Shown here piece by piece: positions 1 to 64,000 of a DNA stretch of 64,000 nucleotides; the first letter of the stretch is position 1; each line of letters opens with the position of its first letter. The notes under the pieces were generated by a model. The model saw only the letters and a program-made list of their open reading frames with translations, was not told the origin of the DNA and ran no database searches. The position numbers and the translations under genes are program-made. This DNA comes from Hydrogenophilus sp. (GTDB lineage Bacteria; Pseudomonadota; Gammaproteobacteria; Burkholderiales; Thiobacillaceae). Location of the stretch: the NCBI GenBank assembly GCA_020725265.1, contig DYFK01000002.1:62001-126000 (forward strand). The letters run 5' to 3'.

Positions 1-717
1 ATCGCTGTCGAGCAGGGAACGGAATTCCTGGGCGGTCAGGTCGTCCTTGCCGCTCAGGACGATGAGCAGCTCGCCGGGAAAGCGTTCCGCGCCCTCGCGC
101 ATGCGCTGGACAAAGCCGTCCTCGGCCGCCGCGCCGTCGTCCCGGCGCTTGCGCAGGCGGATGAAGCCGAACATTTCCTCGAAGGCCTTGCGCAGGTTGA
201 TTTCCAGCCGCAGCAGCTTGCGCCAGAAGCCGTAGGAAAGCAGCCGCGCCGGGTAATAGCGACGCAACCGGGCGACAGCCTCGGCGGATTCGGTGTGGAC
301 CCAGGGATTGAGCAGCACCAGACCACGCACGCGCGGATCATGCTGGCCGTAGAACAGGGCGGCCGAGGCGGCATCGCACAAGCCCCAGATGGCCACGCCG
401 GCAAGCGCCGGCAGGCGTGCCATGAAGGCATCGACGGCGGCGCGGATGTCGGCGTCGATATGCTCGAAGTTGCGCATATCGCCCTCGCTATCGCCCATGC
501 CTCGGTAATCGAAACGGAACGAGGCGATGCCCTGTCCGGCGAGCTGGCGCGCCAGCAGCGTGAACTGGCGGTGACTGCCGGCGCGGTACTGGGGACCGCC
601 AACCACGATGAGCACGCCGGTATCGACCATGTCGGCGACATCGCCAGGCTGGGTGACGATGCCGATCAGGCGATCGCCCTCGCATTCGAACAGCAGGGGA
701 TGCTCGGTCCAGGTCAT
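1..717 (-). CDS. Exosortase A system-associated hydrolase 1 (alpha/beta hydrolase), 3' end outside window
   Basis: The first 239 codons read without a stop to the window edge, so the C-terminus is missing. The N-terminus carries the VGGPQYRAGSHRQF segment typical of the alpha/beta hydrolases that accompany exosortase A/EPS loci, followed by RFDYRGMGDSEG (residues about 68-79), a conserved hydrolase strand-turn. The usual nucleophile elbow region reads AIWGLCDAASAALF, so the nucleophile position is occupied by Cys in GLCDA rather than by a clear GxSxG. In this family the hydrolase is thought to act in exopolysaccharide or PEP-CTERM sorting loci, but its substrate is unknown. It lies 22 bases downstream of the O-antigen-ligase-like gene on the same strand, which fits an EPS operon continuing to the left of the window. 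Confidence 0.85.
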   Translation of the reverse strand, partial: MTWTEHPLLFECEGDRLIGIVTQPGDVADMVDTGVLIVVGGPQYRAGSHRQFTLLARQLAGQGIASFRFDYRGMGDSEGDMRNFEHIDADIRAAVDAFMARLPALAGVAIWGLCDAASAALFYGQHDPRVRGLVLLNPWVHTESAEAVARLRRYYPARLLSYGFWRKLLRLEINLRKAFEEMFGFIRLRKRRDDGAAAEDGFVQRMREGAERFPGELLIVLSGKDDLTAQEFRSLLDSD

Positions 718-739
718 CGGCGCGGAATCAGGGGTGGCT

Positions 740-3226
740 TCAGGAAGTACCGGAATGGTCGCCGGATTGTACGCGCGCCGGACGTCTCGCCGGGCGTAGT
801 CCAAGCGCGGCGCCGATCAGCAGGAACGACAGCAGGGCGACGCGCGGCGCGTCGACCAGACTGTCGAACAGACCGACCACGAAGAAACCGAGCAGCGCGC
901 CCGCCAGCGCCGGCGCCAGCGCGTGGCCGGCGGCGCGGCCGAGCGTGACCCGATGCAACGCGACCAGACCGAGCAGGCCGAAGGCGAGCAGGCCGAGCGC
1001 GCCCTGTTCGACGTAGTAATGCAACCACAGATTCTTGGCATGCCAGGGCAGATGGTGGCGGTCGCTGCTGAAGAACCAGCGATCGCCCCAGGATTCGAAA
1101 TCGCCGTTGGCGAGACGGCTCGCGCCCGTCGCGTCGCGCAGGACGATATCGTCGACGTCGATGCGTCGGCCCTTGGCCAGGCTGGCCACCGAGAATGTCG
1201 TCAACTTGGGCGGCCAGCCGTCCGCCTGGACAAACCCGGAACGGTTCAGCGCGGCGCTCAGATCGACCCAGTCGCCGGTGGCGGGCACGCGCAGCTCGGC
1301 GCCGGCGCAACCGCCGGGATAGAGCAGATGCTTGCGGCAGATTTCGACGCGCAGGCGGGCATCGCCATCCGGCGCGCGGGCGCGCAGCGTCAGGGCGAAC
1401 GGCGGCGGCGCGGTGGGGGCGACCCGATGCGAAACCCGGTACAGCTCGCCGGAACTCAATTGATGACGCGGCCCGCCCAGACGCAGATGACGGTTGCCAT
1501 CCTCCTCGCGTACCTGGTGGCTGCCCGGGTACATGCCGTCCGGCACGTCCCAGAAATAGCGTTCGGCGAAGCGGCCGGCGCCGATGCCGAGCCAACGCTC
1601 CAGGCCATCGCCAGGCAGGCCGGCGGCCAGCGCCCAATGCCGCTGGCGACCTTCGAGATCCTCCGTCACCGTCTCGAAGCGCTGGCTGGCGTAATAGGTG
1701 TGGGTCACCAGGATCGCCGCCAGCAGCGCCCCCAGGGCAAGCAACGCGACCACGGCGGCACGCGCGTCGGCACGCCAGCGCAGCGACGGATGGGCGACGA
1801 TCAGACCGAGCGGCGCCAGCAGCAGCAACACCGTGGCGGCGGCCGACAGCAGGCCGTCGATGCCGGTCTCGCTCCAGTGCAGGGTGACCAGCACGGCATT
1901 GACCGCCAGCCAGAACAGGCCGGCGGCGGCGATCAGGCCGCGCCCGCGCGGACGCATGCCGCCGTTACCCGGCCGGGTCGCCGCGATCAGCACGATCAGA
2001 CTGGCCGCGTAGGCCAGATAGACCCCCTTGGACATTCCCTGCATGGCCGCCACGCTTGCCAGCGCGGCCACCAGCGCCAGCGCCGCCGCGCCGGCAAGCA
2101 CGCGGCCGGGCAGCGCGGCCACCGACGGCCCCAGCGCGAACACCGCGAACGCCAGACCGAAGGCGGCGCCGATGCCGCGATAGCCGCCGCTCTGGAACAG
2201 ATCGGTCATCAAAAAACCGAGCACCAGCAGGTAGGCGCCCCAGCCAACCGCCGCGAGGCGATCGAAGCCGCCACGGGTGGCCCGCCGCGCCAGCAGGAAC
2301 AGGGTCAGGCCGGCGCCCAGCGCCACGCCGAGATATAGCCCGCGCGAGAAAGTGGTGAACACCGCGTAAGCGACCAGCGCCAGCACCACCAGCAATCCCG
2401 CCAGAACCAGGCGCCGCCGCGCCGCGAACAGCGCCCAGAGCAGGAACGGCACGGTCAGCGCCAGCCAGCCATCGAGCATGGCGCCACCGACATTGGCCTC
2501 CCAGAACAGGGCGGTGGTGCGGTAATCACTGGAGAAATTCGACCAGCCGGGAAAGGCGATGCGTTCCCACCAGGCCGCCAGCGACACCAGGGCCAGCCCC
2601 AGGATCAGGCCGGCCGCCAGCGCCCGCCCGGTGGTTTCCGGCTCACGCCGGAACGCGGCGCCGAGCAAGGGCAGCAACAGCAATGCCCAGAGCAGACCCT
2701 TGGCCAGACGGGCGCCGTTGAGCGGCGTGGCGTAACCGACCAGCAAAGCCGGCTCCGACCAGACATTGAGCAGCGGCCGCCAGGCCGTGGACAGCAGATA
2801 GCTGGTCAGCATGAGTCCCAGCAGCAGCATCGGCGCCATGTCGAACCGCCACACCCCGCCCCGTTCCGGCGGCACCCGGCGCCAGCCCTCGCGCGCCGCC
2901 GCCAGCGCCAGCGCGGCCAGCACCAGGGCATCGCTCTCGGTGAAATGGATGGCGCCGCTCCAGGTCGCCAGATCGATCACCGGCGCGAGTCCCGGCACCA
3001 GCACCAGCCAGGCATGCCGGTGCGCCGCCATGGCCACCAGCAAACCGCCGCCAATCAGCGCCCCGATCAGCCAGCCGAATGGATGCGATAGCGCGAACAG
3101 CGCCACGCCGGCCAGCCCGAACCCGGCCAACAGCAACCACGCGCCACGCGCCCAGACCGGGCGGCCGGCACGCCCCGCCCGATTTGGTTGTCTCCGGGAA
3201 CTGGAAACCCCGGCAATACCGGTCAT
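740..3226 (-). CDS. O-antigen ligase/polymerase-like membrane protein with inserted periplasmic beta-domain
   Basis: An 828-residue polytopic protein with roughly 15 hydrophobic segments before residue 510 and three more after about 740, so it is an inner-membrane protein of the Wzy_C/O-antigen ligase superfamily. The ligase-type periplasmic loop is recognisable: GIGAGRF (about 547) on one side and NLWLHYYVEQGALGLL (about 732) on the other. Between these halves sits about 150 extra residues (about 575-720), mostly beta-like and ending in DDIVLRD...LANGDFESWG, resembling a galactose-binding/jelly-roll module. The role is probably polymerising or transferring an exopolysaccharide or O-glycan, as suggested by the adjacent exosortase-associated hydrolase. 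Typical ligases are 400-450 residues, so this one is about twice normal size. The start at 3226 precedes the repeat block; a start a few codons inside is possible. Confidence 0.8.
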   Translation of the reverse strand: MTGIAGVSSSRRQPNRAGRAGRPVWARGAWLLLAGFGLAGVALFALSHPFGWLIGALIGGGLLVAMAAHRHAWLVLVPGLAPVIDLATWSGAIHFTESDALVLAALALAAAREGWRRVPPERGGVWRFDMAPMLLLGLMLTSYLLSTAWRPLLNVWSEPALLVGYATPLNGARLAKGLLWALLLLPLLGAAFRREPETTGRALAAGLILGLALVSLAAWWERIAFPGWSNFSSDYRTTALFWEANVGGAMLDGWLALTVPFLLWALFAARRRLVLAGLLVVLALVAYAVFTTFSRGLYLGVALGAGLTLFLLARRATRGGFDRLAAVGWGAYLLVLGFLMTDLFQSGGYRGIGAAFGLAFAVFALGPSVAALPGRVLAGAAALALVAALASVAAMQGMSKGVYLAYAASLIVLIAATRPGNGGMRPRGRGLIAAAGLFWLAVNAVLVTLHWSETGIDGLLSAAATVLLLLAPLGLIVAHPSLRWRADARAAVVALLALGALLAAILVTHTYYASQRFETVTEDLEGRQRHWALAAGLPGDGLERWLGIGAGRFAERYFWDVPDGMYPGSHQVREEDGNRHLRLGGPRHQLSSGELYRVSHRVAPTAPPPFALTLRARAPDGDARLRVEICRKHLLYPGGCAGAELRVPATGDWVDLSAALNRSGFVQADGWPPKLTTFSVASLAKGRRIDVDDIVLRDATGASRLANGDFESWGDRWFFSSDRHHLPWHAKNLWLHYYVEQGALGLLAFGLLGLVALHRVTLGRAAGHALAPALAGALLGFFVVGLFDSLVDAPRVALLSFLLIGAALGLRPARRPARVQSGDHSGTS

Positions 3227-3285
3227 CGCGTTGCCCTCATTCCAGCCTCCTGCCCGTACTCAAGGAACAGCGCCCTCCCCCTCTC

Positions 3286-3313
3286 CGTCATGCCCGCGCG
3301 GGCGGGCATCCAG
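3286..3313. repeat. Palindromic repeat, copy A
   Basis: A 28-base element built on CGTCATGCCCGC...GCGGGCATCCAG, with inverted arms ATGCCCGC/GCGGGCAT that can form a hairpin. It closely resembles the dispersed palindromic repeats common between genes of many proteobacteria. Copies lie at 3408-3434, 3468-3494 and 3712-3739. Confidence 0.85.
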
Positions 3314-3407
3314 TACGCCGGCCAGGGACGGCTCGGGCGGCGGCATCTCTTGGTGTATTGGCGAACGTGATGCCTCCCGGCGATGGCTACCCCACGCCAC
3401 GCCTGGT

Positions 3408-3434
3408 CTGGATGCCCGCCTTCGCGGGCATGAC
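3408..3434. repeat. Palindromic repeat, copy B (opposite orientation)
   Basis: CTGGATGCCCGCC-TTC-GCGGGCATGAC: the same element as copy A but read on the other strand. Arms ATGCCCGC/GCGGGCAT are perfect. Confidence 0.85.
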
Positions 3435-3467
3435 GCCGATGAAAGGGCCCGCACCGACGCGCGTCCC

Positions 3468-3494
3468 CTGGATGCCCGCCTTCGCGGGCATGAC
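3468..3494. repeat. Palindromic repeat, copy C (opposite orientation)
   Basis: Identical to copy B over its 27 bases and exactly 60 bases further on, so B and C form a direct pair. Confidence 0.85.
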
Positions 3495-3551
3495 GGGGAA
3501 CGATGGGCATGGGTTGGTGGCAAGGCAACCGGCGCTCCGCGCTCCCCCCAC

Positions 3552-3707
3552 CGTCATGCCGAGGCACAAGGGACAACGCCCGGACCCCTCCGTCATGCCG
3601 AGGCGCAAGGCACAGCGCCGACGCCACGCCGTCATGCCGAGGAGGAAGGCACAACGCCCGAGTCCTGCCGTCATGCCGATGCGCAAGGCACAGCGCCACC
3701 CTCCCCC
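3552..3707. repeat. Four tandem 39-bp repeats
   Basis: Each unit begins CGTCATGCCGAKG and continues with CAAGGCACAGCGCC-like sequence. Unit starts are at 3552, 3591, 3630 and 3669, a constant 39-base period. The first bases of the unit match the first bases of the palindromic repeat (CGTCATGCC), but the palindrome's second arm is lost. The last unit runs into palindromic copy D. Period and sequence argue for decay and tandem amplification of the palindromic element, not for a CRISPR array, because there are no variable spacers. Confidence 0.85.
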
Positions 3708-3711
3708 TCTC

Positions 3712-3739
3712 CGTCATGCCCGCGCAGGCGGGCATCCAG
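3712..3739. repeat. Palindromic repeat, copy D
   Basis: Same orientation as copy A with one base changed in the loop (GCGCAGGCG against GCGCGGGCG). The similarity to copy A extends about 20 bases upstream (CAAGGMACAGCGCC...CTCCCCCTCTC) and several bases downstream, so A and D bound the block as near-perfect direct repeats. Confidence 0.85.
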
Positions 3740-3749
3740 TGCGCCGGCT

Positions 3750-4037
3750 TCAGAGCAGGTCGGGGTACAAATCGCGCCATGTCGGATTTTCCCGTTCGAT
3801 GATTTTCAGTTTCCACGCGCGAGGCCATTTCTTGATCGCCTTTTCCCGGGCGATGGCGGACATCATGGTTTCGTGCGCCTCGTACCAGACCAGGGTATGC
3901 ACGTTGTATTTCTTCGTGAAGCCGTCGACGAGTTTTTCCCTGTGCTGCCAGACCCGTCTGACCAGGTCGGCGGTAACGCCGACATAGAGCGTACCGTTGC
4001 GGGCACTGGCGAGCAGATACACGCAAGGTTGTTTCAT
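3750..4037 (-). CDS. GIY-YIG nuclease family protein
   Basis: A 95-residue single-domain protein. The GIY-YIG signature is present as CVYLLAS (residues 5-11) and LYVGVT (17-22), followed by the conserved DLVRRVWQH helix and EAHETM with the catalytic Glu. This is the compact stand-alone subfamily, which has no attached DNA-binding domain. The ATG at 4037 is chosen because the family starts with MK-x-x-x-VY; the longer open frame upstream overlaps kdsBC and does not look like protein. The gene directly abuts the palindromic/tandem repeat block. Stand-alone GIY-YIG genes of this type are, from memory, often found next to such repeats. Cellular function is unknown. Confidence 0.88.
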   Translation of the reverse strand: MKQPCVYLLASARNGTLYVGVTADLVRRVWQHREKLVDGFTKKYNVHTLVWYEAHETMMSAIAREKAIKKWPRAWKLKIIERENPTWRDLYPDLL

Positions 4038-4092
4038 CGCCGCTACCGTGACAAGACGCGGGCACGACCGATCCGCGCGCGCGCCACCTGGC

Positions 4093-5361
4093 TCACTGCG
4101 CGATCTTGTGCATCGCGGCGGCGAAGCCGGCGGCGGTTTCGAAGACGTCGCGTCGGCCCTGGGCGGCGAGGATGGCGTCGGCGAGCTCGCGGAAGGCGCC
4201 GGCGCCGCCGGGCAGGCCGAGCACCTGGCTGGCCTGGCGCCTGACGTAGTCGGGCGCGTCGGCGACGGCGAACGACAAACCGCAGACGGCGAACGCCGGC
4301 AGATCGATGCTGTCATCGCCGACGCAGGCGGTTTGCGCCGGCGTGACGCCGGCCGCTTCCATCAGCGCGCGGCAGGCGGTGGCCTTGTCGCCGGCGCCGA
4401 ACCGGGACAGGCCGATGCCGAGGTCGGCGACGCGCTTGCGCAGGGTCGGCGAGTCGCGGCCAGAGAGCACGGCGACGCGCACGCCGTTTTCCTCCAGCAT
4501 GCGGATGCCGAGGCCGTCGCGCACGTGGAAGCGCTTCTGGCATTCGCCGCTGGCGTCGTAGTAGATGCCGCCATCGGTGAGCACGCCATCGACGTCGGTG
4601 ATGACCAGTCGCACGCCGGCCAGATCGGGCGCGGCCGGCGGCGTCTGGCCAGCCATCAGCGCGCGCACGCGTTCCAGGCATTCCGGCGTGTCCACGCCGG
4701 GCCCGGTCGGCGCCACGCGCAGCACGCGCAGGCGGATGCCGGCCGCCATCAGGCGCAGTTGTTCGAGCAGTTCGGCGGTTTCCAGCATCGGCCGGGGCAG
4801 CCCGGAATAACCGGCGAGCACCTCGCGCCGGTAGGCGTAGACACCGACGTGCTTGAGGTAACGGGCGCTGTCCGGATCGCGCGGATAGGGGATCGGCGAA
4901 CGACTGAAATAGAGGGCGTCGCCGGCGTTGTCGAGCACGACCTTGACCGTGTTCGGGTTGCGCGCCTCGGCGGCGTCGATGTCGTGACAGAGGGTGCCGA
5001 CGGCGACCGCCGGGTCGCGCATCGCCTCGACCAGCATGGCCAGGTCGGCCGGGCGCACCAGCGGCTCGTCGCCCTGCACGTTGACGTAGACGTCGGCATC
5101 GACGCGCCCCATCACCTCAACCAGGCGGTCGGTGCCGGAAGGATGCTCGGGCGAGGTCATCACGACCTCGCCGCCAAAGCCGCGCACGGCGGCGGCGACC
5201 CGCTCGTCGTCGGTCGCCACCAGCACGCGCTCGACGCCGGACACCTGGCTGGCGCGCTCGAAGACGTGCTGGATCATGGGCTTGCCGAGGATGTCCGCGA
5301 GCGGCTTGCCGGGCAGGCGGGTGGAGGCGTGACGGGCGGGGATGACGATGACGGCGCGCAT
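4093..5361 (-). CDS. kdsB-kdsC: Fused CMP-Kdo synthetase (KdsB) and Kdo-8-phosphate phosphatase (KdsC)
   Basis: A 422-residue protein made of two complete Kdo pathway enzymes. Residues 1-238 are KdsB (CTP + Kdo to CMP-Kdo): the nucleotide-binding [14 protein letters not shown] (8-21), NVQGDEPL (94-101), and the terminal [13 protein letters not shown]. Residues about 248-418 are KdsC, a HAD phosphatase removing phosphate from Kdo-8-P: motif [10 protein letters not shown] (256-264, Asp256 and Asp258), VLSGRDS (298-304), and the motif IV-like [12 protein letters not shown] (346-357). A short Pro/Ala-rich linker (239-247) joins them. The order is reversed relative to the pathway, where KdsC acts first. 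Elsewhere the two are normally separate genes. Both sets of motifs look intact, so it is probably bifunctional in LPS inner-core synthesis. Confidence 0.95.
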
Positions 5362-5611
5362 GTTTTCTGGTTGTCCGGTGTCCGCCGGCGCCCGGCGGTC
5401 CGGCGCGCGGCGTTGGTGATCGATGGCTTGCCCCGGAGGAGCTTCGAAGCCAGGGAAGTGTACTCAAGATGCGTGCCAACGGGCATCGCGCTGAAATTTC
5501 AACGTGTCAGCGGCAAATGGGGAAAACAATCCGGCCCAGCGAAATTGCCGCGAATGCCTTTCACCGAATTTTCGTATGATGGCCGCTGGGAGAAACAAGG
5601 GAGCACCGACC

Positions 5612-6568
5612 ATGCCAGATTTCACGATCATCGTTCCGGCCTACAACGCGGCCGCGTTCATAGGCGAGACCCTGGAAGCGCTGCGCCGGCAGACCGATCC
5701 ACCCCGGCGCGTCATCATCATCGACGATGGTTCCATCGACGACACCGGCGAGGTCGTGCGTCGGGACTTCCCGGAAATGACTCTGCTCCAGGTGGAGAAC
5801 GGTGGCTGTCCACTGGCCCGACAAAAAGGCATCGTTCGATCGGATACCGAATGGATCGCGCTGTGCGACAGCGACGACATCTGGAACCCGGACTGCCTCC
5901 AGCGCAAACAGGAACTGATCCAGACCTTTCCCGACGCGCAACTTCTTTTCTCGAACTTCTATTCGTTCGGCCCCAATGCCATCAAAAACCACCACCAGTT
6001 CCTCAATGTCCCGGATGGCTGGTTCGACCGTTACCAGGGCGAAACCCGTGGCGATTTCTTCCGGCTGAGTGATCCCTATCGAGCGATCCTGGAATACAAC
6101 CCAGCCTTTGCATCCAGTCTGGCCTTCCGGCGGGACGCCTATGAACGGATGGGCGGATTCCTGGAGAAATACGCTCGCCAGAAATGCGAGGACTCCGAGT
6201 TCGTGCGCCGCTTCGTCGCTCTGCCGGACATCGTGGTCGCGGGCGACCGGGAACCGACCTACGGCTATCGCCGGCACGATTCGAACCTCTCGAAGGTTCG
6301 CTGGGAGCGCTTCTACTGCAAGCCGCAGATCCTGCGCGAACACCTTCGGCTCGGCGTGGTTCCGGAACCTTATCGGGACGAGGTGGAGCGGGAAATCGAG
6401 CGCAACCTCCTGCACGCTTTCGACATCGCCTACTGGGATCGATCCTGGCAGGGCGTCCACCGGATTTTCAACGAACTCCCACCATCCGCGCGCACCCTCA
6501 GGCGACGCGTGCAACTCTGGCATTGCCGCCTGCGCGCGGCCCGCGGATCGCCGCGCGCTTCAACCTGA
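5612..6568 (+). CDS. Glycosyltransferase family 2
   Basis: 318 residues. The N-terminus TIIVPAYNAAAFIGETLEAL is the classic GT2 opening, followed by DDGSIDDT (about residues 37-44) and the metal/nucleotide-sugar motif CDSDD (about 88-92). The C-terminal part has the NPAFASSLAFRRDAYERMGGF acceptor-side pattern and CEDSEFVRR. It likely transfers a sugar to a polysaccharide or lipid acceptor at the inner membrane; the specificity cannot be told. The ATG at 5612 is preferred over the upstream in-frame ATG at 5504 because AAGGGAG lies about 10 bases before it and the family starts here. It sits between kdsBC and glk, which are both on the opposite strand, so it is a single-gene unit. Confidence 0.88.
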   Translation: MPDFTIIVPAYNAAAFIGETLEALRRQTDPPRRVIIIDDGSIDDTGEVVRRDFPEMTLLQVENGGCPLARQKGIVRSDTEWIALCDSDDIWNPDCLQRKQELIQTFPDAQLLFSNFYSFGPNAIKNHHQFLNVPDGWFDRYQGETRGDFFRLSDPYRAILEYNPAFASSLAFRRDAYERMGGFLEKYARQKCEDSEFVRRFVALPDIVVAGDREPTYGYRRHDSNLSKVRWERFYCKPQILREHLRLGVVPEPYRDEVEREIERNLLHAFDIAYWDRSWQGVHRIFNELPPSARTLRRRVQLWHCRLRAARGSPRAST

Positions 6569-6586
6569 TAACCACGGTTTCCAGGT

Positions 6587-7564
6587 TCAATCCCACCCCG
6601 CCGCCAGCGCCGCGCCGCGCAGGCCGACGTCGGCGTCGAGCACGACGTCGACCGGTAGGGAGCGCATCCAGTCGCTGAAGCGGCCCTTGGCGTGGAAACC
6701 GGCGAGGAATTCGCCGCTTTCGAGCACCGGCAGCAGGCGCGGGGCGATGCCGCCGGCGAGGTAGACGCCGCCTTCGGCGCGGGTGGCCAGCGCGTAGTCG
6801 CCGGCGGCCTGGCCGTAGATGCGGGCGAACAGGCGCAGCGCGGCGACGGCCTGGGCATCGCCGCCGTCGAGGCCGGCGGCGCTGATGGCGGCGGCGTCCG
6901 GCACGGCTGATCCGGCGGGCTCGGGGCGTCCGGCCTCGGTCAGACAGAAGCGGTGAAGGTCGACCAGGCCGGGGCCGGACAGGATGCGTTCCAGCGAGGC
7001 TCGGCCGTGGCGGGCGCGCAGGAAAGCGAGCAGACGGTCCTGTTCGGGGTCGGCCGGGGCGAAGCCGATGTGGCCGCCCTCGGTCGGTAGCGGCCGGTAG
7101 CCGTGACCATCGTGGACGCACAGGGAAACGCCCAGGCCGGTGCCGGCGCCGAGCGCGACGCGTGCCGCGCCGGCGACGCGGGGCGCGACCTGGAGCGGAC
7201 GCAGGTCACCACCGGCGAGCGCGTCCAGCCCCCAGCCGACGGCGGCGAAATCGTTGACCAGCCGGACCCGGCGCAGGCCGAGATCGGCGGCCAGGACATC
7301 GGCGTCGATATCCCAGTCGAGGTTGGTGAAGCGCACGCGGCGGCCGTCGGTGGGGCCGGCGACCGCCAGACAGCAGGTCTCGACGGTCGGGCCGGTGGCC
7401 AGAAAGCCGCGCAGGATCGCGGCCAGACCGGTGTGCTCGGCGTTGCGGTGGCGGCTGACGTCGGCCAGTTCGACGCGCCCGTCGACGTCGACGCGGGCGC
7501 GCGCCAGGCGGGTGTGGGTGCCGCCCAGATCGCCGACCAGCAACGGCGCGGCGGTCACGACCAC
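6587..7564 (-). CDS. glk: Glucokinase
   Basis: 325 residues of the bacterial glucokinase (ROK-unrelated, Glk/PF02685) family. It has the phosphate-binding GDLGGTHTRLA (11-21), the FTNLDWDID substrate loop, LVNDFAAVGWG with the catalytic Asp, ALGAGTGLGVS (adenosine region) and TEGGHIGFAP. It phosphorylates glucose with ATP in the cytoplasm. The start is GTG; 7564 is used here, but the in-frame GTG at 7558 overlaps the DoxX stop as GTGA and is equally likely. It is the last gene of a minus-strand run with DoxX and two unknown genes, implying cotranscription. Confidence 0.92.
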   Translation of the reverse strand: MVVTAAPLLVGDLGGTHTRLARARVDVDGRVELADVSRHRNAEHTGLAAILRGFLATGPTVETCCLAVAGPTDGRRVRFTNLDWDIDADVLAADLGLRRVRLVNDFAAVGWGLDALAGGDLRPLQVAPRVAGAARVALGAGTGLGVSLCVHDGHGYRPLPTEGGHIGFAPADPEQDRLLAFLRARHGRASLERILSGPGLVDLHRFCLTEAGRPEPAGSAVPDAAAISAAGLDGGDAQAVAALRLFARIYGQAAGDYALATRAEGGVYLAGGIAPRLLPVLESGEFLAGFHAKGRFSDWMRSLPVDVVLDADVGLRGAALAAGWD

Positions 7565-8037
7565 AGCCGCCGTTCGCCGCTCAGGTGACGCTGACGCAGC
7601 CAGTGGTCCAGGCTGAGTTTGCCGGGGCCGGAGAAGATCAGCGGCAGCAGCATGACCAGATAGATCGCCGCCAGCTTCCAGCCGCCTTCGCTGATGGTGT
7701 AACCGTGGCCGGCATGCACGGCGGCGATGGCGACCAGCGTGAACAGCGCCAGGACCGCCGAGAACGCGCGGGTACCCAGGCCGATCACCAGGGCGATCGG
7801 CGCGAGCAGTTCGATGCCGATGGCGAGCGCCCAGTTGAAATCGGCCGGCAGCGCGCTGAACGGAAACGGGAACTCAGCCTGGATTTCTCCGAACCAGTTG
7901 GCGCCATCGAGCTTGGCCAGACCGGCTTGGAAAAACTCATGGGCGAGCAGCAGGCGCAACGCCAGTTGCGGCAGCCAGGCACCGATCGCGTCGAGCAGGT
8001 TCAGAACCTGTTTCAGGGATTCCTTCAGGGCGGACAT
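7555..8037 (-). CDS. DoxX family membrane protein
   Basis: 160 residues with four hydrophobic helices (about 20-40, 68-90, 92-110, 122-140), the DoxX fold. Family hallmarks include RLLLAHEFFQAGLAKL in helix 1 and the Glu in GIELLAPIALVIGLGTR. Proteins of this family are small inner-membrane components linked to redox or oxidative-stress complexes, but the activity is usually unknown. The 3' end overlaps glk by a few bases, so the two are translationally coupled. Confidence 0.85.
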   Translation of the reverse strand: MSALKESLKQVLNLLDAIGAWLPQLALRLLLAHEFFQAGLAKLDGANWFGEIQAEFPFPFSALPADFNWALAIGIELLAPIALVIGLGTRAFSAVLALFTLVAIAAVHAGHGYTISEGGWKLAAIYLVMLLPLIFSGPGKLSLDHWLRQRHLSGERRLWS

Positions 8038-8051
8038 GACGCCTTTCGTCG

Positions 8052-8072
8052 GGCCGGCGGCGCGCGCCGGCC
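8052..8072. other. Perfect 8-bp GC hairpin inside the operon
   Basis: GGCCGGCG and CGCCGGCC separated by five bases, between the unknown gene at 8091-8504 and the DoxX gene. There is no T-tract on either strand, so it is not a canonical terminator. It may affect mRNA processing between the two genes. Confidence 0.4.
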
Positions 8073-8090
8073 GGCGGTTGGTGGAAGAAC

Positions 8091-8504
8091 TCAGGCGTCG
8101 AAGAACACCGGCATGTCGGCCGGCCGGGCCTCGATCCGGTCGGCCCAGGCCGGCTTGCCGGCGGCCGCGCTGACGGCCAGCTTGCGGACTTCCTCCTTGA
8201 CCATCTTCCAGCGGTTGTACAGGCAGTCGCTGACCTTGGTCATGCCGGCGTCGGCATAGGAGTGGTGCAGGTCGCCCAGGGTACGGGCGAAGGCTTCGAG
8301 CTGTTCGAGCTGGGTTTCCGGCCAGCCCCGGCGGGCCGGGTCGGTGTATTTCAGACGCTCGCGCCGGATCGCGCGGATGAACACCTTCTGGCCTTCGGTG
8401 AGATCGGCTTCAGTACGGGCGACGCCGCCGTGATGCATGACTTCCTCGATGTACTGGCGCGTGCGTTCGCCGAAATCGAACTGTTCGAAATCCTGGGGTT
8501 TCAT
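8091..8504 (-). CDS. Conserved-looking protein of unknown function (137 aa)
   Basis: Not recognised. The protein is soluble, mostly helical and charged, opening with MKPQDFEQFDFGERTRQYIE and containing TEGQKVFIRAIRRERLKY and a central LEQLEAFARTLGDLHHSYADAG. The two adjacent His and the repeated Asp/Glu suggest a helical bundle, but no known metal motif is evident. The ATG at 8504 is chosen because AGGAGA lies 7 bases upstream; the in-frame extension to 8579 is proline-rich and unlikely. It lies between DoxX and another small unknown gene in the same orientation. Confidence 0.7.
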   Translation of the reverse strand: MKPQDFEQFDFGERTRQYIEEVMHHGGVARTEADLTEGQKVFIRAIRRERLKYTDPARRGWPETQLEQLEAFARTLGDLHHSYADAGMTKVSDCLYNRWKMVKEEVRKLAVSAAAGKPAWADRIEARPADMPVFFDA

Positions 8505-8575
8505 GACGTCTCCTGATATGTGTGGCGGCGGCATGGCCGTCGCGCCGGCTATGCTGCCGTCGGGCATCGGCGGCG

Positions 8576-8854
8576 TCAATCGGGATCGAGGATGTCCAGC
8601 TCCAGCAGGGCGTCGTGCAGGCCGGCGCGATCGTCGGTGAGCACCCGGATGACGCGCGGTTCGACGCCGTATTCGCCGGGCCGGCCGTGCAGGTCGGCGA
8701 TCGGCGTGGCCGGGCCGAGCGGCTCCAGCACCAGCGACGGTGGCGATTCCAGCACCTCGACGACGACGCAGACCTCGCCCAGGTGGCGCACGCGCAGGCC
8801 GATCAGCGTGCGCAGATGCGGCAGGTCGATGGCGTCGTCGCCGGCCTTGCTCAT
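8576..8854 (-). CDS. Small protein of unknown function (92 aa)
   Basis: Not recognised. The sequence is rich in short hydrophobic beta-strand stretches (RTLIGLRVRHLGEVCVVVEV, PSLVLEPLG, PRVIRVLTDD), consistent with a small all-beta, SH3-like fold. There is no signal peptide or membrane segment. It is 13 bases downstream of the glutamine amidotransferase gene and upstream of the 137-residue unknown, all in the same direction, so it is likely cotranscribed. Confidence 0.65.
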   Translation of the reverse strand: MSKAGDDAIDLPHLRTLIGLRVRHLGEVCVVVEVLESPPSLVLEPLGPATPIADLHGRPGEYGVEPRVIRVLTDDRAGLHDALLELDILDPD

Positions 8855-8867
8855 GACCGTAATCCCT

Positions 8868-9572
8868 TCATGGCCGCAAGCCCGCCAGCCAGCGCGCGTA
8901 CAAACGCTCGGCGATCCGGTTCAGTTCCGGTATCCGCGCCGGCGCGTCGGCGCGCATGCGCTCGCCGCCCTGCACCGCCGGCCCTTCGGCGGCGGCGATC
9001 TCATCGGCGCCGCCGATGCTCCAGGACTCGACCATCGGCGCGGTCATCTCGACATGGCATTGCATGGCCAGGTGCGGGCCGAGCGCGAACGCTTGGTTGG
9101 CGCAGTGCGCGCTGGCCAGGACGCGGGTGGCGCCTTCCGGGATCGAGAAGGTCTCGCCATGCCAGTGGAAGGCCTCGAAGCCCGTGATGTCGCCGAACCA
9201 GGCGCGGGCGACATCGCCATCGACCACCTCGACCGGCCCCCAGCCGAGCTCCTTGACCGGCGCGCGACCGACCGTGCCGCCGAGCGCGCGCGCCATCAAC
9301 TGGCCGCCCAGGCAGTGGCCGAGCACCGGAATGCCGGCCGCCACCGCCCGCCGGATCAGCGCCAGCGCCGGCGCGATCCAGGGCAGGTCGTCGTTGACGC
9401 TCATCGGTCCGCCCATGAACACCAGCCCGGAAAACGCCTCGGCCGAAGCCGGCACCGGCGCGCCGGCATCGATGGCGATCAGGCGGAATGGCAGGCCGCG
9501 CGCTTCGAGCACGTCGGCGAGGAAGCCCGGCCCCTCGGTCGGGGCGTGGCGGAAGATGGCGATGGGTTTCAT
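8868..9572 (-). CDS. Class I glutamine amidotransferase domain protein
   Basis: 234 residues with the complete catalytic triad of the GMP-synthase-like GATase family: nucleophile Cys in PVLGHCLGGQLMARALGG (about residue 103) and His-x-Glu in MQCHVEM (about 170). The oxyanion strand FMGGPMSVNDD is present. Such stand-alone GATases hydrolyse glutamine or gamma-glutamyl compounds, or serve an unidentified synthetase; no partner synthase is adjacent. It starts 33 bases downstream of the AddA-like helicase gene and heads the small unknown-DoxX-glk run. Confidence 0.85.
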   Translation of the reverse strand: MKPIAIFRHAPTEGPGFLADVLEARGLPFRLIAIDAGAPVPASAEAFSGLVFMGGPMSVNDDLPWIAPALALIRRAVAAGIPVLGHCLGGQLMARALGGTVGRAPVKELGWGPVEVVDGDVARAWFGDITGFEAFHWHGETFSIPEGATRVLASAHCANQAFALGPHLAMQCHVEMTAPMVESWSIGGADEIAAAEGPAVQGGERMRADAPARIPELNRIAERLYARWLAGLRP

Positions 9573-9605
9573 GACGCGCGGGCGGGAGTGGAAAACGAAG
9601 CCGGA

Positions 9606-12600
9606 TTATGCGCCGTCCGCCAGCCGGACCAGGCGACCGATGGCGACGAAATGGATGGCGAGGGCGATGTCGAGGCCGGGTTCGCCGAGCAGGCGGGCGT
9701 AGCGTTCGAGCTGGGGTCGGTGGCTTTCCGCGAGTTCGCGCAGCATCGCGTCCGGAGTGTCGGGATCGAGCGCGGTGGTCTTGTAGTCGACGATCCAGCG
9801 GGTGCCGTCCTCGTCGAACACGCGGTCAACGATGCCGGTGACGTCGGCGCCGCTCACGGCCAGCTCGGCGCCAGCGCCGGGACGCGGGCGCAGCAGCCAG
9901 CGGCCGTCCTCCGAATCCAGCGTGGCGGCCAGGCCGGCGCGCGCGCGCGCGGCGGCGCGGCGGGCATCGGCGGCGGCATGGCCGCGCCGGCTCAGCCAGG
10001 CGCGCCAGGCCGGTTCCAGCGCCGCCAGACGGGTGTCGCTCCAGGCGGCGACGCCATCGCGCGCGATCCACTCCAGACAGCGATGCAGCAGCGTGCCCAG
10101 ATCGGCTTCCAGCGATGCCACCAGATCGGCGCCGGCGGCCGGCGTCGGTTCGCCGGTCCCGGCCTGGTCCGGCGTCGGCACGGCCAGGGCCGGCGGCACG
10201 CCGGGTTCGGCCAGCCGGCACAGTGGCGGCGCGTAGGCGGCCGGATCGATCGGCACGCTGGTTTCCGGCGCTTGCCCCGATTCCGCGCGCCCGGCATCGG
10301 CGGACGCGGACTCCACTTCCGACTCGGCTTCCAGCCGCGCTTCGAACTCGGCGCCGAGCGCGTCCCAGAGCAGCGCCAGCGGCGTGCCCCGGGTGGGCAT
10401 CCGCAGCCCGTCCTCGGCATCGACACGGGCGACGCCGACCAGATGCAGGCGACGCCGGGCGCGGGTGACGGCGACATAGAGCACGCGTCGGGCCTCGTTT
10501 TCGGTGCGGGTCCGTTCCAGTCCGCTCAGGTAGTCGTAGGCGCTGGGCAGATCGCCGCCGGCGCCACGCCGCTTGACCGGCGCCGCCAGCAGGTGTCGGC
10601 GACCGTCGTCGAGCACGACTTCGTCCCAGATCAGCAGGTTTTGCTCCGGGCCGCGCGTCGTCAGATGCAGGCCGGGCAGGATGACGGTATCGAACTCCAG
10701 GCCCTTGGATTTGTGCACGGTCATCATCTCGATGGCGTCATCGGCGGCCGGGTCCGGTGCCGCGCGCAGGCCGGCGATGGCCTCGTCGAGGCGGTCGAGA
10801 TCAAGCCGGCCATCGATCTCGATGCGGTCGAGCAGATCGAAAAAGGCGGCGGCGTCGAGCGCCTCGCCCGGCTCGCGCAGGCACAACGGGCCGCCGAGCA
10901 GACGCCAGACGCCCTCCACCCAGCGGCGCGGGCGCATCCGGCCGCGCCAGGCGTCGGCCTCGTCCAGACAGGCGCGCGCGTGCGCGAGGCGGCGGCGGCC
11001 GTCCTCGCTCAGGCGCGCCAGCCGGGCCGGGTCGCGCATCAGTTCGGGCACGGTGGCGCGGTGATCGTCGGCGGCGAGCGCGTGCAGGTCGGCCAGGCGC
11101 AGGCCGCACCAGGGCGCGCGCAGGATGGCGAGCTGGTTGACCCGATCGGCGCGGTGATGCAACGCGCGCGTCAGCGCGGCCAGATCCTGAACCACCTGGC
11201 GTTCCGCCAATGGTTCCAGCTCGACCGCGCGGAAACGCAGTTCCGGCGCCTGCCGGCGCAGCTCCGCGAGCAGCGGTTCAAGATGGTTGCGCGCGCGCGT
11301 GAGCACGGCGATGCGCTCGCCGGCCGGCAGTTCGCGCCGGGCCGCGCGCAGCAGCCCGACCAGTTCGCGCGCTTCCAGCGCGTCGCCGTCCTCGCCGTCG
11401 CGCGCCAGCACCGGATGCGTGATCACGCCGGCACCCGCCAGCGCGCCACGGGTGGCGGCGGCGGCGGCGAAGCGGACCTGACCGAGGCGGATGTCGTCGG
11501 GTCCGGCGAGCACGCCGGGGAACACCCGGTTGACCCAGTCGACCAGGACATCGGCCGAGCGGTTGTTGCGATACAGGCGCAGCGGCTGGGGACGCATGCC
11601 GGCGCCGACGCCATCGGCGCGCACCTTCAGGAACAGGCCGACATCGGCCTTGCGGAACCGGTAGATCGACTGCATCGGATCGCCGACCAGGAACAGGGTG
11701 CGGCCATCGCCGGCCTGCCAGTCGGCGGTCAGGCGCTCGACCAAGGCCATCTGCAACGGGCTGGTGTCCTGGAATTCGTCGATCAGCAGATGGCCGATCC
11801 GGTAATCGAGGCGCTCGCGCAGCGCGGTCGGCGCGTCGACGTCGCCGAGCGCGGCCAAAGCGTTCTGGGCGATGCCGATGAAATCGACCTCGCCGCTGGC
11901 CTGGAACACCAGCCACAACTGCGCCGCCGCCAGCCTGAGCAGGTCGTGGAAAACCTCGATGATGCGTAGTTCGTCGGCATCCAGGGCCGCCGCCGGCAAC
12001 GCGCGCACGCGCGCCAGCGCGCCGGCGGCATCGGCGTCCAGTTCGGCGCAGGCCTGCTTGAGGCTGTCGGCGTGCGCGCTGCCGGTCAGGCCGAAGGTCG
12101 GATCGAGCCGCTTGCGGGGTTTGCCCTCGCGCGTCAGCAGCAGGTCGGCGAGGCCGCGCCAGCGTTCCAGCTCGGCCGGATCGGCGGTCAACGGCCGCGT
12201 CCAGTCGCGCAGCGCGGCGACGCCGCTGGCCCCGCCACCGGCGATCACGTTGTCGGCGGCGACCCGGGCGGCGGCCATGACGCCGGCCTGCAAGCGGGCA
12301 TCGACGAGTGCCACGATCTCGGCCAGATCGCCGCGCACGCTGGCCGCCAGCGCGCTCGACGCGCGCTCGCCGAAGCCGTCGCCGACCACGCGCTCGCTCC
12401 ATTGGTCGCGCTTGCCGAGCATGGCCACCAGCAGCGCGCGCAGCCGGCCGGCGTCGTTATCGAAATAAGCGAGCGCGTCGGCGACCCGTTCGGCGTGCTC
12501 GTCGTCGCCTTCCAGCAAGGCCAGCGTGTCCTCGGCCGCGCGCCGGTAGTGGGGCGCGCAATCCTCGCGCACCGCCGGCTGGCCGCCGAACCGCGACAGC

Positions 12601-13010
12601 AGCGGCATCTGCCGGGCCAGGCGGGCGCACAGCGCGTCCAGCGTGGTGATCTGGAGGCGGCCGGGATGCGCCAGCAGGCCCCAGCCGCGCGCGCGGTCGG
12701 CGGCCAGCGCGGCGCGCGCCAGCTCGAAGGTGATGCGTTGATGGGGCAGCGCCGGCGCCTCGTCGCGCGCGGCGCGCTCCAGGCTGGCGCGGATGCGCGC
12801 GCGCATCTCCGCGGCCGCCTTGTTGGTGAAGGTCAGCGCGACGATCTCCTCGGGCTCGGCGACGCCGGCCAGCAGGCGCAGGTAGCGCTGGGTCAGCAGC
12901 TCGGTCTTGCCGGCGCCGGCGGGCGCCTCGACGATGAAGGAATCCGGCGCCAGCGCCTGTTCGCGGGCGCGCGCGTCGGCTTCGAGCAGACGATCGGCGG
13001 GCGTGTTCAT
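9606..13010 (-). CDS. UvrD/AddA-like helicase-exonuclease
   Basis: 1134 residues. Superfamily I helicase motifs are in order: Walker A EAPAGAGKTELLTQRYL (28-44), motif Ia LTFTNKAAAEM, motif II LIDEFQDTSPLQ (about 405), motif III VGDPMQSIYRFR, motif V MTVHKSKGLEFDTV and motif VI YVAVTRARRRLHLVG. The C-terminus has a PD-(D/E)XK nuclease: GIVDRVFDEDGTRWIVDYKTT (about 1060-1080). This is the RecB/AddA layout and probably resects double-strand breaks together with the upstream AddB-like protein. Its ATG overlaps the stop of that gene by four bases (ATGA), implying a fixed stoichiometry. The frame stays open upstream through the neighbouring gene, but the real start is MNTPADRLLEAD. Confidence 0.9.
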   Translation of the reverse strand: MNTPADRLLEADARAREQALAPDSFIVEAPAGAGKTELLTQRYLRLLAGVAEPEEIVALTFTNKAAAEMRARIRASLERAARDEAPALPHQRITFELARAALAADRARGWGLLAHPGRLQITTLDALCARLARQMPLLSRFGGQPAVREDCAPHYRRAAEDTLALLEGDDEHAERVADALAYFDNDAGRLRALLVAMLGKRDQWSERVVGDGFGERASSALAASVRGDLAEIVALVDARLQAGVMAAARVAADNVIAGGGASGVAALRDWTRPLTADPAELERWRGLADLLLTREGKPRKRLDPTFGLTGSAHADSLKQACAELDADAAGALARVRALPAAALDADELRIIEVFHDLLRLAAAQLWLVFQASGEVDFIGIAQNALAALGDVDAPTALRERLDYRIGHLLIDEFQDTSPLQMALVERLTADWQAGDGRTLFLVGDPMQSIYRFRKADVGLFLKVRADGVGAGMRPQPLRLYRNNRSADVLVDWVNRVFPGVLAGPDDIRLGQVRFAAAAATRGALAGAGVITHPVLARDGEDGDALEARELVGLLRAARRELPAGERIAVLTRARNHLEPLLAELRRQAPELRFRAVELEPLAERQVVQDLAALTRALHHRADRVNQLAILRAPWCGLRLADLHALAADDHRATVPELMRDPARLARLSEDGRRRLAHARACLDEADAWRGRMRPRRWVEGVWRLLGGPLCLREPGEALDAAAFFDLLDRIEIDGRLDLDRLDEAIAGLRAAPDPAADDAIEMMTVHKSKGLEFDTVILPGLHLTTRGPEQNLLIWDEVVLDDGRRHLLAAPVKRRGAGGDLPSAYDYLSGLERTRTENEARRVLYVAVTRARRRLHLVGVARVDAEDGLRMPTRGTPLALLWDALGAEFEARLEAESEVESASADAGRAESGQAPETSVPIDPAAYAPPLCRLAEPGVPPALAVPTPDQAGTGEPTPAAGADLVASLEADLGTLLHRCLEWIARDGVAAWSDTRLAALEPAWRAWLSRRGHAAADARRAAARARAGLAATLDSEDGRWLLRPRPGAGAELAVSGADVTGIVDRVFDEDGTRWIVDYKTTALDPDTPDAMLRELAESHRPQLERYARLLGEPGLDIALAIHFVAIGRLVRLADGA

Positions 13011-15838
13011 CGGCCGGTCCCGGTCAGGCCCGCGCGCCGCTCGGGCAGGCGTAGCAGCGGCAGCACCTCGCACCAGGCCAGCGCGCGTTCGTCGGCGACG
13101 CGCACGCCGGCCTCGCCGGCCGCGATCTCGCGCGCGATGGCATGCAGCGCCCGGCGCCAGTGTTCGAGCAGCGCCGGCCAGTCCGGAAACTCCGCGGCAG
13201 GGAAGGTCCGGCGCGCGGGCTTGGCGTCGAGCGCGCCGACGCCGGGCAGCAGGCCGTCTTCCTCGGCCAGGCCGGCGAACGCCGGATCGGCCAGCAGCAC
13301 CTTGGCGAACGCGAGCGCCGCCACCTCGCCCTCGACCGGCGCGGCGAGCGCCGCGTAGATCGGCAGTTGCGGTTCGGTGACGCGGTCGCTGGCCCAGTTC
13401 CTGGTGTCGATGGCGCTGCCGGTCTTGTAGTCGATCACCACCAGACGACCATCTTCGAGCCGGTCGATGCGGTCGATGAAGGTGCGCACGCCGATCTCGC
13501 CGATCTCCAGACTGACCTCGCGTTCCACGGCCTGCACCACGAATGGCGCCGGGCGCCCGCGTTCCAGCGCCAGCCAGCCGTCCAGCAGCCGGATCATGCG
13601 TCGTCGCTCCAACGCGCGGAAACGCGGCGGCAACGGATCGCCGCGCACGGCCTGGGCCGGGTCGTCGAGCGCGGCCTCGACCGCCGCCTCGATGGCCGCG
13701 CGCAAGCCGTCGGCGTCGAGCGCCTGGAGGCTGGCGGAATCGCCGATCCGGCTCCAGAACATTTCCAGCGCCCGATGCACCAGACTGCCGCGCCGAGCCG
13801 GATCGAGGCCGTCCACCGGCGTTTCCAGCGGCGCCGCGCCGAGCCGGTAGCGGTAGTAGGCCCAGGCCGGGCAGATCGCCTGCGCGCGCAGCAGCCAGGT
13901 GCCGCCCGGTACCCGCTCGCCGGCCGCCACCGGCGGCGCCTGCGCGTCCTCCAGCGGCGGCGCCAGGGCGGCGCCGGCATCGGCCAGCGCCGCCGCGATC
14001 CAGTCGTCGGCCACCGGCGCGTCCTCGTCCCGCCAGCAATCCGCTGGCGCGGCCACCGCCAGCAGCGGGCTCGGCCGCGTTTCGCTGGCGCCGTCGAGAC
14101 GCGGCCAGGACAGGATCACGTCGGCGTCGGGCGTGTCGGTGGCGGCGTGCCGGGGCGCGCAACTGGCCAGCAGACGCGCCTGGATGGCGCTGGCGAAAGC
14201 GGTCTCGACCTCGGCGCTGGCATGCGGCGCCCGCGCCCGCCGCTGCGCTTCCACCGGCAGCAGCGGGTTGGGACGCGGCGCCGGCGGCCAGACCTGATCG
14301 GTCATGCCCAGCACCCAGAGCCCGTCGAAACGCATGCCGGCGGCTTCCAGCACGCCCAGCACCTGCACGCGCGGCTGGTTCTCGGTGCGCGGCTGGAACA
14401 CGCGCTGGCGGCATAGCTGGCCGAGTCGGGCGAGCGCGGCCGGGGCGTCGAGTTCGCCGGCCACGCGGTCGAGTCCGGCGAACGCTTCGAACGCCTCGAA
14501 CAAGGCCTGGCGGGCCTGGAACTCGTGGCTGGACAACGCGCGCTCGCCCGGCCAGCCGGCGCGCGTCAGCGTCTTGCGGAACCCGGCCGCCCAGACCGAC
14601 GGCCGCGCCCGCGCCGGCCAGCGCGCGGCGGCGCCGGCCAGGGCGCCCAGATGCCGGCGCAAGCCCGGCACCACCAGGGCGTCGCGACCGTCCTGACCAT
14701 CCCGGTCGGCGCGCCAAGCCACCCAGGCGGCGACCCGCGCCAGCCGCGTGGTGGCGGCCAGATCGCGGCGCATGGCGGCTTCCAGCCGGGCACGCGCATC
14801 GGCCTCGGTCTGGCTGGCCGACCAGTAAGGATCGTTGAACAGCGCGCCCAGTTCGGTCTGGCGCGCGCGTTCCGGCCAGACCGCCAGCCGCAGCAGATCG
14901 AGCGCGCGGGCGACGATCGGCCAGGCCGTGAGCGGCCGGCCCAGGCTGAAGTTGAACGGCCGCGCCGCCTCGGCCAGCGCCGGACGTGCCGCCGCCGGCA
15001 TCAGGGCATCCTCCAGCGCGTCCTGGAGCGCGTCGCGGACGCCGGCCAGATCCGGCGCCACCACACCCAGGCGCGCGTCCGGATCGGCCGCCAGTCGCGC
15101 CCGCGCCCAGGCCGCCACCGCCCGGCACTCGGCGGCGCGGTCGGGCAATGAACGGACCGCCACCCTCGGCGCCGGCGCCGGTTCGCCGCGCAGCAGGTGC
15201 ACCCGGTCGGCGCCGATGGCGGCGAGCAGACGCGCTTCCGGCGGCGTCAACCGGTCGAAGCCGGCCAGCACCACGCGCGCCGGCCAGGACGTGGCCAGAT
15301 CGGCGGTGAGCGCCGCCACCGTCGCCAGCCGGACGCGGGTCGCGTCGACCACGCCCAGGCGCGCGCAGGTGGCCAGATAATCCGCGCGCCAGGCGGCGAA
15401 GCGGCGGCATTCCTCGGAATAAGCCGGACCGTCTCCGGGCGTGATGTCCCAGACCAGCGCCAGTTCGTCGGCTTCGGCGGCGGTCGCGGCGAGCGCGCCG
15501 AGATCGAACAGCGGCGCCGCGTCGTCGGCCAGCGAATCGGCGATCACCCGCTCCCAGAGCAGGCGCGCCTGGAAGGCATCGAGCACCGGCCGGCGCAGTT
15601 CCGGCGGCACCGGCAGGCCGGACAACAGGCGGTCCTCGGCCAGCCGGTCCAGCCAGCGCGCCGGCGAACGGGCATCCAGCGTCCGCCAGTGGCGGGCGCC
15701 GGTCGCGGCCTGGCGGAGGTCGTGGCGACGCCGCAGTTCCGCCGCCAGACGCTCGGTCGCGCACAGCACCAGCTCGCCGCCATCGAGCTCGGCTTCGTCG
15801 AACGGCGGCAGGTCGGGGGGATCGATGGCGGGGGTCAT
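13007..15838 (-). CDS. AddB-like PD-(D/E)XK nuclease family DNA repair protein
   Basis: 943 residues. It matches the family described as a probable DNA repair protein resembling AddB: an N-terminal region that lacks a usable Walker A motif (LVLCATERLAAELRRRH takes its place), a degenerate helicase middle, and a C-terminal nuclease with TFIDRIDRLEDGRLVVIDYKTG (about 785-808). The QAICPAWAYYRYRLGA segment before the nuclease corresponds to the conserved (C)P-x-x-(F/Y)-x-x-Y region; only one Cys is visible there, so an AddB-type iron-sulfur cluster is uncertain. The start at 15838 (MTPAIDPPDLPPF) is chosen over a longer open frame. It is the first gene of the two-gene break-repair unit and diverges from the RND genes. 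Confidence 0.85.
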   Translation of the reverse strand: MTPAIDPPDLPPFDEAELDGGELVLCATERLAAELRRRHDLRQAATGARHWRTLDARSPARWLDRLAEDRLLSGLPVPPELRRPVLDAFQARLLWERVIADSLADDAAPLFDLGALAATAAEADELALVWDITPGDGPAYSEECRRFAAWRADYLATCARLGVVDATRVRLATVAALTADLATSWPARVVLAGFDRLTPPEARLLAAIGADRVHLLRGEPAPAPRVAVRSLPDRAAECRAVAAWARARLAADPDARLGVVAPDLAGVRDALQDALEDALMPAAARPALAEAARPFNFSLGRPLTAWPIVARALDLLRLAVWPERARQTELGALFNDPYWSASQTEADARARLEAAMRRDLAATTRLARVAAWVAWRADRDGQDGRDALVVPGLRRHLGALAGAAARWPARARPSVWAAGFRKTLTRAGWPGERALSSHEFQARQALFEAFEAFAGLDRVAGELDAPAALARLGQLCRQRVFQPRTENQPRVQVLGVLEAAGMRFDGLWVLGMTDQVWPPAPRPNPLLPVEAQRRARAPHASAEVETAFASAIQARLLASCAPRHAATDTPDADVILSWPRLDGASETRPSPLLAVAAPADCWRDEDAPVADDWIAAALADAGAALAPPLEDAQAPPVAAGERVPGGTWLLRAQAICPAWAYYRYRLGAAPLETPVDGLDPARRGSLVHRALEMFWSRIGDSASLQALDADGLRAAIEAAVEAALDDPAQAVRGDPLPPRFRALERRRMIRLLDGWLALERGRPAPFVVQAVEREVSLEIGEIGVRTFIDRIDRLEDGRLVVIDYKTGSAIDTRNWASDRVTEPQLPIYAALAAPVEGEVAALAFAKVLLADPAFAGLAEEDGLLPGVGALDAKPARRTFPAAEFPDWPALLEHWRRALHAIAREIAAGEAGVRVADERALAWCEVLPLLRLPERRAGLTGTGR

Positions 15839-15987
15839 GGGTCGGCTGGGCGCGAGACTGGGCGATGGAGCGGCGATTATTCCGCATTCCGCGTCCGGCA
15901 TTCCGTGGATATGGCCTGACGCGGCCCGCGATGTCGGTTGTCGCGCGGCCCGACTATCATGCGCGGGTTTTCCGCCGTCGCCGCGCC

Positions 15988-16968
15988 ATGATGATCCCGC
16001 CGCGTTTCCCCCTGCTCGCCCTGTTCCTGATTCTGTTGCCGTGCGCGTCGCCGGTCCTGGCCTGGGAGGCCAGACCATTGCGCGAGATCGCGGTGCATCC
16101 GGAACGCGTCGCGCAGGCGCGCGTGGTCAGCCTGAACGAGAGCCGGATCGCGGCCGAACTGGCGGCGCGCGTCGAAGCGCTGACGGTGGAGCCGGGCCAG
16201 CGCGTCGGTCGCGGCGCCGTGCTGGCCCGGCTGGACTGCCGCGATTACCGGCTCGCCAGCGAGCGCGCCGAGGCCGAGCGCGCCGCCGCCGAGGCGCGCG
16301 CGCGGCTGGCGGCGATGCAGCACGCGCGCGCCGGCGAACTGGCGGCCGAGGGTTTCCTGAGCAAGGACGCGCTGGATGGCCGCGCCGCCGAGCGCGATGC
16401 CGCCCAGGCGGAACTGGCGGTGCGGGTGGCGGCGCTGAGGACGGCGCAAGCGGCCGAGGCCAAATGCGTGGTGCGCGCGCCGTTCCCGGCCATCGTGCTG
16501 GAACGTCTGGCGCAGGAAGGCGAGATGGCGACGCCGGGCACGCCGCTGGCGCGTCTGCTCGACAGTTCGCGCATCGAGGTGGTGGCCGAGGCGCGGGCGG
16601 CCGACGTCGCCGGCCTCAGGGCCGCGCGCGATCTCGCCTTCGTCGACGCCGATGGCCGCCATCCGCTGCGCCTGGCCCGGATCACGCCGGCGCTGGCGCG
16701 CGACAGCCGGCTGGCCGAGGCGCGCCTGCGCTTCACCGGCAAGGCGGCGCTGCCCGGCTCGGCCGGGCGCGTGGTCTGGCGCGCGCCGGAGCCGCACCTG
16801 CCGGCCACGCTGCTGGTCCGCCGCCAGGGCCGGCTGGGCGTGTTCGTGGCCGACGGCGCGACGCCGCGCTTCCATCCCCTGCCCGGCGCCGAGGAAGGCC
16901 GGCCGGCGCGCGCCGAGGGTCTGACTCCGGACAGCCGGATCGTGACCGCCGGTGCCGGCGCGCTCTGA
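15988..16968 (+). CDS. RND efflux periplasmic adaptor (HlyD/MFP family)
   Basis: 326 residues. The first 27 residues are a signal peptide (hydrophobic LLALFLILLPCASPVLA, cleaved before WEA). The mature part has the adaptor plan: a first half lipoyl motif RVEALTVEPGQRVGRGAVLARLD, a long Ala/Glu/Arg-rich coiled-coil hairpin (about residues 90-150), the second lipoyl half CVVRAPFPAIVLERLAQEGE, and a beta-barrel. It bridges the inner-membrane pump encoded immediately downstream to an outer-membrane channel. It is slightly short for an adaptor, with a short membrane-proximal end. Two in-frame ATGs are adjacent (15988 and 15991). Confidence 0.88.
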   Translation: MMIPPRFPLLALFLILLPCASPVLAWEARPLREIAVHPERVAQARVVSLNESRIAAELAARVEALTVEPGQRVGRGAVLARLDCRDYRLASERAEAERAAAEARARLAAMQHARAGELAAEGFLSKDALDGRAAERDAAQAELAVRVAALRTAQAAEAKCVVRAPFPAIVLERLAQEGEMATPGTPLARLLDSSRIEVVAEARAADVAGLRAARDLAFVDADGRHPLRLARITPALARDSRLAEARLRFTGKAALPGSAGRVVWRAPEPHLPATLLVRRQGRLGVFVADGATPRFHPLPGAEEGRPARAEGLTPDSRIVTAGAGAL

Positions 16969-16984
16969 TCCGGCCGACGCCGCC

Positions 16985-19900
16985 ATGCGCTTCTACCAGG
17001 CCCTGATCCGCAATCATCCGTTCGCCAACATCACCTTCGCGGTGGTGTTGCTGATGGGCGTGCTCGCCTACCTGAACATGCCGCGCGAGCAGGATCCGGA
17101 AATCAATTTCAACTGGCTGATCGTCACCGCCGTGCTGCCCGGCGCCGGTGCCGGCGATGTCGAGAAGAAGGTGACCCAGCCGCTGGAGGACGCGGTCGCG
17201 CGCATCGGCGACATCCGTTTCATTTCCAGCGTCAGCCGGGAAGGCGTGGCGACCGTGCTGGTGCGCTTCCGCGACATCCCGGCGGCGACCTTCGACAAGC
17301 GCGTGGCCGACCTGCGCCGGGAAGTGCAGGCCGCCGCCGACCGCGACCTGCCGGCCGAGGTCGACGATCCGACCGTCGACGAGATCACCACCAACAACGG
17401 CTTCCCCAGCGCCATGCTGCTGCTGCAAGGACCGGACAACGACGAGGCGCTGCGCGCGGCGGCGCGCCGGCTCAAGCTCGATCTGGAACGCATGGCCGGC
17501 GTCGACAAGGTGTTCGCCACCGGCCTGGCCGATCCGGAACTGCGCGTGACCTTCGATCCGGTCGCGGTCGCCGCGCGCGGGCTGACCGCCGCCGACGTCG
17601 CCGATTCGGTGGCGCGCTGGTTCCAGGACACGCCGGCCGGGCGCGCGCGGGTTGGTGACCGGGAATGGCTGGTGCGGGTGTTCGGCCAGGAGGTCTCGCC
17701 CGAGCATCTGGCCCGGCTCACCGTGTTTCCGAGCCGCGACGCGCGCGCGCATCTGCCGCTGGACGACGTCGCCGGGCTGGCGCGCGCGCGCGAGAAGCCG
17801 AGCACGCTGGTGTCGAGCGCGGGGCAGCCGGCGGTGCTGCTGGCGGTGACCAAGAAAAGCCGGGTCAACACGTTGGAGCTGCTCGAACGGATCAACGCCT
17901 TCATCGACCAGCATGGCCCCGGCCTGGCCGGCGACGGCCTGCGCCTGTCGCTGCTCGACGACCAGACCGTACCGACCCGGCAGTCGATCGAGATCATGCA
18001 GAACAACGCCCTCACCGGCCTGACCCTGGTGTTCCTGACCACCTGGCTGTTCCTGGGCAGCCGGCTGGCCGGGCTGGTCAGCATCGGCATCCCGTTCTCG
18101 CTGGCCGGCACCTTCTGGCTGCTGTCGGCCATGGATTTCACGGTCAACATGACCGTGCTGCTGGGCGTCATCATCGCGCTGGGCATGCTGGTCGACGATG
18201 CCGTGGTGATCCTGGAGGACATCCATTACCGGATGACGCGCGGCATGAACGCGCTCGACGCCGCCGCCGCCGCGGTCGCCGGCGTCGGCCTGCCGGTGCT
18301 TGCCTCGGTGCTGACCACGATCGCCGCCTTCCTGCCGCTGATGCTGCTGCCCGGCATCGTCGGCAAGTTCATGATGGTGGTGCCGCTGGTGGTGACCATC
18401 GCGCTGCTGATCAGCCTGATCGAGGCGTTCTGGATGCTGCCCGCGCACGTCGCCGTGCTCACTCCGGACTTCGCCCGACCGAGCCGGCTGCACGGCTGGC
18501 GCACCCGGTTCACGCACGGCCTGCGCGTGAAGTATTCCCGGCTGCTGATCTTTTCGCTGCGCCACGCCTGGGCCACCGGCCTGGTCCTGATCGCCGCCTT
18601 CGGCCTGGCGCTGGCGGCGGTGGCCGGCGGCTGGGTCAAGCAGCAGTTCTTCGCCGCCGATCCGATCCGGCTGTTCTACGTCAGCCTGGACATGCCGCCG
18701 GATACCGCCATCGACGCCACGCTGCGCCAGACCGCCCGGCTGGAACAGGCGGTCACCACCCGTCTGCTGCCCGGCGAGCTGCGCGCCGCCGCCAGTTACG
18801 CCGGCCTCAAGTTCACCGATACCGAACCGTTCCATGGCGACGCCCATGGCCAGGTCGCGGTCTCGCTGCTGCCGCGCGAGGGCGACATGCGCACCACCGA
18901 CCGCGTGGTCGAGGCGATGCGCGCCGACATCGAGGCGCTCGATCTGGGCGGCCGGGTCAGCTTCACCGTGCTGTCGGGCGGGCCGCCGGCCGAGAAGCCG
19001 ATCAAGGTGCGTCTGCGCGGCGACGATTACCGCCAGTTGCGCGCCGCCGCCGACGCGCTGCGCGAGATCGTCGCGGCGGTGCCGGGCAGTCGCGACGTGG
19101 TCGACGACGATCTGCCCGGCCGCAACGAGTACGTGCTGCGCGTGGACGCCGACGCGGTGCGCGCCGCCGGCCTCGACCCGGCCCTGGTGGCGCGCCTGGT
19201 CCGTCTGCACGCGGACGGCGAGATCGTCGCGCTGGCGCGCGAACGCGGCGAGAAGATCGAGGTGCGCGTGCGTGGCCCGGAACGCGATCTGGACGACATC
19301 CGCGCCCTGCTCGACGACCCGGTGGCGCTGGCCGGCGGCGCCAGCACCACGCTGGCCGGCCTGGTGCATGCCGAGGCGCGCGTCGCCAAGGGCGTCATCA
19401 AGCGTTACGACCTGCGCCGGGCGATCACGGTCGAGGCCAACCTGGACAAGAGCCTGACCGACACCGTGGCCGCCAACCAACAGGTGCGCGCGGCCTGGGA
19501 ACGCATCGCCGCCGCGCATCCCGGCGTCAGCGCCGACTACTCCGGCGAACTGGACGACATCCAGGAAAGCCTGGACGCCATGCTCGGCCTGTTCCTGCTC
19601 GGTGTCGGCCTGATCTACCTGATCCTGGCCGCGCAGTTCCGCGGCTACTGGCAGCCGCTGATGATCCTGGCGACGGTGCCGATGGCGTTCACCGGCGTCG
19701 TCTTCGGCCTGGTGATCTCCGGCAATCCGCTGTCGCTGTACAGCCTGTATGGCGTCATCGCGCTCACCGGCATCGCGGTCAACGCCGCCATCGTGCTGAT
19801 CGACGCCGCCAACCAGCGCCTGCGCGCCGGCATGAGCGTGCTGCACGCCGCCGTCTACGCCGCGCGCCGGCGCGTGGTGCCGATCCTGATCACCACCAGC

Positions 19901-20092
19901 ACCACCATCGGCGGCCTGCTCGCGCTGGCGCTCGGCCTGGGCGGCAAGTCGCTGATCTGGGGGCCGGTGGCCTCGGCCATCGTCTGGGGCCTGACCGTGT
20001 CGACCGCGCTGACGCTGTTCGTGGTGCCGCTGCTGTACCGGCTGTTCATGGGCCGGCGCGATGTCGGCGGGAACCGCCATGTCGCCGCGTGA
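16985..20092 (+). CDS. RND efflux transporter permease (AcrB/HAE-like)
   Basis: 1035 residues with the RND plan: TM1 (about 10-30), a large periplasmic loop, TM2-6, TM7, a second large loop, and TM8-12. The opening RNHPFANITFAVVLLMGVLAYLNMPREQDPEI matches the exporter family, and TM4 contains the proton-relay acidic pair in ALGMLVDDAVVILED. It exports substrate with its adaptor partner 16 bases upstream; the substrate cannot be read from sequence. No outer-membrane factor gene is adjacent, although a TolC-family gene occurs at 40485. The start at 16985 (MRFYQALIRNHPF) fits the family. Its end overlaps the glycerate kinase start. Confidence 0.92.
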   Translation: MRFYQALIRNHPFANITFAVVLLMGVLAYLNMPREQDPEINFNWLIVTAVLPGAGAGDVEKKVTQPLEDAVARIGDIRFISSVSREGVATVLVRFRDIPAATFDKRVADLRREVQAAADRDLPAEVDDPTVDEITTNNGFPSAMLLLQGPDNDEALRAAARRLKLDLERMAGVDKVFATGLADPELRVTFDPVAVAARGLTAADVADSVARWFQDTPAGRARVGDREWLVRVFGQEVSPEHLARLTVFPSRDARAHLPLDDVAGLARAREKPSTLVSSAGQPAVLLAVTKKSRVNTLELLERINAFIDQHGPGLAGDGLRLSLLDDQTVPTRQSIEIMQNNALTGLTLVFLTTWLFLGSRLAGLVSIGIPFSLAGTFWLLSAMDFTVNMTVLLGVIIALGMLVDDAVVILEDIHYRMTRGMNALDAAAAAVAGVGLPVLASVLTTIAAFLPLMLLPGIVGKFMMVVPLVVTIALLISLIEAFWMLPAHVAVLTPDFARPSRLHGWRTRFTHGLRVKYSRLLIFSLRHAWATGLVLIAAFGLALAAVAGGWVKQQFFAADPIRLFYVSLDMPPDTAIDATLRQTARLEQAVTTRLLPGELRAAASYAGLKFTDTEPFHGDAHGQVAVSLLPREGDMRTTDRVVEAMRADIEALDLGGRVSFTVLSGGPPAEKPIKVRLRGDDYRQLRAAADALREIVAAVPGSRDVVDDDLPGRNEYVLRVDADAVRAAGLDPALVARLVRLHADGEIVALARERGEKIEVRVRGPERDLDDIRALLDDPVALAGGASTTLAGLVHAEARVAKGVIKRYDLRRAITVEANLDKSLTDTVAANQQVRAAWERIAAAHPGVSADYSGELDDIQESLDAMLGLFLLGVGLIYLILAAQFRGYWQPLMILATVPMAFTGVVFGLVISGNPLSLYSLYGVIALTGIAVNAAIVLIDAANQRLRAGMSVLHAAVYAARRRVVPILITTSTTIGGLLALALGLGGKSLIWGPVASAIVWGLTVSTALTLFVVPLLYRLFMGRRDVGGNRHVAA

Positions 20093-21365
20093 ACTGCTGA
20101 CCGGATCGTTCCACGCCGCCGTCGACGCGGCGCGCGCGGACGCCGTGCTGCCAACTTTCCTGGCCGACCTGCCGGAACCGACCGGCGGCCGGCTGATCGT
20201 GATCGGCGCCGGCAAGGCGGCGGCGGCGATGGCCGCCTGCGTCGAGGCCCGGCTGCCGGCGGCGCGGGTGGAGCGCCTGTCCGGTCTGGTCATCACCCGC
20301 CATGGCCACGGCCTGCCGACCCGGCGCGTCGAGGTGGTGGAAGCCGGCCACCCGCTGCCCGACGCCGCCGGCCTGGCCGCCGCGCGGCGCCTGGTTGAGC
20401 TGGTCGCCGGCGCCGCCCCGGGCGACCACCTGCTCGCCCTGCTCTCCGGCGGCGGCTCCAGCCTGCTCGGCCTGCCCGCGCCCGGCCTGGAACTGGCCGA
20501 CCTGCGCGCGACCACCGCCGCCCTGCTGGCCAGCGGCGCGCCGATCGCCGAGATCAATGGCGTCCGCAAGCATCTGTCCGCCAACCTGGGCGGCCGGCTC
20601 GCCGCGCTGTGCCGGGCGCCGGTGACCGTGCTGGCGATCTCCGACGTGGTCGGCGACGACCCGGCCACGCTCGCCTCCGGGCCGTTCGCGCCGGACCCGG
20701 GCAGTTACGCCGACGCCCTCGCCGTGCTCGCGCGCTGGCGGGTGACGGTACCGCGCGCGGCACGCGAGCACCTGGCCCGGGGCGCCGCCGGCACGCTGCC
20801 GGAAACGCCCAAGCCGGGCGCCGACTGCTTTCGCCGGATCGACACCCATATCGTCGCCAACGCCCGCACCGCCCTGCTCGGCGCCGCCGACTGGTGGCGA
20901 CGGCACGGCGTGCAGCCGATCCTGCTCGGCGACAGCGTCACCGGAGAAGCGCGCGAGGTGGCGCAAGCGCATGCCGCGCTGGCGCGCGAGGCCCGTTGTC
21001 ACGGCGGTCTCGGCCGGCCACCGCTGGTCCTGCTGTCCGGTGGCGAGACCAGCGTGCGCGTGCGCGGCGCCGGCCGGGGTGGCCGCGATAGCGAATACCT
21101 GCTCGGCCTGGCGCTGGCGCTCGATGGCCTCGACGACGTGCATGCGCTGGCCGCCGACACCGACGGCATCGACGGCAGCGAGGACAACGCCGGCGCCCTG
21201 CTCGCCCCCGACAGCCTGGCGCGTGCCCGCGCCGCCGGCCGCGACGCCCGCGCCGATCTCGACGCCAACGACGCCCACGGATTCTTCGCCGCGCTCGGCG
21301 ACCTGCTGGTCACCGGCCCGACCCGCACCAACGTCAACGATTACCGCGCGATCCTGGTCGCTTGA
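20079..21365 (+). CDS. Glycerate kinase (type 2, DUF4147/MOFRL)
   Basis: 428 residues of the GckA/TtuD-type glycerate 2-kinase family, which phosphorylates D-glycerate to 2-phosphoglycerate. The N-terminal domain has VIGAGKAAAAMAACVE and GHPLPDAAG, then LLSGGGSSLLGLP (ATP/glycerate loop) and INGVRKHLS. The C-terminal MOFRL domain shows LLSGGETSVRVRG, GGRDSEYLLGLALAL and AADTDGIDGSEDNAGAL. The ATG at 20079 is used; the in-frame ATG at 20061 would lengthen the overlap with the RND gene. It is translationally coupled to the pump gene, but the physiological link is unclear. Confidence 0.9.
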   Translation: MSPRELLTGSFHAAVDAARADAVLPTFLADLPEPTGGRLIVIGAGKAAAAMAACVEARLPAARVERLSGLVITRHGHGLPTRRVEVVEAGHPLPDAAGLAAARRLVELVAGAAPGDHLLALLSGGGSSLLGLPAPGLELADLRATTAALLASGAPIAEINGVRKHLSANLGGRLAALCRAPVTVLAISDVVGDDPATLASGPFAPDPGSYADALAVLARWRVTVPRAAREHLARGAAGTLPETPKPGADCFRRIDTHIVANARTALLGAADWWRRHGVQPILLGDSVTGEAREVAQAHAALAREARCHGGLGRPPLVLLSGGETSVRVRGAGRGGRDSEYLLGLALALDGLDDVHALAADTDGIDGSEDNAGALLAPDSLARARAAGRDARADLDANDAHGFFAALGDLLVTGPTRTNVNDYRAILVA

Positions 21366-21532
21366 GCACGGCCAACCGGGCGGCGCCATGCCCCGGGTCA
21401 CACGAGCATCACGAAATCCTTGCTACTCTTCAACGGTGGGACGGCGACCAAGCCAGCCCCCGCCTTCAGGATATTTACCGAGCATTCCCGTCATTCACGG
21501 GCAGTTCCACGCCCACACCCCAGGAGACCGCC
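21366..21532 (+). promoter_or_regulatory. Untranslated region ahead of the DUF4332 gene
   Basis: 167 bases between the glycerate kinase and DUF4332 genes. This stretch is visibly less GC-rich than its surroundings (CACGAAATCCTTGCTACTC, AGGATATTTACC), as expected for a promoter. It ends in CAGGAGA 6 bases before the ATG at 21533. I cannot fix -35/-10 boxes with confidence. Confidence 0.3.
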
Positions 21533-21943
21533 ATGGCGAACCGCAAGATCGAGGATGTCGAGGGCATCGGCCCGGCAATCGGTGAAAAACTCCGCAATGC
21601 CGGCGTCAAGGACACCGATACCATGCTGGAGAAAACCCGCACGCCGAAAAACCGCAAGGATCTCGCCGAAGCCACCGGCCTCAGCGAAGCCCAGGTACTC
21701 AAGTTCGCCAACATGGTCGACCTCTACCGCGTCAGCGGCATCGGCTCGGAATACGCCGAACTGCTGGAAGCCGCCGGCGTCGACACCGTGCCCGACCTGG
21801 CCCGGCGCAACCCGGCCAACCTGACCGAGGCGCTGCAAACCACCAACGACGCCAAGAAGCTGACCCGGCGCGTGCCCACCGAAACCGAAGTCGGCAAATG
21901 GATCGAGCAGGCCAAGGCCCTGCCGCGCATGCTCGAATACTGA
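21533..21943 (+). CDS. DUF4332 helix-hairpin-helix protein
   Basis: 136 residues. Two helix-hairpin-helix-type turns are visible, EDVEGIGPAIGEKLRNAGV (about 7-25) and YRVSGIGSEYAELLEAAGVDT (about 63-83), the arrangement of DUF4332 proteins. The GIG loops suggest non-specific DNA contact, but the biological role is not established. The ATG at 21533 is preceded by CAGGAGA, which decides the start over the upstream in-frame codon at 21362. A good hairpin terminator follows at 21960. Confidence 0.85.
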   Translation: MANRKIEDVEGIGPAIGEKLRNAGVKDTDTMLEKTRTPKNRKDLAEATGLSEAQVLKFANMVDLYRVSGIGSEYAELLEAAGVDTVPDLARRNPANLTEALQTTNDAKKLTRRVPTETEVGKWIEQAKALPRMLEY

Positions 21944-21959
21944 CAACATCCGGCATCAC

Positions 21960-21986
21960 GTCCCGGCCCGGCCGGGACGCCTTTTC
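21960..21986 (+). terminator. Rho-independent terminator after the DUF4332 gene
   Basis: GTCCCGG and CCGGGAC (7 bp) with a five-base loop, followed by GCCTTTTC. It separates the DUF4332 gene from the YidB gene, which has its own CAAGGAG ribosome site. Confidence 0.7.
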
Positions 21987-22008
21987 GAATCCCTCAAGGA
22001 GTCCCGAT

Positions 22009-22416
22009 ATGGGTTTACTCGACAGCGTACTCGGCGGCGCGCTCGGCGCCGGCCAGGCGGGCGGTGGCGACAATCCGGTCATGCGCGTCATCACCAGCCT
22101 GCTGGAACAGCACGGCGGCCTCGCCGGCCTGCTCGACCTGCTCAAGCAACACGGTCTGGATCGTCAGGTCGCTTCCTGGGTCGGCACCGGCGAAAACCTG
22201 CCGGTCGATGCCGGCCAGATCATCCAGGCCCTGGGCAACGGCCCGCTCGCCGAACTCGCCGGAAAATTCGGCATGCAACCGGACGACCTCGCCGGCAAGC
22301 TGGCGGGCCTGCTGCCCGGCGCGGTCGACCAGCTCACCCCCGGCGGCCAGATCCCGGCCGGCGACAAACTGCTGGAACAGGGCCTCGGCGCGCTCGCCGG
22401 CAAACTGTTCGGCTGA
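22009..22416 (+). CDS. yidB: YidB family protein (DUF937)
   Basis: 135 residues starting MGLLDSVLGGALGAGQAGGG, the diagnostic opening of the YidB family, followed by LLEQHGGLAGLLDLLKQHGL and VASWVGTGENLPVDAGQI, and a C-terminal LTPGGQIPAGD...GLGALAGKLF. The function is unknown; the protein is Gly/Leu-rich and lacks a signal peptide. The start is set by CAAGGAG 8 bases upstream of the ATG. Confidence 0.88.
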   Translation: MGLLDSVLGGALGAGQAGGGDNPVMRVITSLLEQHGGLAGLLDLLKQHGLDRQVASWVGTGENLPVDAGQIIQALGNGPLAELAGKFGMQPDDLAGKLAGLLPGAVDQLTPGGQIPAGDKLLEQGLGALAGKLFG

Positions 22417-22451
22417 ACCGGGCAGTCACTTCGCCGGCGAAACCAAACCGA

Positions 22452-22766
22452 TCAAAAGCGGCTGCAAGCCCGTCCTCCCCTGCCGGCCAGCACGCCCTTG
22501 ATATCGGGATGACCTTTCAGCTTGGCGAGAATGTCGCTGTAGGTGGCATCCGGCGTATTGCTCGCGAACGTGATATCGACGTAGCCGTCGGCGCGCACAC
22601 GGAACGAGGTGAAATCCTCGGCGTCCTCGTTGAACAGGATTTCGGCGACCGCGCTGGAGGACTTGTCTTCCGGACTTCGCGCCATCGCGGGAGTCGCCGG
22701 AAAAAACACCGATTGCAGAAGCAGGATGAGGATGGCGGAAACCTGCCATGACGACCACTTGTTCAT
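22452..22766 (-). CDS. Small exported protein of unknown function (104 aa)
   Basis: The first 28 residues form a signal peptide (WSSWQVSAILILLLQSVFF, Ala-x-Ala cleavage at AMA before RSPEDK). The mature part of about 75 residues has alternating polar strands (SFRVRADGYVDITFAS) and resembles a small periplasmic beta/alpha fold; I do not recognise it. AAGGGGAGA upstream of the ATG at 22766 decides the start. It lies alone between convergent yidB and divergent hypF. Confidence 0.6.
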   Translation of the reverse strand: MNKWSSWQVSAILILLLQSVFFPATPAMARSPEDKSSSAVAEILFNEDAEDFTSFRVRADGYVDITFASNTPDATYSDILAKLKGHPDIKGVLAGRGGRACSRF

Positions 22767-22892
22767 GAGAATCTCCCCTTTCGAGATCACCCACCCTCCT
22801 TCGGTGGCCATCGAACTATAGACTTCCTTTCTTTCCTGGCCATCGCAACGCTCGCCGCGCGTCGGCCTCTTCCCACCACTTTCCCGTCACTC

Positions 22893-25148
22893 ATGTCCGA
22901 ACCGCCGCTCGCTCGTCTGTTCCAGCTTTCCGGCCACGTCCAGGGGGTCGGTTACCGGCCGTTCGTGTTCCGGCTGGCGCATGAACTGGGGGTGAAAGGC
23001 TGGGTGCGCAACATCACCGGCGCGGTGTCGGTGCATGCCGAGGCGCCGGCGGCGGTGCTGGATGCGTTCGCGCGCGGGCTGGTGGCGCGCGCGCCGGCGA
23101 TCGCGCGGCCGGTGCTGGCGGACGCGCGCGCGGTGGTGCCCGGGAACCACGCGGATTTCCGCATCCTGGACAGCGAGGCGGGCACGCCGGACATCCACGT
23201 GCCCCCGGATTTCTTCGTCTGCGCCGATTGTCTGCGCGAATCGCGCGATCCGGCCGACCGCCGGTTCCGCTACCCGTTCATCAACTGCACGCAATGCGGG
23301 CCGCGTTACACGCTGATCACGGCGTTGCCCTACGACCGGCCGAACACGACGATGGCCGGTTTTCCAATGTGCCCGGACTGCCGGCGCGAATACGAAGACC
23401 CGGCCAACCGGCGCTTCCACGCCGAGCCGGTGGCCTGCCCGACCTGTGGTCCGCATCTGACCTTCGCCGAGTCGACGGGCACCGTGCCGGCCATCGTCGG
23501 CGACGAGGCGGCGCTGGCGGCGGCGGTGGCGGCGTTGCGCGCGGGCCGGGTGCTGGCGGTGAAGGGCATCGGCGGCTATCACCTGATGTGCGCCGCCGGC
23601 GACGAGGCGGCGGTGGCCGCGTTGCGCGCGCGCAAGCCGAGGCCGGCCAAGCCGCTGGCGGTGATGTTCCCCGATCTGGCTGCGTTGCGCGCGGAAGCGC
23701 TGACCACGCCGGAACTGGAGGCGCTGCTGACCTCGCCGGCGCGGCCGATCGTGCTGCTGGAAAGACGGTCCGGCACCGACGGGCTATGCGCGGGCATCGC
23801 CCCCGGGTTGGCCGAGATCGGCTGCCTGCTGCCGTATTCGCCGTTGCACGCGTTGTTGCTGGCGGACTTTGGCGCGCCGCTGGTGGCGACCTCCGGCAAT
23901 CCGAGCGGCGAGCCAGTGCTGACCGACAACGTCGAGGCGCGTGCCCGGCTGGCGCATGTCGCCGATGCCTTCCTGGAACACGACCGGCCGATCGCGCGGC
24001 CGGCCGACGACCCGGTGTTCCGGCCGATCGCCGGGCGCGCGCGGCCGCTGCGCCTGGGCCGCGGCATGGCGCCGCTGGAACTGGAGCTGCCGGCGCGCCT
24101 GGCGGCGCCGGTGCTGGCCCTGGGCGGACACATGAAGAACGCGCTGTGCCTGGCCTGGGACGGGCGCGCGGTACTGTCACCGCACATCGGCGAGCTGGAC
24201 AACGAGAACAGCCTGGCAACGCTGGCGCGTGTCGCCGAGGATCTGCAACGCCTGTATCAGGTACGCGCCGGGCGGTTGCTGCTCGACGCGCATCCCGGCT
24301 ACGGCTATCGGACCTGGGCGCGCGCCAGCGGCCTGCCCGGCCAGGCGGTGCGCCATCATCATGCCCATGCCTCGGCGCTGGCCTGGGAATTCCCGGCGGT
24401 GGTGGACTGGATCGTATTCACCTGGGATGGCGTCGGCCTGGGCGAGGACCAGCAACTCTGGGGCGGCGAGGCTTTCGTCGGCCGGCCCGGCGCCTGGCGG
24501 CGCGCCGCCAGCTTGCGGCCATTCCGCCTGCCCGGCGGCGACAAGGCCGGGCGCGAACCCTGGCGTTCGGCGGCGGCGCTGTCGTGGGAGCTCGGCGAAC
24601 CGGCACCGTTCGCCCCCGGGCTGCTTCACGAGGCCTGGCGCAAGGGCCTCAACTGCCCGACCAGCAGCGCCGCCGGCCGGCTGTTCGACGCCGCCGCCGC
24701 GCTCGCCGGGATTTGCCGGCAGGCCAGCTTCGAAGGCGAGGGGCCGATGCGCCTGGAAGCGCTGGCGCGGCAATGGCATGGCGCGCCGGCCGCGCCGGCG
24801 CTGCCGCTGGTCATGGATGCCGATGGCCTGCTCCGCGCCGATTGGGCGCCCCTGGTCGGCATGCTGACCGACGCCGGCCAGCCGGCGGCGGCGCGCGCGG
24901 CGGCGTTCCACGCCAGTCTGGCCGAGACCCTGGTGGCGCAGGCGCGCGCCCTGAGCGCGGCCACCGGCATCGCCGACGTCGGCCTCACCGGTGGCGTCTT
25001 CCAGAACCGCCTGCTGGCGGAGCTGGCGCTGGCCGGGCTGGCGCGCGCCGGCCTGCGCGGCCATCTGCCGGCCATCGCGCCGGTCAACGATGCCGGCCTG
25101 GCGCTCGGTCAGGTCATCGAGTTCCTGGCCACCGGCCCGACGACTTGA
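22893..25148 (+). CDS. hypF: Carbamoyltransferase HypF
   Basis: 751 residues, normal length. Domains in order: acylphosphatase (QLSGHVQGVGYRPFVFRLA, 10-28); two zinc fingers, CADCLRES...NCTQCGPRYT and CPDCRREYED...ACPTCGPHLT (about 109-190); YrdC-like (about 200-375, AVKGIGGYHLMC and KPLAVMFP); and a Kae1-like domain with the metal-binding HHHAHASALAWEF (about 487-499). It converts carbamoyl phosphate with ATP to carbamoyl-AMP and passes it to HypE for the cyanide ligands of [NiFe] hydrogenase. hypE follows 73 bases downstream. No other hyp or hydrogenase gene lies in the window. Confidence 0.95.
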   Translation: MSEPPLARLFQLSGHVQGVGYRPFVFRLAHELGVKGWVRNITGAVSVHAEAPAAVLDAFARGLVARAPAIARPVLADARAVVPGNHADFRILDSEAGTPDIHVPPDFFVCADCLRESRDPADRRFRYPFINCTQCGPRYTLITALPYDRPNTTMAGFPMCPDCRREYEDPANRRFHAEPVACPTCGPHLTFAESTGTVPAIVGDEAALAAAVAALRAGRVLAVKGIGGYHLMCAAGDEAAVAALRARKPRPAKPLAVMFPDLAALRAEALTTPELEALLTSPARPIVLLERRSGTDGLCAGIAPGLAEIGCLLPYSPLHALLLADFGAPLVATSGNPSGEPVLTDNVEARARLAHVADAFLEHDRPIARPADDPVFRPIAGRARPLRLGRGMAPLELELPARLAAPVLALGGHMKNALCLAWDGRAVLSPHIGELDNENSLATLARVAEDLQRLYQVRAGRLLLDAHPGYGYRTWARASGLPGQAVRHHHAHASALAWEFPAVVDWIVFTWDGVGLGEDQQLWGGEAFVGRPGAWRRAASLRPFRLPGGDKAGREPWRSAAALSWELGEPAPFAPGLLHEAWRKGLNCPTSSAAGRLFDAAAALAGICRQASFEGEGPMRLEALARQWHGAPAAPALPLVMDADGLLRADWAPLVGMLTDAGQPAAARAAAFHASLAETLVAQARALSAATGIADVGLTGGVFQNRLLAELALAGLARAGLRGHLPAIAPVNDAGLALGQVIEFLATGPTT

Positions 25149-25221
25149 CCGGCGTCGGGTCGCGGGCTTGGGGGCCGGCCGCGCCTGGAGGACAATGCGC
25201 GTTCAACCACGGAGTCCGCTC

Positions 25222-26226
25222 ATGCACGACACCCGCATCCTCCTCGCCCACGGCAACGGCGGCCGCTTCATGCGCGAGCTGATCGCCGAAGTCTTCGCCC
25301 GCCATCTGCGCAATCCCCTGCTCGACATCGACGCCGACGCGGTTCCACTGCCGGCGCTGGTCGGCCAGAGCGTGCTCACCACCGACGGTTTCACCGTGCA
25401 GCCGCTGGAGTTTCCCGGCGGCAACCTGGGCTCGCTGGCGGTGCATGGCGTGGTCAACGACTTGGCGGTGACCGGCGCGCAACCGCGCTTCCTGACCCTG
25501 TCGGCGATCATCGAGGAAGGCCTGGAGCTGGCCGTGCTCGACCGCCTGATCGCCAGCTTCGCCGAGGCGGCCCGCGCCAACGGCGCGGTGGTGGCGGCCG
25601 GCGACACCAAGGTGGTGCGTCACGGCGAGGGTGGCGGGCTGTACCTGTCGGTGGCCGGCATCGGCGAGCGGGTGGCGAAAACGCCGCTCAACATGCAGCG
25701 CATCGATGCCGGCGACGTCGTGCTGGTGTCCGGTCCGATCGGCGATCATGGCATCGCGGTGATGCTGGCGCGCGAGCAGTTCGGCCTGTCCGGCAATCTG
25801 GAATCGGATTCCGCCTCGGTGCTGGAGTTGGCGAGCGCGGTCTGGAACCATCCCGGCCTCAAGTTCATGCGCGACCCGACTCGCGGGGGGCTGGCCACGG
25901 TGGCGCACGAGATCGCTCACGGCATCGGCGCGACGGTGGTGCTGGAACAGCAGCGCGTGCCAGTGCGCGACGCGGTGACCTCGGTCTGCGAGATGCTCGG
26001 CTACGACCCGTATTACCTGGCTTGCGAGGGCCGCATCGTGGCGGTGGCGAAAGCGGAAGCGGCGGATGACATCCTGGCCGCGTGGCACGCCCTTCCGGGC
26101 GGCGAACTGGCCGGTCGCATCGGTCTGGTCGAGGCCGGCGCCGCGCGCGTGGTGCTGGCGACCGCGCTGGGCGGACGCCGGATTCTGGAAGAACTGGAAG
26201 ACGATCCGCTGCCGCGGATCTGCTGA
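25222..26226 (+). CDS. hypE: Hydrogenase maturation protein HypE
   Basis: 334 residues of the PurM/ThiL-like HypE family. It has LLAHGNGGRFMRELI near the start, the ATP-binding DTKVVRHGE, DPTRGGLATVAHEI, and the required C-terminal cysteine in PRIC-stop, which receives the carbamoyl group and is dehydrated to thiocyanate. It works with HypF to supply cyanide for the NiFe(CN)2CO site, normally transferred on to HypC-HypD. The ATG at 25222 follows a GGAG motif. A GC hairpin lies just after the stop. Confidence 0.95.
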   Translation: MHDTRILLAHGNGGRFMRELIAEVFARHLRNPLLDIDADAVPLPALVGQSVLTTDGFTVQPLEFPGGNLGSLAVHGVVNDLAVTGAQPRFLTLSAIIEEGLELAVLDRLIASFAEAARANGAVVAAGDTKVVRHGEGGGLYLSVAGIGERVAKTPLNMQRIDAGDVVLVSGPIGDHGIAVMLAREQFGLSGNLESDSASVLELASAVWNHPGLKFMRDPTRGGLATVAHEIAHGIGATVVLEQQRVPVRDAVTSVCEMLGYDPYYLACEGRIVAVAKAEAADDILAAWHALPGGELAGRIGLVEAGAARVVLATALGGRRILEELEDDPLPRIC

Positions 26227-26229
26227 CAT

Positions 26230-26250
26230 CGGCCGGCCGCGCGCCGGCCG
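26230..26250. terminator. GC hairpin between convergent hypE and an unknown gene
   Basis: CGGCCGG/CCGGCCG with a seven-base loop, immediately between the two convergent stop codons. No T-tract is evident, so intrinsic termination is uncertain, though the position suits a shared 3' end. Confidence 0.45.
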
Positions 26251-26254
26251 TCGA

Positions 26255-26551
26255 TCAATGCGCCTCGATGCCGCCCTGGACGGCGGCCTGCGCCTCGGCG
26301 TCGAACTCGGCGCGCACCGATTCGAGCGCGTCCTTGAGGGTCTCCTCGGACAAACCGTTCAGGCTCTCGGCCAGCATTTCGGCGGCGTCGATGGTGTCCT
26401 GATCGTCCGGCAGGGTGCTGGAGTCGAGATTGGCGACCAGCACGGCGGCGGAGCCCGCCACTTCCAACAACTTCTGGCGCTCCAGCATGAGCAGTTCGAG
26501 TTCCTCTCGCAGCAGGCGGATTTCCTGGTCATTCAAGGCATGGACGGTCAT
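26255..26551 (-). CDS. Small coiled-coil protein of unknown function (98 aa)
   Basis: An acidic, all-helical protein. Residues about 7-32 (DQEIRLLREELELLMLERQK) have a heptad pattern and would form a coiled coil, followed by AGSAAVLVANLDS and an Asp/Glu-rich C-terminal half. No known domain is recognised. CAGGAGA sits 9 bases before the ATG at 26551. It diverges from the HD-GYP-like gene, with only about 20 bases between their outermost possible starts. Confidence 0.6.
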   Translation of the reverse strand: MTVHALNDQEIRLLREELELLMLERQKLLEVAGSAAVLVANLDSSTLPDDQDTIDAAEMLAESLNGLSEETLKDALESVRAEFDAEAQAAVQGGIEAH

Positions 26552-26571
26552 GGTCGGCTTCTCCTGAAGGG

Positions 26572-27702
26572 GTGCGTGGGATAATACCGCGCCCCGCCAT
26601 TCTCCACGAAACCGCCGCCGTGCTGCGTCCCGTCCAACTCGATGAATCGCTGATCGGCCAGCCGCTCCCCTGGGACCTGTACACCGAGTCGGGCGTGCTG
26701 GTCGCCGGCGCCGGCCTGACCATCGGCGACCGCGCGCATTTCGAGAAGCTCAACGCCCGGCCACTGTTCCTGCAAAGCCAGCAGGAACCCCATTCCTCGC
26801 ACCCTCTGGAGCGTCTGAACGCGCTCGCCGAAGTCTGCGAGGCGATCCTGCCGGACCCGGAGCCGGGGGTGTTGCGCGAGGCCCTGCCACGCGTGATCGA
26901 CGATCTGCTGGCGGTGTTCGATACCGACCCGGATGCCTGTCTGGGCTATCCGCGGCTGGCGCGGCTGGCGCGGCCGAGCATCCAGCATGGCCTGCGGGTG
27001 CTGTTCGTCGCCACGTTGCTGGCGCGCGAGCTGGAGTTCGACGATACCGGCCTGCGCGCGCTGGCCGGCGCGGCGCTGACCATGAACCTGTCGGCGCTGG
27101 ACGTGCATGACCGCCTGCTCGATCCGGACAATCCGGTGCCTCACGGCCCGCGCGACCTGCCGCGCGCGCATCCGGCCGACTCGGTGGCCCTGCTGCGGCT
27201 GCACGACATCGACGATCCGCTCTGGCTGGAAACGGTAGCCTGCCACCACGAGAACCTCGATGGCAGCGGCTTTCCGGAAGGACGCTCCGGTGCCGGCATC
27301 GGCGTCGCCGCGCGCATCCTGCGGGTGGCGGACCACTACTGCGCGCGCACCGGCCCGCATCGCTACCGGCCACCGAAATCGCCAGCCTTGGCCTATCGCG
27401 AACTGTTCGGCAGGGAACGCCACCATCTCGACAGCCAGCTCGCCATCCTGCTGCTGCGCCGCATCGGCGCGTATCCGCCCGGCACGCTGGTGCGCCTGGC
27501 CAATCAGGAATACGCCTGCATCGCCCGGCGCGGACGCGGCGGCCGGGCACGCCTGGCGGTCAGTTTCATGGACGGCCGCAAAACGCTGATGGAGCCGCCA
27601 CGAGAACGCAATCTGGAACTGCGCGCCAACCAGCCACGCGCCTTCCTGGAACCCGACCCGGCCTGGCCGAGGATCGACTGGCAAACCCTCTGGGGCTACT
27701 GA
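26572..27702 (+). CDS. HD-GYP domain protein with degenerate HD site
   Basis: Up to 376 residues. An N-terminal domain (DESLIGQPLPWDLYTESGVLVAGAG) precedes a HD-GYP fold. The C-terminal motif is well kept as ACHHENLDGSGFPEG (about 222-236), with RILRVADHYCA after it. The catalytic HDIGK motif, however, is replaced by LTMNLSALDVHD (about 167-178), so metal binding and c-di-GMP hydrolysis are doubtful. It may act as a c-di-GMP-binding or structural relative. The start codon is uncertain: GTG 26572 or GTG 26620, the latter giving MLRPVQLDESL as in related proteins. The stop overlaps the ATG of the thioredoxin gene. Confidence 0.8.
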   Translation: MRGIIPRPAILHETAAVLRPVQLDESLIGQPLPWDLYTESGVLVAGAGLTIGDRAHFEKLNARPLFLQSQQEPHSSHPLERLNALAEVCEAILPDPEPGVLREALPRVIDDLLAVFDTDPDACLGYPRLARLARPSIQHGLRVLFVATLLARELEFDDTGLRALAGAALTMNLSALDVHDRLLDPDNPVPHGPRDLPRAHPADSVALLRLHDIDDPLWLETVACHHENLDGSGFPEGRSGAGIGVAARILRVADHYCARTGPHRYRPPKSPALAYRELFGRERHHLDSQLAILLLRRIGAYPPGTLVRLANQEYACIARRGRGGRARLAVSFMDGRKTLMEPPRERNLELRANQPRAFLEPDPAWPRIDWQTLWGY

Positions 27703-28541
27703 TGACACTGTCTCCATTCGTTTTCGACGCCAGCCGCGAAAATTTCGACGCGCTGATTCTGGGCAATTCGATGAAGGGCCTGGTGCTGGTCCATTTCTGG
27801 TCGCCCAAGGCCGGACCGTGCATGGTCCTGATGCCGCGCCTGGTCAAGCTGGCCGCCGATTACGCCGGCCGCTTCCTGCTGGTCATGGTCAACACCGACG
27901 AGCTCGGCCAGCGCGCGCGCGACCTCGGCGTCACCAGCGTGCCCACGGTCAAGTTCTTCCTGCGCGGCGAGGTCGTCCATACCATCCACGGCGCCGAATC
28001 CGACGCGGTGTTCCACGCCGCGCTCGGCGAGTTCCTGGCCGGCGACGAGGATCGCGCGCGCATGGCCGCGCTGCATCTGCACGAACGTGGCCGGACCGAG
28101 GAAGCCATCGGCGTACTCGCGCGCCTGGCGGTGGAAAACCCGGAGGATCTGGCCGTGGCCGCCGATCTGGCCAAGCTGCTGACCCTGGCCGGCCGCGCCG
28201 ACGAGGCGCTGACCCTGCTCGAAGCCCTGCCGCCCCCGGCCCGGCGCGCGCCCCGGCTGGCGCCACTGCTCGCCCATCTGCAATTGATCGAGGCCGCCGG
28301 CGCCGACACGGACGCCAGCACGCCGGATTCTCCCGAGGCACGCCTGGCCGAGGCGGCGCGCGCGCTGTTGACGGACGACATCGAGCACGCGCTCGACGGT
28401 CTGCTTGAATTGGCCGCCGAACATCAGGACTTCCGCGAGGACATCGGCCGTCGGGCGCTGCTCGCGGTATTCGCCATGCTCGGCCCGGAGCACGAACTGA
28501 CCCGGCGCTACCGGACACGTCTGGCCGGCCTGACGGCATGA
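27702..28541 (+). CDS. Thioredoxin/TPR protein (CnoX/YbbN-like)
   Basis: 279 residues. The N-terminal thioredoxin fold (1-115) has LVHFWSPKAGPCMVLMP in the active-site position, so only the second Cys of CxxC survives (SPKAGPC), as in the CnoX chaperedoxins that do not reduce disulfides. The cis-Pro loop SVPTVKFF is present. Helical TPR-like repeats fill about 125-275 (ALHLHERGRTEEAIGVLARL and others). The closest described role is a holdase that hands unfolded clients to GroEL under oxidative chlorine stress; this is inferred. It is coupled to both neighbours by stop/start overlaps. Confidence 0.85.
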   Translation: MTLSPFVFDASRENFDALILGNSMKGLVLVHFWSPKAGPCMVLMPRLVKLAADYAGRFLLVMVNTDELGQRARDLGVTSVPTVKFFLRGEVVHTIHGAESDAVFHAALGEFLAGDEDRARMAALHLHERGRTEEAIGVLARLAVENPEDLAVAADLAKLLTLAGRADEALTLLEALPPPARRAPRLAPLLAHLQLIEAAGADTDASTPDSPEARLAEAARALLTDDIEHALDGLLELAAEHQDFREDIGRRALLAVFAMLGPEHELTRRYRTRLAGLTA

Positions 28542-29326
28542 GCGCGCCAGTGGCCGGCGCCGCCGAGATCTGGCGCGACGATCTCGCCGGGCTCCCGGCA
28601 TTCGCTCATCTGGCCCCCTGGCTGGACGCGTTGCGCGGCACGGACTGGCCGGATCCGGCCCGGCTCGACCGGCTCGCCAAAGTCGCCGGTGTGGTCAACG
28701 CCGCCGGTTTTCCGATCCGTTTCGAAGCGCAAACCGGCGCGCTCGGCCAGCGCGATTACGAGGCGCGCATCCTGGCCAGCGGCCGGGTGCCGAGCCGGTC
28801 GCGCAACTGGCACGATTTCCTGAACGCGTTGTGCTGGCTGGCTTTCCCGCGCGCCAAGGCGGCGCTCAACCGGTACCAGTGCGCGGCCCTGGCCGACGGC
28901 GCGCGCGGACCGGCGTCCGACGCCGCCACGTTGTTCGACGAAAGCGGGTTGATCCTGGTCGGTCTGGATGCCGGGCTGGTGGCGGCGCTGGCCGACCACG
29001 ACTGGCGCGCGGCCCTGGTCGAGCGCCGCGCCGCCTGGCGGCATGCGCGCGCCTACGCGATCGGCCACGCCGTGCTGGAAAAACTGTTGCGGCCCTGGCC
29101 GGGCATCACCGCCAAATGCCTGGCGCTCGACCTGCCCGGTGAGGTGACGCTGGCGACGGTGGACGAGGCGGTGGCGGAAATCTGGTCGGCGGGCGGCATC
29201 GGCCGGCCCGCCGAGCTGTTTCCGCTACCGGTGCTGGGCATTCCGGGTTGGTGGCCGGCCAATGCCGATCCGGCCTTCTACGACGATGTCTCGGTGTTCC
29301 GGCCAGCGCGCGGCCGGCCGTCGTAA
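28538..29326 (+). CDS. DUF3025 domain protein
   Basis: 262 residues. It contains the diagnostic RSRNWHDFLNALCWLAFPRAKAALN segment (about residues 88-112) and the GHAVLEKLLRPWPGITAKCL block of DUF3025, a soluble family widespread in beta- and gammaproteobacteria without a known function. The ATG overlaps the stop of the thioredoxin/TPR gene (ATGA), so it is the last member of that three-gene run. Trp and His residues in the first motif are conserved in the family and could form an active site, but this is not demonstrated. Confidence 0.85.
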   Translation: MSAPVAGAAEIWRDDLAGLPAFAHLAPWLDALRGTDWPDPARLDRLAKVAGVVNAAGFPIRFEAQTGALGQRDYEARILASGRVPSRSRNWHDFLNALCWLAFPRAKAALNRYQCAALADGARGPASDAATLFDESGLILVGLDAGLVAALADHDWRAALVERRAAWRHARAYAIGHAVLEKLLRPWPGITAKCLALDLPGEVTLATVDEAVAEIWSAGGIGRPAELFPLPVLGIPGWWPANADPAFYDDVSVFRPARGRPS

Positions 29327-29328
29327 GT

Positions 29329-29886
29329 TCAGCCGTGCACGGTGACCGGCGGCATGTTGCAGGCCTCGCCAGGCTCCACCGGCACCTCGCGGATCTCGAA
29401 GGCGAGCTCGGCCAGATCGATCAGGATGTAGGTCGGACGGGCACCGACGCCGCCGACGGTGCCCGGATTGAGCAGATGGGTGACACCACCCTTGACGTTG
29501 TCGACCGCGCGCACGCTGGCCTTGTGGTCGTGGCCGCAGCAGACCACGTCAAAGTCGCCGGTGAGCGCCAGCGCGGCGGCGTAATGCGGATAGTGGACCA
29601 GGAACAGCGCGCGCCCGGCCAGATGCACGACGGCATCCTGGCCGTGATAGCGGATCACGCTGTCCGGCTCCAGGGCGAGCCGGCTCATGGCGTAGAGATC
29701 GCCGGTGTTGTTGCCGTGGATGACGTGTACCGGCAGTTCGAACTTGCGCAACACGCGCAACGTGGTCGGGGCGACCACATCGCCGCAGTGCAGTACCGCC
29801 TCGGCACCGCGCGCCTTGGCGTCGGCGACCGCGTGTTCGAGCAGACGGCGGTTGTCGTGGCTGTCCGAGAGCAGGCAGACCTTCAT
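29329..29886 (-). CDS. YfcE/MJ0936-type metallophosphoesterase
   Basis: 185 residues. Metal-binding motifs are in order: LLSDSHDN (5-12), LHCGDVV (32-38), GNNTGD (58-63), HYPHY and CGHDHKA (about 112-118). This is the two-metal phosphodiesterase fold of the YfcE family. The substrate is unknown. It is 13 bases downstream of ppa on the same strand, so the two may be cotranscribed, and it converges with the DUF3025 gene. Confidence 0.88.
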   Translation of the reverse strand: MKVCLLSDSHDNRRLLEHAVADAKARGAEAVLHCGDVVAPTTLRVLRKFELPVHVIHGNNTGDLYAMSRLALEPDSVIRYHGQDAVVHLAGRALFLVHYPHYAAALALTGDFDVVCCGHDHKASVRAVDNVKGGVTHLLNPGTVGGVGARPTYILIDLAELAFEIREVPVEPGEACNMPPVTVHG

Positions 29887-29899
29887 CGACGCGCGCCGG

Positions 29900-30448
29900 T
29901 CAGAACATCGGCTTTTCCGGCGCGGCCCGATAGCGGGCGATGCCGTCGAGAATCTCGGCGCGGGCCGCGTCGACGTCGACCCAGCCCTCGACCTTGACCC
30001 ATTTGCCCGGCTCCAGATCCTTGTAATGCTCGAAGAAGTGGGCGATCTGGTTGAGCAGCAGCGGCGGCAGATCCTCCGGCCGCTGGACGTGGCAGTACAG
30101 GCTGCACAGCTTGTCCACCGGCACCGCGATGACCTTGGCGTCGACCCCCGCCTCGTCGGTCATGCGCAGCATGCCCACCGGCCGGCAGCGCACGACCACG
30201 CCAGTGATCAGCGGGATCGGCGTCACCACCAGCACGTCGACCGGATCGCCATCCTCGGACAGGGTGTGCGGCACGTAACCGTAGTTGCACGGGTAATGCA
30301 TGGCCGTGGACATGAAGCGATCGACGAACATGGCGCCGGTGTCCTTGTCCAGCTCGTACTTGATCGGTTCGCCGTGGGCGGGAATCTCGATGATGACGTT
30401 GATGTCGTTCGGCACGTCGCGGCCGGTGGGTACGCGGTCGAGAATCAT
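29900..30448 (-). CDS. ppa: Inorganic pyrophosphatase
   Basis: 182 residues, family I soluble PPase. Metal and phosphate ligands are visible in [27 protein letters not shown] and the signature [10 protein letters not shown] (about 65-74). It hydrolyses PPi to drive biosynthetic reactions. The start at 30448 (MILDRVPTG) is chosen over an upstream ATG because it follows GGATCC-type spacing and matches the family. Confidence 0.93.
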
Positions 30449-30495
30449 GGTCGGATCCTTTTCGGAGGAGATGGGGTAACGCCGCCGGAAATGCA

Positions 30496-30520
30496 AACCG
30501 CCCGGACTGGCCGGGCGGTT
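30496..30520 (-). terminator. Terminator of rpsT
   Basis: A perfect 10-bp stem AACCGCCCGG/CCGGGCGGTT with a five-base loop, located 25 bases past the rpsT stop. On the minus strand it ends in GGTTTGC, so the T-run is short. Confidence 0.7.
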
Positions 30521-30545
30521 GTCATGCGGTGTCGGGAGCCGGGTT

Positions 30546-30809
30546 TCAGGCCATCGCCTTGATGGCGCCGGACAGGCGGCTCTTGTGGCGGGCAGCCTTG
30601 TTCTTGTGGACGATGCCCTTGTCGGCGAGGCTGTCCATGACGCTCATGTTTTCATTCATCATGGCCTGCGCGGCGGTCTTGTCGCCGGCCTCGATCGCCT
30701 TGCGAACCTTCTTGACCGCGGTCCGGTAAGCCGAACGCTGGGCCATGTTGTGCAACCGTTGCGCGGCGGCCTGACGGGCGCGCTTTTTTGCCTGGGCACT
30801 GTTAGCCAT
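30546..30809 (-). CDS. rpsT: 30S ribosomal protein S20
   Basis: 87 residues, basic, with the S20 opening [21 protein letters not shown] and the internal [18 protein letters not shown] and [16 protein letters not shown]. It binds 16S rRNA near the central pseudoknot. AAGGAG lies upstream of the ATG. It is a single-gene unit with its own terminator, as rpsT usually is. Confidence 0.96.
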
Positions 30810-30911
30810 GCCGGAACTCCTTGAATCTGGAAACTTCGAGAAAGTCGGGCATCATACCGACCGATCCCGGGCATGGCAAGCCCACCCGAAGCGGGATACG
30901 CTCGAACAGGT

Positions 30912-33149
30912 TCAAATCACGCAATCCACGTAATAACGCGTCTTGCCGTTGCCACGATCCTTGACCAGACCGTGCACATCGGTCTCGAAGCCAGGGAATT
31001 TCTCGTTGAATTCTCGCGTGAACTTGAGGTAGCGCACGATGGTGGCGTTGAAGCGCTCGCCCGGGATCAGCAGCGGAATGCCGGGCGGATACGGCGTCAG
31101 CAGGATGGCGGTGATACGTCCTTCCAGGGCGTCGATCTCCACGCGTTCGATGTCCCGGTGCGCCATGCGCGCGAAGGCGTCGGCCGGGCGCATGGCCGGC
31201 ACCATGTCGGACAGGTACATCTCGGTGGTCAGGCGGGCGACGTCGTTTTCGCGGTAGACGTGGTGGATCTCGCAGCACAGGTCGCGCAGGCCGACCCGTT
31301 CGTAGCGGGGATGCGCGGCGACGAAGTCGGGCATGATGCGCCACAGCGGCTGGTTGCGGTCGTAGTCGTCCTTGAACTGCTGCAACTCGGTGACCATGGT
31401 GTTCCAGCGGCCCTTGGTGATGCCGATGGTGAACATGATGAAGAACGAGTAGAGGCCGGTCTTCTCGACGATGACGCCGTGCTCGGCGAGATACTTGGTG
31501 AGGATGGCGGCGGGGATGCCCCATTCGGCGAAATCGCCGTCGACGTCCAGGCCGGGGGTGATGACCGTGGCCTTGATCGGGTCGAGCAGGTTGAAGCCGC
31601 TGGCCAGATCGCCGAAGCCGTGCCAGCGCTCGCCGGCGCGCAGCATCCAGTCCTCGCGGCTGCCCATGCCTTCCTCGGCCAGTTCCTCGGGGCCCCAGAC
31701 CTTGAACCACCAGTCGGTACCCCACTCGGCTTCCACCTTGCGCATGGCGCGGCGGAAATCGAGCGCCTCGGCGATCGATTCCTCCACCAGCGCGGTGCCG
31801 CCGGGTTCCTCCATCATCGCGGCGGCGACGTCGCAACTGGCGATGATGGCGTATTGCGGGCTGGTCGAGGTGTGCATCAGGAAAGCCTCGTTGAACACAT
31901 CGCGATCCAGCTTCCGGTTCTCCGATTCCTGCACCAGGATTTGCGAGGCCTGGCTCAGACCGGCCAGCAACTTGTGCGTCGACTGCGTGGAAAACACCAT
32001 CGAGTCCTTGCAGCGCGGCCGGTTGGCGCCGATCGCGTGCATGCCGCGATAGAAGTCGTGGAAGGTGGCGTGCGGCAGCCAGGCCTCGTCGAAATGCAGG
32101 GTGTCGATCTTGCCGTCCAGTTCGGCCTTGATCTCCTCGACGTTGTAGAGGATGCCGTCGTAGGTGCTCTGGGTGATGGTCAGCACCCGCGGCTTGGCGT
32201 CCTTGTCCGGCGCGAACGGGTGCGCGGCGATCTTGCGGCGGATGTTTTCCCAGGCGAACTCGGCGCGCGGAATCGGCCCGATGATGCCGTAGTGGTTGCG
32301 CGTCGGCATCAGGAACACCGGAATCGCGCCGGTCATGATGATGGCGTGCAATATGGACTTATGACAGTTGCGGTCGACCACGACGATGTCGTTGGGCGCC
32401 ACCGTCGAGTGCCAGACGATCTTGTTCGAGGTCGAGGTGCCGTTGGTGACGAAGAACAGATGGTCGGCATTGAAGATGCGCGCGGCATTGCGCTCGGAGG
32501 CCGCGACGGGGCCGGTGTGGTCGAGCAGCTGGCCGAGTTCCTCGACGGCGTTGCAGACGTCGGCGCGCAGCATGTTCTCGCCGAAGAACTGGTGGAACAT
32601 CTGGCCGACCGGTGATTTCAGGAAGGCGACGCCACCGGAGTGGCCGGGGCAATGCCAGGAGTAGGAGCCGTCGGCGGCGTAGTGGGTCAACGCGCGGAAG
32701 AACGGCGGCGGCAGCGAATCCAGGTAGGCGCGGGTCTCGCGCACGATCAGCCGGGCGACGAACTCCGGCGTGTCCTCGAACATGTGGATGAAGCCGTGCA
32801 GCTCGCGCAGCACGTCATTGGGAATGTGCCGGCTGGTGCGCGTCTCGCCGTAGAGGAAGATCGGGATGTCGGTGTTGCGGTGGCGGATTTCCTGCACGAA
32901 GGCGCGCAGCTCGGCGATGGTCTCCTCGGTCTCGCCGGAGGAGAAATCGTCATCGTCGACCGACAGGATGAAGCCGGAGGCGCGGCTCTGCTGTTGCGCG
33001 AACGAGGACAGGTCGCCGTAGCTGGTGACGCCGAGGATCTCCATGCCCTCGTCCTCCAGCGCCTTGGCCAGCGCGCGGATTCCCAGTCCCGAAGCGTTCT
33101 CGGAACGGAAGTCTTCGTCGATGATGACGACGGGAAAGCGGAAGCGCAT
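30912..33149 (-). CDS. Orn/Lys/Arg decarboxylase (PLP-dependent)
   Basis: 745 residues, the size of inducible AdiA/LdcI-type decarboxylases. There is an N-terminal wing/receiver-like domain (about 1-130, VVIIDEDFRSENASG...SVDDDDFSSG), then the fold-type I PLP domain with SYSWHCPGHSGGVAFLKS, DEAWLPHATFHDF and the Schiff-base lysine in STQSTHKLLAGLSQ, and a C-terminal domain. It removes CO2 from a basic amino acid to give a polyamine precursor and consume protons; arginine, lysine or ornithine cannot be separated by eye. The ATG at 33149 is preceded by CAGGAGA. The gene is monocistronic between rpsT and dcd. Confidence 0.9.
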   Translation of the reverse strand: MRFRFPVVIIDEDFRSENASGLGIRALAKALEDEGMEILGVTSYGDLSSFAQQQSRASGFILSVDDDDFSSGETEETIAELRAFVQEIRHRNTDIPIFLYGETRTSRHIPNDVLRELHGFIHMFEDTPEFVARLIVRETRAYLDSLPPPFFRALTHYAADGSYSWHCPGHSGGVAFLKSPVGQMFHQFFGENMLRADVCNAVEELGQLLDHTGPVAASERNAARIFNADHLFFVTNGTSTSNKIVWHSTVAPNDIVVVDRNCHKSILHAIIMTGAIPVFLMPTRNHYGIIGPIPRAEFAWENIRRKIAAHPFAPDKDAKPRVLTITQSTYDGILYNVEEIKAELDGKIDTLHFDEAWLPHATFHDFYRGMHAIGANRPRCKDSMVFSTQSTHKLLAGLSQASQILVQESENRKLDRDVFNEAFLMHTSTSPQYAIIASCDVAAAMMEEPGGTALVEESIAEALDFRRAMRKVEAEWGTDWWFKVWGPEELAEEGMGSREDWMLRAGERWHGFGDLASGFNLLDPIKATVITPGLDVDGDFAEWGIPAAILTKYLAEHGVIVEKTGLYSFFIMFTIGITKGRWNTMVTELQQFKDDYDRNQPLWRIMPDFVAAHPRYERVGLRDLCCEIHHVYRENDVARLTTEMYLSDMVPAMRPADAFARMAHRDIERVEIDALEGRITAILLTPYPPGIPLLIPGERFNATIVRYLKFTREFNEKFPGFETDVHGLVKDRGNGKTRYYVDCVI

Positions 33150-33211
33150 GGCCTCTCCTGATGGGCACGGGAAAACGCGCGGATTATAGGGAGACCGTCG
33201 ACGCCCGCGTG

Positions 33212-33778
33212 TTAAATCTTCGGCAGCGTGACGCCGGTCTGGCCCTGGTACTTGCCGCCGCGGTCGCGGTAGGAGGTTTCGCAGACTTCGTCGGACTCGA
33301 AAAACAGCATCTGCGCGACGCCTTCGTTGGCGTAGATACGCGCCGGCAAGGGCGTGGTGTTGGAGAATTCCAGGGTGACATGGCCTTCCCACTCCGGCTC
33401 CAGCGGCGTCACGTTGACGATGATGCCGCAGCGCGCATAGGTGGACTTGCCCAGACAGACGACCAGGACGTTGCGCGGAATCCGGAAATACTCGACCGTG
33501 CGCGCCAGCGCGAACGAATTGGGCGGAATGATGCAGGACTCGCCCTTGACCTCGACGAAGCTGTTCGGATCGAAATGCTTGGGATCGACGATGGTGGTGT
33601 TGATGTCGGTGAACAGCTTGAATTCATCGGCGCAGCGCACGTCGTAGCCGTAGCTGGAGGTGCCGTAGGAGACGATTTTCTGGCCGGCGACGGATTTCAC
33701 CTGACCGGGTTCGAACGGCTCGATCATGCCGTGTTCCGCCGCCATGCGGCGGATCCACTTGTCGGATTTGATGCTCAT
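33212..33778 (-). CDS. dcd: dCTP deaminase
   Basis: 188 residues. Family motifs: [68 protein letters not shown] (in pieces, about 110-140) with the catalytic Glu in PLEPEWEGH, and [10 protein letters not shown]. It converts dCTP to dUTP for dTMP synthesis. It lies downstream of apbC on the same strand, separated by a strong terminator. Confidence 0.95.
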
Positions 33779-33788
33779 AGGTCAGCCT

Positions 33789-33871
33789 GTAGCGGGTAGC
33801 AAGTAGCGAGTGGGAAAACAAAACCGCGCCCTTGGGCGCGGCCTCTATGCTACTAGCTAGCAGCTACCAGC
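33789..33871. repeat. GTAGC-rich short repeats flanking the apbC terminator
   Basis: On the left, GTAGCGGGTAGCAAGTAGCG has three GTAGC words spaced 7-8 bases apart. On the right of the terminator, GCTACTAGCTAGCAGCTACC carries the inverse word GCTAC. The two clusters are thus roughly inverted about the terminator. Confidence 0.5.
33812..33841 (-). terminator. Intrinsic terminator of apbC
   Basis: Read on the minus strand: CCGCGCC(C)AA(G)GGCGCGG followed by TTTTGTTTTCCC. A seven-to-eight bp GC stem with a tight loop and a T-rich tail, 30 bases past the apbC stop. Confidence 0.85.
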
Positions 33872-34956
33872 TAGCTATTTTGAATGACGATGGTCGGAAA
33901 CTTGGAGGAATGATCGACCGCCAGGTCACCAACCTTGACCGCCACGCGGCGGGCGATGGCGCGATAGATCTCGGCGACGCGGGAGTCCGGCTCGGCCACC
34001 ACGGTCGGTTTGCCAGCATCGGTTTCCTCGCGGATGCGGATGTCGAGCGGCAGCGCGCCGAGGAACTCGGTGCCATAGTCCTTGCACATGCGCTCGCCCC
34101 CCCCCTCGCCAAAGATGCGTTCCTCATGGCCGCACTTGGAACAGATATGCAGCGACATGTTCTCGACCACGCCGAGGATGGGCACGCCCACCTTCTCGAA
34201 CATCTTCAGACCCTTGCGGGCGTCGATCAGGGCGATGTCCTGCGGCGTGGTGACGATCACCGCGCCGGTCACCGGCACGCGCTGCGCCAGGGTCAGCTGG
34301 ATGTCGCCGGTGCCTGGCGGCAGGTCGATGACCAGGTAGTCGAGATCCTTCCACTTGGTGTTGTTGAGCAATTGCTCCAGGGCCTGGGTGACCATGGGTC
34401 CACGCCAGACCATGGGCGTTTCCACGTCGATCAGGAAACCGATCGACATGGCTTGCAGGCCGTGGCCGGTCATCGGCTCCAGGTTCTGGCCATCCGGCGA
34501 CTCCGGGCGACCGGTGATGCCGAGCATGGTCGGCTGCGACGGGCCATAGATGTCGGCGTCGAGCATGCCGACGCTGGCGCCCTCGGCGGCCAGCGCCAGG
34601 GCCAGGTTGACGGCGGTGGTGGACTTGCCGACGCCGCCCTTGCCGGAAGCCACGGCGATGATGTTCTTGACGCCGGGAATCAGCTTGACGCCCTTCTGCA
34701 CGCTGTGGGCGACGATCTTCCAGGTGACGTTGGCCTCGACGCTGGCGGCGCCGGCGGCCTTCAGACAATCCTCGACCATGGTCTTGATCGAGCCCATGAC
34801 CATCCTGGCCGGATACGGTAGCACCACGTCGAGCGTGACCTTGTCGCCCTCGACCTTGAGGTTGCGCGCGGATTTGCCGGAGATGAAATCTTTCTGGGTG
34901 TTCGGATCGATGAGGGATTTCAGCGCGTCTTGCGCCTGTTGTTCGGAAATCGGCAT
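33871..34956 (-). CDS. apbC: Iron-sulfur cluster carrier protein ApbC (Mrp)
   Basis: 361 residues. An N-terminal MIP18/DUF59 domain (about 1-85) precedes a MinD/ParA-like P-loop ATPase with IIAVASGKGGVGKSTTAVNLALALA (98-122), DADIYGPSQPTMLG and YLVIDLPPGTGD. The C-terminal Cys pair CSKCG (about 274-278), which holds the bridging cluster, is present. It carries [4Fe-4S] clusters to apoproteins in the cytoplasm. The coding strand has a run of nine G (34097-34105) in the GEGGGERM segment, just past the Cys pair. Confidence 0.95.
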   Translation of the reverse strand: MPISEQQAQDALKSLIDPNTQKDFISGKSARNLKVEGDKVTLDVVLPYPARMVMGSIKTMVEDCLKAAGAASVEANVTWKIVAHSVQKGVKLIPGVKNIIAVASGKGGVGKSTTAVNLALALAAEGASVGMLDADIYGPSQPTMLGITGRPESPDGQNLEPMTGHGLQAMSIGFLIDVETPMVWRGPMVTQALEQLLNNTKWKDLDYLVIDLPPGTGDIQLTLAQRVPVTGAVIVTTPQDIALIDARKGLKMFEKVGVPILGVVENMSLHICSKCGHEERIFGEGGGERMCKDYGTEFLGALPLDIRIREETDAGKPTVVAEPDSRVAEIYRAIARRVAVKVGDLAVDHSSKFPTIVIQNS

Positions 34957-35153
34957 GGTCTGGCCTCGGCGTGGATGGAAGGAAGATGAAAGGAAAACAT
35001 CGCGGCGGAGATCGACTCGGGGCGGCGTCCGCTCAAGATGAAGACCGCGCGGCGGATTTTCAAGATGAGGAACGACACGTGGCGCCGCGAAATAACTTGA
35101 TCATTTTACTCGACTATTATCCGGGTCGGCAATCAGGGCTAGAAAAAAGCCCG

Positions 35154-35972
35154 TCACGGACAGACGTCCAGGCGGCCATCCTTCCAGCAGAGCTTGCGCG
35201 GCGGCTTCCCGGATTTGCTTGCCGGCTTGGTGGCGGGCTTCCTGGCGGGTTTCGCGCTTTTGGTGGTACTCGCGGCCGGTTTGCGCGCCGGCCTGGATTC
35301 CGGTTGGCTGACCACCGCCGGCGGTTCGGTGTTGGTGCCGGCTTCGTCGAGCGGCCGGGTTGCGATCTCCGGCATGGCCGCCGGGCTGGCGCGCAACACC
35401 GATTCGGAGGCCGCTGGCTGAACCGAGGGCGCCGCGGGCGTGGCCACGGTGAGCTCGTCGACCAGAGACTCCGTGGTGGACGGCTCCGGCCGTCCCGGTG
35501 GCGCCGAGGCCGGCTGGGCGGCTTCCGCCAGATCCGGAGGAGCCGGTTCAAGCGAGGCCGGGGCTGGCTCGCGGACGCCCTCGGCCACCGGCGGAATCGG
35601 GATGGCGGGCATATCCCCGGTCCGTTCCGGCGGGCCGGACACCGGCGCGGCCAGCCCGGATGTCGGCGCGGGTGTCACCACCTCCGTCTGGGCGGGCGCT
35701 GGCGGCATCGCTCCCGGAGCCGCGTGAATCGACGGCAGCGGTGGCATCAACGGCATCGGCGGTTGCTGCTGCAACAGCGCCGGCCACAGCCAGAACGGAA
35801 TGGGAAACGGCAATGGCTGGATGGGTGGCGCCATCAGTGGAGCCGGCACCAGCCAGACCGGTTGCGCCGGCCAGACCGGCGCCGCCGACTGCGCATGGCC
35901 AGCGAATGGCGCCAACGAGGCGAGAAGCCCGGTCAGAATGGCCAGTACGCGGCCTGGTCTCGACATGATCAT
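35154..35972 (-). CDS. Exported proline-rich protein with basic C-terminal tail, unknown function
   Basis: About 272 residues. A signal peptide (GRVLAILTGLLASLAPFAGHA, cleaved before QSAAP) leads into a Pro/Trp/Leu-rich stretch (PVWPAQPVWLVPAPLMAPP), a long Pro/Ala-rich low-complexity region, and a C-terminal Lys/Pro/Ala repeat zone (SAKPARKPATKPASKSGKPP) ending in CWKDGRLDVCP with two Cys. This looks like a periplasmic or envelope spacer, perhaps binding peptidoglycan or anionic polymer through the basic tail; that is inference. The ATG at 35972 overlaps the upstream stop as ATGA; the ATG two codons later has better spacing to GGAAGGGGG. Confidence 0.6.
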   Translation of the reverse strand: MIMSRPGRVLAILTGLLASLAPFAGHAQSAAPVWPAQPVWLVPAPLMAPPIQPLPFPIPFWLWPALLQQQPPMPLMPPLPSIHAAPGAMPPAPAQTEVVTPAPTSGLAAPVSGPPERTGDMPAIPIPPVAEGVREPAPASLEPAPPDLAEAAQPASAPPGRPEPSTTESLVDELTVATPAAPSVQPAASESVLRASPAAMPEIATRPLDEAGTNTEPPAVVSQPESRPARKPAASTTKSAKPARKPATKPASKSGKPPRKLCWKDGRLDVCP

Positions 35973-36334
35973 TTTCCCCCTTCCGGTTGGTGCCCCACCA
36001 GTTTGAATTCCGGCGCCCGCGACCGGATGGCGGCGACGATTTCGCTCATCAACCCTGGTCGATGGCGGATCGACACCCAAAGCACGTTGATGCGCAGATT
36101 GATGTCCGCGAGCACGATCCAGTCCTGGTATCGGGCCAGGACCGATCCGACCACGTGGAGCAGCTGTTCGATTTCATGATCCGGGCGCTTGCCAAGCCCA
36201 GGCGCAAGCATCATGAAATCATCATGGGGACAGCCGTCCGGATCGCGACCGGGCACCCGCTTCCAGAGTGGCTCGCCTTGCCGCCAGGCGCCCGGGTCTC
36301 CGGGCAGCGATTGGCCGCGCGGCGCCAGTTTCAC
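35969..36334 (-). CDS. Unknown protein between the CBS and exported-protein genes (121 aa)
   Basis: Not recognised. A GTG start at 36334 lies one base after the CBS gene's stop and gives MKLAPRGQSLPG as the start. The C-terminal half reads like a folded alpha/beta protein: EIEQLLHVVGSVLARYQDWIV, LADINLRINVLWVSIRHRPG, MSEIVAAIRSRAPEFKLVGH. The frame stays open upstream across the CBS gene, but that part is arginine/serine-rich shadow sequence. The stop overlaps the next ATG. Its position between two coupled genes supports it being real. Confidence 0.55.
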   Translation of the reverse strand: MKLAPRGQSLPGDPGAWRQGEPLWKRVPGRDPDGCPHDDFMMLAPGLGKRPDHEIEQLLHVVGSVLARYQDWIVLADINLRINVLWVSIRHRPGLMSEIVAAIRSRAPEFKLVGHQPEGGK

Positions 36335-36335
36335 A

Positions 36336-36929
36336 CTACCGGCCCAGTTCGGCGCCGAGTTCGGCGAAGGTATGGGCGACCCCGGCGGTCTCGACCTGGG
36401 CACCGAGTTGCCGGCTGATCTGGGATACCGAGAACATGCCGCGCAGGATCTGGCTGCGGTCCTCGGCGCGCTCGACCACCAGGGCATGCTGGCGGCCATG
36501 CGACTTGAGGGTATGAACGACATCACCGACGCAAGCCTTCTGAACGTCATCCATGCACAACACTTCGAGCCGTTCGCGCGGGGTCATGATGTCCTTGACC
36601 ATGACGTCGCCATGGCGGATGCCCTGGGTCTGCACGACCTGCATGGGCTTCTCGCCGGTCAGGTCGGTGGCGGTGATCAAGCCCAGGATGTGATTCTGGT
36701 CATCGACCACCAGCAGCATGCGCACGCCGCGATGGATCATCTTGGCGCGGGCGGCCTCGATGGTTTCCAGCGGGAAGATGGTGTAGGCGGTAACGATCTT
36801 GAAATCGGTCATCACCAGCAGCGCGGGTTGGCCCGGCTCGACCTTCTCGGCGATCACCTGGCGCGGCTTGTGGAAGGTGGCGCCTTTCTGCAGGGGCGCG
36901 GCGGGGATGACGTTATAGACTCTGCTCAC
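36336..36929 (-). CDS. CBS domain-pair protein
   Basis: 197 residues. Two CBS motifs occupy about residues 50-100 (ETIEAARAKMIHRGVRMLLVVDDQNHILGLITATDL in part) and about 108-170 (VKDIMTPRERLEVL...HALVVER). CBS pairs bind adenosine nucleotides and sense energy state or ions, and this one has no attached enzyme domain. It starts with GTG at 36929, with AAGGA upstream, and follows rppH by 17 bases. The target is unknown. Confidence 0.85.
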   Translation of the reverse strand: MSRVYNVIPAAPLQKGATFHKPRQVIAEKVEPGQPALLVMTDFKIVTAYTIFPLETIEAARAKMIHRGVRMLLVVDDQNHILGLITATDLTGEKPMQVVQTQGIRHGDVMVKDIMTPRERLEVLCMDDVQKACVGDVVHTLKSHGRQHALVVERAEDRSQILRGMFSVSQISRQLGAQVETAGVAHTFAELGAELGR

Positions 36930-36946
36930 GTTCGATTCGTCCTTGT

Positions 36947-37489
36947 TCAGGTGCGACCGGCACCATGGGTGCGCATCGCCAGCATGTAGGGATGCAGGGC
37001 GCGCGGATGTTCGCCGCCCGCGCCGAGAAAACGTTCGAGTTCGCCAAGCGCCAGGCGGTAGACATCGCGCTTGAACTCGACCACGGCATCGACCGGCGCC
37101 CAGTAATCGTTCCAGCGCCAGGCGTCGAACTCGGGATGTTCGGATGCACGCAGGCTGACGTCGCTATCGCGGCCGACCAGACGCAACAGGAACCAGATCT
37201 GCTTCTGGCCGCGATAGTGACCACGCCATTCCCGTTTGACCCAATCGCGCGGCACCTCGTAACGCAACCAGTTTCGGGTGCGCCCTAGAATGCGGACGTG
37301 CTCGGGCGCCAGGCCGACTTCTTCCATCAACTCGCGGTACATCGCCTGCTCCGGACTTTCGCCGTGCTTGATGCCGCCCTGCGGGAACTGCCAGGAGTTC
37401 TGGCGCACCCGCTTGCCCCAGAAGACCTCGTTGCGGGCATTGCTGATGACAATGCCCACATTCGGCCGGTAACCGTCCTTGTCGATCAT
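36947..37489 (-). CDS. rppH: RNA pyrophosphohydrolase RppH
   Basis: 180 residues. The Nudix box [22 protein letters not shown] (residues 38-59 in the family spacing G-x5-E-x7-REuxEExGu) is complete. The opening [27 protein letters not shown] and WQFPQGG are RppH-specific. It removes pyrophosphate from the 5' triphosphate of mRNA and so starts RNase E-dependent decay. It leads a four-gene minus-strand operon with the CBS protein and two unknown proteins. Confidence 0.95.
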
Positions 37490-37580
37490 GGCCGCGCCTC
37501 GGATGAATAATTGACTGCGGTCGATTTTCCCATCGTTCCACGGTCATGGAAAGGCTGCGCGGGCCGCGAGACCATGCCGG

Positions 37581-38357
37581 TCAGGCCAGGAAAGCACTGT
37601 CCGAGCAGGGATTGCAATAGCCCATGCGCACCAGGAAATCGTCGAACTCCAGGCCGATGTCCGCCTCCAGCCGCTCCGCGCGGCCGGACAGATAGGCGAA
37701 ACTGGTATCGGGCAAGGGTTTGCGGAACGCGAACACGACGATGTTGGCCTTCTTTTCCGCCGGCAATTGCAGGGCATGCTCGCCGAACGCGCGCGCAAGT
37801 CGGTCGTGGTAGCGCGGATAGTATTCGTCCGACCCCCACAGATTGAACGCGGCCACGCCCCCAGGCCGCAGCATGGCCCGACAGGCCCGGTAGAACTCCG
37901 GGCTGGCCAGGGCATCGACGATGCGGTTGGCGTCGTAGCCATCGACCAGCAGCACGTCCTGACTTTCCGGATGGTCATGCACGAATGCCGCGCCATCACC
38001 GGTGATGACGCGCAGGCGGTCATCATCGGGCGGTAGATGGAACCAGGCGCGCGCGGCGGCGACCACTTCCGGATTGATCTCCAGCGCGGTCAGCCGGCTG
38101 TCGGGTAGATGCCGGTGGATGAATTTGGCGATGGAGCCTCCGCCAAGGCCGATCAGGGCGATGTCGCGCGGTTGCCGGTGGAACAGCAGGAACCCCATCA
38201 TGGCCCGGGTGTATTCGAGTTCAAGATGATCGGGGGACTTGATCCGCATCGCGCTCTGTACAGCCGGTCCGCCCAGATGCAGGAAGCGCACGCCCTGGCG
38301 CTCGCTGATTTCGACCGGCGCCAGGCCGGGTTTGCGACGGCGCGAAAAGAGGTTCAT
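37581..38357 (-). CDS. Spermidine synthase-like aminopropyltransferase/methyltransferase fold protein
   Basis: 258 residues of the SpeE superfamily. SAM-type motif LIGLGGGSIAKFIHRHLPDSRLTALEINPEVV (about 75-105), then VITGDGAAFV and DVLLVDGYDAN, the position of the catalytic Asp in SpeE. The N-terminal beta-domain is short, and the tail CNPCSDSAFLA carries a Cys pair. The family includes true spermidine synthases and many relatives of unknown activity; substrate residues cannot be confirmed by eye. It is divergent from the MerR/B12 regulator, sharing a 134-base intergenic region. Confidence 0.75.
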   Translation of the reverse strand: MNLFSRRRKPGLAPVEISERQGVRFLHLGGPAVQSAMRIKSPDHLELEYTRAMMGFLLFHRQPRDIALIGLGGGSIAKFIHRHLPDSRLTALEINPEVVAAARAWFHLPPDDDRLRVITGDGAAFVHDHPESQDVLLVDGYDANRIVDALASPEFYRACRAMLRPGGVAAFNLWGSDEYYPRYHDRLARAFGEHALQLPAEKKANIVVFAFRKPLPDTSFAYLSGRAERLEADIGLEFDDFLVRMGYCNPCSDSAFLA

Positions 38358-38491
38358 GTTGATTCTAGGAAGGTCGGATGGACGCCAATTATCCCGGCAA
38401 GCGCGCCGATCGTGCATCCAACCCACGCCGACGGCGGGATCGCGGTACATTCGGCCATCTTCGAATCGTCGCGAGGTTGTCGCGTACAGGC
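38358..38491. promoter_or_regulatory. Divergent intergenic region, candidate operator of the MerR/B12 regulator
   Basis: 134 bases between the SpeE-like gene (minus) and the MerR-type regulator (plus). CarH/LitR regulators commonly control a neighbouring divergent promoter, so an operator is expected here. I could not point to a convincing MerR spacer or palindrome by eye. Confidence 0.3.
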
Positions 38492-39385
38492 ATGGAACGC
38501 ATCTACTCGATCGCCTACATGGAGCGCAGCACCGGCATCAGCCGGGAAACCCTGCGCATCTGGGAGCGACGTTACGGCTTCCCCAATCCAGGCCGGGACG
38601 CGGCGGGCGATCGCAGTTACAGTCGCGGCGAGCTGGAGCGCCTGCGCATCATCAAGCGCCTGCTCGACCAGGGCCACCGGCCCGGCCGCATCGTCCCACT
38701 GGAGGCGGCCGCGCTCCGCAAACTGGCCACGGTGACACCCGCGCACTCCTCGCGCCGCGACACCGCCCTGCACACCGCCTTCATCGGCCTGCTCCGCCAG
38801 CGGGAACCGGACACCGCGCGCGAATGGCTGCAGCTACAGATGTCGACCCAGGGTCTCGCAGGTTTCATTCGCGACACCCTGGCACCGCTGATCACCGCGA
38901 TCGGGGATGCCTGGGGAGGCGGACAACTGAGCGTGTTCGAGGAACACCTGTTCACCGAGCTGACGCAACGCCTGCTGCGCCAGGCCATCGGCGCGCTGCC
39001 TCCCGGGGGCGCGCCCCGGGTGCTGCTGACCACGCTGCCGGAAGAACAGCACAGCCTGGGACTGCTGATGGCGGAAGCGATATTGACGCTGGAAGGCGCC
39101 CGCTGTCTGAGCCTGGGTGTCAACACGCCGACACCGGAAGTGGTGACCGCCTGTCGCCGGCACGAGATCGACATTCTCGCCCTGTCGTTCAGCCTGGCCT
39201 ATCCACGCCGCCGGATCGCGCCACAACTGGCCGCGTTGCGCACGGAACTGCCTACGACCTGCGATATCTGGGCGGGCGGCGCCTGTACCGCCCGTTTGCG
39301 CGCGTTGCCCGGGGTCCGCTACTGTCCGCGCCTGGAGGATGCTTCGCGCCATCTGGAGCAATGGCGCAAAGCCAGACGGACCTGA
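38492..39385 (+). CDS. MerR-type regulator with B12-binding domain (CarH/LitR-like photoreceptor candidate)
   Basis: 297 residues. A MerR winged helix spans 5-70 (SIAYMERSTGISRETLRIWERRYGF). The light/B12 module follows: W141-x9-E151-H152 (AWGGGQLSVFEEHLFTE), the helical-bundle motif that cradles adenosylcobalamin, then lower-ligand His187 in PEEQHSLG, SFSLAYP (about 232) and WAGG (260-263) of the cobalamin-binding Rossmann domain. The spacing from W to the lower His is 46, as remembered for Thermus CarH. The residue after Trp is Gly142, whereas Thermus CarH has His there. The ATG at 38492 matches the MerR family start. It probably represses in the dark and derepresses on AdoCbl photolysis; targets are unknown, with no carotenoid genes nearby. 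Confidence 0.85.
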   Translation: MERIYSIAYMERSTGISRETLRIWERRYGFPNPGRDAAGDRSYSRGELERLRIIKRLLDQGHRPGRIVPLEAAALRKLATVTPAHSSRRDTALHTAFIGLLRQREPDTAREWLQLQMSTQGLAGFIRDTLAPLITAIGDAWGGGQLSVFEEHLFTELTQRLLRQAIGALPPGGAPRVLLTTLPEEQHSLGLLMAEAILTLEGARCLSLGVNTPTPEVVTACRRHEIDILALSFSLAYPRRRIAPQLAALRTELPTTCDIWAGGACTARLRALPGVRYCPRLEDASRHLEQWRKARRT

Positions 39386-39500
39386 AGCGCGGACATCGGC
39401 ACGACCGCCACCCCGCATGGAGAAATGCGGAGAAGAATCAGCCGCCGGGATAGAATGCGGCCGTTTGAAACCGTAACCGTTCGTGGCGGGAGTGACCAAG

Positions 39501-40154
39501 ATGGATATCGAGCAGGCGCGATTCAACATGGTGGAGCAGCAAATCCGGCCTTGGGAAGTGCTGGACCCGAAGGTGCTCGACCTGCTGTTCAAGGTCCGGC
39601 GCGAGGACTACGTGCCCCAGGTCTATCGTTCCCTGGCCTTCGTCGACATGGAGATTCCGCTCGGCCACGATGAAACCATGTGGGCACCCCGGATCGAGGC
39701 GCGCGCGTTGCAGGCCCTTCGGGTTCAGACGCATGAACGGGCGCTGGAAATCGGCACCGGCAGCGGCTATTTCACCGCCCTGCTGGCCAGCCAGGCCAGC
39801 ATGGTGGTCAGTGTCGAACTGCATGCCGACCTCAAGGAAGAAGCCGACCGCAAATTCCGCGCGCACGGGCTCAACCGCGTCCAGACCCGGCTCGGTGACG
39901 GCGCCCGCGACTGGAGCGAGGACGGCAATTTCGATGTCATCGTCCTGACCGGTTCCTGCCCGCTCTCGCCGACGGACCACCTGAAGCGCCTCAATCCGGG
40001 CGGTCGCCTGTTCGCCATCGTCGGCGAGGGGCCGGCCATGTCGGCGTGCCTGATCAGCCGGATCGACGCCGACGCCTACCACCAGGACGTACTGTTCGAA
40101 ACCAGCGTCCGCGCCTTGCGCAATGCCCCGGAGCCGGAGCGCTTCACTTTCTGA
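39501..40154 (+). CDS. pcm: Protein-L-isoaspartate O-methyltransferase family
   Basis: 217 residues. It opens MDIEQARFNMVEQQIRPWEVLD, typical of the betaproteobacterial Pcm-like proteins encoded upstream of tolC. It has the SAM motif ALEIGTGSGYFTALLA (about 78-93) and LGHDETMWAPRIEARAL in place of the usual substrate loop. It methylates isoaspartyl residues to begin protein repair, though this branch may have a different substrate. The ATG at 39501 is used rather than an in-frame start at 39483. The stop is 1 base before the rhodanese ATG. Confidence 0.85.
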   Translation: MDIEQARFNMVEQQIRPWEVLDPKVLDLLFKVRREDYVPQVYRSLAFVDMEIPLGHDETMWAPRIEARALQALRVQTHERALEIGTGSGYFTALLASQASMVVSVELHADLKEEADRKFRAHGLNRVQTRLGDGARDWSEDGNFDVIVLTGSCPLSPTDHLKRLNPGGRLFAIVGEGPAMSACLISRIDADAYHQDVLFETSVRALRNAPEPERFTF

Positions 40155-40155
40155 A

Positions 40156-40479
40156 ATGCGCCACATCCGCGCGACCGAACTCAAGGCATGGCTCGACGAC
40201 GCCGGACGCGAGCCGCCCCTGTTGCTTGACGTGCGCGAACCTTGGGAGTTCGAACGCTGTCACATCGCCGGCGCGCGACTGTTGCCCATGAGCGTCCTGG
40301 CTGGTCAGTACCCGACGTTGGACCCGGCCCGGGAAACCGTCGTCGTCTGCCACCACGGCGTGCGCAGTTACCATGTCGCGCGATTTCTCGAACACAATGG
40401 CTTCGAAAACCTGATCAACCTGACCGGCGGCGTCGATGCCTGGGCCAAGGAGGTCGATCCGGAGATGCCCACCTATTGA
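40156..40479 (+). CDS. Rhodanese-like domain protein
   Basis: 107-residue single rhodanese domain: DVREPWEFERCHIAGARLLPM (23-43) and the active loop VVVCHHGVRSYHVARFL (about 67-83) with the catalytic Cys, then LTGGVDAWAKEVDPEMPTY. It probably moves sulfane sulfur to an acceptor such as cyanide, thioredoxin or a tRNA/Moco pathway partner; the acceptor is unknown. Located between pcm and tolC with almost no spacing, so cotranscribed. Confidence 0.9.
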   Translation: MRHIRATELKAWLDDAGREPPLLLDVREPWEFERCHIAGARLLPMSVLAGQYPTLDPARETVVVCHHGVRSYHVARFLEHNGFENLINLTGGVDAWAKEVDPEMPTY

Positions 40480-40484
40480 ACCCC

Positions 40485-41807
40485 ATGAAACCGACCACGT
40501 TGATCGCCACCCTGGCGCTGATTCCGATCCTCACCGCCACCCCCGCCCTCGCAGCCAACCTGTCCGACATTTACCGCCTCGCGCGCGAGCACGACGCCGC
40601 CTACGCCGCCGCCCGGCAAGCCCAGCGGGCCGGCCAGGAGAAAATTCCGCAAGGCCGCGCTGGCCTGCTGCCGACCGTCACCCTCGGCGCCAACCTCCGC
40701 CATAGCGACTCCAGCAACAGCGCGTCCGGCTCCACCAATTACGGTTCGCATGGTTACAGCCTGACGCTGACCCAGCCGATCTACCGCAGACAGAACCTGG
40801 AAAGTCACGAGCAGGCCAGGATCCAGGCGCTGATCGCGGATCAGGAGCTGAGCCTGGCCGGGCAGAACCTGCTGCTGCGCGTCGCCACCGCCTATTTCGA
40901 GGTCTTGCAGGCCGAGGATGTCCTGGCCACCGCCGAGGCCGAGAAAATCGCGATCGAGGAACAGCTTGCGCAAGCTCGCAAGAGTTTCGAGGTCGGCACC
41001 GCCACCATCACCGACACCCACGAGGCCCAGGCTCGTCGCGACCTGACCACGGCGCTGGTGATCGCCGCGCTGAACGACGTGGAGGTGAAACGCCGGGCGC
41101 TGGAAATCCTGATCGACCGGGAAGCGCCGGCCCTGGACCGGTTGCGCGACAACGTCAGCATGCCGCGCCCCGATCCCGACAACATGGACACCTGGGCCAA
41201 ACAGGCGGAATCCGGCAGCCTGACGGTACTGATCGGCGACTCCAACCTGGAACTGGCGCGGCGCGAACTGGCGCGCCAGCGCGGTGGTCATCTGCCGACC
41301 CTGGATCTGGTCGCCAGCCACAGCGACAATCGCAACGGCGCCAGCAGCCTGGGCACCCGGGCGGACACCAAATCGACCGTGCTCGGCGTGGAGCTCGGCT
41401 GGGTGCTTTACCAGGGCGGCGCCATCGATTCGCGCGAGCGCGAAGCCGCCGCCAACCTGGAGCGGGCCCGATATCTGCTTGAGGACGCCCGCCGCCAGGC
41501 TCGCCAGAATGTCCGTCAGGGTTACCTGGGCGTGCTGTCCGGCAATGCCCGCGTCGGGGCGCTCGAACAGGCCCTGGTATCGAGCGAGGCGCAACTACGC
41601 TCGACCAAGCTCGGTCTGGAAGTCGGCGTGCGCACCCGGGTCGACGTGCTCAATGCCCAGCAGCAGGTTTTCGGCACCCGACGCGATCTCGCCGCCGCCC
41701 GCTATCAGGCGTTGCTGGCGACCCTGCAACTGAAGGCCGCCGCCGGCATCCTCACGGAAACCGATCTCCAGGCGGTCGACGCCCTGCTCAGCCCGCGCGT
41801 CAACTGA
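40485..41807 (+). CDS. tolC: TolC family outer-membrane efflux protein
   Basis: 440 residues. The signal peptide is about residues 1-24 (LIATLALIPILTATPALA, cleaved before ANLSD). Two repeats of the OEP fold show the long-helix pattern, with YSLTLTQPIYRR (strand) and GVELGWVLYQGGAIDSREREA, and the terminal TRVDVLNAQQQVFGTRRDLAAARY. It forms the trimeric channel for type I secretion or RND pumps. An RND pump lacking its own outer-membrane gene lies at 15988-20092 and could use this channel. It starts five bases past the rhodanese stop. Confidence 0.92.
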   Translation: MKPTTLIATLALIPILTATPALAANLSDIYRLAREHDAAYAAARQAQRAGQEKIPQGRAGLLPTVTLGANLRHSDSSNSASGSTNYGSHGYSLTLTQPIYRRQNLESHEQARIQALIADQELSLAGQNLLLRVATAYFEVLQAEDVLATAEAEKIAIEEQLAQARKSFEVGTATITDTHEAQARRDLTTALVIAALNDVEVKRRALEILIDREAPALDRLRDNVSMPRPDPDNMDTWAKQAESGSLTVLIGDSNLELARRELARQRGGHLPTLDLVASHSDNRNGASSLGTRADTKSTVLGVELGWVLYQGGAIDSREREAAANLERARYLLEDARRQARQNVRQGYLGVLSGNARVGALEQALVSSEAQLRSTKLGLEVGVRTRVDVLNAQQQVFGTRRDLAAARYQALLATLQLKAAAGILTETDLQAVDALLSPRVN

Positions 41808-41822
41808 GTCCCGGCCGCGCGC

Positions 41823-43070
41823 TCAACCGGCGACCGGATCGACCAGATCCAGGATGCGCGCGGTGGCGCCCCGATTGGTCGCGGTGAAGCGCAATCCGGC
41901 TGCCGTCATGGCCGCGCGCGCGGCGTGGTCGGCACGCAACACCGCCGCCTCGGCGACCAACGCATCGACATCGGCGACCCGGCGGGCCGCGCCCTCCGCC
42001 ACCGCCCGTTCCGCGGCTTCCGCGAAATTCCAGGTATGCGGCCCGATCAGCGCCGGGCAACCGGCATCGGCGGCCTCGATCAGATTCTGGCCACCGAACG
42101 GCAGCAGGCTGCCACCGATGATGGCGAGATCGGCGGCGCGGTAGTAAGCCGCCAGCTCGCCCATGCTGTCGCCGAGAAAGACCCGTTCCCCACTGGCTAC
42201 CACCCGACCCTCGCCGCGCCGGGCGAAGGTCAGTCCACGCCCGGCGAGCAAACGCGCGACCTCGTCGAAACGCTGTGGATGGCGGGGCACCAGAACCAAC
42301 AGCGAATCGGTGTCGACGAGGCCATCGAGCGCGTCGAGCAGCAGGTTCTCCTCGCCCTCGCGCGTGCTTGCCGCGAGCAGCACGAAGCGTCCGCCGAACA
42401 ACGCCCGCAAAGCCGTCGCGCGCGCCTCGACATCGGCCGGTGGCGTGACGTCGAATTTCAGGTTGCCGGTCACCACCACGTTACGGGCGCCGAGCGCGAC
42501 CAGACGTTCGGCATCCGCCCCGGTCTGGGCGGCAATACCGCTCAGGCGCGCCAGGGTCGGCCGGGTCAGCCCGGCGAACCGTCGGTAGCCGCGCGCGGAG
42601 CGCTCGGACAGACGGGCATTGACCAGATACAGCGGCAACCGCCGGCGCGCGCAGGCGGCGTACAGATTGGGCCAGACCTCGGTTTCCAGGATCACGCCGA
42701 CCGATGGCCGGACCCGCGCCAGGAACAGTTGGACACAAAGCGGGAAGTCGTAAGGCAGATAGGCCTGAACGACATCGTCGCCGAACAGCTCGCGGCCGGT
42801 CGCGCGGCCGGTCGGGGTGGCGTGCGTGAGCAGCAGCGGCCGTTCCGGATGACGCGCGCGCAGGGCGCGGATCAGCGGCGCCGCCGCCCGCGTCTCGCCC
42901 ACCGATACGGCATGAACCCAGATCGCCGAACGCCCCTCCAGTCGGCCAACCCAGCCCAGCCGCTCGCGCCAGTGACGCAGATATTCCGGCTGCCGGCGCG
43001 CGCGCCAGAGCAGGTAAAGGAAGGCGAACGGCAGCAAGGCCAGCCAGATCAGGGAATACAGCAAGCGCAT
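41823..43070 (-). CDS. waaA: 3-deoxy-D-manno-octulosonic acid (Kdo) transferase
   Basis: 415 residues. An N-terminal membrane anchor (LLYSLIWLALLPFAFLYLL) and YLRHWRERLGWV precede GT-B domain motifs: WVHAVSVGETRAAAPLIRAL, LLLTHATPTGR, DFPLCVQLFLARVRPSVGVILETEVWPNL (in parts), and C-terminal GGSLLPFGGQNLIEAADAGCPALIGPHTWNF. It adds Kdo from CMP-Kdo to lipid A precursor on the cytoplasmic side; CMP-Kdo would come from the fused KdsB-KdsC at 4093-5361. The start at 43070 (MRLLYSL) is chosen; the frame stays open upstream across the epimerase, but that is shadow sequence. Confidence 0.93.
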   Translation of the reverse strand: MRLLYSLIWLALLPFAFLYLLWRARRQPEYLRHWRERLGWVGRLEGRSAIWVHAVSVGETRAAAPLIRALRARHPERPLLLTHATPTGRATGRELFGDDVVQAYLPYDFPLCVQLFLARVRPSVGVILETEVWPNLYAACARRRLPLYLVNARLSERSARGYRRFAGLTRPTLARLSGIAAQTGADAERLVALGARNVVVTGNLKFDVTPPADVEARATALRALFGGRFVLLAASTREGEENLLLDALDGLVDTDSLLVLVPRHPQRFDEVARLLAGRGLTFARRGEGRVVASGERVFLGDSMGELAAYYRAADLAIIGGSLLPFGGQNLIEAADAGCPALIGPHTWNFAEAAERAVAEGAARRVADVDALVAEAAVLRADHAARAAMTAAGLRFTATNRGATARILDLVDPVAG

Positions 43071-43148
43071 GGACGCGCATTGTAGGGGCGCGACGGCCGG
43101 CGCGGGCTGCTGGTATCCTCGCCGCTTTGCATTTCGGGGATGGACAAC

Positions 43149-44156
43149 ATGAAAGTACTGGTCACCGGCGCCGCCGGCTTCATCGGCATGCACGTCGCCC
43201 AAATCCTGCTCAAGCGCGGCGACACGGTCGTGGGCATCGACAACCTCAACGACTATTACGATCCCGCCCTCAAGCTGGCCCGCCTGGAACAGCTCAAGCC
43301 CTACCCCGGGTTCAAGTTCGTGCGCGGCGACATCTCCGACCGGGTGACCGTCGAGGATCTGTTCGCGGCCGAGAAATTCAACCGCGTCATCAATCTCGCC
43401 GCGCAGCCCGGCGTGCGTTATTCGCTGAAGAATCCCCACGCCTACATCCAGACCAACCTGGTCGGCTTCGGCAACCTGCTGGAGGGTTGCCGCCACAATG
43501 GCGTCGAGCACTTCGTCTACGCCAGCAGCTCCAGCGTCTACGGCGCCAACACCCACATGCCGTTCTCGGTGCACGACAACGTCGACCATCCGGTCAGCCT
43601 GTACGCCGCCAGCAAGAAGGCCAACGAGCTGATGGCGCATACCTACAGCCATCTGTATGGCCTGCCGACCACCGGCCTGCGCTATTTCACCGTGTACGGT
43701 CCCTGGGGCCGGCCGGACATGTCGCCCTGGCTGTTCACCTCGGCGATCCTGGAAGGGCGCACCATCGACGTGTTCAACCACGGCAAGATGCAGCGCGATT
43801 TCACCTATGTCGACGACATCGCCGAAGGCACCGTGCGCGTGCTCGACCGCGTCGCCACGCCTGACCCGGACTTCAGTACCGACGCGCCCGATCCCAGCAC
43901 CAGCTACGCGCCGTTCCGGGTCTACAACATCGGCAACCATCAGCCGGTGGAACTGATGACCTTCATCAAGACCATCGAGGACGCGCTCGGTCAGGAAGCG
44001 AAGAAGAACTTCCTGCCGATGCAACCCGGCGACGTGGTGGCCACCTACGCCAACATCGACGCGCTGAAGCGCGACGTCGGCTTCGAGCCGAAGACCGAAC
44101 TGGCGGTCGGCATCGCCAACTGGGCGGCTTGGTACCGCCGCTATACCGGCCAATAA
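43149..44156 (+). CDS. UDP-glucuronate 4-epimerase (SDR family NAD-dependent epimerase)
   Basis: 335 residues. NAD-binding GAAGFIGMHVAQIL (7-20), YASSSSVYG (about 126-134) and the catalytic SLYAASKKANELMAH (Tyr-x3-Lys). The DNLNDYYDPALKLARLEQL stretch is characteristic of UDP-glucuronate 4-epimerases. It interconverts UDP-GlcA and UDP-GalA for LPS or capsule. GGGGA precedes the ATG at 43149, which decides it over an in-frame ATG three codons upstream. Divergent from waaA. Confidence 0.9.
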   Translation: MKVLVTGAAGFIGMHVAQILLKRGDTVVGIDNLNDYYDPALKLARLEQLKPYPGFKFVRGDISDRVTVEDLFAAEKFNRVINLAAQPGVRYSLKNPHAYIQTNLVGFGNLLEGCRHNGVEHFVYASSSSVYGANTHMPFSVHDNVDHPVSLYAASKKANELMAHTYSHLYGLPTTGLRYFTVYGPWGRPDMSPWLFTSAILEGRTIDVFNHGKMQRDFTYVDDIAEGTVRVLDRVATPDPDFSTDAPDPSTSYAPFRVYNIGNHQPVELMTFIKTIEDALGQEAKKNFLPMQPGDVVATYANIDALKRDVGFEPKTELAVGIANWAAWYRRYTGQ

Positions 44157-44175
44157 CGCCAGCCGTCGACGGCGA

Positions 44176-45114
44176 TCAGTCGCCGATCCGTCCGGCCTGG
44201 CGATCCCGTTCGATCGCGCGCGCCGCCGCCAGCCCCTGGGCGATGGCGGTCGGAATCGACGGCTGTGGCGAGTCGGTGATGTCGCCCGCCGCGTACAGGC
44301 CGGGGATGCGGGTACGCTGCCAGGCATCCACCTCGACATGGCCGCCGGCCGTCAACGCCGGCCGCAGATCCGGCGCGAAGCATTCGATGATCCCGGTATT
44401 CGGCCGGTACCCGTACATCACCAGCAGCCAGTCGAAATCGCGTGTCTCCTCCGGCCAGACGACGCGGATGCGCTCTCCCGCCAACATCATCCCTCGCGGC
44501 ACGCAGCCTTCCCGCAGCTCGATCTCCGGTCTTTGCCGGCACGAAGCCAGGAATCCGGCGCGCGCCGAAAACGCGCCGCGCGCGCAGACCAGGCCACGGT
44601 TGCCGCGTTCGGCCAGGAACAGGGCATGGTCGAGGGCATTGTCGCCACCGCCCAGGATCAGTACCTCGGCGCCATGGATGTCGTCGCGGATGGCCAGCGA
44701 CAGCGGGCCGATGATCACGCGCGGGCTGACCTCCGCGAGGCGTCGCAACTCGGCGGTGGCATGCGCGCGCATGCCGGTGGCGAGGACGATGGCGCCCGCG
44801 CGCAGGGTTTCCGCGCCGTCCGGAGTATCCAGCGCCAGCACGAAGCCCTCGGCATCGCCCGTCACCGCCGCCACTCGCGTGCGATAACGCGTGGTCACCG
44901 GCAGGGTGGTGTAATGCGCGGCCATGCGCCCGGTGATCGCCTCGCCGGATTCGCCGGGCGCGCCCAGCATCCACAGGTTGGGGTGAAAATTGGTGCGCTG
45001 CGCGCCGCCGGCGTGATCGCCACGCTCGATCACCACCGGCGTGAGGCCGAAACTCAGACAGGCATTGGCGCAGGACATGCCGGCGGGGCCGGCGCCGATG
45101 ATGGCGACGATCAT
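44176..45114 (-). CDS. FAD-dependent NAD(P)H oxidoreductase, thioredoxin-reductase-like without CxxC
   Basis: 312 residues. Two Rossmann motifs: FAD at 5-13 (IIGAGPAGMSCANACL) and NAD(P) in VLILGGGDNALDHALFLA (about 150-167), and GLYAAGDITDSPQPSIPTAIAQGLAAARAIE at the C-terminus binding FAD. The redox CxxC of thioredoxin reductase is absent, so it resembles ferredoxin-NADP or quinone-type members. The electron acceptor is unknown. It is divergent from the methyltransferase gene. Confidence 0.8.
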   Translation of the reverse strand: MIVAIIGAGPAGMSCANACLSFGLTPVVIERGDHAGGAQRTNFHPNLWMLGAPGESGEAITGRMAAHYTTLPVTTRYRTRVAAVTGDAEGFVLALDTPDGAETLRAGAIVLATGMRAHATAELRRLAEVSPRVIIGPLSLAIRDDIHGAEVLILGGGDNALDHALFLAERGNRGLVCARGAFSARAGFLASCRQRPEIELREGCVPRGMMLAGERIRVVWPEETRDFDWLLVMYGYRPNTGIIECFAPDLRPALTAGGHVEVDAWQRTRIPGLYAAGDITDSPQPSIPTAIAQGLAAARAIERDRQAGRIGD

Positions 45115-45149
45115 GGGAAAGCCAAGGTTATGATTGGCCGAAAACTAGC

Positions 45150-46346
45150 ATGAACCCCATGTCCACTCTACCCTCCCCCAGTCCGGAAGCCCTTGCCCAC
45201 AGTATCGAGGTGGCCGCCCACATCCACGCCGAAATCGACCGCGCCGGTGGCTGGCTGCCGTTTTCCCGCTACATGGAACTGGCGCTCTACGCACCCGGCC
45301 TCGGCTATTACGCCGGAGGCGCGGCCAAGTTTGGCGGCGCCGGCGATTTCGTCACCGCGCCGGAGCTGACGCCGCTGTTCGGACGCACGCTGGCGCGCGC
45401 CGCCGCCGTCGTGCTGCGCGAGACCGCCGGCGACATCCTGGAACTCGGCGCCGGCAGCGGCCGCCTCGCGCTCGACCTGCTCGGCGAACTGGAACGCCTG
45501 GGATGCCCGCCAGCGCGCTACGCCATCCTCGAAGTCAGCCCCGACCTACGCGCACGCCAGCGGGCGCTGTTCGCGACCGAGGCGCCCCATCTGCTGGCGC
45601 GTCTGGACTGGCTCGATCGTCTGCCGGAAACCCACACCGGCTTGATCCTCGGCAACGAGGTGCTCGATGCCCTGCCGGTGCATCTGGTGCGCTGGCGCGC
45701 GGACGGCCTGTTCGAGCGCGGCGTGGTCCGGTCCGAGACCGCGCAAGGCGCTGGCTTCGCCTGGCGGGATCGGCCGCTCGCCGGTGGCGCCCTGTTCGAT
45801 GCCGCGCGCGCGCTGAAACCCGGCGACGACTACCTGTCTGAAATCAATCTGGCGGCGCCGGCATTGATCGCCAGCCTGGCCGCGACGCTGAACCACGGCG
45901 CCATGCTCTGGTTCGACTACGGTTTCCCGCGCGCCGAGTACTACCACCCACAACGCCACATGGGCACGCTGCGCATGCATTACCGCCATCACTGTCTGGA
46001 CGATCCGTTCTGGCTGCCCGGCCTTGCCGACATCACCGCCCACGTCGATTTCAGCGCGGTGGCCGAAGCCGGCCTCGCCGCCGGCCTCGATCCGCTGGGT
46101 TACACCAGCCAGGGCGGCTGGCTGCTGGACGCCGGCCTGCTTGATCTGATGGCCGAAATGGAACCGATGACGCCCCCCTATCTGCGCGCCGCCAGCGCCG
46201 TGCAAAAGCTGGTGCAGCCGTCGGAAATGGGCGAGTTGTTCAAGGTACTCGCGTTTGGTCGCGGCCTGCCCGGCCCGTTGCCCGGGTTCCGGCGCGGCGA
46301 CCGGCGCGCGGCGATATTCCCGGAAACAGACGGCGCTGGCGCATGA
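45150..46346 (+). CDS. MidA/NDUFAF7-type SAM-dependent methyltransferase
   Basis: 398 residues of the COG1565 family. Key stretches: GGWLPFSRYMELALYAPGLGYYAGGAAKFG (in the first 60 residues), FVTAPELTPLFG, the SAM motif ILELGAGSGRLALDLL (about 97-112), LGNEVLDALPVH and FDYGFPRAEYYH. The eukaryotic relative methylates an arginine in NDUFS2 of complex I; bacterial substrates are unknown. Two in-frame ATGs (45150 and 45159) exist. It ends at a bidirectional terminator shared with the ribosomal operon. Confidence 0.88.
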   Translation: MNPMSTLPSPSPEALAHSIEVAAHIHAEIDRAGGWLPFSRYMELALYAPGLGYYAGGAAKFGGAGDFVTAPELTPLFGRTLARAAAVVLRETAGDILELGAGSGRLALDLLGELERLGCPPARYAILEVSPDLRARQRALFATEAPHLLARLDWLDRLPETHTGLILGNEVLDALPVHLVRWRADGLFERGVVRSETAQGAGFAWRDRPLAGGALFDAARALKPGDDYLSEINLAAPALIASLAATLNHGAMLWFDYGFPRAEYYHPQRHMGTLRMHYRHHCLDDPFWLPGLADITAHVDFSAVAEAGLAAGLDPLGYTSQGGWLLDAGLLDLMAEMEPMTPPYLRAASAVQKLVQPSEMGELFKVLAFGRGLPGPLPGFRRGDRRAAIFPETDGAGA

Positions 46347-46375
46347 AAAAGGGCCGCGCATGCGCGGCCCTTTTT
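46346..46375. terminator. Bidirectional intrinsic terminator
   Basis: AAAAAGGGCCGCGCA followed by its exact complement TGCGCGGCCCTTTTT: a perfect 15-bp arm palindrome with U-tracts on both strands. It sits between the convergent methyltransferase (plus) and rplI (minus) genes. Confidence 0.93.
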
Positions 46376-46412
46376 CGGGATGACCAGACCGGGCTCCAGG
46401 CCCGGCGCCCGA

Positions 46413-46862
46413 TCAGTTCTCGCCAACCACGGCGACGCTGATCTCGCACTCGACGTCGGAGTGCAGCGACAGCGTGACGGCATACTCGCCGATGGTCTTG
46501 AACGGGCCGTCCGGCAAACGGACTTCGGCCTTGACCACGTCGAAGCCCTGGCCGTTCAGCGCGGCGGCGATGTCGGCGTTGGTCACCGAACCGAACAGAC
46601 GGCCGTCGACGCCCGCCTTCTGGGCGATCTGGACAGTCAGACCGGCCAGTTTCTCGGCGCGCGCCTGGGCGGCCGCGAGTTTCTCGGCGGACTGCTTCTC
46701 CAGCTCGGCCTTGCGTTCCTCGAAGGCGGCGATGTTGGCCTTGGTGGCGCGCTTGGCCATGCCTTGCGGGATCAGGAAGTTGCGGGCGTAGCCGTCCTTG
46801 ACCTTGACCACGTCGCCGAGGCCGCCAAGGTTGGTCACTTTGTCCATCAGGATGATTTCCAT
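46413..46862 (-). CDS. rplI: 50S ribosomal protein L9
   Basis: 149 residues with the L9 signature at the N-terminus, [34 protein letters not shown] in consecutive pieces, a connecting helix ([23 protein letters not shown]) and the C-terminal rRNA-binding domain. Last gene of the rpsF operon. Confidence 0.97.
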
Positions 46863-46877
46863 GTGCGTCTCCCGATC

Positions 46878-47150
46878 TCAGTTGTGATGCTTGTCGGTGT
46901 AAGGCAGCAGGGCCAGGAAGCGCGCCCGCTCGATCGCGGTCGACAACTGGCGCTGATAGCGGGCCTTGGTGCCGGTGATGCGGGCGGGAATGATCTTGCC
47001 CTGCTCGTTGATGAAGTCCTTCAGGACGTCGATGTCCTTGTAGTCCACTTCCTTGACCTTCTCGGCGGTGAAGCGGCAGAACTTGCGGCGGCGGAACAGG
47101 GCCGTGCCGTTGGGGTTCTTGGGACGGGGCTTGCGTTTGATGAAAGCCAT
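46878..47150 (-). CDS. rpsR: 30S ribosomal protein S18
   Basis: 90 residues. [21 protein letters not shown] and [28 protein letters not shown] are the S18 core. It binds S6 and the central 16S domain. The S6-S18 complex also regulates this operon by binding its leader in other bacteria. Confidence 0.97.
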
Positions 47151-47196
47151 TTCATTACTCCTCGATCGGGAGCCGGATCAAACCGGCTCGCAAAAT

Positions 47197-47487
47197 TCAC
47201 ATTCGTTCAAATTCGGTCACATGCGCCTCGAGCCGCGGGTTGCGGGCGCCGGCACGGTCGATGAAACCGGTCAGACGCAGCGTCGAGCCCACCGGAACCC
47301 GGGCCAGCGCCTCGGCCACCGGACCGAAGGCGACCAGCTCGGTCTCGAACTCCAGCGTCCTTTGCCTGCCAGCCTCGGTCACGGTCGACGCGTGCGTTGC
47401 CTGGACGCGCAGGCTGGCAAGCCCGGAAGGTGTGGCGCGCAAACCCGACGTCGCGGTCAGGCAGGCGCTCAGCTCGAACCGGTTCAG
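47197..47487 (-). CDS. priB: Primosomal replication protein N (PriB), probable CTG start
   Basis: 96 residues if translated from CTG at 47487, which reads [22 protein letters not shown], matching the first strand of PriB (family opening N-R-x-x-L-S-A/G-x-L-x-x-x-x-x-L-R-x-T-P-S/A-G). The CTG overlaps the rpsF stop as CTGA, the same geometry as ATGA elsewhere here. The first standard start (TTG, 47442) would delete beta-strand 1 of the OB fold. The rest ([22 protein letters not shown]...[25 protein letters not shown]) fits single-strand DNA-binding PriB, which helps restart stalled forks with PriA. Confidence 0.85.
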
Positions 47488-47858
47488 GCCGCTTCCGCCG
47501 GGGCTTCGCTCTGCTGGGGTGCCAACAGATTGCGGGCCTTCTCACCCTTCATCATCGGCGACGGCGTCGTAACCGCCTCATCGCGCACCAGGGTCAGATG
47601 GCGCAGGATGGCGTCGTTGAAGCGGAAACCGTGCTCCAGTTCGTCCAGGGTCTCCTGGTCGACCTCGATGTTCATGAGCAGATAATGGGCCTTGTGCATC
47701 TTCTGGATGGTGTAGGCCAGTTGCAGCCGACCCCAGTCCTCCAGGCGATGGATATGACCACCCTTGCCGGCGATCAGGGTCTTGTAGCGCTCGATCATGG
47801 CGGGCACCTGCTCGCTCTGATCGGGATGCACGATGAATACGATCTCGTAGTGACGCAT
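47484..47858 (-). CDS. rpsF: 30S ribosomal protein S6
   Basis: 124 residues: [26 protein letters not shown] at the start, [20 protein letters not shown] in the middle, and a C-terminal Glu/Ala tail (SEAPAEAA) that is the substrate of RimK-type glutamylation in enterics, though not strictly Glu-terminal here. AAGGAG lies 6 bases before the ATG. First gene of the operon. Confidence 0.97.
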
Positions 47859-47880
47859 TGAAACTCCTTGTGGGCTGTGG

Positions 47881-47907
47881 GCCATCCGCGTGCGTGCGCG
47901 GTATGGC
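47881..47907 (-). promoter_or_regulatory. Hairpin before rpsF ribosome site, candidate S6:S18 leader
   Basis: On the minus strand, GCCAT-A-CCGCG-CACGCA-CGCGG-ATGGC: two 5-bp helices around a one-base A bulge, ending about 10 bases before the rpsF Shine-Dalgarno. Autoregulatory rpsF leaders in other bacteria carry a hairpin with a conserved CCG near a bulge. The placement fits, but the match to the published motif is not verified. Confidence 0.4.
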
Positions 47908-47931
47908 AAGGACGGAGAAACCAGCAAAACA

Positions 47932-47967
47932 CCGCGCCCGTCCGGGACGTGTCCAGGACGGGCGCGG
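47932..47967 (-). promoter_or_regulatory. 12-bp perfect leader hairpin upstream of rpsF
   Basis: CCGCGCCCGTCC and GGACGGGCGCGG pair perfectly over 12 bases around a 12-base loop that can itself pair. If the promoter at 47979-48008 is used, this hairpin begins within a few bases of the transcript start. On the minus strand it is followed by TGTTTTGC, which gives weak terminator/attenuator character. Confidence 0.6.
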
Positions 47968-47978
47968 AGAGGGCCGGC

Positions 47979-48008
47979 ATTCTAATCGAATTCGACTCCA
48001 CTCGGCAA
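47979..48008 (-). promoter_or_regulatory. Sigma-70 promoter candidate for rpsF-priB-rpsR-rplI
   Basis: On the minus strand: TTGCCG, an 18-base spacer, then TAGAAT (five of six with TATAAT). The transcript would start near 47972 and include the two leader hairpins. Confidence 0.5.
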
Positions 48009-48136
48009 CGCAGATCATTCCCCACCGACCATGCGCGCGCTTCGGCGCGACATGGCCGGGCATCGGGCACCGGCGACCACGCCCGATTCGCGGAATGCCG
48101 TTACCATCGCCGGCTTCGGCCCCGTCCCGTCCAGTC

Positions 48137-49675
48137 ATGAACCTGCTGAAAGCCCTCGCCACGGTCAGTTCGATGACCCTGCTCTCGCGCATCCTCGGTT
48201 TCGCGCGCGACGCCGTCATCGCCCGGGCGTTCGGCGCTGGCGCCGCCACCGACGCGTTCTTCGTCGCTTTCAAGCTGCCCAACCTGCTGCGCCGGCTGTT
48301 CGCCGAGGGCGCGTTTTCCCAGGCCTTCGTACCGATCCTGGCGGAATACCGTAACCGGCGCGGCGAGGAGGCCACGCGCATGCTGATCGGCCGGGTCGCC
48401 ACCCTGCTGTTCGTCGTGCTGGCGCTGGTGACCGCGCTCGGCGTGATCGGCGCGCCGCTGATCGTGCTCGCCTCCGCGCCCGGCTTCAGCGCCGACGCCG
48501 GCAAGTTCCAGCTCACCGTCGACCTGGTGCGTATCGTCTTCCCCTACATCCTGTTCATTTCCCTGGTGGCGCTGGCGGCCGGCGTGCTCAACACCTTCAG
48601 CCGTTTCTCGCTGCCCGCCTTCGCGCCGGTGCTGCTCAACGTCGCCATGATCCTGGCGGCGGCCGTCGCCGCGCCCTGGTTCGATCCGCCGGTGCTGGCG
48701 CTGGCCTGGGGCGCGTTTCTCGGTGGCATCCTGCAACTGGCGCTGATGTTCGCCGGCCTCAAACGGCTGGGCATGCTGCCGCGCTGGGACTGGGCGCCAC
48801 GCGACGAAGGCGTGCGCCGCGTCCTCCGGCTGATGGGTCCGGCCGCGTTCGGCGTCTCCATCGCCCAGATTTCGCTGCTGATCAACACCATCTTCGCCTC
48901 CTTTCTGGTTAGCGGCAGCGTGTCCTGGCTGTATTACGCCGACCGCCTGATGGAATTCCCCGCCGGCATGCTCGGCGTCGCCCTCGGCACCATCCTGCTG
49001 CCCTCGTTGGCCAGGCACCATGCCGACGACAATCCCGCCGAATATTCCCGCCTGCTCGACTGGGGCCTGCGCATGACCCTGCTGCTGGCGGCGCCGGCGG
49101 CGGTCGGCCTCGGCCTGCTGGCGGTGCCGCTGATCGCGACGCTGTTCCACTACGGCGAATTCGCCGCGCACGACGTCGAGATGACCCGCCAGGCACTGGT
49201 CGCCTACGCCGTTGGTCTGCTCGGCCTGATCCTGGTCAAGGTGCTGGCGCCCGGCTTCTATGCGCGCCAGAACATCAAAACCCCGGTCAAGATCGCGCTG
49301 GTCACCCTGCTCGCCACCCAGGCCATGAATCTGATGTTCATCTGGCACCTGAAGCATGCCGGCCTGGCCCTGGCGATCGGCCTGGGCGCCTGCCTGAACG
49401 CCGGCATCCTGCTCTACAAGCTGCGCGCCATGGCCATCTACCAGCCGAATCCGGGCTGGACCGGCTTCCTGCTTCGGCTCGCGTTGGCGCTGATCGCGAT
49501 GGCCGTGTTCCTGTGGTTCGCGATGGGTACGGAGGCGCGCTGGCTGGCCTACGGCTTCGCCGAGCGCGCGCCTCATCTGGGCGCGCTGGTCGGCGGCGGC
49601 ATCGTCGTCTATTTCGCCTGCCTGTGGCTGCTCGGCTTTCGCGCGCGCGACTTCCGGCGCCAGGCGGCGTCATAG
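48137..49675 (+). CDS. murJ: Lipid II flippase MurJ
   Basis: 512 residues with about 14 transmembrane helices of the MOP exporter fold. The N-terminus [33 protein letters not shown] is the MurJ signature, with [26 protein letters not shown] following (in parts) and the charged cavity residues retained (Arg in [10 protein letters not shown], and [12 protein letters not shown]). It flips the peptidoglycan precursor across the inner membrane. The start at 48137 is fixed by homology. ribF follows, the usual order. Confidence 0.95.
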
Positions 49676-49730
49676 ACCCACCCCGCGCATGCCGTTAAAA
49701 TTGTCGGCTTTTCAAATAGATAACCGCGCC

Positions 49731-50663
49731 ATGCTGATGACCCACGGCTGGCCCGATGCCGCCCGGCTGGCCGTTCACGCCAACGCCGTCACCATCGGCA
49801 ACTTCGACGGAGTGCACCTTGGCCACCAAGCCATGCTGGCGCGCCTGCGCGCGCGCGCGGCTTCGGTCGGCGGCGCGCCGACGGTACTGACCTTCGAACC
49901 GCATCCACGCGAGATCTTCACGCCCGATTCGGCGCCGACCCGGCTGACCTCGCTGCGCGAGAAGCTGGAGATCCTGCGCGGCCTCGGTGTCGCGCACGTG
50001 CATGTCTGCCGCTTCACGCGCGCGTTCGCGGCGTTGACGGCGGAAGAATTCGTCCACCGCATCCTGGTTGACGGACTGCGCGCGCGCTACGTGCTGGTCG
50101 GCGACGACTTCCGTTTCGGCGCCCGCCGCGTTGGTGATTTCGCGCTGCTGCGCCAGCTCGGCGAACGACATGGCTTCGAGGCGGAAGCCCTGCATACCGT
50201 TGAAGCCGCCGGTCAGCGCGCCTCCTCCACCGCCGTGCGCGAGGCGCTGGCGGCGGGCGACATGGCGATGGCCGCGCAACAGCTCGGCCGCCCCTACTCC
50301 ATTTCCGGACGAGTGGTCGGCGGCGACCAGCTCGGCCGCAAGATCGGCTACCCCACCGCCAACATCCAGCTCAAACACAACCGGCCGCCGGTGAAGGGCA
50401 TCTTCGCCGTGCGCGTGCAGGGCCTCGACCGACCCGACTGGCCCGGTGTGGCGAGCCTGGGCACGCGGCCGACCGTGCACGCGAACGGCAAGCCGACGCT
50501 GGAAGTGCATCTGTTCGATTTCGCGCGTTCGATCTATCGCGCGCATCTGCGCGTCGAGTTCCTGCACAAGCTGCGCGACGAAGCCAAGTTTCCCAGCATG
50601 GAAGCGCTGATCGCGCAGATCGATCGGGATGCGGCGCAGGCGCGGGAGTTGTTGAATGTTTAA
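49731..50663 (+). CDS. ribF: Bifunctional riboflavin kinase / FAD synthetase
   Basis: About 310 residues. The FAD synthetase half has VTIGNFDGVHLGHQAML (about 19-35), TFEPHPREIF and GDDFRFGARRVGD. The riboflavin kinase half has GRKIGYPTANIQL (about 204-216), KGIFAVRV, and LEVHLFDF, SIYRAHLRVEFLHKLRDEAKF. It makes FMN then FAD. The start at 49731 (MLMTHGW) is preferred; an in-frame ATG lies at 49689. In relatives ileS follows directly, but here a structured repeat element intervenes. Confidence 0.93.
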   Translation: MLMTHGWPDAARLAVHANAVTIGNFDGVHLGHQAMLARLRARAASVGGAPTVLTFEPHPREIFTPDSAPTRLTSLREKLEILRGLGVAHVHVCRFTRAFAALTAEEFVHRILVDGLRARYVLVGDDFRFGARRVGDFALLRQLGERHGFEAEALHTVEAAGQRASSTAVREALAAGDMAMAAQQLGRPYSISGRVVGGDQLGRKIGYPTANIQLKHNRPPVKGIFAVRVQGLDRPDWPGVASLGTRPTVHANGKPTLEVHLFDFARSIYRAHLRVEFLHKLRDEAKFPSMEALIAQIDRDAAQARELLNV

Positions 50664-50708
50664 TGGAGTCGCCTGGCGCGGACGGCGAGCGCGTTGTGAA
50701 GCGACGTT

Positions 50709-51187
50709 GGCCGGGGGCGCCCGGCAGCGCGTCACTTTCTTTGCTTGTGCAAAGAAAGTAACCAAAGAAAGCACACCCCGCTGCCGGCGAAACCCCGGAC
50801 GGAAGGCACTCGTCCGGGCAGCGAAAAAACTCGCTTCGCTCAAACAGCTTTCGCTGGCCTTCGGCTTCCCCGGACAAGTGCCTTCCGCCCGGCGCCGGCA
50901 GAGGGGAGAAGAGCATCCAATGGCAAGCGGCGTCACGCTCCGCAAACGGTTGCTGCAGGCTATACCGCTTGCGGAAGGACGGTTTTCCTCCCTTCTGACG
51001 CCGCCGACCGGTCGTCGGCGCCGAGGGGGAAGTCGGCGAGCGTGTTTGAGCCCCGCAGGGGCGAGTTTGCGAGCCGCCCTCGGCGCCGGCGACCGGTCGG
51101 GGATTTCGGCGGAAGCAGGGCGTGCTTTCTTTGGTTACTTTCTTTGCATGAGCAAAGAAAGTAACGCGCTGCCGGGCGCCCCCGGCC
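50709..51187. mobile_element. Structured inverted-repeat element (MITE-like) between ribF and ileS
   Basis: A 479-base non-coding element. Its ends are 66-base inverted repeats (50709-50774 and 51122-51187) that match at about 63 of 66 positions and each contain the smaller palindrome CTTTCTTTGC...GCAAAGAAAG. Two further inverted pairs lie inside: 50795-50816 with 50871-50892, and 51005-51027 with 51077-51099 (about one or two mismatches in 22-23), the last enclosing GCCCCGCAGGGGC. There is no transposase, and short reading frames inside are accidental. Similar CAAAGAAAGTAACCAAAGAAAG words are, from memory, dispersed in several proteobacterial genomes. Confidence 0.7.
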
Positions 51188-51238
51188 TACCACCTTGTGC
51201 CAAGGCGCACCCGTAATCTTCAGGCGCAAACACAAAAA

Positions 51239-54028
51239 ATGCCCGACTACAAAGACACCCTCAACCTCCCCGACACCCCCTTCCCCATGCGCGGCGACCT
51301 CGCCAAGCGCGAACCGGGCTGGGTCGCGCAATGGCGGGAGAAAAAGCTCTACGAGAAGATCCGCGCCACCGCCGCCGGCCGGCCGAAATTCATCCTGCAC
51401 GACGGCCCACCCTACGCCAACGGCGACATCCACATCGGCCACGCGGTGAACAAGATCCTCAAGGACATCATCGTCAAGACCAGGACGCTGGACGGCTTCG
51501 ACGCGCCCTACGTGCCGGGCTGGGACTGTCATGGCCTGCCCATCGAACTGGTGGTGGAAAAGGCGCACGGCAAGGACATCCCCGCCGCGCGTTTCCGCGA
51601 ACTGTGCCGCGAATACGCGGCCAGCCAGGTCGAGCGGCAGAAGGCCGACTTCATCCGCCTGGGCGTGCTGGGCGACTGGGACCGGCCCTACCTGACCATG
51701 GATTACCGCTTCGAGGCGGACATCATTCGCGAACTGGGCAAGATCCAGGCGAATGGTCACCTGTACCTCGGCGCCAAGCCGGTGCATTGGTGCGTCGACT
51801 GCGGCTCGGCGCTGGCCGAGGCGGAAGTGGAATACGAGGACAAGACCTCGCCGGCCATCGACGTCGCCTTCCAGGTCGCGGACCGCGCCGATCTGGCGCG
51901 CCGCCTGGGTCTGCCGGCGGACGCCGATTGTCCGGCCTACGCGGTGATCTGGACGACGACACCGTGGACCCTGCCGGCCAACCAGGCGGTGGCGGTGCAT
52001 GCCGAGTTCGTCTATGACCTGGTTCGCACGCCCAAGGGCATCCTGATCCTGGCGCGCGACCTCGCCGAGGCGGCGATCCAACGCTACGGCTTCGAAGCGG
52101 TCGAGACCATCGCCCAGGTCAAGGGCGCCGTGTTCGAGGGACTGAAACTGGATCACCCGTTCCAGCCTCGCCAGGTACCGGTGATCCTGGCCGACTTCGT
52201 CAGCGCCGACGCCGGCGTCGGCCTGGTGCACATCGCCCCCGGACACGGCCACGACGACTATGTCGCCGGCCTCAAATACGGCCTGGAAGTGGCCAACCCG
52301 GTGGGCGGTGACGGCAAGTTCCACGCTGACACGCCGCTGGTCGGCGGCCAGAGCATCTGGGCCGGCAACAAGACGGTGATCCAGGCGCTGGCCGACAGCG
52401 GCCGCCTGCTGGCGCAGGAGAACATCCGCCACAGCTACCCGCACTGCTGGCGGCACAAGACGCCGATCATCTTCCGCGCCACCCGCCAGTGGTTCATCGG
52501 CATGGACCGCGAGGTGAAGGGGGAAGGGGGAAGGGAGCAGGGCGAGACGCTGCGCGCCATGGCCATGCGCGCGGTCGAGGACACCGAGTTCTTCCCGGCC
52601 TGGGGGCGCGCGCGCCTGGAAGCGATGATGAAGAGCCGCCCGGACTGGTGCGTCTCGCGCCAGCGCAACTGGGGCGTGCCGATCACCTTCTTCATGCACC
52701 GGCAGACTGGCGAACTGCACCCGCGCAGCCAGGAACTGCTGGAGGAGGTCGCGCGGCGCGTCGAACAACAGGGCATCGAGGCCTGGTTCAGCCTCGATCC
52801 GAGGGAATTGCTCGGCGACGAGGCGGACGACTATGAAAAGGTCGGCGACACCCTCGACGTCTGGTTCGATTCCGGCGTCACCCACGCCTGTCTGCTGAAG
52901 GAGCGCGAGGGCCTGGAACATCCCGCCGACCTCTACCTGGAAGGCTCCGACCAGCATCGCGGCTGGTTCCAGTCCAGCCTGCTCACCGGCTGCGCCAGCG
53001 ACGGCCACGCGCCCTACCGCGCCCTGCTCACGCATGGCTTCGTGGTCGACGCCAAGGGCCACAAGATGTCCAAGTCCAAGGGCAACGTCATCGCGCCGCA
53101 GAAGGTGATGGACACCTACGGCGCCGACATCCTGCGCCTGTGGGTGGCGAGCACCGACTACTCGGGCGAACTGACCATCTCAGACGAAATCCTCAAGCGC
53201 GCGGTGGACGGCTACCGCCGCATCCGCAACACGCTGCGCTTCCTGCTCGCCAACACCGCCGATTTCGATCTGGCCAAGCATGAGGTTGCCACCGCCGACC
53301 TGCTGGAGATCGACCGCTACGCGCTGGCGCTGACCCGCGCCATGCAGGATGAAGTGCTGGCCGATTACCGCCAATACAACTTCCATGCCGCCGTGCAGCG
53401 GCTGACCGTGTTCTGCTCTGAGGATCTCGGCGCGTTCTATCTCGACGTATTGAAGGACCGCCTGTACACCAGCGGCGCCGGTTCACTGCCGCGCCGCGCC
53501 GCGCAGACCGCGCTCTGGCATGTCCTGCACACGCTGACCCGCTTGCTGGCGCCGATCCTGTCGTTCACCGCCGAGGAAATCTGGGCGCTGCAATGCAAAT
53601 CCGACAGCGTCTTCCTGAGCCTCTGGCACGAGCCGCCGGCGCCGGCCGACGCCGACGACCTGCTGACACGCTGGAGCCGCCTGCGCGAGCTGCGCGCGCT
53701 GGCGACCAAGCGCATCGAGGAATTGCGCGTCGAAGGCCGGGTCGGCGCCTCCCTGCAAGCGGAGGTGACTATTCACGCCGATGACGCCGATCACGACCTG
53801 CTCGCCGCGCTGGGCGACGACCTGCGCTTCGTGCTGATCACCTCGGCCGCGCGCGTGGTGAGGAGCGATGGCGAAACCCGGGTCGAGGCAACGGCCAGCG
53901 CCCATGAAAAGTGCGAGCGCTGCTGGCATTACCGCGCCGATGTCGGCGCCGACCCCGCCCATCCGGGCCTGTGCGGACGCTGCGTGAGCAACCTGCATGG
54001 CAACGGCGAGGCGCGCGCGCATGCCTGA
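51239..54028 (+). CDS. ileS: Isoleucyl-tRNA synthetase
   Basis: 929 residues, class I. HIGH-type motif in [22 protein letters not shown] (about 55-77), CP1 editing domain ([14 protein letters not shown]), KMSKS ([10 protein letters not shown], about 606-615) and a C-terminal zinc finger CERCWHYR...CGRC. It charges tRNA-Ile and edits valine. After WFIGMDREV (about 420-428) there is a short KGEGGREQ insertion encoded by a GGGGAAG tandem repeat. The ATG at 51239 immediately follows the structured element. Confidence 0.97.
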
Positions 54029-54551
54029 GGCTGGCGTGGCCACCACGCCCGTCGCCGCGCGCGGCCTCGCCTGGTTGTGGCTGGCGGTCGCAGTATTGGT
54101 GCTCGACCAGCTCACCAAGCTGGCGGTCATCGCCCACCTGGAAGCCTATGTCGACGTCATTGCCCTGACCGGTTTTTTCAACCTCGTCCACGTCCACAAC
54201 ACCGGCGCCGCCTTCAGCCTGTTCGCGGATCAGCCCGGCTGGCAACGCTTCTTCTTCATCGGCGTGGCGCTGATCGCCACCATCGTCATCGTCTGGCTGC
54301 TGGCGCGACCGCGCGCCGACGGCCGCGCCTTCCGCATGGCGCTCGCCCTGATCCTCGGCGGCGCCATCGGCAACGTGATCGATCGCGTGCTGTACGGGCA
54401 CGTCGTCGATTTCCTCGACATCCATCTCGCCGGCTGGCACTGGCCGGCATTCAACGTCGCCGACTCGGCGATCACGATCGGCGCGATCCTGCTGATCTGG
54501 CAGTCCTGGCGCCCGCCCGCCCCGGAGCCGGACGACGCGCGCCCGGGATAA
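54021..54551 (+). CDS. lspA: Lipoprotein signal peptidase
   Basis: 176 residues with four transmembrane helices. The catalytic aspartates lie in GNVIDRV (about 117-123) and FNVADSAI (about 145-152), and [12 protein letters not shown] is the conserved third box. It cleaves the signal peptide of lipoproteins after diacylglyceryl addition. The ATG overlaps ileS by eight bases, so the two are coupled. ispH, the usual next gene, is absent here; a chemosensory operon follows. Confidence 0.95.
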
Positions 54552-54645
54552 AGTTTCCCGGCCGGAGGCCGATAAGCCGGTTCCATGTCCGCAACCCCCG
54601 TTCGCGAACCAACTTCCGGAAACCGAGACGCCGCCCGATATCGCC
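54552..54645 (+). promoter_or_regulatory. Presumed leader of the chemosensory operon
   Basis: 94 bases between lspA and the first cheW. It includes GCCGGAGGCCGATAAGCCGG, which could fold (CCGG...CCGG), but I see no convincing promoter boxes and no known riboswitch. It is the only sizeable gap before nine kilobases of mostly overlapping genes, so transcription of the operon probably starts here or reads through. Confidence 0.3.
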
Positions 54646-55200
54646 ATGCCGGCCCACCACGCCCCGACGCCGCCCGGCCTCCACCCTCGGACATTTCCTG
54701 ATAGCGCCGATGCTGGCGCGCATCGATATCTGTTCGTCGTCGTCGAAGACCACCGTTTCTGCCTACGACTGACCGACATCGAGCGCCTGCTGCCGCTGGC
54801 GCGTCTGCAACCGGTGCCGAACGGGCCGGACTACCTGATCGGCCTGATGAACCTGCGCGGCGAGGCACTGCCGATCGTCGACCTGGCGCTGCGATTGGGT
54901 ATCCCGCGCCATGCCGGCTATCGGCTCGACGCCCCCATCGTGCTCGCCGATGTCGGCGGCAGTCAGGCCGGGCTGCTGGTCGACGACGTCATCGGCGTGC
55001 GCGCGGTGCCACGCGCCGAAATTCGCGCCGAGGGGCTGTTCCGCGATGGCCTGCCGCCGGTGCTGGGCGCCATCGTCGGCGCCGACGGTACCGCCCTGGT
55101 GCTCGACAGCCTGCGCATCCTCGATCTCGACCTCTCGGGCCTGGCCCAGCCCCTGACCCTCGACGACGAGCTGCTCGCCCTATGCCGCCAGCCCCGCTGA
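54646..55200 (+). CDS. CheW-like coupling protein (WspB-like)
   Basis: 184 residues. A single CheW domain from about residue 26: RYLFVVVEDHRFCLRLTDIERLL, PNGPDYLIGLMNLRGEALPIVDLALRLG, and QAGLLVDDVIGVRAV. It couples receptors to CheA. It is the first gene of the Wsp-like cluster and is directly followed by cheR, as wspB is followed by wspC. It begins with a Pro-rich stretch of about 20 residues that is not part of the domain. Confidence 0.88.
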   Translation: MPAHHAPTPPGLHPRTFPDSADAGAHRYLFVVVEDHRFCLRLTDIERLLPLARLQPVPNGPDYLIGLMNLRGEALPIVDLALRLGIPRHAGYRLDAPIVLADVGGSQAGLLVDDVIGVRAVPRAEIRAEGLFRDGLPPVLGAIVGADGTALVLDSLRILDLDLSGLAQPLTLDDELLALCRQPR

Positions 55201-56714
55201 CCCCACCCATGCTCGGCGCCGCCGGAGAGGAACGGCTGTGCGCCTACGTACGCGCGCGCACCGGCATCCGCATCCTCGACCACCAGATGGAAATCGTCCG
55301 CCGCGTGGTCGCCGATGCCTGCGAACGGTTCGGGCTGGCCGATGCCGAAACCTACCTGACCGCGCTCGAGAACGGCCCCGGCAACTCTCCCGAGCACGAA
55401 CACCTGGTCGCCGGCGTCACCGTCGGCGAAAGCTATTTCTTTCGCGACCAGACCCAGATGGATTTTCTGCGCCGCGTCTGGCTGCCGGAGCTGATCGAGC
55501 GGCGTCGGGACAGCGGCGACCGCCATCTGCGCATCTGGAGCGCCGGCTGTTCGGACGGCCAGGAGCTCTACAGCCTGGCGATCCTGCTCTACGAGCTGCT
55601 GCCAGACATGGACGACTGGAACCTGCACCTGCTCGGCACCGACATCAACACCGCCGCGCTCGGGCGCGCCATCCGCGGCCGTTACAGCGCCTGGTCGTTC
55701 CGGGCGACGCCCGACGACACCCGCGACCGCTACTTCCGGCGCGACGGCCCGCACCACTGGCAGATCTCCCCGCACCTGCGCCGGCGCGTCAAGTTCGCCT
55801 ACCTGAACCTGTCCGAGGACAACTTTCCGTCGATCCTGAGCGAGACCAACGCGCTCGACCTGGTCCTCTGCCGCAACGTCTTCATCTATTTCGACCCGGT
55901 CGTGGTCGGCGCGGTCATGGCCAAGCTGCGCGCCAGCCTGGTGCCCGGCGGCTGCCTGCTGCTGGGCGCGTCGGACCTGCTGGAAAGCGCGGCGCAGGAC
56001 GGCTTCGACCTGCACGCGCTGGGCGGCGCCTTCCACCTGACCCGGCAAGCCGAACCGAGCCGGCCGCCGGCGGACGCGCGCGGCGCGGCGCCGCTCCCCG
56101 AACCAGTCACCACCGACCGGGCCACGCCGGCGACGCCGTCGAAACCCGAGATCGAGCGACCGGCCGCGGTCATGCCGCCGGGGCCGGCTCCCGGTTTCGA
56201 GTACATCATCCAGTTGCTCGGCCGCGAAGCCTGGCGCGAGGCGCTGATCCAGATCGAACACCGCCAGCGCGCCGGCGACGACAGCGCCGTGATCTGGCAA
56301 TTCCGGGCCAAGGCGCTGGCCAACCTGGGCCGCGCGCGCGAAGCCATGCAGGCCTGCGAACACAGCATCGAACGCGACCCGGCCGACAAGCACAGTCATT
56401 TCATCCGTGCCCTGGTGTTCATGGAACTGAACCGGCTGCCAGCGGCCGAGGAAGCCCTGCGCCGCACGCTGTACCTGGATCGCGCCTTCGTCGAGGCGCA
56501 TTACCAACTCGGCATGCTCCAGATCCGCCGCGGTCGTCGCGCGGCCGGTCTGAAATCGCTGCGCAACGCGCTCGACATCGCCGAGCGCGCCGCGCCCGAG
56601 CGACGTCTGCACGATGCCGCCGGCATGAACCACGCGCGCATGGCCGCCATCCTGCGCAATGAGCTGCGCATGTATGAGGACGGTCACGACCGGAAAGGAG
56701 GCCATCGGCCATGA
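55182..56714 (+). CDS. CheR methyltransferase with C-terminal TPRs (WspC-like)
   Basis: 510 residues. The CheR part (about 10-280) has VTVGESYFFRD, WSAGCSDGQELYSLAILLYE (SAM motif), LGTDINTAALGRA and VLCRNVFIYFD. A Pro/Ala linker (about 285-335) leads to tetratricopeptide-like helices (about 340-485, WREALIQIEHRQRAGD, ALANLGRAREAMQAC, AHYQLGMLQIRRGR). CheR-TPR fusions such as WspC methylate the receptor of Wsp-type systems. The start at 55182 overlaps cheW by 19 bases; ATG 55209 is an alternative. Its stop overlaps the next ATG (ATGA). Confidence 0.92.
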   Translation: MPPAPLTPPMLGAAGEERLCAYVRARTGIRILDHQMEIVRRVVADACERFGLADAETYLTALENGPGNSPEHEHLVAGVTVGESYFFRDQTQMDFLRRVWLPELIERRRDSGDRHLRIWSAGCSDGQELYSLAILLYELLPDMDDWNLHLLGTDINTAALGRAIRGRYSAWSFRATPDDTRDRYFRRDGPHHWQISPHLRRRVKFAYLNLSEDNFPSILSETNALDLVLCRNVFIYFDPVVVGAVMAKLRASLVPGGCLLLGASDLLESAAQDGFDLHALGGAFHLTRQAEPSRPPADARGAAPLPEPVTTDRATPATPSKPEIERPAAVMPPGPAPGFEYIIQLLGREAWREALIQIEHRQRAGDDSAVIWQFRAKALANLGRAREAMQACEHSIERDPADKHSHFIRALVFMELNRLPAAEEALRRTLYLDRAFVEAHYQLGMLQIRRGRRAAGLKSLRNALDIAERAAPERRLHDAAGMNHARMAAILRNELRMYEDGHDRKGGHRP

Positions 56715-57313
56715 GCGTCGAATCTTCGAGTCACGCCGGCGCCCACGCGCGTCTACCGGACACGCCACGCGCCCGCGAGGTGCTGCGCGCCCGCGCGATC
56801 CGCCTGGCCAGCGAACGCGATCGCGGCGAGGACGCCGACCGCGGCGAACTGTTCCTGAGCGTTCGCCTTGGCGCTCGCGAGCACTACGGCATCCCCTACC
56901 GGAACCTGGAGGAAATCGCGCGGCCGCGCGGCCTGACGCCGGTGCCGCGCGCGCCCGGGCACATCGCCGGCATCATCAACCGCCAGGGCCGGCTGATCAC
57001 GGTCCTGGCGATGACGCGCCTGATCCCGGTCGATCCCGACCCGACCGCCGACGCGGACACCCGCCGGATCGTCGTCGTGCGCGGCGCCGGCCTCACCGTC
57101 GGCCTGCTGGTCGACGAAGTCCTCGGCAACGACCACTATCATCCGGACCGGCTCGGCGCCAGCCTGCCCTCGCCCGGTCTGCGCGAGCCGGTCCGCGTCG
57201 CCGGCGTGCACGACGGCCGCGTCGCCATGCTCGACATCGAAGCCATGCTGGCCGGGCTGGCCGGCCCCGAATCCGGTCGCGACGAAACCACCCGGGAGGA
57301 GAAAAAACCATGA
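56711..57313 (+). CDS. CheW-like coupling protein (WspD-like)
   Basis: 200 residues. An N-terminal extension with a helical Arg-rich segment (LPDTPRAREVLRARAIRLASE) precedes a CheW domain: REHYGIPYRNLEEIARPR, VPRAPGHIAGIINRQGRLITVLAMTRL, TVGLLVDEVLGND. The extended second CheW is a hallmark of Wsp-type clusters (WspD). ATGA overlaps at both ends. Confidence 0.9.
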   Translation: MSVESSSHAGAHARLPDTPRAREVLRARAIRLASERDRGEDADRGELFLSVRLGAREHYGIPYRNLEEIARPRGLTPVPRAPGHIAGIINRQGRLITVLAMTRLIPVDPDPTADADTRRIVVVRGAGLTVGLLVDEVLGNDHYHPDRLGASLPSPGLREPVRVAGVHDGRVAMLDIEAMLAGLAGPESGRDETTREEKKP

Positions 57314-58413
57314 CCATGAGCACCAGCCACAACCTCCCGGCCGGCGCCGGCCTGGGCAACCAGACGCCCGCGCGCGTCCTGGTGGTGGACGACATGATGA
57401 CCAATCGGGCCCTGATCAAGGCGGTGCTCAACCCCACCGAATTCGAGGTGCTCGAAGCCGCTTCCGGCGAGGATGCCCTGGCACGCATCGCCAATCTGGC
57501 GCCGGACGTGATCCTGCTCGATGTGCTGATGCCGGGCATGGATGGTTTCGAAGTCTGCCAGGCGCTGCGCGGCATCGAGGAATTCCGGCTGCTGCCGGTG
57601 ATCATGCTGACCTCGCTGGGCAGCCCGGACGACGTCGCCCGCGGCATGGAAGTCGGCGCCAGCGACTACGTCACCAAGCCGTTCCACGCCATCGAACTGG
57701 AAGCGCGCGTGCGCGCGGCGGTGGAAAAGAAACGCCTGACCGACCGTCTGGACGACACCGAATCGGTGCTGTTCGCGCTCGCCCGCGTGGTCGAGGCCAA
57801 GGACGGCACCACCGGCGACCACTGCGACCGGCTGTCCCATTTCTCGGTAGTGCTCGGCGAGGCGCTCGGCCTGCCCTGGGACGATCTGGAAGCACTGCGC
57901 CGGGGCGGCATCCTGCACGACATCGGCAAGGTCGCGATTCCGGACGCCATCCTGCTCAAGAAGGGCGCGCTGAGCGACGAGGAATGGCTGATCATGCGCC
58001 AGCACCCGGCCATCGGCGCCTATCTGTGCAGCGCGCTGCGGACCATGCGCCGGACCGTCGACATCATCCGTTACCACCACGAGAAATGGAACGGCGCCGG
58101 CTACCCGGCCGGCCTGGCCGGCACCGACATCCCGCTGCTGGCGCGGGTGTTCCAGGTGGTCGACGTCTACGACGCGCTGGCCTCGGCGCGTCCGTACAAA
58201 CCGGCGCTGCCGCGTGACGAGGTGATCCGCATCCTCACCGAGGAGACCGGGCGCGGCTTCTGGGATCCGGACATCATGCGCGTGTTCCTGGACATCCTGA
58301 AACGCAACCCGGCCAGCCTGACGCTGCCGGCCGAGGCGCGCCTGGGCCGCGACGCCGACATCTTCCACAACATCGTCGGCGACGGCGTGCTCGACTGGCG
58401 CGACCGCCGCTGA
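57310..58413 (+). CDS. Response regulator with HD-GYP c-di-GMP phosphodiesterase output
   Basis: 367 residues. Receiver domain 20-135: RVLVVDDMMTNRALIK, phosphoacceptor Asp in VILLDVLMPGMDGFEV (about 75), and KPF. HD-GYP domain about 155-330 with an intact catalytic motif: GILHDIGKVAIPDAIL and HHEKWNGAGYPAGL, then VFQVVDVYDALASARPYK. It is predicted to hydrolyse c-di-GMP (to pGpG/GMP) when phosphorylated by the CheA at 62540. In canonical Wsp systems this slot encodes WspR, a diguanylate cyclase. The GYP motif has Asn where DG is usual (HHExxNGxGYP). Confidence 0.93.
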   Translation: MTMSTSHNLPAGAGLGNQTPARVLVVDDMMTNRALIKAVLNPTEFEVLEAASGEDALARIANLAPDVILLDVLMPGMDGFEVCQALRGIEEFRLLPVIMLTSLGSPDDVARGMEVGASDYVTKPFHAIELEARVRAAVEKKRLTDRLDDTESVLFALARVVEAKDGTTGDHCDRLSHFSVVLGEALGLPWDDLEALRRGGILHDIGKVAIPDAILLKKGALSDEEWLIMRQHPAIGAYLCSALRTMRRTVDIIRYHHEKWNGAGYPAGLAGTDIPLLARVFQVVDVYDALASARPYKPALPRDEVIRILTEETGRGFWDPDIMRVFLDILKRNPASLTLPAEARLGRDADIFHNIVGDGVLDWRDRR

Positions 58414-58443
58414 GCCGGCTGGCAACCGTAGGAACCACAGACC

Positions 58444-60378
58444 ATGAAGATCGAACAACTCCTCACCGAAGCGGCGGCGGAAAACCTGCTCGCCGGCATG
58501 GGTCTCGATGCCGCCGGCCGCGCCGAACGGCTGGCCTTCATCGACCTGGGCGAAGCCGACGCCGCGCTGCTGCGCGAGCTGGCGCCGGTGATCGAACCGC
58601 ACGCCGACAGCATCGTCGACGGCTTCTACGACAACGTCGCCCGCCAGCCGGAACTGCGCGCCCTGATCGAACGGGTCGGCTCCAGCATGGAACGGCTCAA
58701 GCAGACCCAGCGCGCCTATCTGATGGAACTGTTCAAGGGCGATTTCGGCGTCGACTATTTCGAGCGCCGGCTGCGTATCGGCCTGGTCCACCAGAAAATC
58801 GGCCTGACCCCACGCTGGTACCTGGGCAGCTATTCGGTCTATCTGCGCCTGATCGCGCCGCGCGTGTTCCGTGCCTGGTGGTGGCGGCCGCGTCACGCCC
58901 TGCGCGCGCTGATGGCGGTGGACAAGGCGCTGTCGCTGGACGCGCAACTGGCCATCGACACCTACATCGAGGGCCTGACCGGCAATCTGCGCGCGATGAG
59001 CCTGTCCAAGGACGAGCTGGAGCGCCGCGTCGGCGATTACCAGGCCCTGATCGCCCGCGTCGCCAAGGGCGATCTGACCGAACGCGTCGCCATCGCGGGC
59101 GACGATGACCTCGCCCGCCTGGGCGCCAGCCTGAACGAAATGGTCGACAGCCTGGCGCTGATGACCGGCAAGGTCACCGAAACCAGCACCGCCATCCTGA
59201 CCAGCGTCGAACAGGTGCGCGGCGCCATCGCCGCGCAATCGGCGGGCGCCTCGCAGCAGGCCGCCTCGATCAGCCAGACCACGACCACGCTCGAGGAGAT
59301 CAAGGCGACCTCGCGCCAGAACCTGGAAAAAGCCACCGCGCTCAAGGAAATCGCCGAACGCGCGCGCGCCGAAGGCGACGGCGGACTGGCCGCCGTGGAA
59401 ACCGCCGTGACCGCGATGCGCGACACGCGCGCGCGCATGGAGGGCATCGCCGGCCACATCCTGGAATTGAACGAACGCCTGCAACAGATCGGCGAGATCA
59501 CCGAAAGCGTCGGCGAACTGGCCCAGCAATCCAAGATGCTGGCGCTCAACGCCTCGATCGAGGCGGCCAAGGCCGGCGAGGCCGGGCGCGGTTTCGCCGT
59601 GGTCGCCGAGGAAGTCAAGGACATGGCCGACCAGTCGCGCCAGGCCACCAGCCAGGTCCAGCGCATCCTGGAAGACATCCGCCTGGCCGCCAGCCGCGCC
59701 GTGCGCGCGGTCGAGGAAGGCAACGAAGGCGCCGAACGTGGCGCCGGCCTCGCCGACCGCGCCGGCGAGGTGCTCGGCAACCTCAACCGGGTGATCCACG
59801 ACACCACCCTGGCGGCCCAGCAGATCGTCGCGGCGGTGCGCCAGGAAGCGGCCGGCATCGAACAGATCCGCGCGGCCATGACCGACATCAACCAGGTCAC
59901 CGCGCAATCGGTCGTCGCCACCCGTCAGACCGAGGCGGCCACCGACCATCTGACCGACTACGCCAGCCAGTTGCAGGGCATGGTGCACCGGTTCCGGGTC
60001 GAAAACCTGCATTTCGATTTCGAGATGGCGCGCGCCGTGCACCAGACCTGGGTGGCGCGCATGGACGCCTTCCTGGCCGGACGCGAGGACATCGACGAGC
60101 GCGAGGCGGTCTCCCACCACCATTGCGAACTCGGCCGCTGGTATGACGGCGACGGCTTGAAGCGCTACGGCCACATCGCGGAAATGCAGATCCTGGAGGC
60201 GCCGCATCGCGAACTGCACGAACTGATCCGCGACACCCTGGCCCGCCGCAAGCGTGGCGAGGACATCGACAACGCCGCCGTGCTCGCGCGCGTGCATGAG
60301 CTGTCCAGCCACATCGTCGATCTGCTCTACGCGCTGGAAGCAAAGGCCCGCGCGATCGGCGAGGGCTACCGGTCATGA
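58444..60378 (+). CDS. Globin-coupled methyl-accepting chemotaxis protein with CZB domain
   Basis: 644 residues, without membrane spans. An N-terminal protoglobin domain (about 30-180) has the proximal His in LRIGLVHQKIGLTPRWYLGSYSVYL, the hallmark of globin-coupled sensors, which bind O2, CO or NO through heme. A HAMP-like linker (ALIARVAKGDLTERVAIAGDDD, about 200-230) is followed by an MCP signalling hairpin with SKMLALNASIEAAKAGEAGRGFAVVAEEV. The C-terminal CZB zinc-binding domain (about 510-640) has FEMARAVHQTWVARM, HHHCELGRWYDGDG and LEAPHRELHELI. It should feed soluble heme-gas and zinc or redox signals into CheA. Confidence 0.92.
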   Translation: MKIEQLLTEAAAENLLAGMGLDAAGRAERLAFIDLGEADAALLRELAPVIEPHADSIVDGFYDNVARQPELRALIERVGSSMERLKQTQRAYLMELFKGDFGVDYFERRLRIGLVHQKIGLTPRWYLGSYSVYLRLIAPRVFRAWWWRPRHALRALMAVDKALSLDAQLAIDTYIEGLTGNLRAMSLSKDELERRVGDYQALIARVAKGDLTERVAIAGDDDLARLGASLNEMVDSLALMTGKVTETSTAILTSVEQVRGAIAAQSAGASQQAASISQTTTTLEEIKATSRQNLEKATALKEIAERARAEGDGGLAAVETAVTAMRDTRARMEGIAGHILELNERLQQIGEITESVGELAQQSKMLALNASIEAAKAGEAGRGFAVVAEEVKDMADQSRQATSQVQRILEDIRLAASRAVRAVEEGNEGAERGAGLADRAGEVLGNLNRVIHDTTLAAQQIVAAVRQEAAGIEQIRAAMTDINQVTAQSVVATRQTEAATDHLTDYASQLQGMVHRFRVENLHFDFEMARAVHQTWVARMDAFLAGREDIDEREAVSHHHCELGRWYDGDGLKRYGHIAEMQILEAPHRELHELIRDTLARRKRGEDIDNAAVLARVHELSSHIVDLLYALEAKARAIGEGYRS

Positions 60379-62543
60379 TCCGGATCGAGAACATCCGCAT
60401 GCGCGGCAAGCTGGCCCTGGTGCTGGCATTGCCGGTGCTCGCCCTGCTCCTGTTCTCGGCGAGGCTGATCTGGCAGGAATGGCACAGTCGCGGCGAGCTC
60501 GAATACCTGGCGCGCGCCGGCGAACTGGCCAACGCCATCACCGGCCTGGTGCACGCGCTGCAAACCGAGCGCGGCCGCGGCGTCGCCTATCTGGCCGCCG
60601 GCCAGGGCCACGGCCATGACGCCGAGAGCGTGCGCGCGCTCAAGCAGGCGCGCGACGATACCGACGCCGCCTGGCCGACGCTGCGCCAGGCCTGGGAGCG
60701 CAACGCCGACCAGGGTTTCGACCCGGCCGTTCCGAAACGCCAACAGGCCGGACTGGAACGCCTGCGCGCGCAGATCGACGACGAGAGCATCGACCAGAAC
60801 ATCGTCATCGACGCCTACTCCGAACTGGTCCGGGAACTGCTCGCCGACCAGGTCCAGCTGGTCGGCCATGCCGAGGATCCGGTCATCGTCCGCATGCTCG
60901 ACGCCCAGCGCCTGTTGGCGCTGGCCAAGGAAGCGGCCGGCGCCGAGCGCGCCGAGGGCGGCCGCCTGATCGGCGACGAGGATGCTGGCACGGTCCGTTT
61001 CCACAAGCTCGCGACCGCCCAGTCGACCCTGCTCGACCAGGTCATGATCATGACGCCGGACAGCATCCGGCGCGCCTGGAGCACCGCTCAGCGCGCCGAA
61101 TGCGTGCATCGGCTGGAAACCCTGCGCGGCGCGCTGGCGATGCCGGGCGGCGCGCGCGCGGTCAGCCTCGCCGACTGGTTCGACACCGCCAGCTGCCGGA
61201 TCGAGAAACTGCGCGAGATCGAGATCGCCCTGGCCGAACAACTTCGCGTCGTCATCGACCAACGCATCGAGCAGGGCGCAGCCCATCTGGCCTCGATCCT
61301 GACCCTGACCCTGCTGCCGGTGCTGCCGTCGTTGGCGCTGATCATGCTGGTCGGCCGCAACGTCACCGGCACCACGCGCTGGCTGGTCAACGCCATGCAC
61401 GGCATCGCCGGCGGCAATTTCAACGTATCCCTGCCGCCCCGGAGCCGCGACGAACTCGGTCGCCTGGCGGCCGGTCTCGACGAGCTGCGCGGCCAGCTCG
61501 CCAGCTTCGTCGCCGAACAACAACGCCTGCTCGCCCAGGAACGACACAACGCCGAAATCCTGGAACGGCGCGGCCAGGAAATCCGGCTGTTCGCGCAGCG
61601 CATGGCCACCGGTGACCTGCGCGGCCGTCTGGTCGAAGGCGACGACGCCTTCGGCCAGCTTGCCGCCAGCCTCAACCAGATGGCCGAGGGACTGGCCGGG
61701 CTGGCCGGGCGCGTGCGCGGCGGCAGCATCGCGCTGGCGACCACGGTGCGCCAGATGCAGGGCGCGATCGGCGCGCAATCGTCGGGCGCCAGCGAGCAGG
61801 CCAGTTCGGTCACCGAAACCGTGACCACGCTCGAGCAGATTCGCGCCACCTCCGCGCAGACCCTGGACAAGGCCCAGCGCCTCGGCGAGATGTCGGAAAA
61901 GGCGCGCGCCGAAGGCGAACGCGGCCGCCACGCCGTCGAGGCGGGCATCGCCGGTATCGGCGAGGTCAGCCTCAAGGTCGATGTCATCGCCCACACCATC
62001 CTGTCGCTGAACAAATGGACCCAGCGCATCGGTGAAATCACCGGCGCGGTCAACGACATCGCCCGCCAGTTGCGCCTGCTCTCGCTCAACGCCGCGATCG
62101 AGGCGACCAAGGCCGGCGAAGCCGGCCAGGGCTTCGCCGTGGTCGCCGGCGAGGTCAAGCAACTGGCCGAGCAATCGCAATCGGCGACCGAGCAGGTACG
62201 CCGCATCCTGGAGGAAATCCGGCATTCCACCGATCGCGCGGTGATGGCCACCGAGGACGGCTCCAAGGGCGTGGCGCGCGGGCTGATCCTGGTCGAGAGC
62301 GCCGGATCGGTGATCCGCGGCCTGGAGGAAGTGGTGCGCGACACCAGCATGGCCAGCCGTCAGATCGTCGCCGCCGTGCGCCAGGAAGCCGCCGGCATCG
62401 AGCAGATCGCCACCGCCATGAACGACATCCAGAAGGTGACCGGCCAGTTCGTCGCCGCCACCGAGGAAACCCGCCGCGCCTCCGCCGAGCTTGGCCATCT
62501 CGCCAGCCGCCTGGACGCCACGGCCGGCCTCTACCGGACATGA
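60375..62543 (+). CDS. Methyl-accepting chemotaxis protein with NIT domain
   Basis: 722 residues. TM1 (about 12-30, LALVLALPVLALLLFSARLI) and TM2 (about 303-325, LILPVLPSLALIML-like) bracket a periplasmic helical bundle with the NIT signature ALQTERGRGVAYLAAGQG (about 61-78), the nitrate/nitrite sensing class. HAMP segments (RWLVNAMHGIAGGNFNVSLPP) and an MCP domain (LRLLSLNAAIEATKAGEAGQGFAVVAGEV) follow. It is coupled to its neighbours by ATGA overlaps. It probably reports nitrate, nitrite or a related anion to the operon's CheA. Confidence 0.85.
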   Translation: MIRIENIRMRGKLALVLALPVLALLLFSARLIWQEWHSRGELEYLARAGELANAITGLVHALQTERGRGVAYLAAGQGHGHDAESVRALKQARDDTDAAWPTLRQAWERNADQGFDPAVPKRQQAGLERLRAQIDDESIDQNIVIDAYSELVRELLADQVQLVGHAEDPVIVRMLDAQRLLALAKEAAGAERAEGGRLIGDEDAGTVRFHKLATAQSTLLDQVMIMTPDSIRRAWSTAQRAECVHRLETLRGALAMPGGARAVSLADWFDTASCRIEKLREIEIALAEQLRVVIDQRIEQGAAHLASILTLTLLPVLPSLALIMLVGRNVTGTTRWLVNAMHGIAGGNFNVSLPPRSRDELGRLAAGLDELRGQLASFVAEQQRLLAQERHNAEILERRGQEIRLFAQRMATGDLRGRLVEGDDAFGQLAASLNQMAEGLAGLAGRVRGGSIALATTVRQMQGAIGAQSSGASEQASSVTETVTTLEQIRATSAQTLDKAQRLGEMSEKARAEGERGRHAVEAGIAGIGEVSLKVDVIAHTILSLNKWTQRIGEITGAVNDIARQLRLLSLNAAIEATKAGEAGQGFAVVAGEVKQLAEQSQSATEQVRRILEEIRHSTDRAVMATEDGSKGVARGLILVESAGSVIRGLEEVVRDTSMASRQIVAAVRQEAAGIEQIATAMNDIQKVTGQFVAATEETRRASAELGHLASRLDATAGLYRT

Positions 62544-64000
62544 CCCGACTCGACCCGAACCTGATGCGGCAGTTGCTGGAGACCTTCCGGATCCAGCTCG
62601 GCGAACGCTTGCAGGCGATCACCGATGGTCTGCTGGCGCTGGAACGGACCGCCGACGCCGACGAGCATGGCCGGCTGCTGGAGGCGATGTTCCGTGACGC
62701 CCACAACGTCAAGGGCGCGGCGCGCGGCGTCGGTCTGGAAAACAGCGCCGAACTGGCGCATGCCCTGGAAAGCCTGTTCGCCACGCTCAAACGGGTCCGC
62801 GAGCGGCCGGCCGAGCATCTGGTCAACCTGTGCCTGGCCGCCATCGATGCGCTGCCACCACTGGTGGAGGCGGAAGCCACCGGCCAGCCCGGCGACGGAC
62901 AGGCGCATGCGTTGATGCAGCGCCTGCGCGCGGCGCTGGCGACGCCGGCAAGTGAAACCGGGGCATCCGGAGCGCCCACGCCGACCTCGAATCCAGCGCC
63001 ACCCGCCGCCCTCACGCCACCGCCGGCCCCGATCGCCGGCGGCGACAGTATCCGGCTGCCAGTCCAGCGGCTCGACCGCATCGCTGATCTGGCCGAGGAA
63101 TTGCAGACCGCCAAGATCCGGCTCGACGACCACTACCAGGCCAGCCGGCGCCTCCAGGAAATCTCCAGCCAACTGCTGCCGCTGCTCGAACGCCTCGGCG
63201 GCGACGGCGGCCCGACGGCGCGGCGGGCCGCCCCGGACGCCGAGCAGATGGCGGAATGCCTGGATCTGGCCGCGGAACTGGACGAACTGGCCGGCTCGCT
63301 GCGCATCGCCATTCGCGCCACCGTCTCGCACCTGCGCCCGCTCGCCAGCGCCCTGCGCGACGACGCCCGCGGCCTGCGCATGGCGCCGGCCTCGACCGTG
63401 CTGGCGCCGATGTCGCGCGGCCTGCGCGACATCGGCCAGCGCCTGGGCAAACAGGTCGAGCTGACCACCTCCGGCGAACGCATCGAAATGGACCGCGCCA
63501 TTCTCGACGCCCTGCGCGATCCGCTCACGCATCTGCTGCGCAACGCCATCGACCACGGCATCGAAGCGCCGGCGGTCCGGCGCGCGCGCGGCAAACCGGA
63601 TAGCGGACGAATCGGCATCCATCTGAGTCACGAAGGCGGCATGGTCCGGATCGCGATCGAGGACGACGGCGCCGGCATCGATCCGCAAGCGCTACGCGCG
63701 GAAGCAGTCCGCCGCGGCATCGTTGGTGCCGGCGAACTGGCGGCCATGAGCCAGACCGAACTGCTCGACCTGATCTTCCGTCCGGGTTTTTCCACGCGCG
63801 GCCAGGTCAGCGAGATTTCCGGGCGTGGCGTCGGCCTCGACGTGGTCCGGGTCAACCTGCAAACCCTCAACGGCCGGGTCACGGTCGACAGCACGCCCGG
63901 CGAGGGCACCCGGTTCCTGCTTTCGGTGCCACTGACGCTGGCCGGCGACCACGGCCTGTTCGTGCAGGCGGCGGGGCAGGTGTTCGCGCTGCCCAGCCAG
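62540..64000 (+). CDS. Chemotaxis histidine kinase CheA (WspE-like), 3' end outside window
   Basis: 487 codons are present. The Hpt domain has the phospho-accepting His55 in RDAHNVKGAARGVGL. A Pro/Ala linker (about 137-170) replaces a P2 domain. Dimerisation helices and the HATPase domain follow: HLLRNAIDHGIEAP (N box, about 333-346), IEDDGAGIDPQAL (G1), GRGVGLDVVRVNLQ (G2, about 431-444) and TPGEGTRFLLSVPLTLA. The start of the CheW-like regulatory domain reaches the edge. WspE-type kinases often end in a receiver domain, which would lie beyond 64000. The ATG overlaps the MCP stop. Confidence 0.93.
   Translation, partial: MTRLDPNLMRQLLETFRIQLGERLQAITDGLLALERTADADEHGRLLEAMFRDAHNVKGAARGVGLENSAELAHALESLFATLKRVRERPAEHLVNLCLAAIDALPPLVEAEATGQPGDGQAHALMQRLRAALATPASETGASGAPTPTSNPAPPAALTPPPAPIAGGDSIRLPVQRLDRIADLAEELQTAKIRLDDHYQASRRLQEISSQLLPLLERLGGDGGPTARRAAPDAEQMAECLDLAAELDELAGSLRIAIRATVSHLRPLASALRDDARGLRMAPASTVLAPMSRGLRDIGQRLGKQVELTTSGERIEMDRAILDALRDPLTHLLRNAIDHGIEAPAVRRARGKPDSGRIGIHLSHEGGMVRIAIEDDGAGIDPQALRAEAVRRGIVGAGELAAMSQTELLDLIFRPGFSTRGQVSEISGRGVGLDVVRVNLQTLNGRVTVDSTPGEGTRFLLSVPLTLAGDHGLFVQAAGQVFALPSQ

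Follow-up and report, generated by a model that had tools for sequence, protein, structure and literature searches.

Here we describe a conserved eleven-gene chemosensory operon of Hydrogenophilus sp. that, judging from its gene content, is probably a system of the ACF (non-motility) type controlling the turnover of cyclic-di-GMP (c-di-GMP). The operon begins in the window, a 64,000-nucleotide stretch of contig DYFK01000002.1, where sequence and Pfam matches place seven of its genes in positions 54646-64000; the four others lie beyond 64000, and coordinates there are taken from locus L006 (window position = L006 position + 53999). A preliminary description had proposed the order cheW, cheR-TPR, cheW, REC regulator, two MCPs and cheA, and all seven genes were recovered with the coordinates and strand it gave. 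The genes and their flanks are as follows.

53997..54551, + strand: lspA, upstream flank of the insertion site
54646..55200, + strand: cheW1, coupling protein in the WspB position (PF01584, E 3.9e-26)
55182..56714, + strand: cheR-TPR, methyltransferase with TPRs in the WspC position (PF01739, E 7.7e-45, and TPR matches)
56711..57313, + strand: cheW2, coupling protein in the WspD position (PF01584, E 2.3e-22), with an ATGA overlap at both flanks
57310..58413, + strand: REC/HD-GYP response regulator (RR), predicted c-di-GMP phosphodiesterase (PF00072, PF13487)
58444..60378, + strand: soluble MCP, protoglobin-HAMP-MCP signalling-CZB (PF11563, PF00672, PF00015, PF13682)
60375..62543, + strand: membrane MCP with NIT (PF08376, PF00672, PF00015)
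62540..64000, + strand: cheA-REC hybrid kinase (Hpt-HATPase-CheW-REC), open at the window edge, its REC lying past 64000 and its end equivalent to 64768
64883-65923, outside the window: cheB
65925-66731, outside the window: pseudo-P1-REC
66736-67362, outside the window: cheC
67359-68273, outside the window: PAS-GGDEF
68331-68771, outside the window: fkbp
68768-69703, outside the window: ispH

All of the Pfam matches (CheW, CheR, TPR, REC, HD_5, Protoglobin, NIT, MCPsignal, CZB, Hpt and HATPase_c) exceed their gathering cut-offs. The genes are tightly packed, although the earlier statement that nearly all junctions are ATGA overlaps was too strong: of the six junctions within the window, four overlap by 4 bases (ATGA) and one by 19 bases, and at the remaining one 30 bases separate the genes. 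The window's cheA was considered as the end of the operon and ruled out, since cheB, an Hpt-like/REC protein, cheC and PAS-GGDEF come after it. Because the operon continues to a PAS-GGDEF cyclase, the phosphodiesterase is paired with a cyclase, and the proposal that the phosphorelay lowers c-di-GMP retains its predicted phosphodiesterase arm while covering just one arm of an operon that ends in a diguanylate cyclase gene. The preliminary description held that a GGDEF response regulator downstream would speak against an HD-GYP output; strictly, what lies there is not one, because the GGDEF protein gave no REC match, but the cluster of one relative (L193) carries both REC/HD-GYP and REC/GGDEF proteins.

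The regulator in the place of WspR carries REC and HD_5 domains by Pfam, as had been proposed, and is predicted to be a c-di-GMP phosphodiesterase. In the REC domain, D27, D28, D71, T101 and K123 are invariant in all 10 aligned RRs, as are H171, H203, D204, K207, H232, H256, H257, D285 and the GYP motif of the HD-GYP domain. The c-di-GMP enzyme PmGH has a trinuclear centre with eight metal ligands (PMC4159591); in a phmmer alignment seven of the eight are kept, and the last, E185, is replaced by Thr167, so that the earlier description of the enzyme as apparently intact needs qualifying at this one position. Replacing E185 with Ala markedly reduces the activity of PmGH, but the residue is not essential across the HD-GYP family: RpfG lacks it too and is thought to be binuclear (PMC4159591). 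Of the 11 proteins, none is better conserved within the genus than the RR: its aligned copies share 78-81% identity, against 73-75% for cheB and 56-57% for the five CheA that allowed a comparison. Weak PADLOC matches of the RR involved the REC region alone and were discounted as support.

The inputs named in the preliminary description, a soluble globin receptor and a NIT receptor, are borne out by Pfam and, for the former, by a hydropathy profile without a TM segment. The globin MCP has a Protoglobin domain (PF11563, E 8.5e-39), ends in a CZB zinc-binding domain and aligns with HemAT (1or4), the proximal-His segment being conserved. The His of RIGLVHQKIGL, which aligns to HemAT and which we take to be the heme ligand, is kept in 12 of 12 globin MCPs. 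In the second receptor the NIT domain lies between two hydrophobic stretches seen in the hydropathy profile, residues 14-32 and 308-326, and is predicted to be periplasmic; in this lineage the receptor is part of the operon.

CheA is composed of Hpt, HATPase_c, CheW and REC, and a domain search gave no match to P2. The N-terminal part of the pseudo-P1-REC protein, folded alone, is predicted to take up the CheA-P1 fold; when the full model was searched with Foldseek, the 50 matches listed look like matches to the receiver half. The position of the phospho-accepting His is occupied by Asp, within HQEFDSLHG, and a domain without the phospho-histidine would not count as a functional Hpt or CheA P1. 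An Asp-for-His CheA-P1-like protein is encoded at 15 of 17 globin loci and at 0 of 38 other cheR-TPR-matched loci, in a survey that, short of a full census, scored no more than three candidates from each genome (E 1e-45). The motif HQExD[ST] was derived from the globin loci before being applied to other clusters, where it would overlook a pseudo-P1 that has diverged; among the 38 non-globin places the TPR part is unconfirmed place by place, several stretches are short, and cheB is present in 28. As an array component, the predicted pseudo-P1 would to our knowledge be without a counterpart. Each half of CheC carries the E..N motif in all 9 sequences. The PAS-GGDEF cyclase passes the general GGDEF model, and RxxD and GGEEF are kept in the seven orthologues with coverage (L006, L040, L042, L045, L089, L092 and L093); wrong matches in the alignments (L038 for PAS-GGDEF; L038 and L041 for CheA) were left out of the counts. 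The genome holds 62 GGDEF matches, so the effect on the global c-di-GMP pool could be small.

The unit is a module, present all-or-none at one site: 8 of 23 same-genus genomes carry it (RR identity 78-100%), each time downstream of lspA, which immediately precedes cheW1, and in the other 15 lspA, fkbp and ispH adjoin one another. Other families carry versions with about 60% RR identity, and the conservation of the gene order across other genomes and families indicates that the arrangement is not chance. Each locus was counted once, L085-L090 and L094 being duplicates of other loci; the closest named records, L085-L094, all come from metagenome assemblies. Among the matches listed, all 14 clusters of the present type found via the RR contain a globin MCP; four further clusters (f247) were found via the globin profile and therefore lend no independent support to the globin link. 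A search of f247 (L190 and L193) showed neither cheC nor a REC-fused pseudo-P1, and the GGDEF protein there belongs to a different type. Some related globin clusters lack this RR and have a REC/PAS/GGDEF/EAL neighbour (L194-L196) or a REC/guanylate-cyclase neighbour (L197), which shows that the output need not be HD-GYP.

The Wsp-like layout of the preliminary description thus holds up as an ACF-type layout. In the sections cited, ACF pathways are characterised by CheR-TPR, CheA with REC and without P2, and a multidomain RR (PMC3447774, PMC10782961). Here CheR and TPR matches occur in one protein, the RR combines REC with HD_5, and CheA ends in REC with no P2 match, a trait that is frequent in ACF systems but not exclusive to them; from these cluster traits we assign the system to the ACF class and not to Wsp.

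In the mechanism we propose, O2, CO or NO on the globin, together with a periplasmic nitrate/nitrite-like cue via NIT, would set the autophosphorylation of CheA, with CheR-TPR and CheB presumably providing adaptation. Phosphorylated CheA would then phosphorylate the REC domain of the HD-GYP protein and raise c-di-GMP hydrolysis, CheC would take the phosphate off, and pseudo-P1-REC and CheA's own REC might serve as phosphate sinks or competitors. In parallel, PAS-GGDEF would synthesise c-di-GMP, and the HD-GYP protein may restrain it as RpfG restrains WspR in Lysobacter. Overall, a local pool of c-di-GMP would be adjusted to the status of respiratory gases; the phosphotransfer, the ligand and the sign of regulation are all inferred from the genes.

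Other readings of the operon can be weighed against this one. The output might be driven by the cyclase, with PAS-GGDEF mainly raising c-di-GMP as Wsp does and the HD-GYP protein acting as a brake or adaptor and not as an enzyme. PAS-GGDEF is present, among the matches listed, in all 11 REC/HD-GYP loci that extend past cheC (L006, L040, L042, L045, L220, L187, L188, L219, L092, L093 and, for the first half only, L091), relatives have REC/GGDEF (L193) or GAF/PAS/GGDEF/EAL (L190) at the same cluster end, and the HD-GYP domain is one metal ligand short; RpfG, in the passages cited, represses biofilm without phosphodiesterase activity, via inhibition of WspR (PMC9758175). We nonetheless consider this unlikely, for a domain search gave no REC or CheW match in PAS-GGDEF through which CheA could control it directly, and the HD-GYP protein keeps the other seven ligands and its GYP motif. 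That the substrate is another nucleotide, for example 3'3'-cGAMP, seems to us barely credible: the best HD-GYP matches in the PDB include a cGAMP phosphodiesterase (5z7c), but the match to the c-di-GMP enzyme PmGH (PMC4159591) is somewhat better, and the cyclase encoded alongside satisfies the general GGDEF model.

The system might instead serve motility chemotaxis, partly or wholly, with the pseudo-P1-fused REC as the real CheY, CheC as its phosphatase and the flagellar motor as the target. The genome encodes FliM, and free CheY-like RECs occur in L093 (144 aa) and in L091 and L092 (119 aa). CheC is usually a CheY-P phosphatase, and the closest NCBIfam model here is CheY-P phosphatase CheC, with a score below its cut-off. 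We regard the motility reading as quite improbable, given four further CheA-like genes in the genome, a C12 locus flanked by cheR (without the TPR part), cheB, cheW and an MCP, and the combination of CheR-TPR, CheA-REC without detected P2 and a multidomain RR, which are ACF traits in the sections cited (PMC3447774, PMC10782961). Finally, REC/HD-GYP could be an operon passenger phosphorylated by an unlinked hybrid kinase. Related globin clusters manage without the RR, its nearest relatives outside the cluster type group in a clade whose gene neighbours differ, and in the RR tree (row L102 left out because it did not translate cleanly, with a long-branch warning) the cluster RRs do not form one clade; 17 RRs labelled as outside this cluster type, a label that includes L070 and L073, branch from among them, which shows that other partners are possible for the RR. 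However, the RR is retained in at least 18 loci of at least four families (f1, f215, f15 and f247) together with cheR, cheW, a globin MCP and, where the contig reaches, cheA, and even among the outside class-level relatives an MCP is found in 6 of 11 stretches among the matches listed, two of which (L070 and L073, with no globin match in the stretch) also have cheA; a passenger is therefore very improbable. An ACF-type operon acting on c-di-GMP turnover is the reading we prefer.

The open literature searched showed, in the titles and abstract openings listed and in the papers cited here, no described system of this composition, and it yielded no paper naming REC-HD-GYP together with CheA. The earlier claim of an undescribed system put the HD-GYP swap too strongly: the swap alone is not new, because REC-cd00077 fusions in cheR-TPR clusters were catalogued in 2012 (PMC3447774, section 9). 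More novel is a globin core with differing outputs and a CheA-P1-like protein whose phospho-His is replaced by Asp. As a tentative possibility, the operon may represent an unrecognised gas-sensing chemosensory array family across Pseudomonadota, with a fixed core (cheW, cheR-TPR, cheW, globin MCP, cheA-REC, cheB and pseudo-P1), exchangeable outputs (REC/HD-GYP + PAS-GGDEF; REC/HD-GYP + REC/GGDEF; REC/PAS/GGDEF/EAL; REC/nucleotide cyclase) and, as its signature, the CheA-P1-like protein with aspartate in the phospho-histidine position; pseudo-P1 would then be dedicated to holding back the kinase or the receivers, as a competitor or a docking brake, and a single kinase would govern both c-di-GMP arms in the HD-GYP branch. 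The c-di-GMP-linked chemosensory systems in the cited part of a review of c-di-GMP sensing work via the cyclases WspR and SadC (PMC8846402). If our reading is true, a cognate REC/HD-GYP and a linked cyclase would make a chemosensory system that sets both synthesis and breakdown under heme gas sensor input, the varied outputs on one sensory core would offer a natural series on how chemosensory kinases gain new targets, and the predicted pseudo-P1 could easily be tested in vitro.

Among known systems, Wsp (WspABCDEF-R of Pseudomonas) shares the CheA with C-terminal REC, the CheB and a multidomain c-di-GMP regulator, and its core order is cheW-cheR-TPR-cheW, as here. Membership in Wsp was nevertheless rejected, because the regulator is not REC-GGDEF: it is REC/HD-GYP, the GGDEF protein has PAS and no REC match, and protoglobin/CZB and NIT receptors replace the 4HB WspA-type receptor. 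The operon also has the extra pseudo-P1-REC, CheC and PAS-GGDEF, and within its cluster the genes for the receptors and the RR precede cheA. The conserved domain cd00077 is, we presume, the HD family. The 2012 survey of cheR-TPR clusters lists regulators with REC fused to a cd00077 metal-dependent phosphatase and discusses them as protein phosphatases; its section 9 describes no globin core, cyclase partner or pseudo-P1 (PMC3447774). In P. aeruginosa, the CheA-dependent phosphodiesterase Pch (PA5017) likewise lowers c-di-GMP, but, as described in the cited part, it is an EAL enzyme without REC, tied to the flagellar CheA and not itself a cognate response regulator (PMC3861689). An MCP and a REC/HD-GYP-type regulator share one pathway in PA2573-PA2572 of the same species, where the regulator is a non-canonical YN-GYP protein with no detectable c-di-GMP degradation, and no che cluster is described in the portion cited (PMC3411652). 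In Lysobacter a chemosensory system meets a REC/HD-GYP protein in a cyclase-phosphodiesterase pair, RpfG binding and inhibiting WspR, but RpfG comes from the RpfC two-component system, so the complex, as presented there, spans two systems (PMC9758175). HemAT has a protoglobin sensor, as here, and in Vibrio fluvialis a globin controls HD-GYP in a globin-coupled protein, according to the cited section (PMC10882959); in the operon described here, unlike both, globin and HD-GYP reside in different proteins, and a CheA phosphorelay is predicted to connect them.

All seven genes named in the preliminary description are borne out by Pfam matches, and the overlapping contig stretch L006, identical to the window across the overlap, carries the operon past position 64000 in a source genome of 3.3 Mb in 36 contigs, where the window occupies G000:C31:62001-126000. 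There cheA ends in a C-terminal REC domain (Pfam) and is followed by cheB (start codon ATG at L006 10884), a 268-aa Hpt-like/REC protein whose N-terminal Hpt match (26.0 bits) passes the cut-off of 24.6, cheC and a PAS-GGDEF gene, and then by fkbp and ispH. Of the genes to be looked for in this region, cheB/wspF and a possible wspR, cheB is present, and the GGDEF protein is PAS-GGDEF rather than REC/GGDEF. The 4-base ATGA overlaps described for nearly all junctions occur at four of the six within the window and are absent from the other two; another 4-base overlap lies beyond it, at cheC/PAS-GGDEF, and the widest gap inside the operon is 114 bases, upstream of cheB.

Across 61 neighbourhood genomes, the REC/HD-GYP response regulator (RR, window 57310-58413) is found at 78-100% identity in 8 of 23 of the same genus and in 0 of 38 others. 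All eight copies have lspA directly upstream of cheW1 and keep the gene order, to contig limits. Downstream, fkbp-ispH follows the operon in four of the five copies whose stretch covers the site (L006, L220, L223, L224), and was not found within about 7.9 kb downstream of the operon in G019 (L222). Since ileS-lspA-fkbp-ispH is contiguous in all 15 same-genus genomes without this RR, and the carriers share the lspA site, the 11 genes appear to be gained or lost together as one block. Among four genomes of other genera the lspA site is contiguous in three, and G023 has no fkbp match.

Clusters of the same gene order, a search for which had been suggested, occur in other families too. Two genomes of family f215, G436 (L188) and G479 (L187), have the identical 11-gene set in identical order; lspA was not found beside either cluster within the stretches seen. 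The RR, at 60% identity, is the first gene of the cluster in G505 (L189, L219) and in L091 (an HGW-Gammaproteobacteria-1 MAG contig), L092 (UBA3588) and L093 (a Rhodocyclaceae MAG). The loci of family f247 (L190-L193, from G978, G855, G913 and G999) read RR, cheW, cheR, cheW, globin MCP, cheA, with cheB where the contig reaches and only the RR's end in G999. There are at least 18 REC/HD-GYP loci of this cluster type, 14 reached via the RR and the four f247 loci via the globin profile; the globin MCP is present in 18 of 18, of which only the 14 were reached independently of it, and the NIT MCP in 11. A PAS-GGDEF gene lies past cheC in 11 of the 11 loci reaching that far (first half only in L091). 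No cheC match was found in L190 or L193, the two f247 loci running past cheB, and these two have GGDEF proteins of other kinds, REC/GGDEF (L193) and GAF/PAS/GGDEF/EAL (L190). The cluster's frequency is low: of 399 genomes in the order, 8 match the RR profile at E 1e-100, six of them in the cluster type, and at E 1e-85 it matches 12 of 369 class genomes, where, within the stretches seen, only the window's own RR belongs to a cluster of this type. The nearest named records among the matches listed are MAGs labelled Pseudomonadota, Gallionellaceae, Hydrogenophilales and Betaproteobacteria.

An RR tree was built from 49 rows, 17 from clusters of this type and 32 from elsewhere. In it the window's genus and f215 contribute ten cluster RRs, which group together as a clade with support 99/96, and the other seven branch beside a clade of 17 RRs from outside the cluster type. 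At least two label changes are required, and we therefore conclude, from this sequence tree, that the RR has moved between genomic settings. Among the class-level relatives, 11 do not belong to the cluster type; the stretches of six of them contain an MCP, and two of these six have a cheA as well. Relatives at 52-53% identity adjoin other cheA genes, in a different cluster type, at L070:9276-18601 and L073:3017-6799.

The globin core also occurs with other outputs. Searched against 398 phylum genomes at E 1e-40, a globin-HAMP profile matches 11, with a che cluster in nine and none in G825 and G457. In G795, G798 and G801 the core is adjoined by a REC/PAS/GGDEF/EAL gene (3 of 3), and RR/HD-GYP was not found in these stretches. 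In G819 (L197) it is accompanied by a NIT MCP and a REC/REC/REC/guanylate-cyclase-type gene; this regulator, at L197:18164-19972, consists of three RECs and an adenylate/guanylate cyclase domain.

The REC phosphorylation and HD-GYP residues of the RR are invariant in 10 of 10 aligned sequences and present in 12 of 12. Its HD-GYP domain had been called apparently intact, which holds for the ten listed residues of the reference enzyme PmGH (counterparts of H189, H221, D222, H250, H276, H277, D305, D183, K225 and D308) and fails at E185, which is Thr167 in the window's RR; we therefore predict a binuclear, probably active enzyme. A second, weaker HD_5/HD-GYP match (63 bits) lies at window 26977-27441 (G000:C31:88977-89441). 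Also kept are RxxD and GGEEF in 7 of 7 PAS-GGDEF orthologues covering them, the E..N motifs of both CheC halves (9/9), the CheA P1 His (10/10) and the globin proximal-His segment (12/12). The window's globin receptor (58444-60378) has a CZB pattern, H533, C561-x-L-G-x-W, H588 and H592, and PMC8262984 gives the CZB core as 3His/1Cys with motif CX(L/F)GXW. Receptors of the window's genus and L089 are of similar length, about 645-650 aa, and those of L091-L093 (524 aa) end before CZB, which is therefore probably a second, lineage-specific input.

Downstream of cheB lies a protein with the motif HQE[FL]D[ST], here called pseudo-P1. It is joined to a REC in the window's genus, L187 and L188 and free-standing in L189, L190, L193, L194, L196, L197 and L091:

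L006:11926-12732 (window-equivalent 65925-66731), pseudo-P1-REC of the window's operon
L190:14645-15064, free pseudo-P1, 139 aa
L193:10820-11242, free pseudo-P1, 140 aa
L194:15492-15905, free pseudo-P1, 137 aa
L196:4689-5099, free pseudo-P1, 136 aa
L197:17532-17960, free pseudo-P1, 142 aa
L189:921-1325, free pseudo-P1, 134 aa
L091, free pseudo-P1, 127 aa

Of the 17 globin loci that extend beyond cheB, 15 have the motif (L006, L040, L042, L045, L046, L187-L190, L193-L197, L091); it was not found in L092 or L093, which have only a free REC at that place. A motif search of 38 other cheR-TPR loci found the protein in none; the lone match, in L250, was discounted as lying inside a CheB-like receiver. 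An AlphaFold2 model of the N-terminal part is a helical bundle (mean pLDDT 88.8), and its eight best PDB matches are all CheA P1 structures apart from 8c5v, a chemotaxis core signalling unit; the best, 1i5n, has TM 0.77 and probability 1.00 with an E of only 0.016, and no PDB match reaches E 0.001. Compared as profiles, pseudo-P1 and the P1 of the operon's CheA match weakly (probability 39.8, E 3e-4), with Asp42 aligned to the phospho-His, and the four free proteins tested with Pfam (L190, L193, L194, L196) have no match at E 0.001. Pseudo-P1 is predicted to have a CheA-P1 fold with the phospho-His replaced by Asp, and its putative role is that of a competitor or docking element.

In the mechanism we propose, gas would bind the globin receptor, by analogy with HemAT; the NIT receptor's ligand would, from its family name only, be nitrate/nitrite; and the receptor signal would reach CheA via CheW, as their families suggest. 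Gene linkage points to phosphotransfer from CheA-P to the RR, which would raise c-di-GMP hydrolysis, though the sign could be either, and CheC would remove the phosphate. The PAS-GGDEF cyclase and HD-GYP phosphodiesterase may act as a pair, because their genes co-occur; the RpfG-WspR complex (PMC9758175) is an analogous cyclase/phosphodiesterase precedent.

How unusual an HD-GYP regulator is can be judged from other cheR-TPR clusters. With the window's cheR-TPR as query (E 1e-45), at least 47 places were found in 41 of 388 phylum genomes, nine of them known globin loci; a tblastn domain search of all the other 38 found globin in none and an HD-GYP protein in two, L247 and L258:

L247:1827-3380 and 3736-5058, cheR cluster with an adjoining REC/DUF3369/HD-GYP gene (REC match under gathering score) beside REC/PAS/GGDEF
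L258:7327-8376, cheR cluster with an adjoining REC/HD-GYP gene, oriented divergently from cheW

HD-GYP regulators thus recur beside ACF-like clusters, as is also implied by PMC3447774, which lists cd00077 among regulators, and phosphodiesterase outputs there may have arisen more than once. The replacement of WspR by an HD-GYP regulator, proposed earlier, in combination with its inputs, as the best candidate for an undescribed system, is real and conserved but not the first of its kind, given this catalogued forerunner. A globin/PAS MCP cluster described in PMC6194562, with no CheY nearby, differs in composition from the window's operon. The operon is a real, conserved variant of the ACF kind, and it is new in three respects: its globin core, its constant cyclase partner and pseudo-P1.
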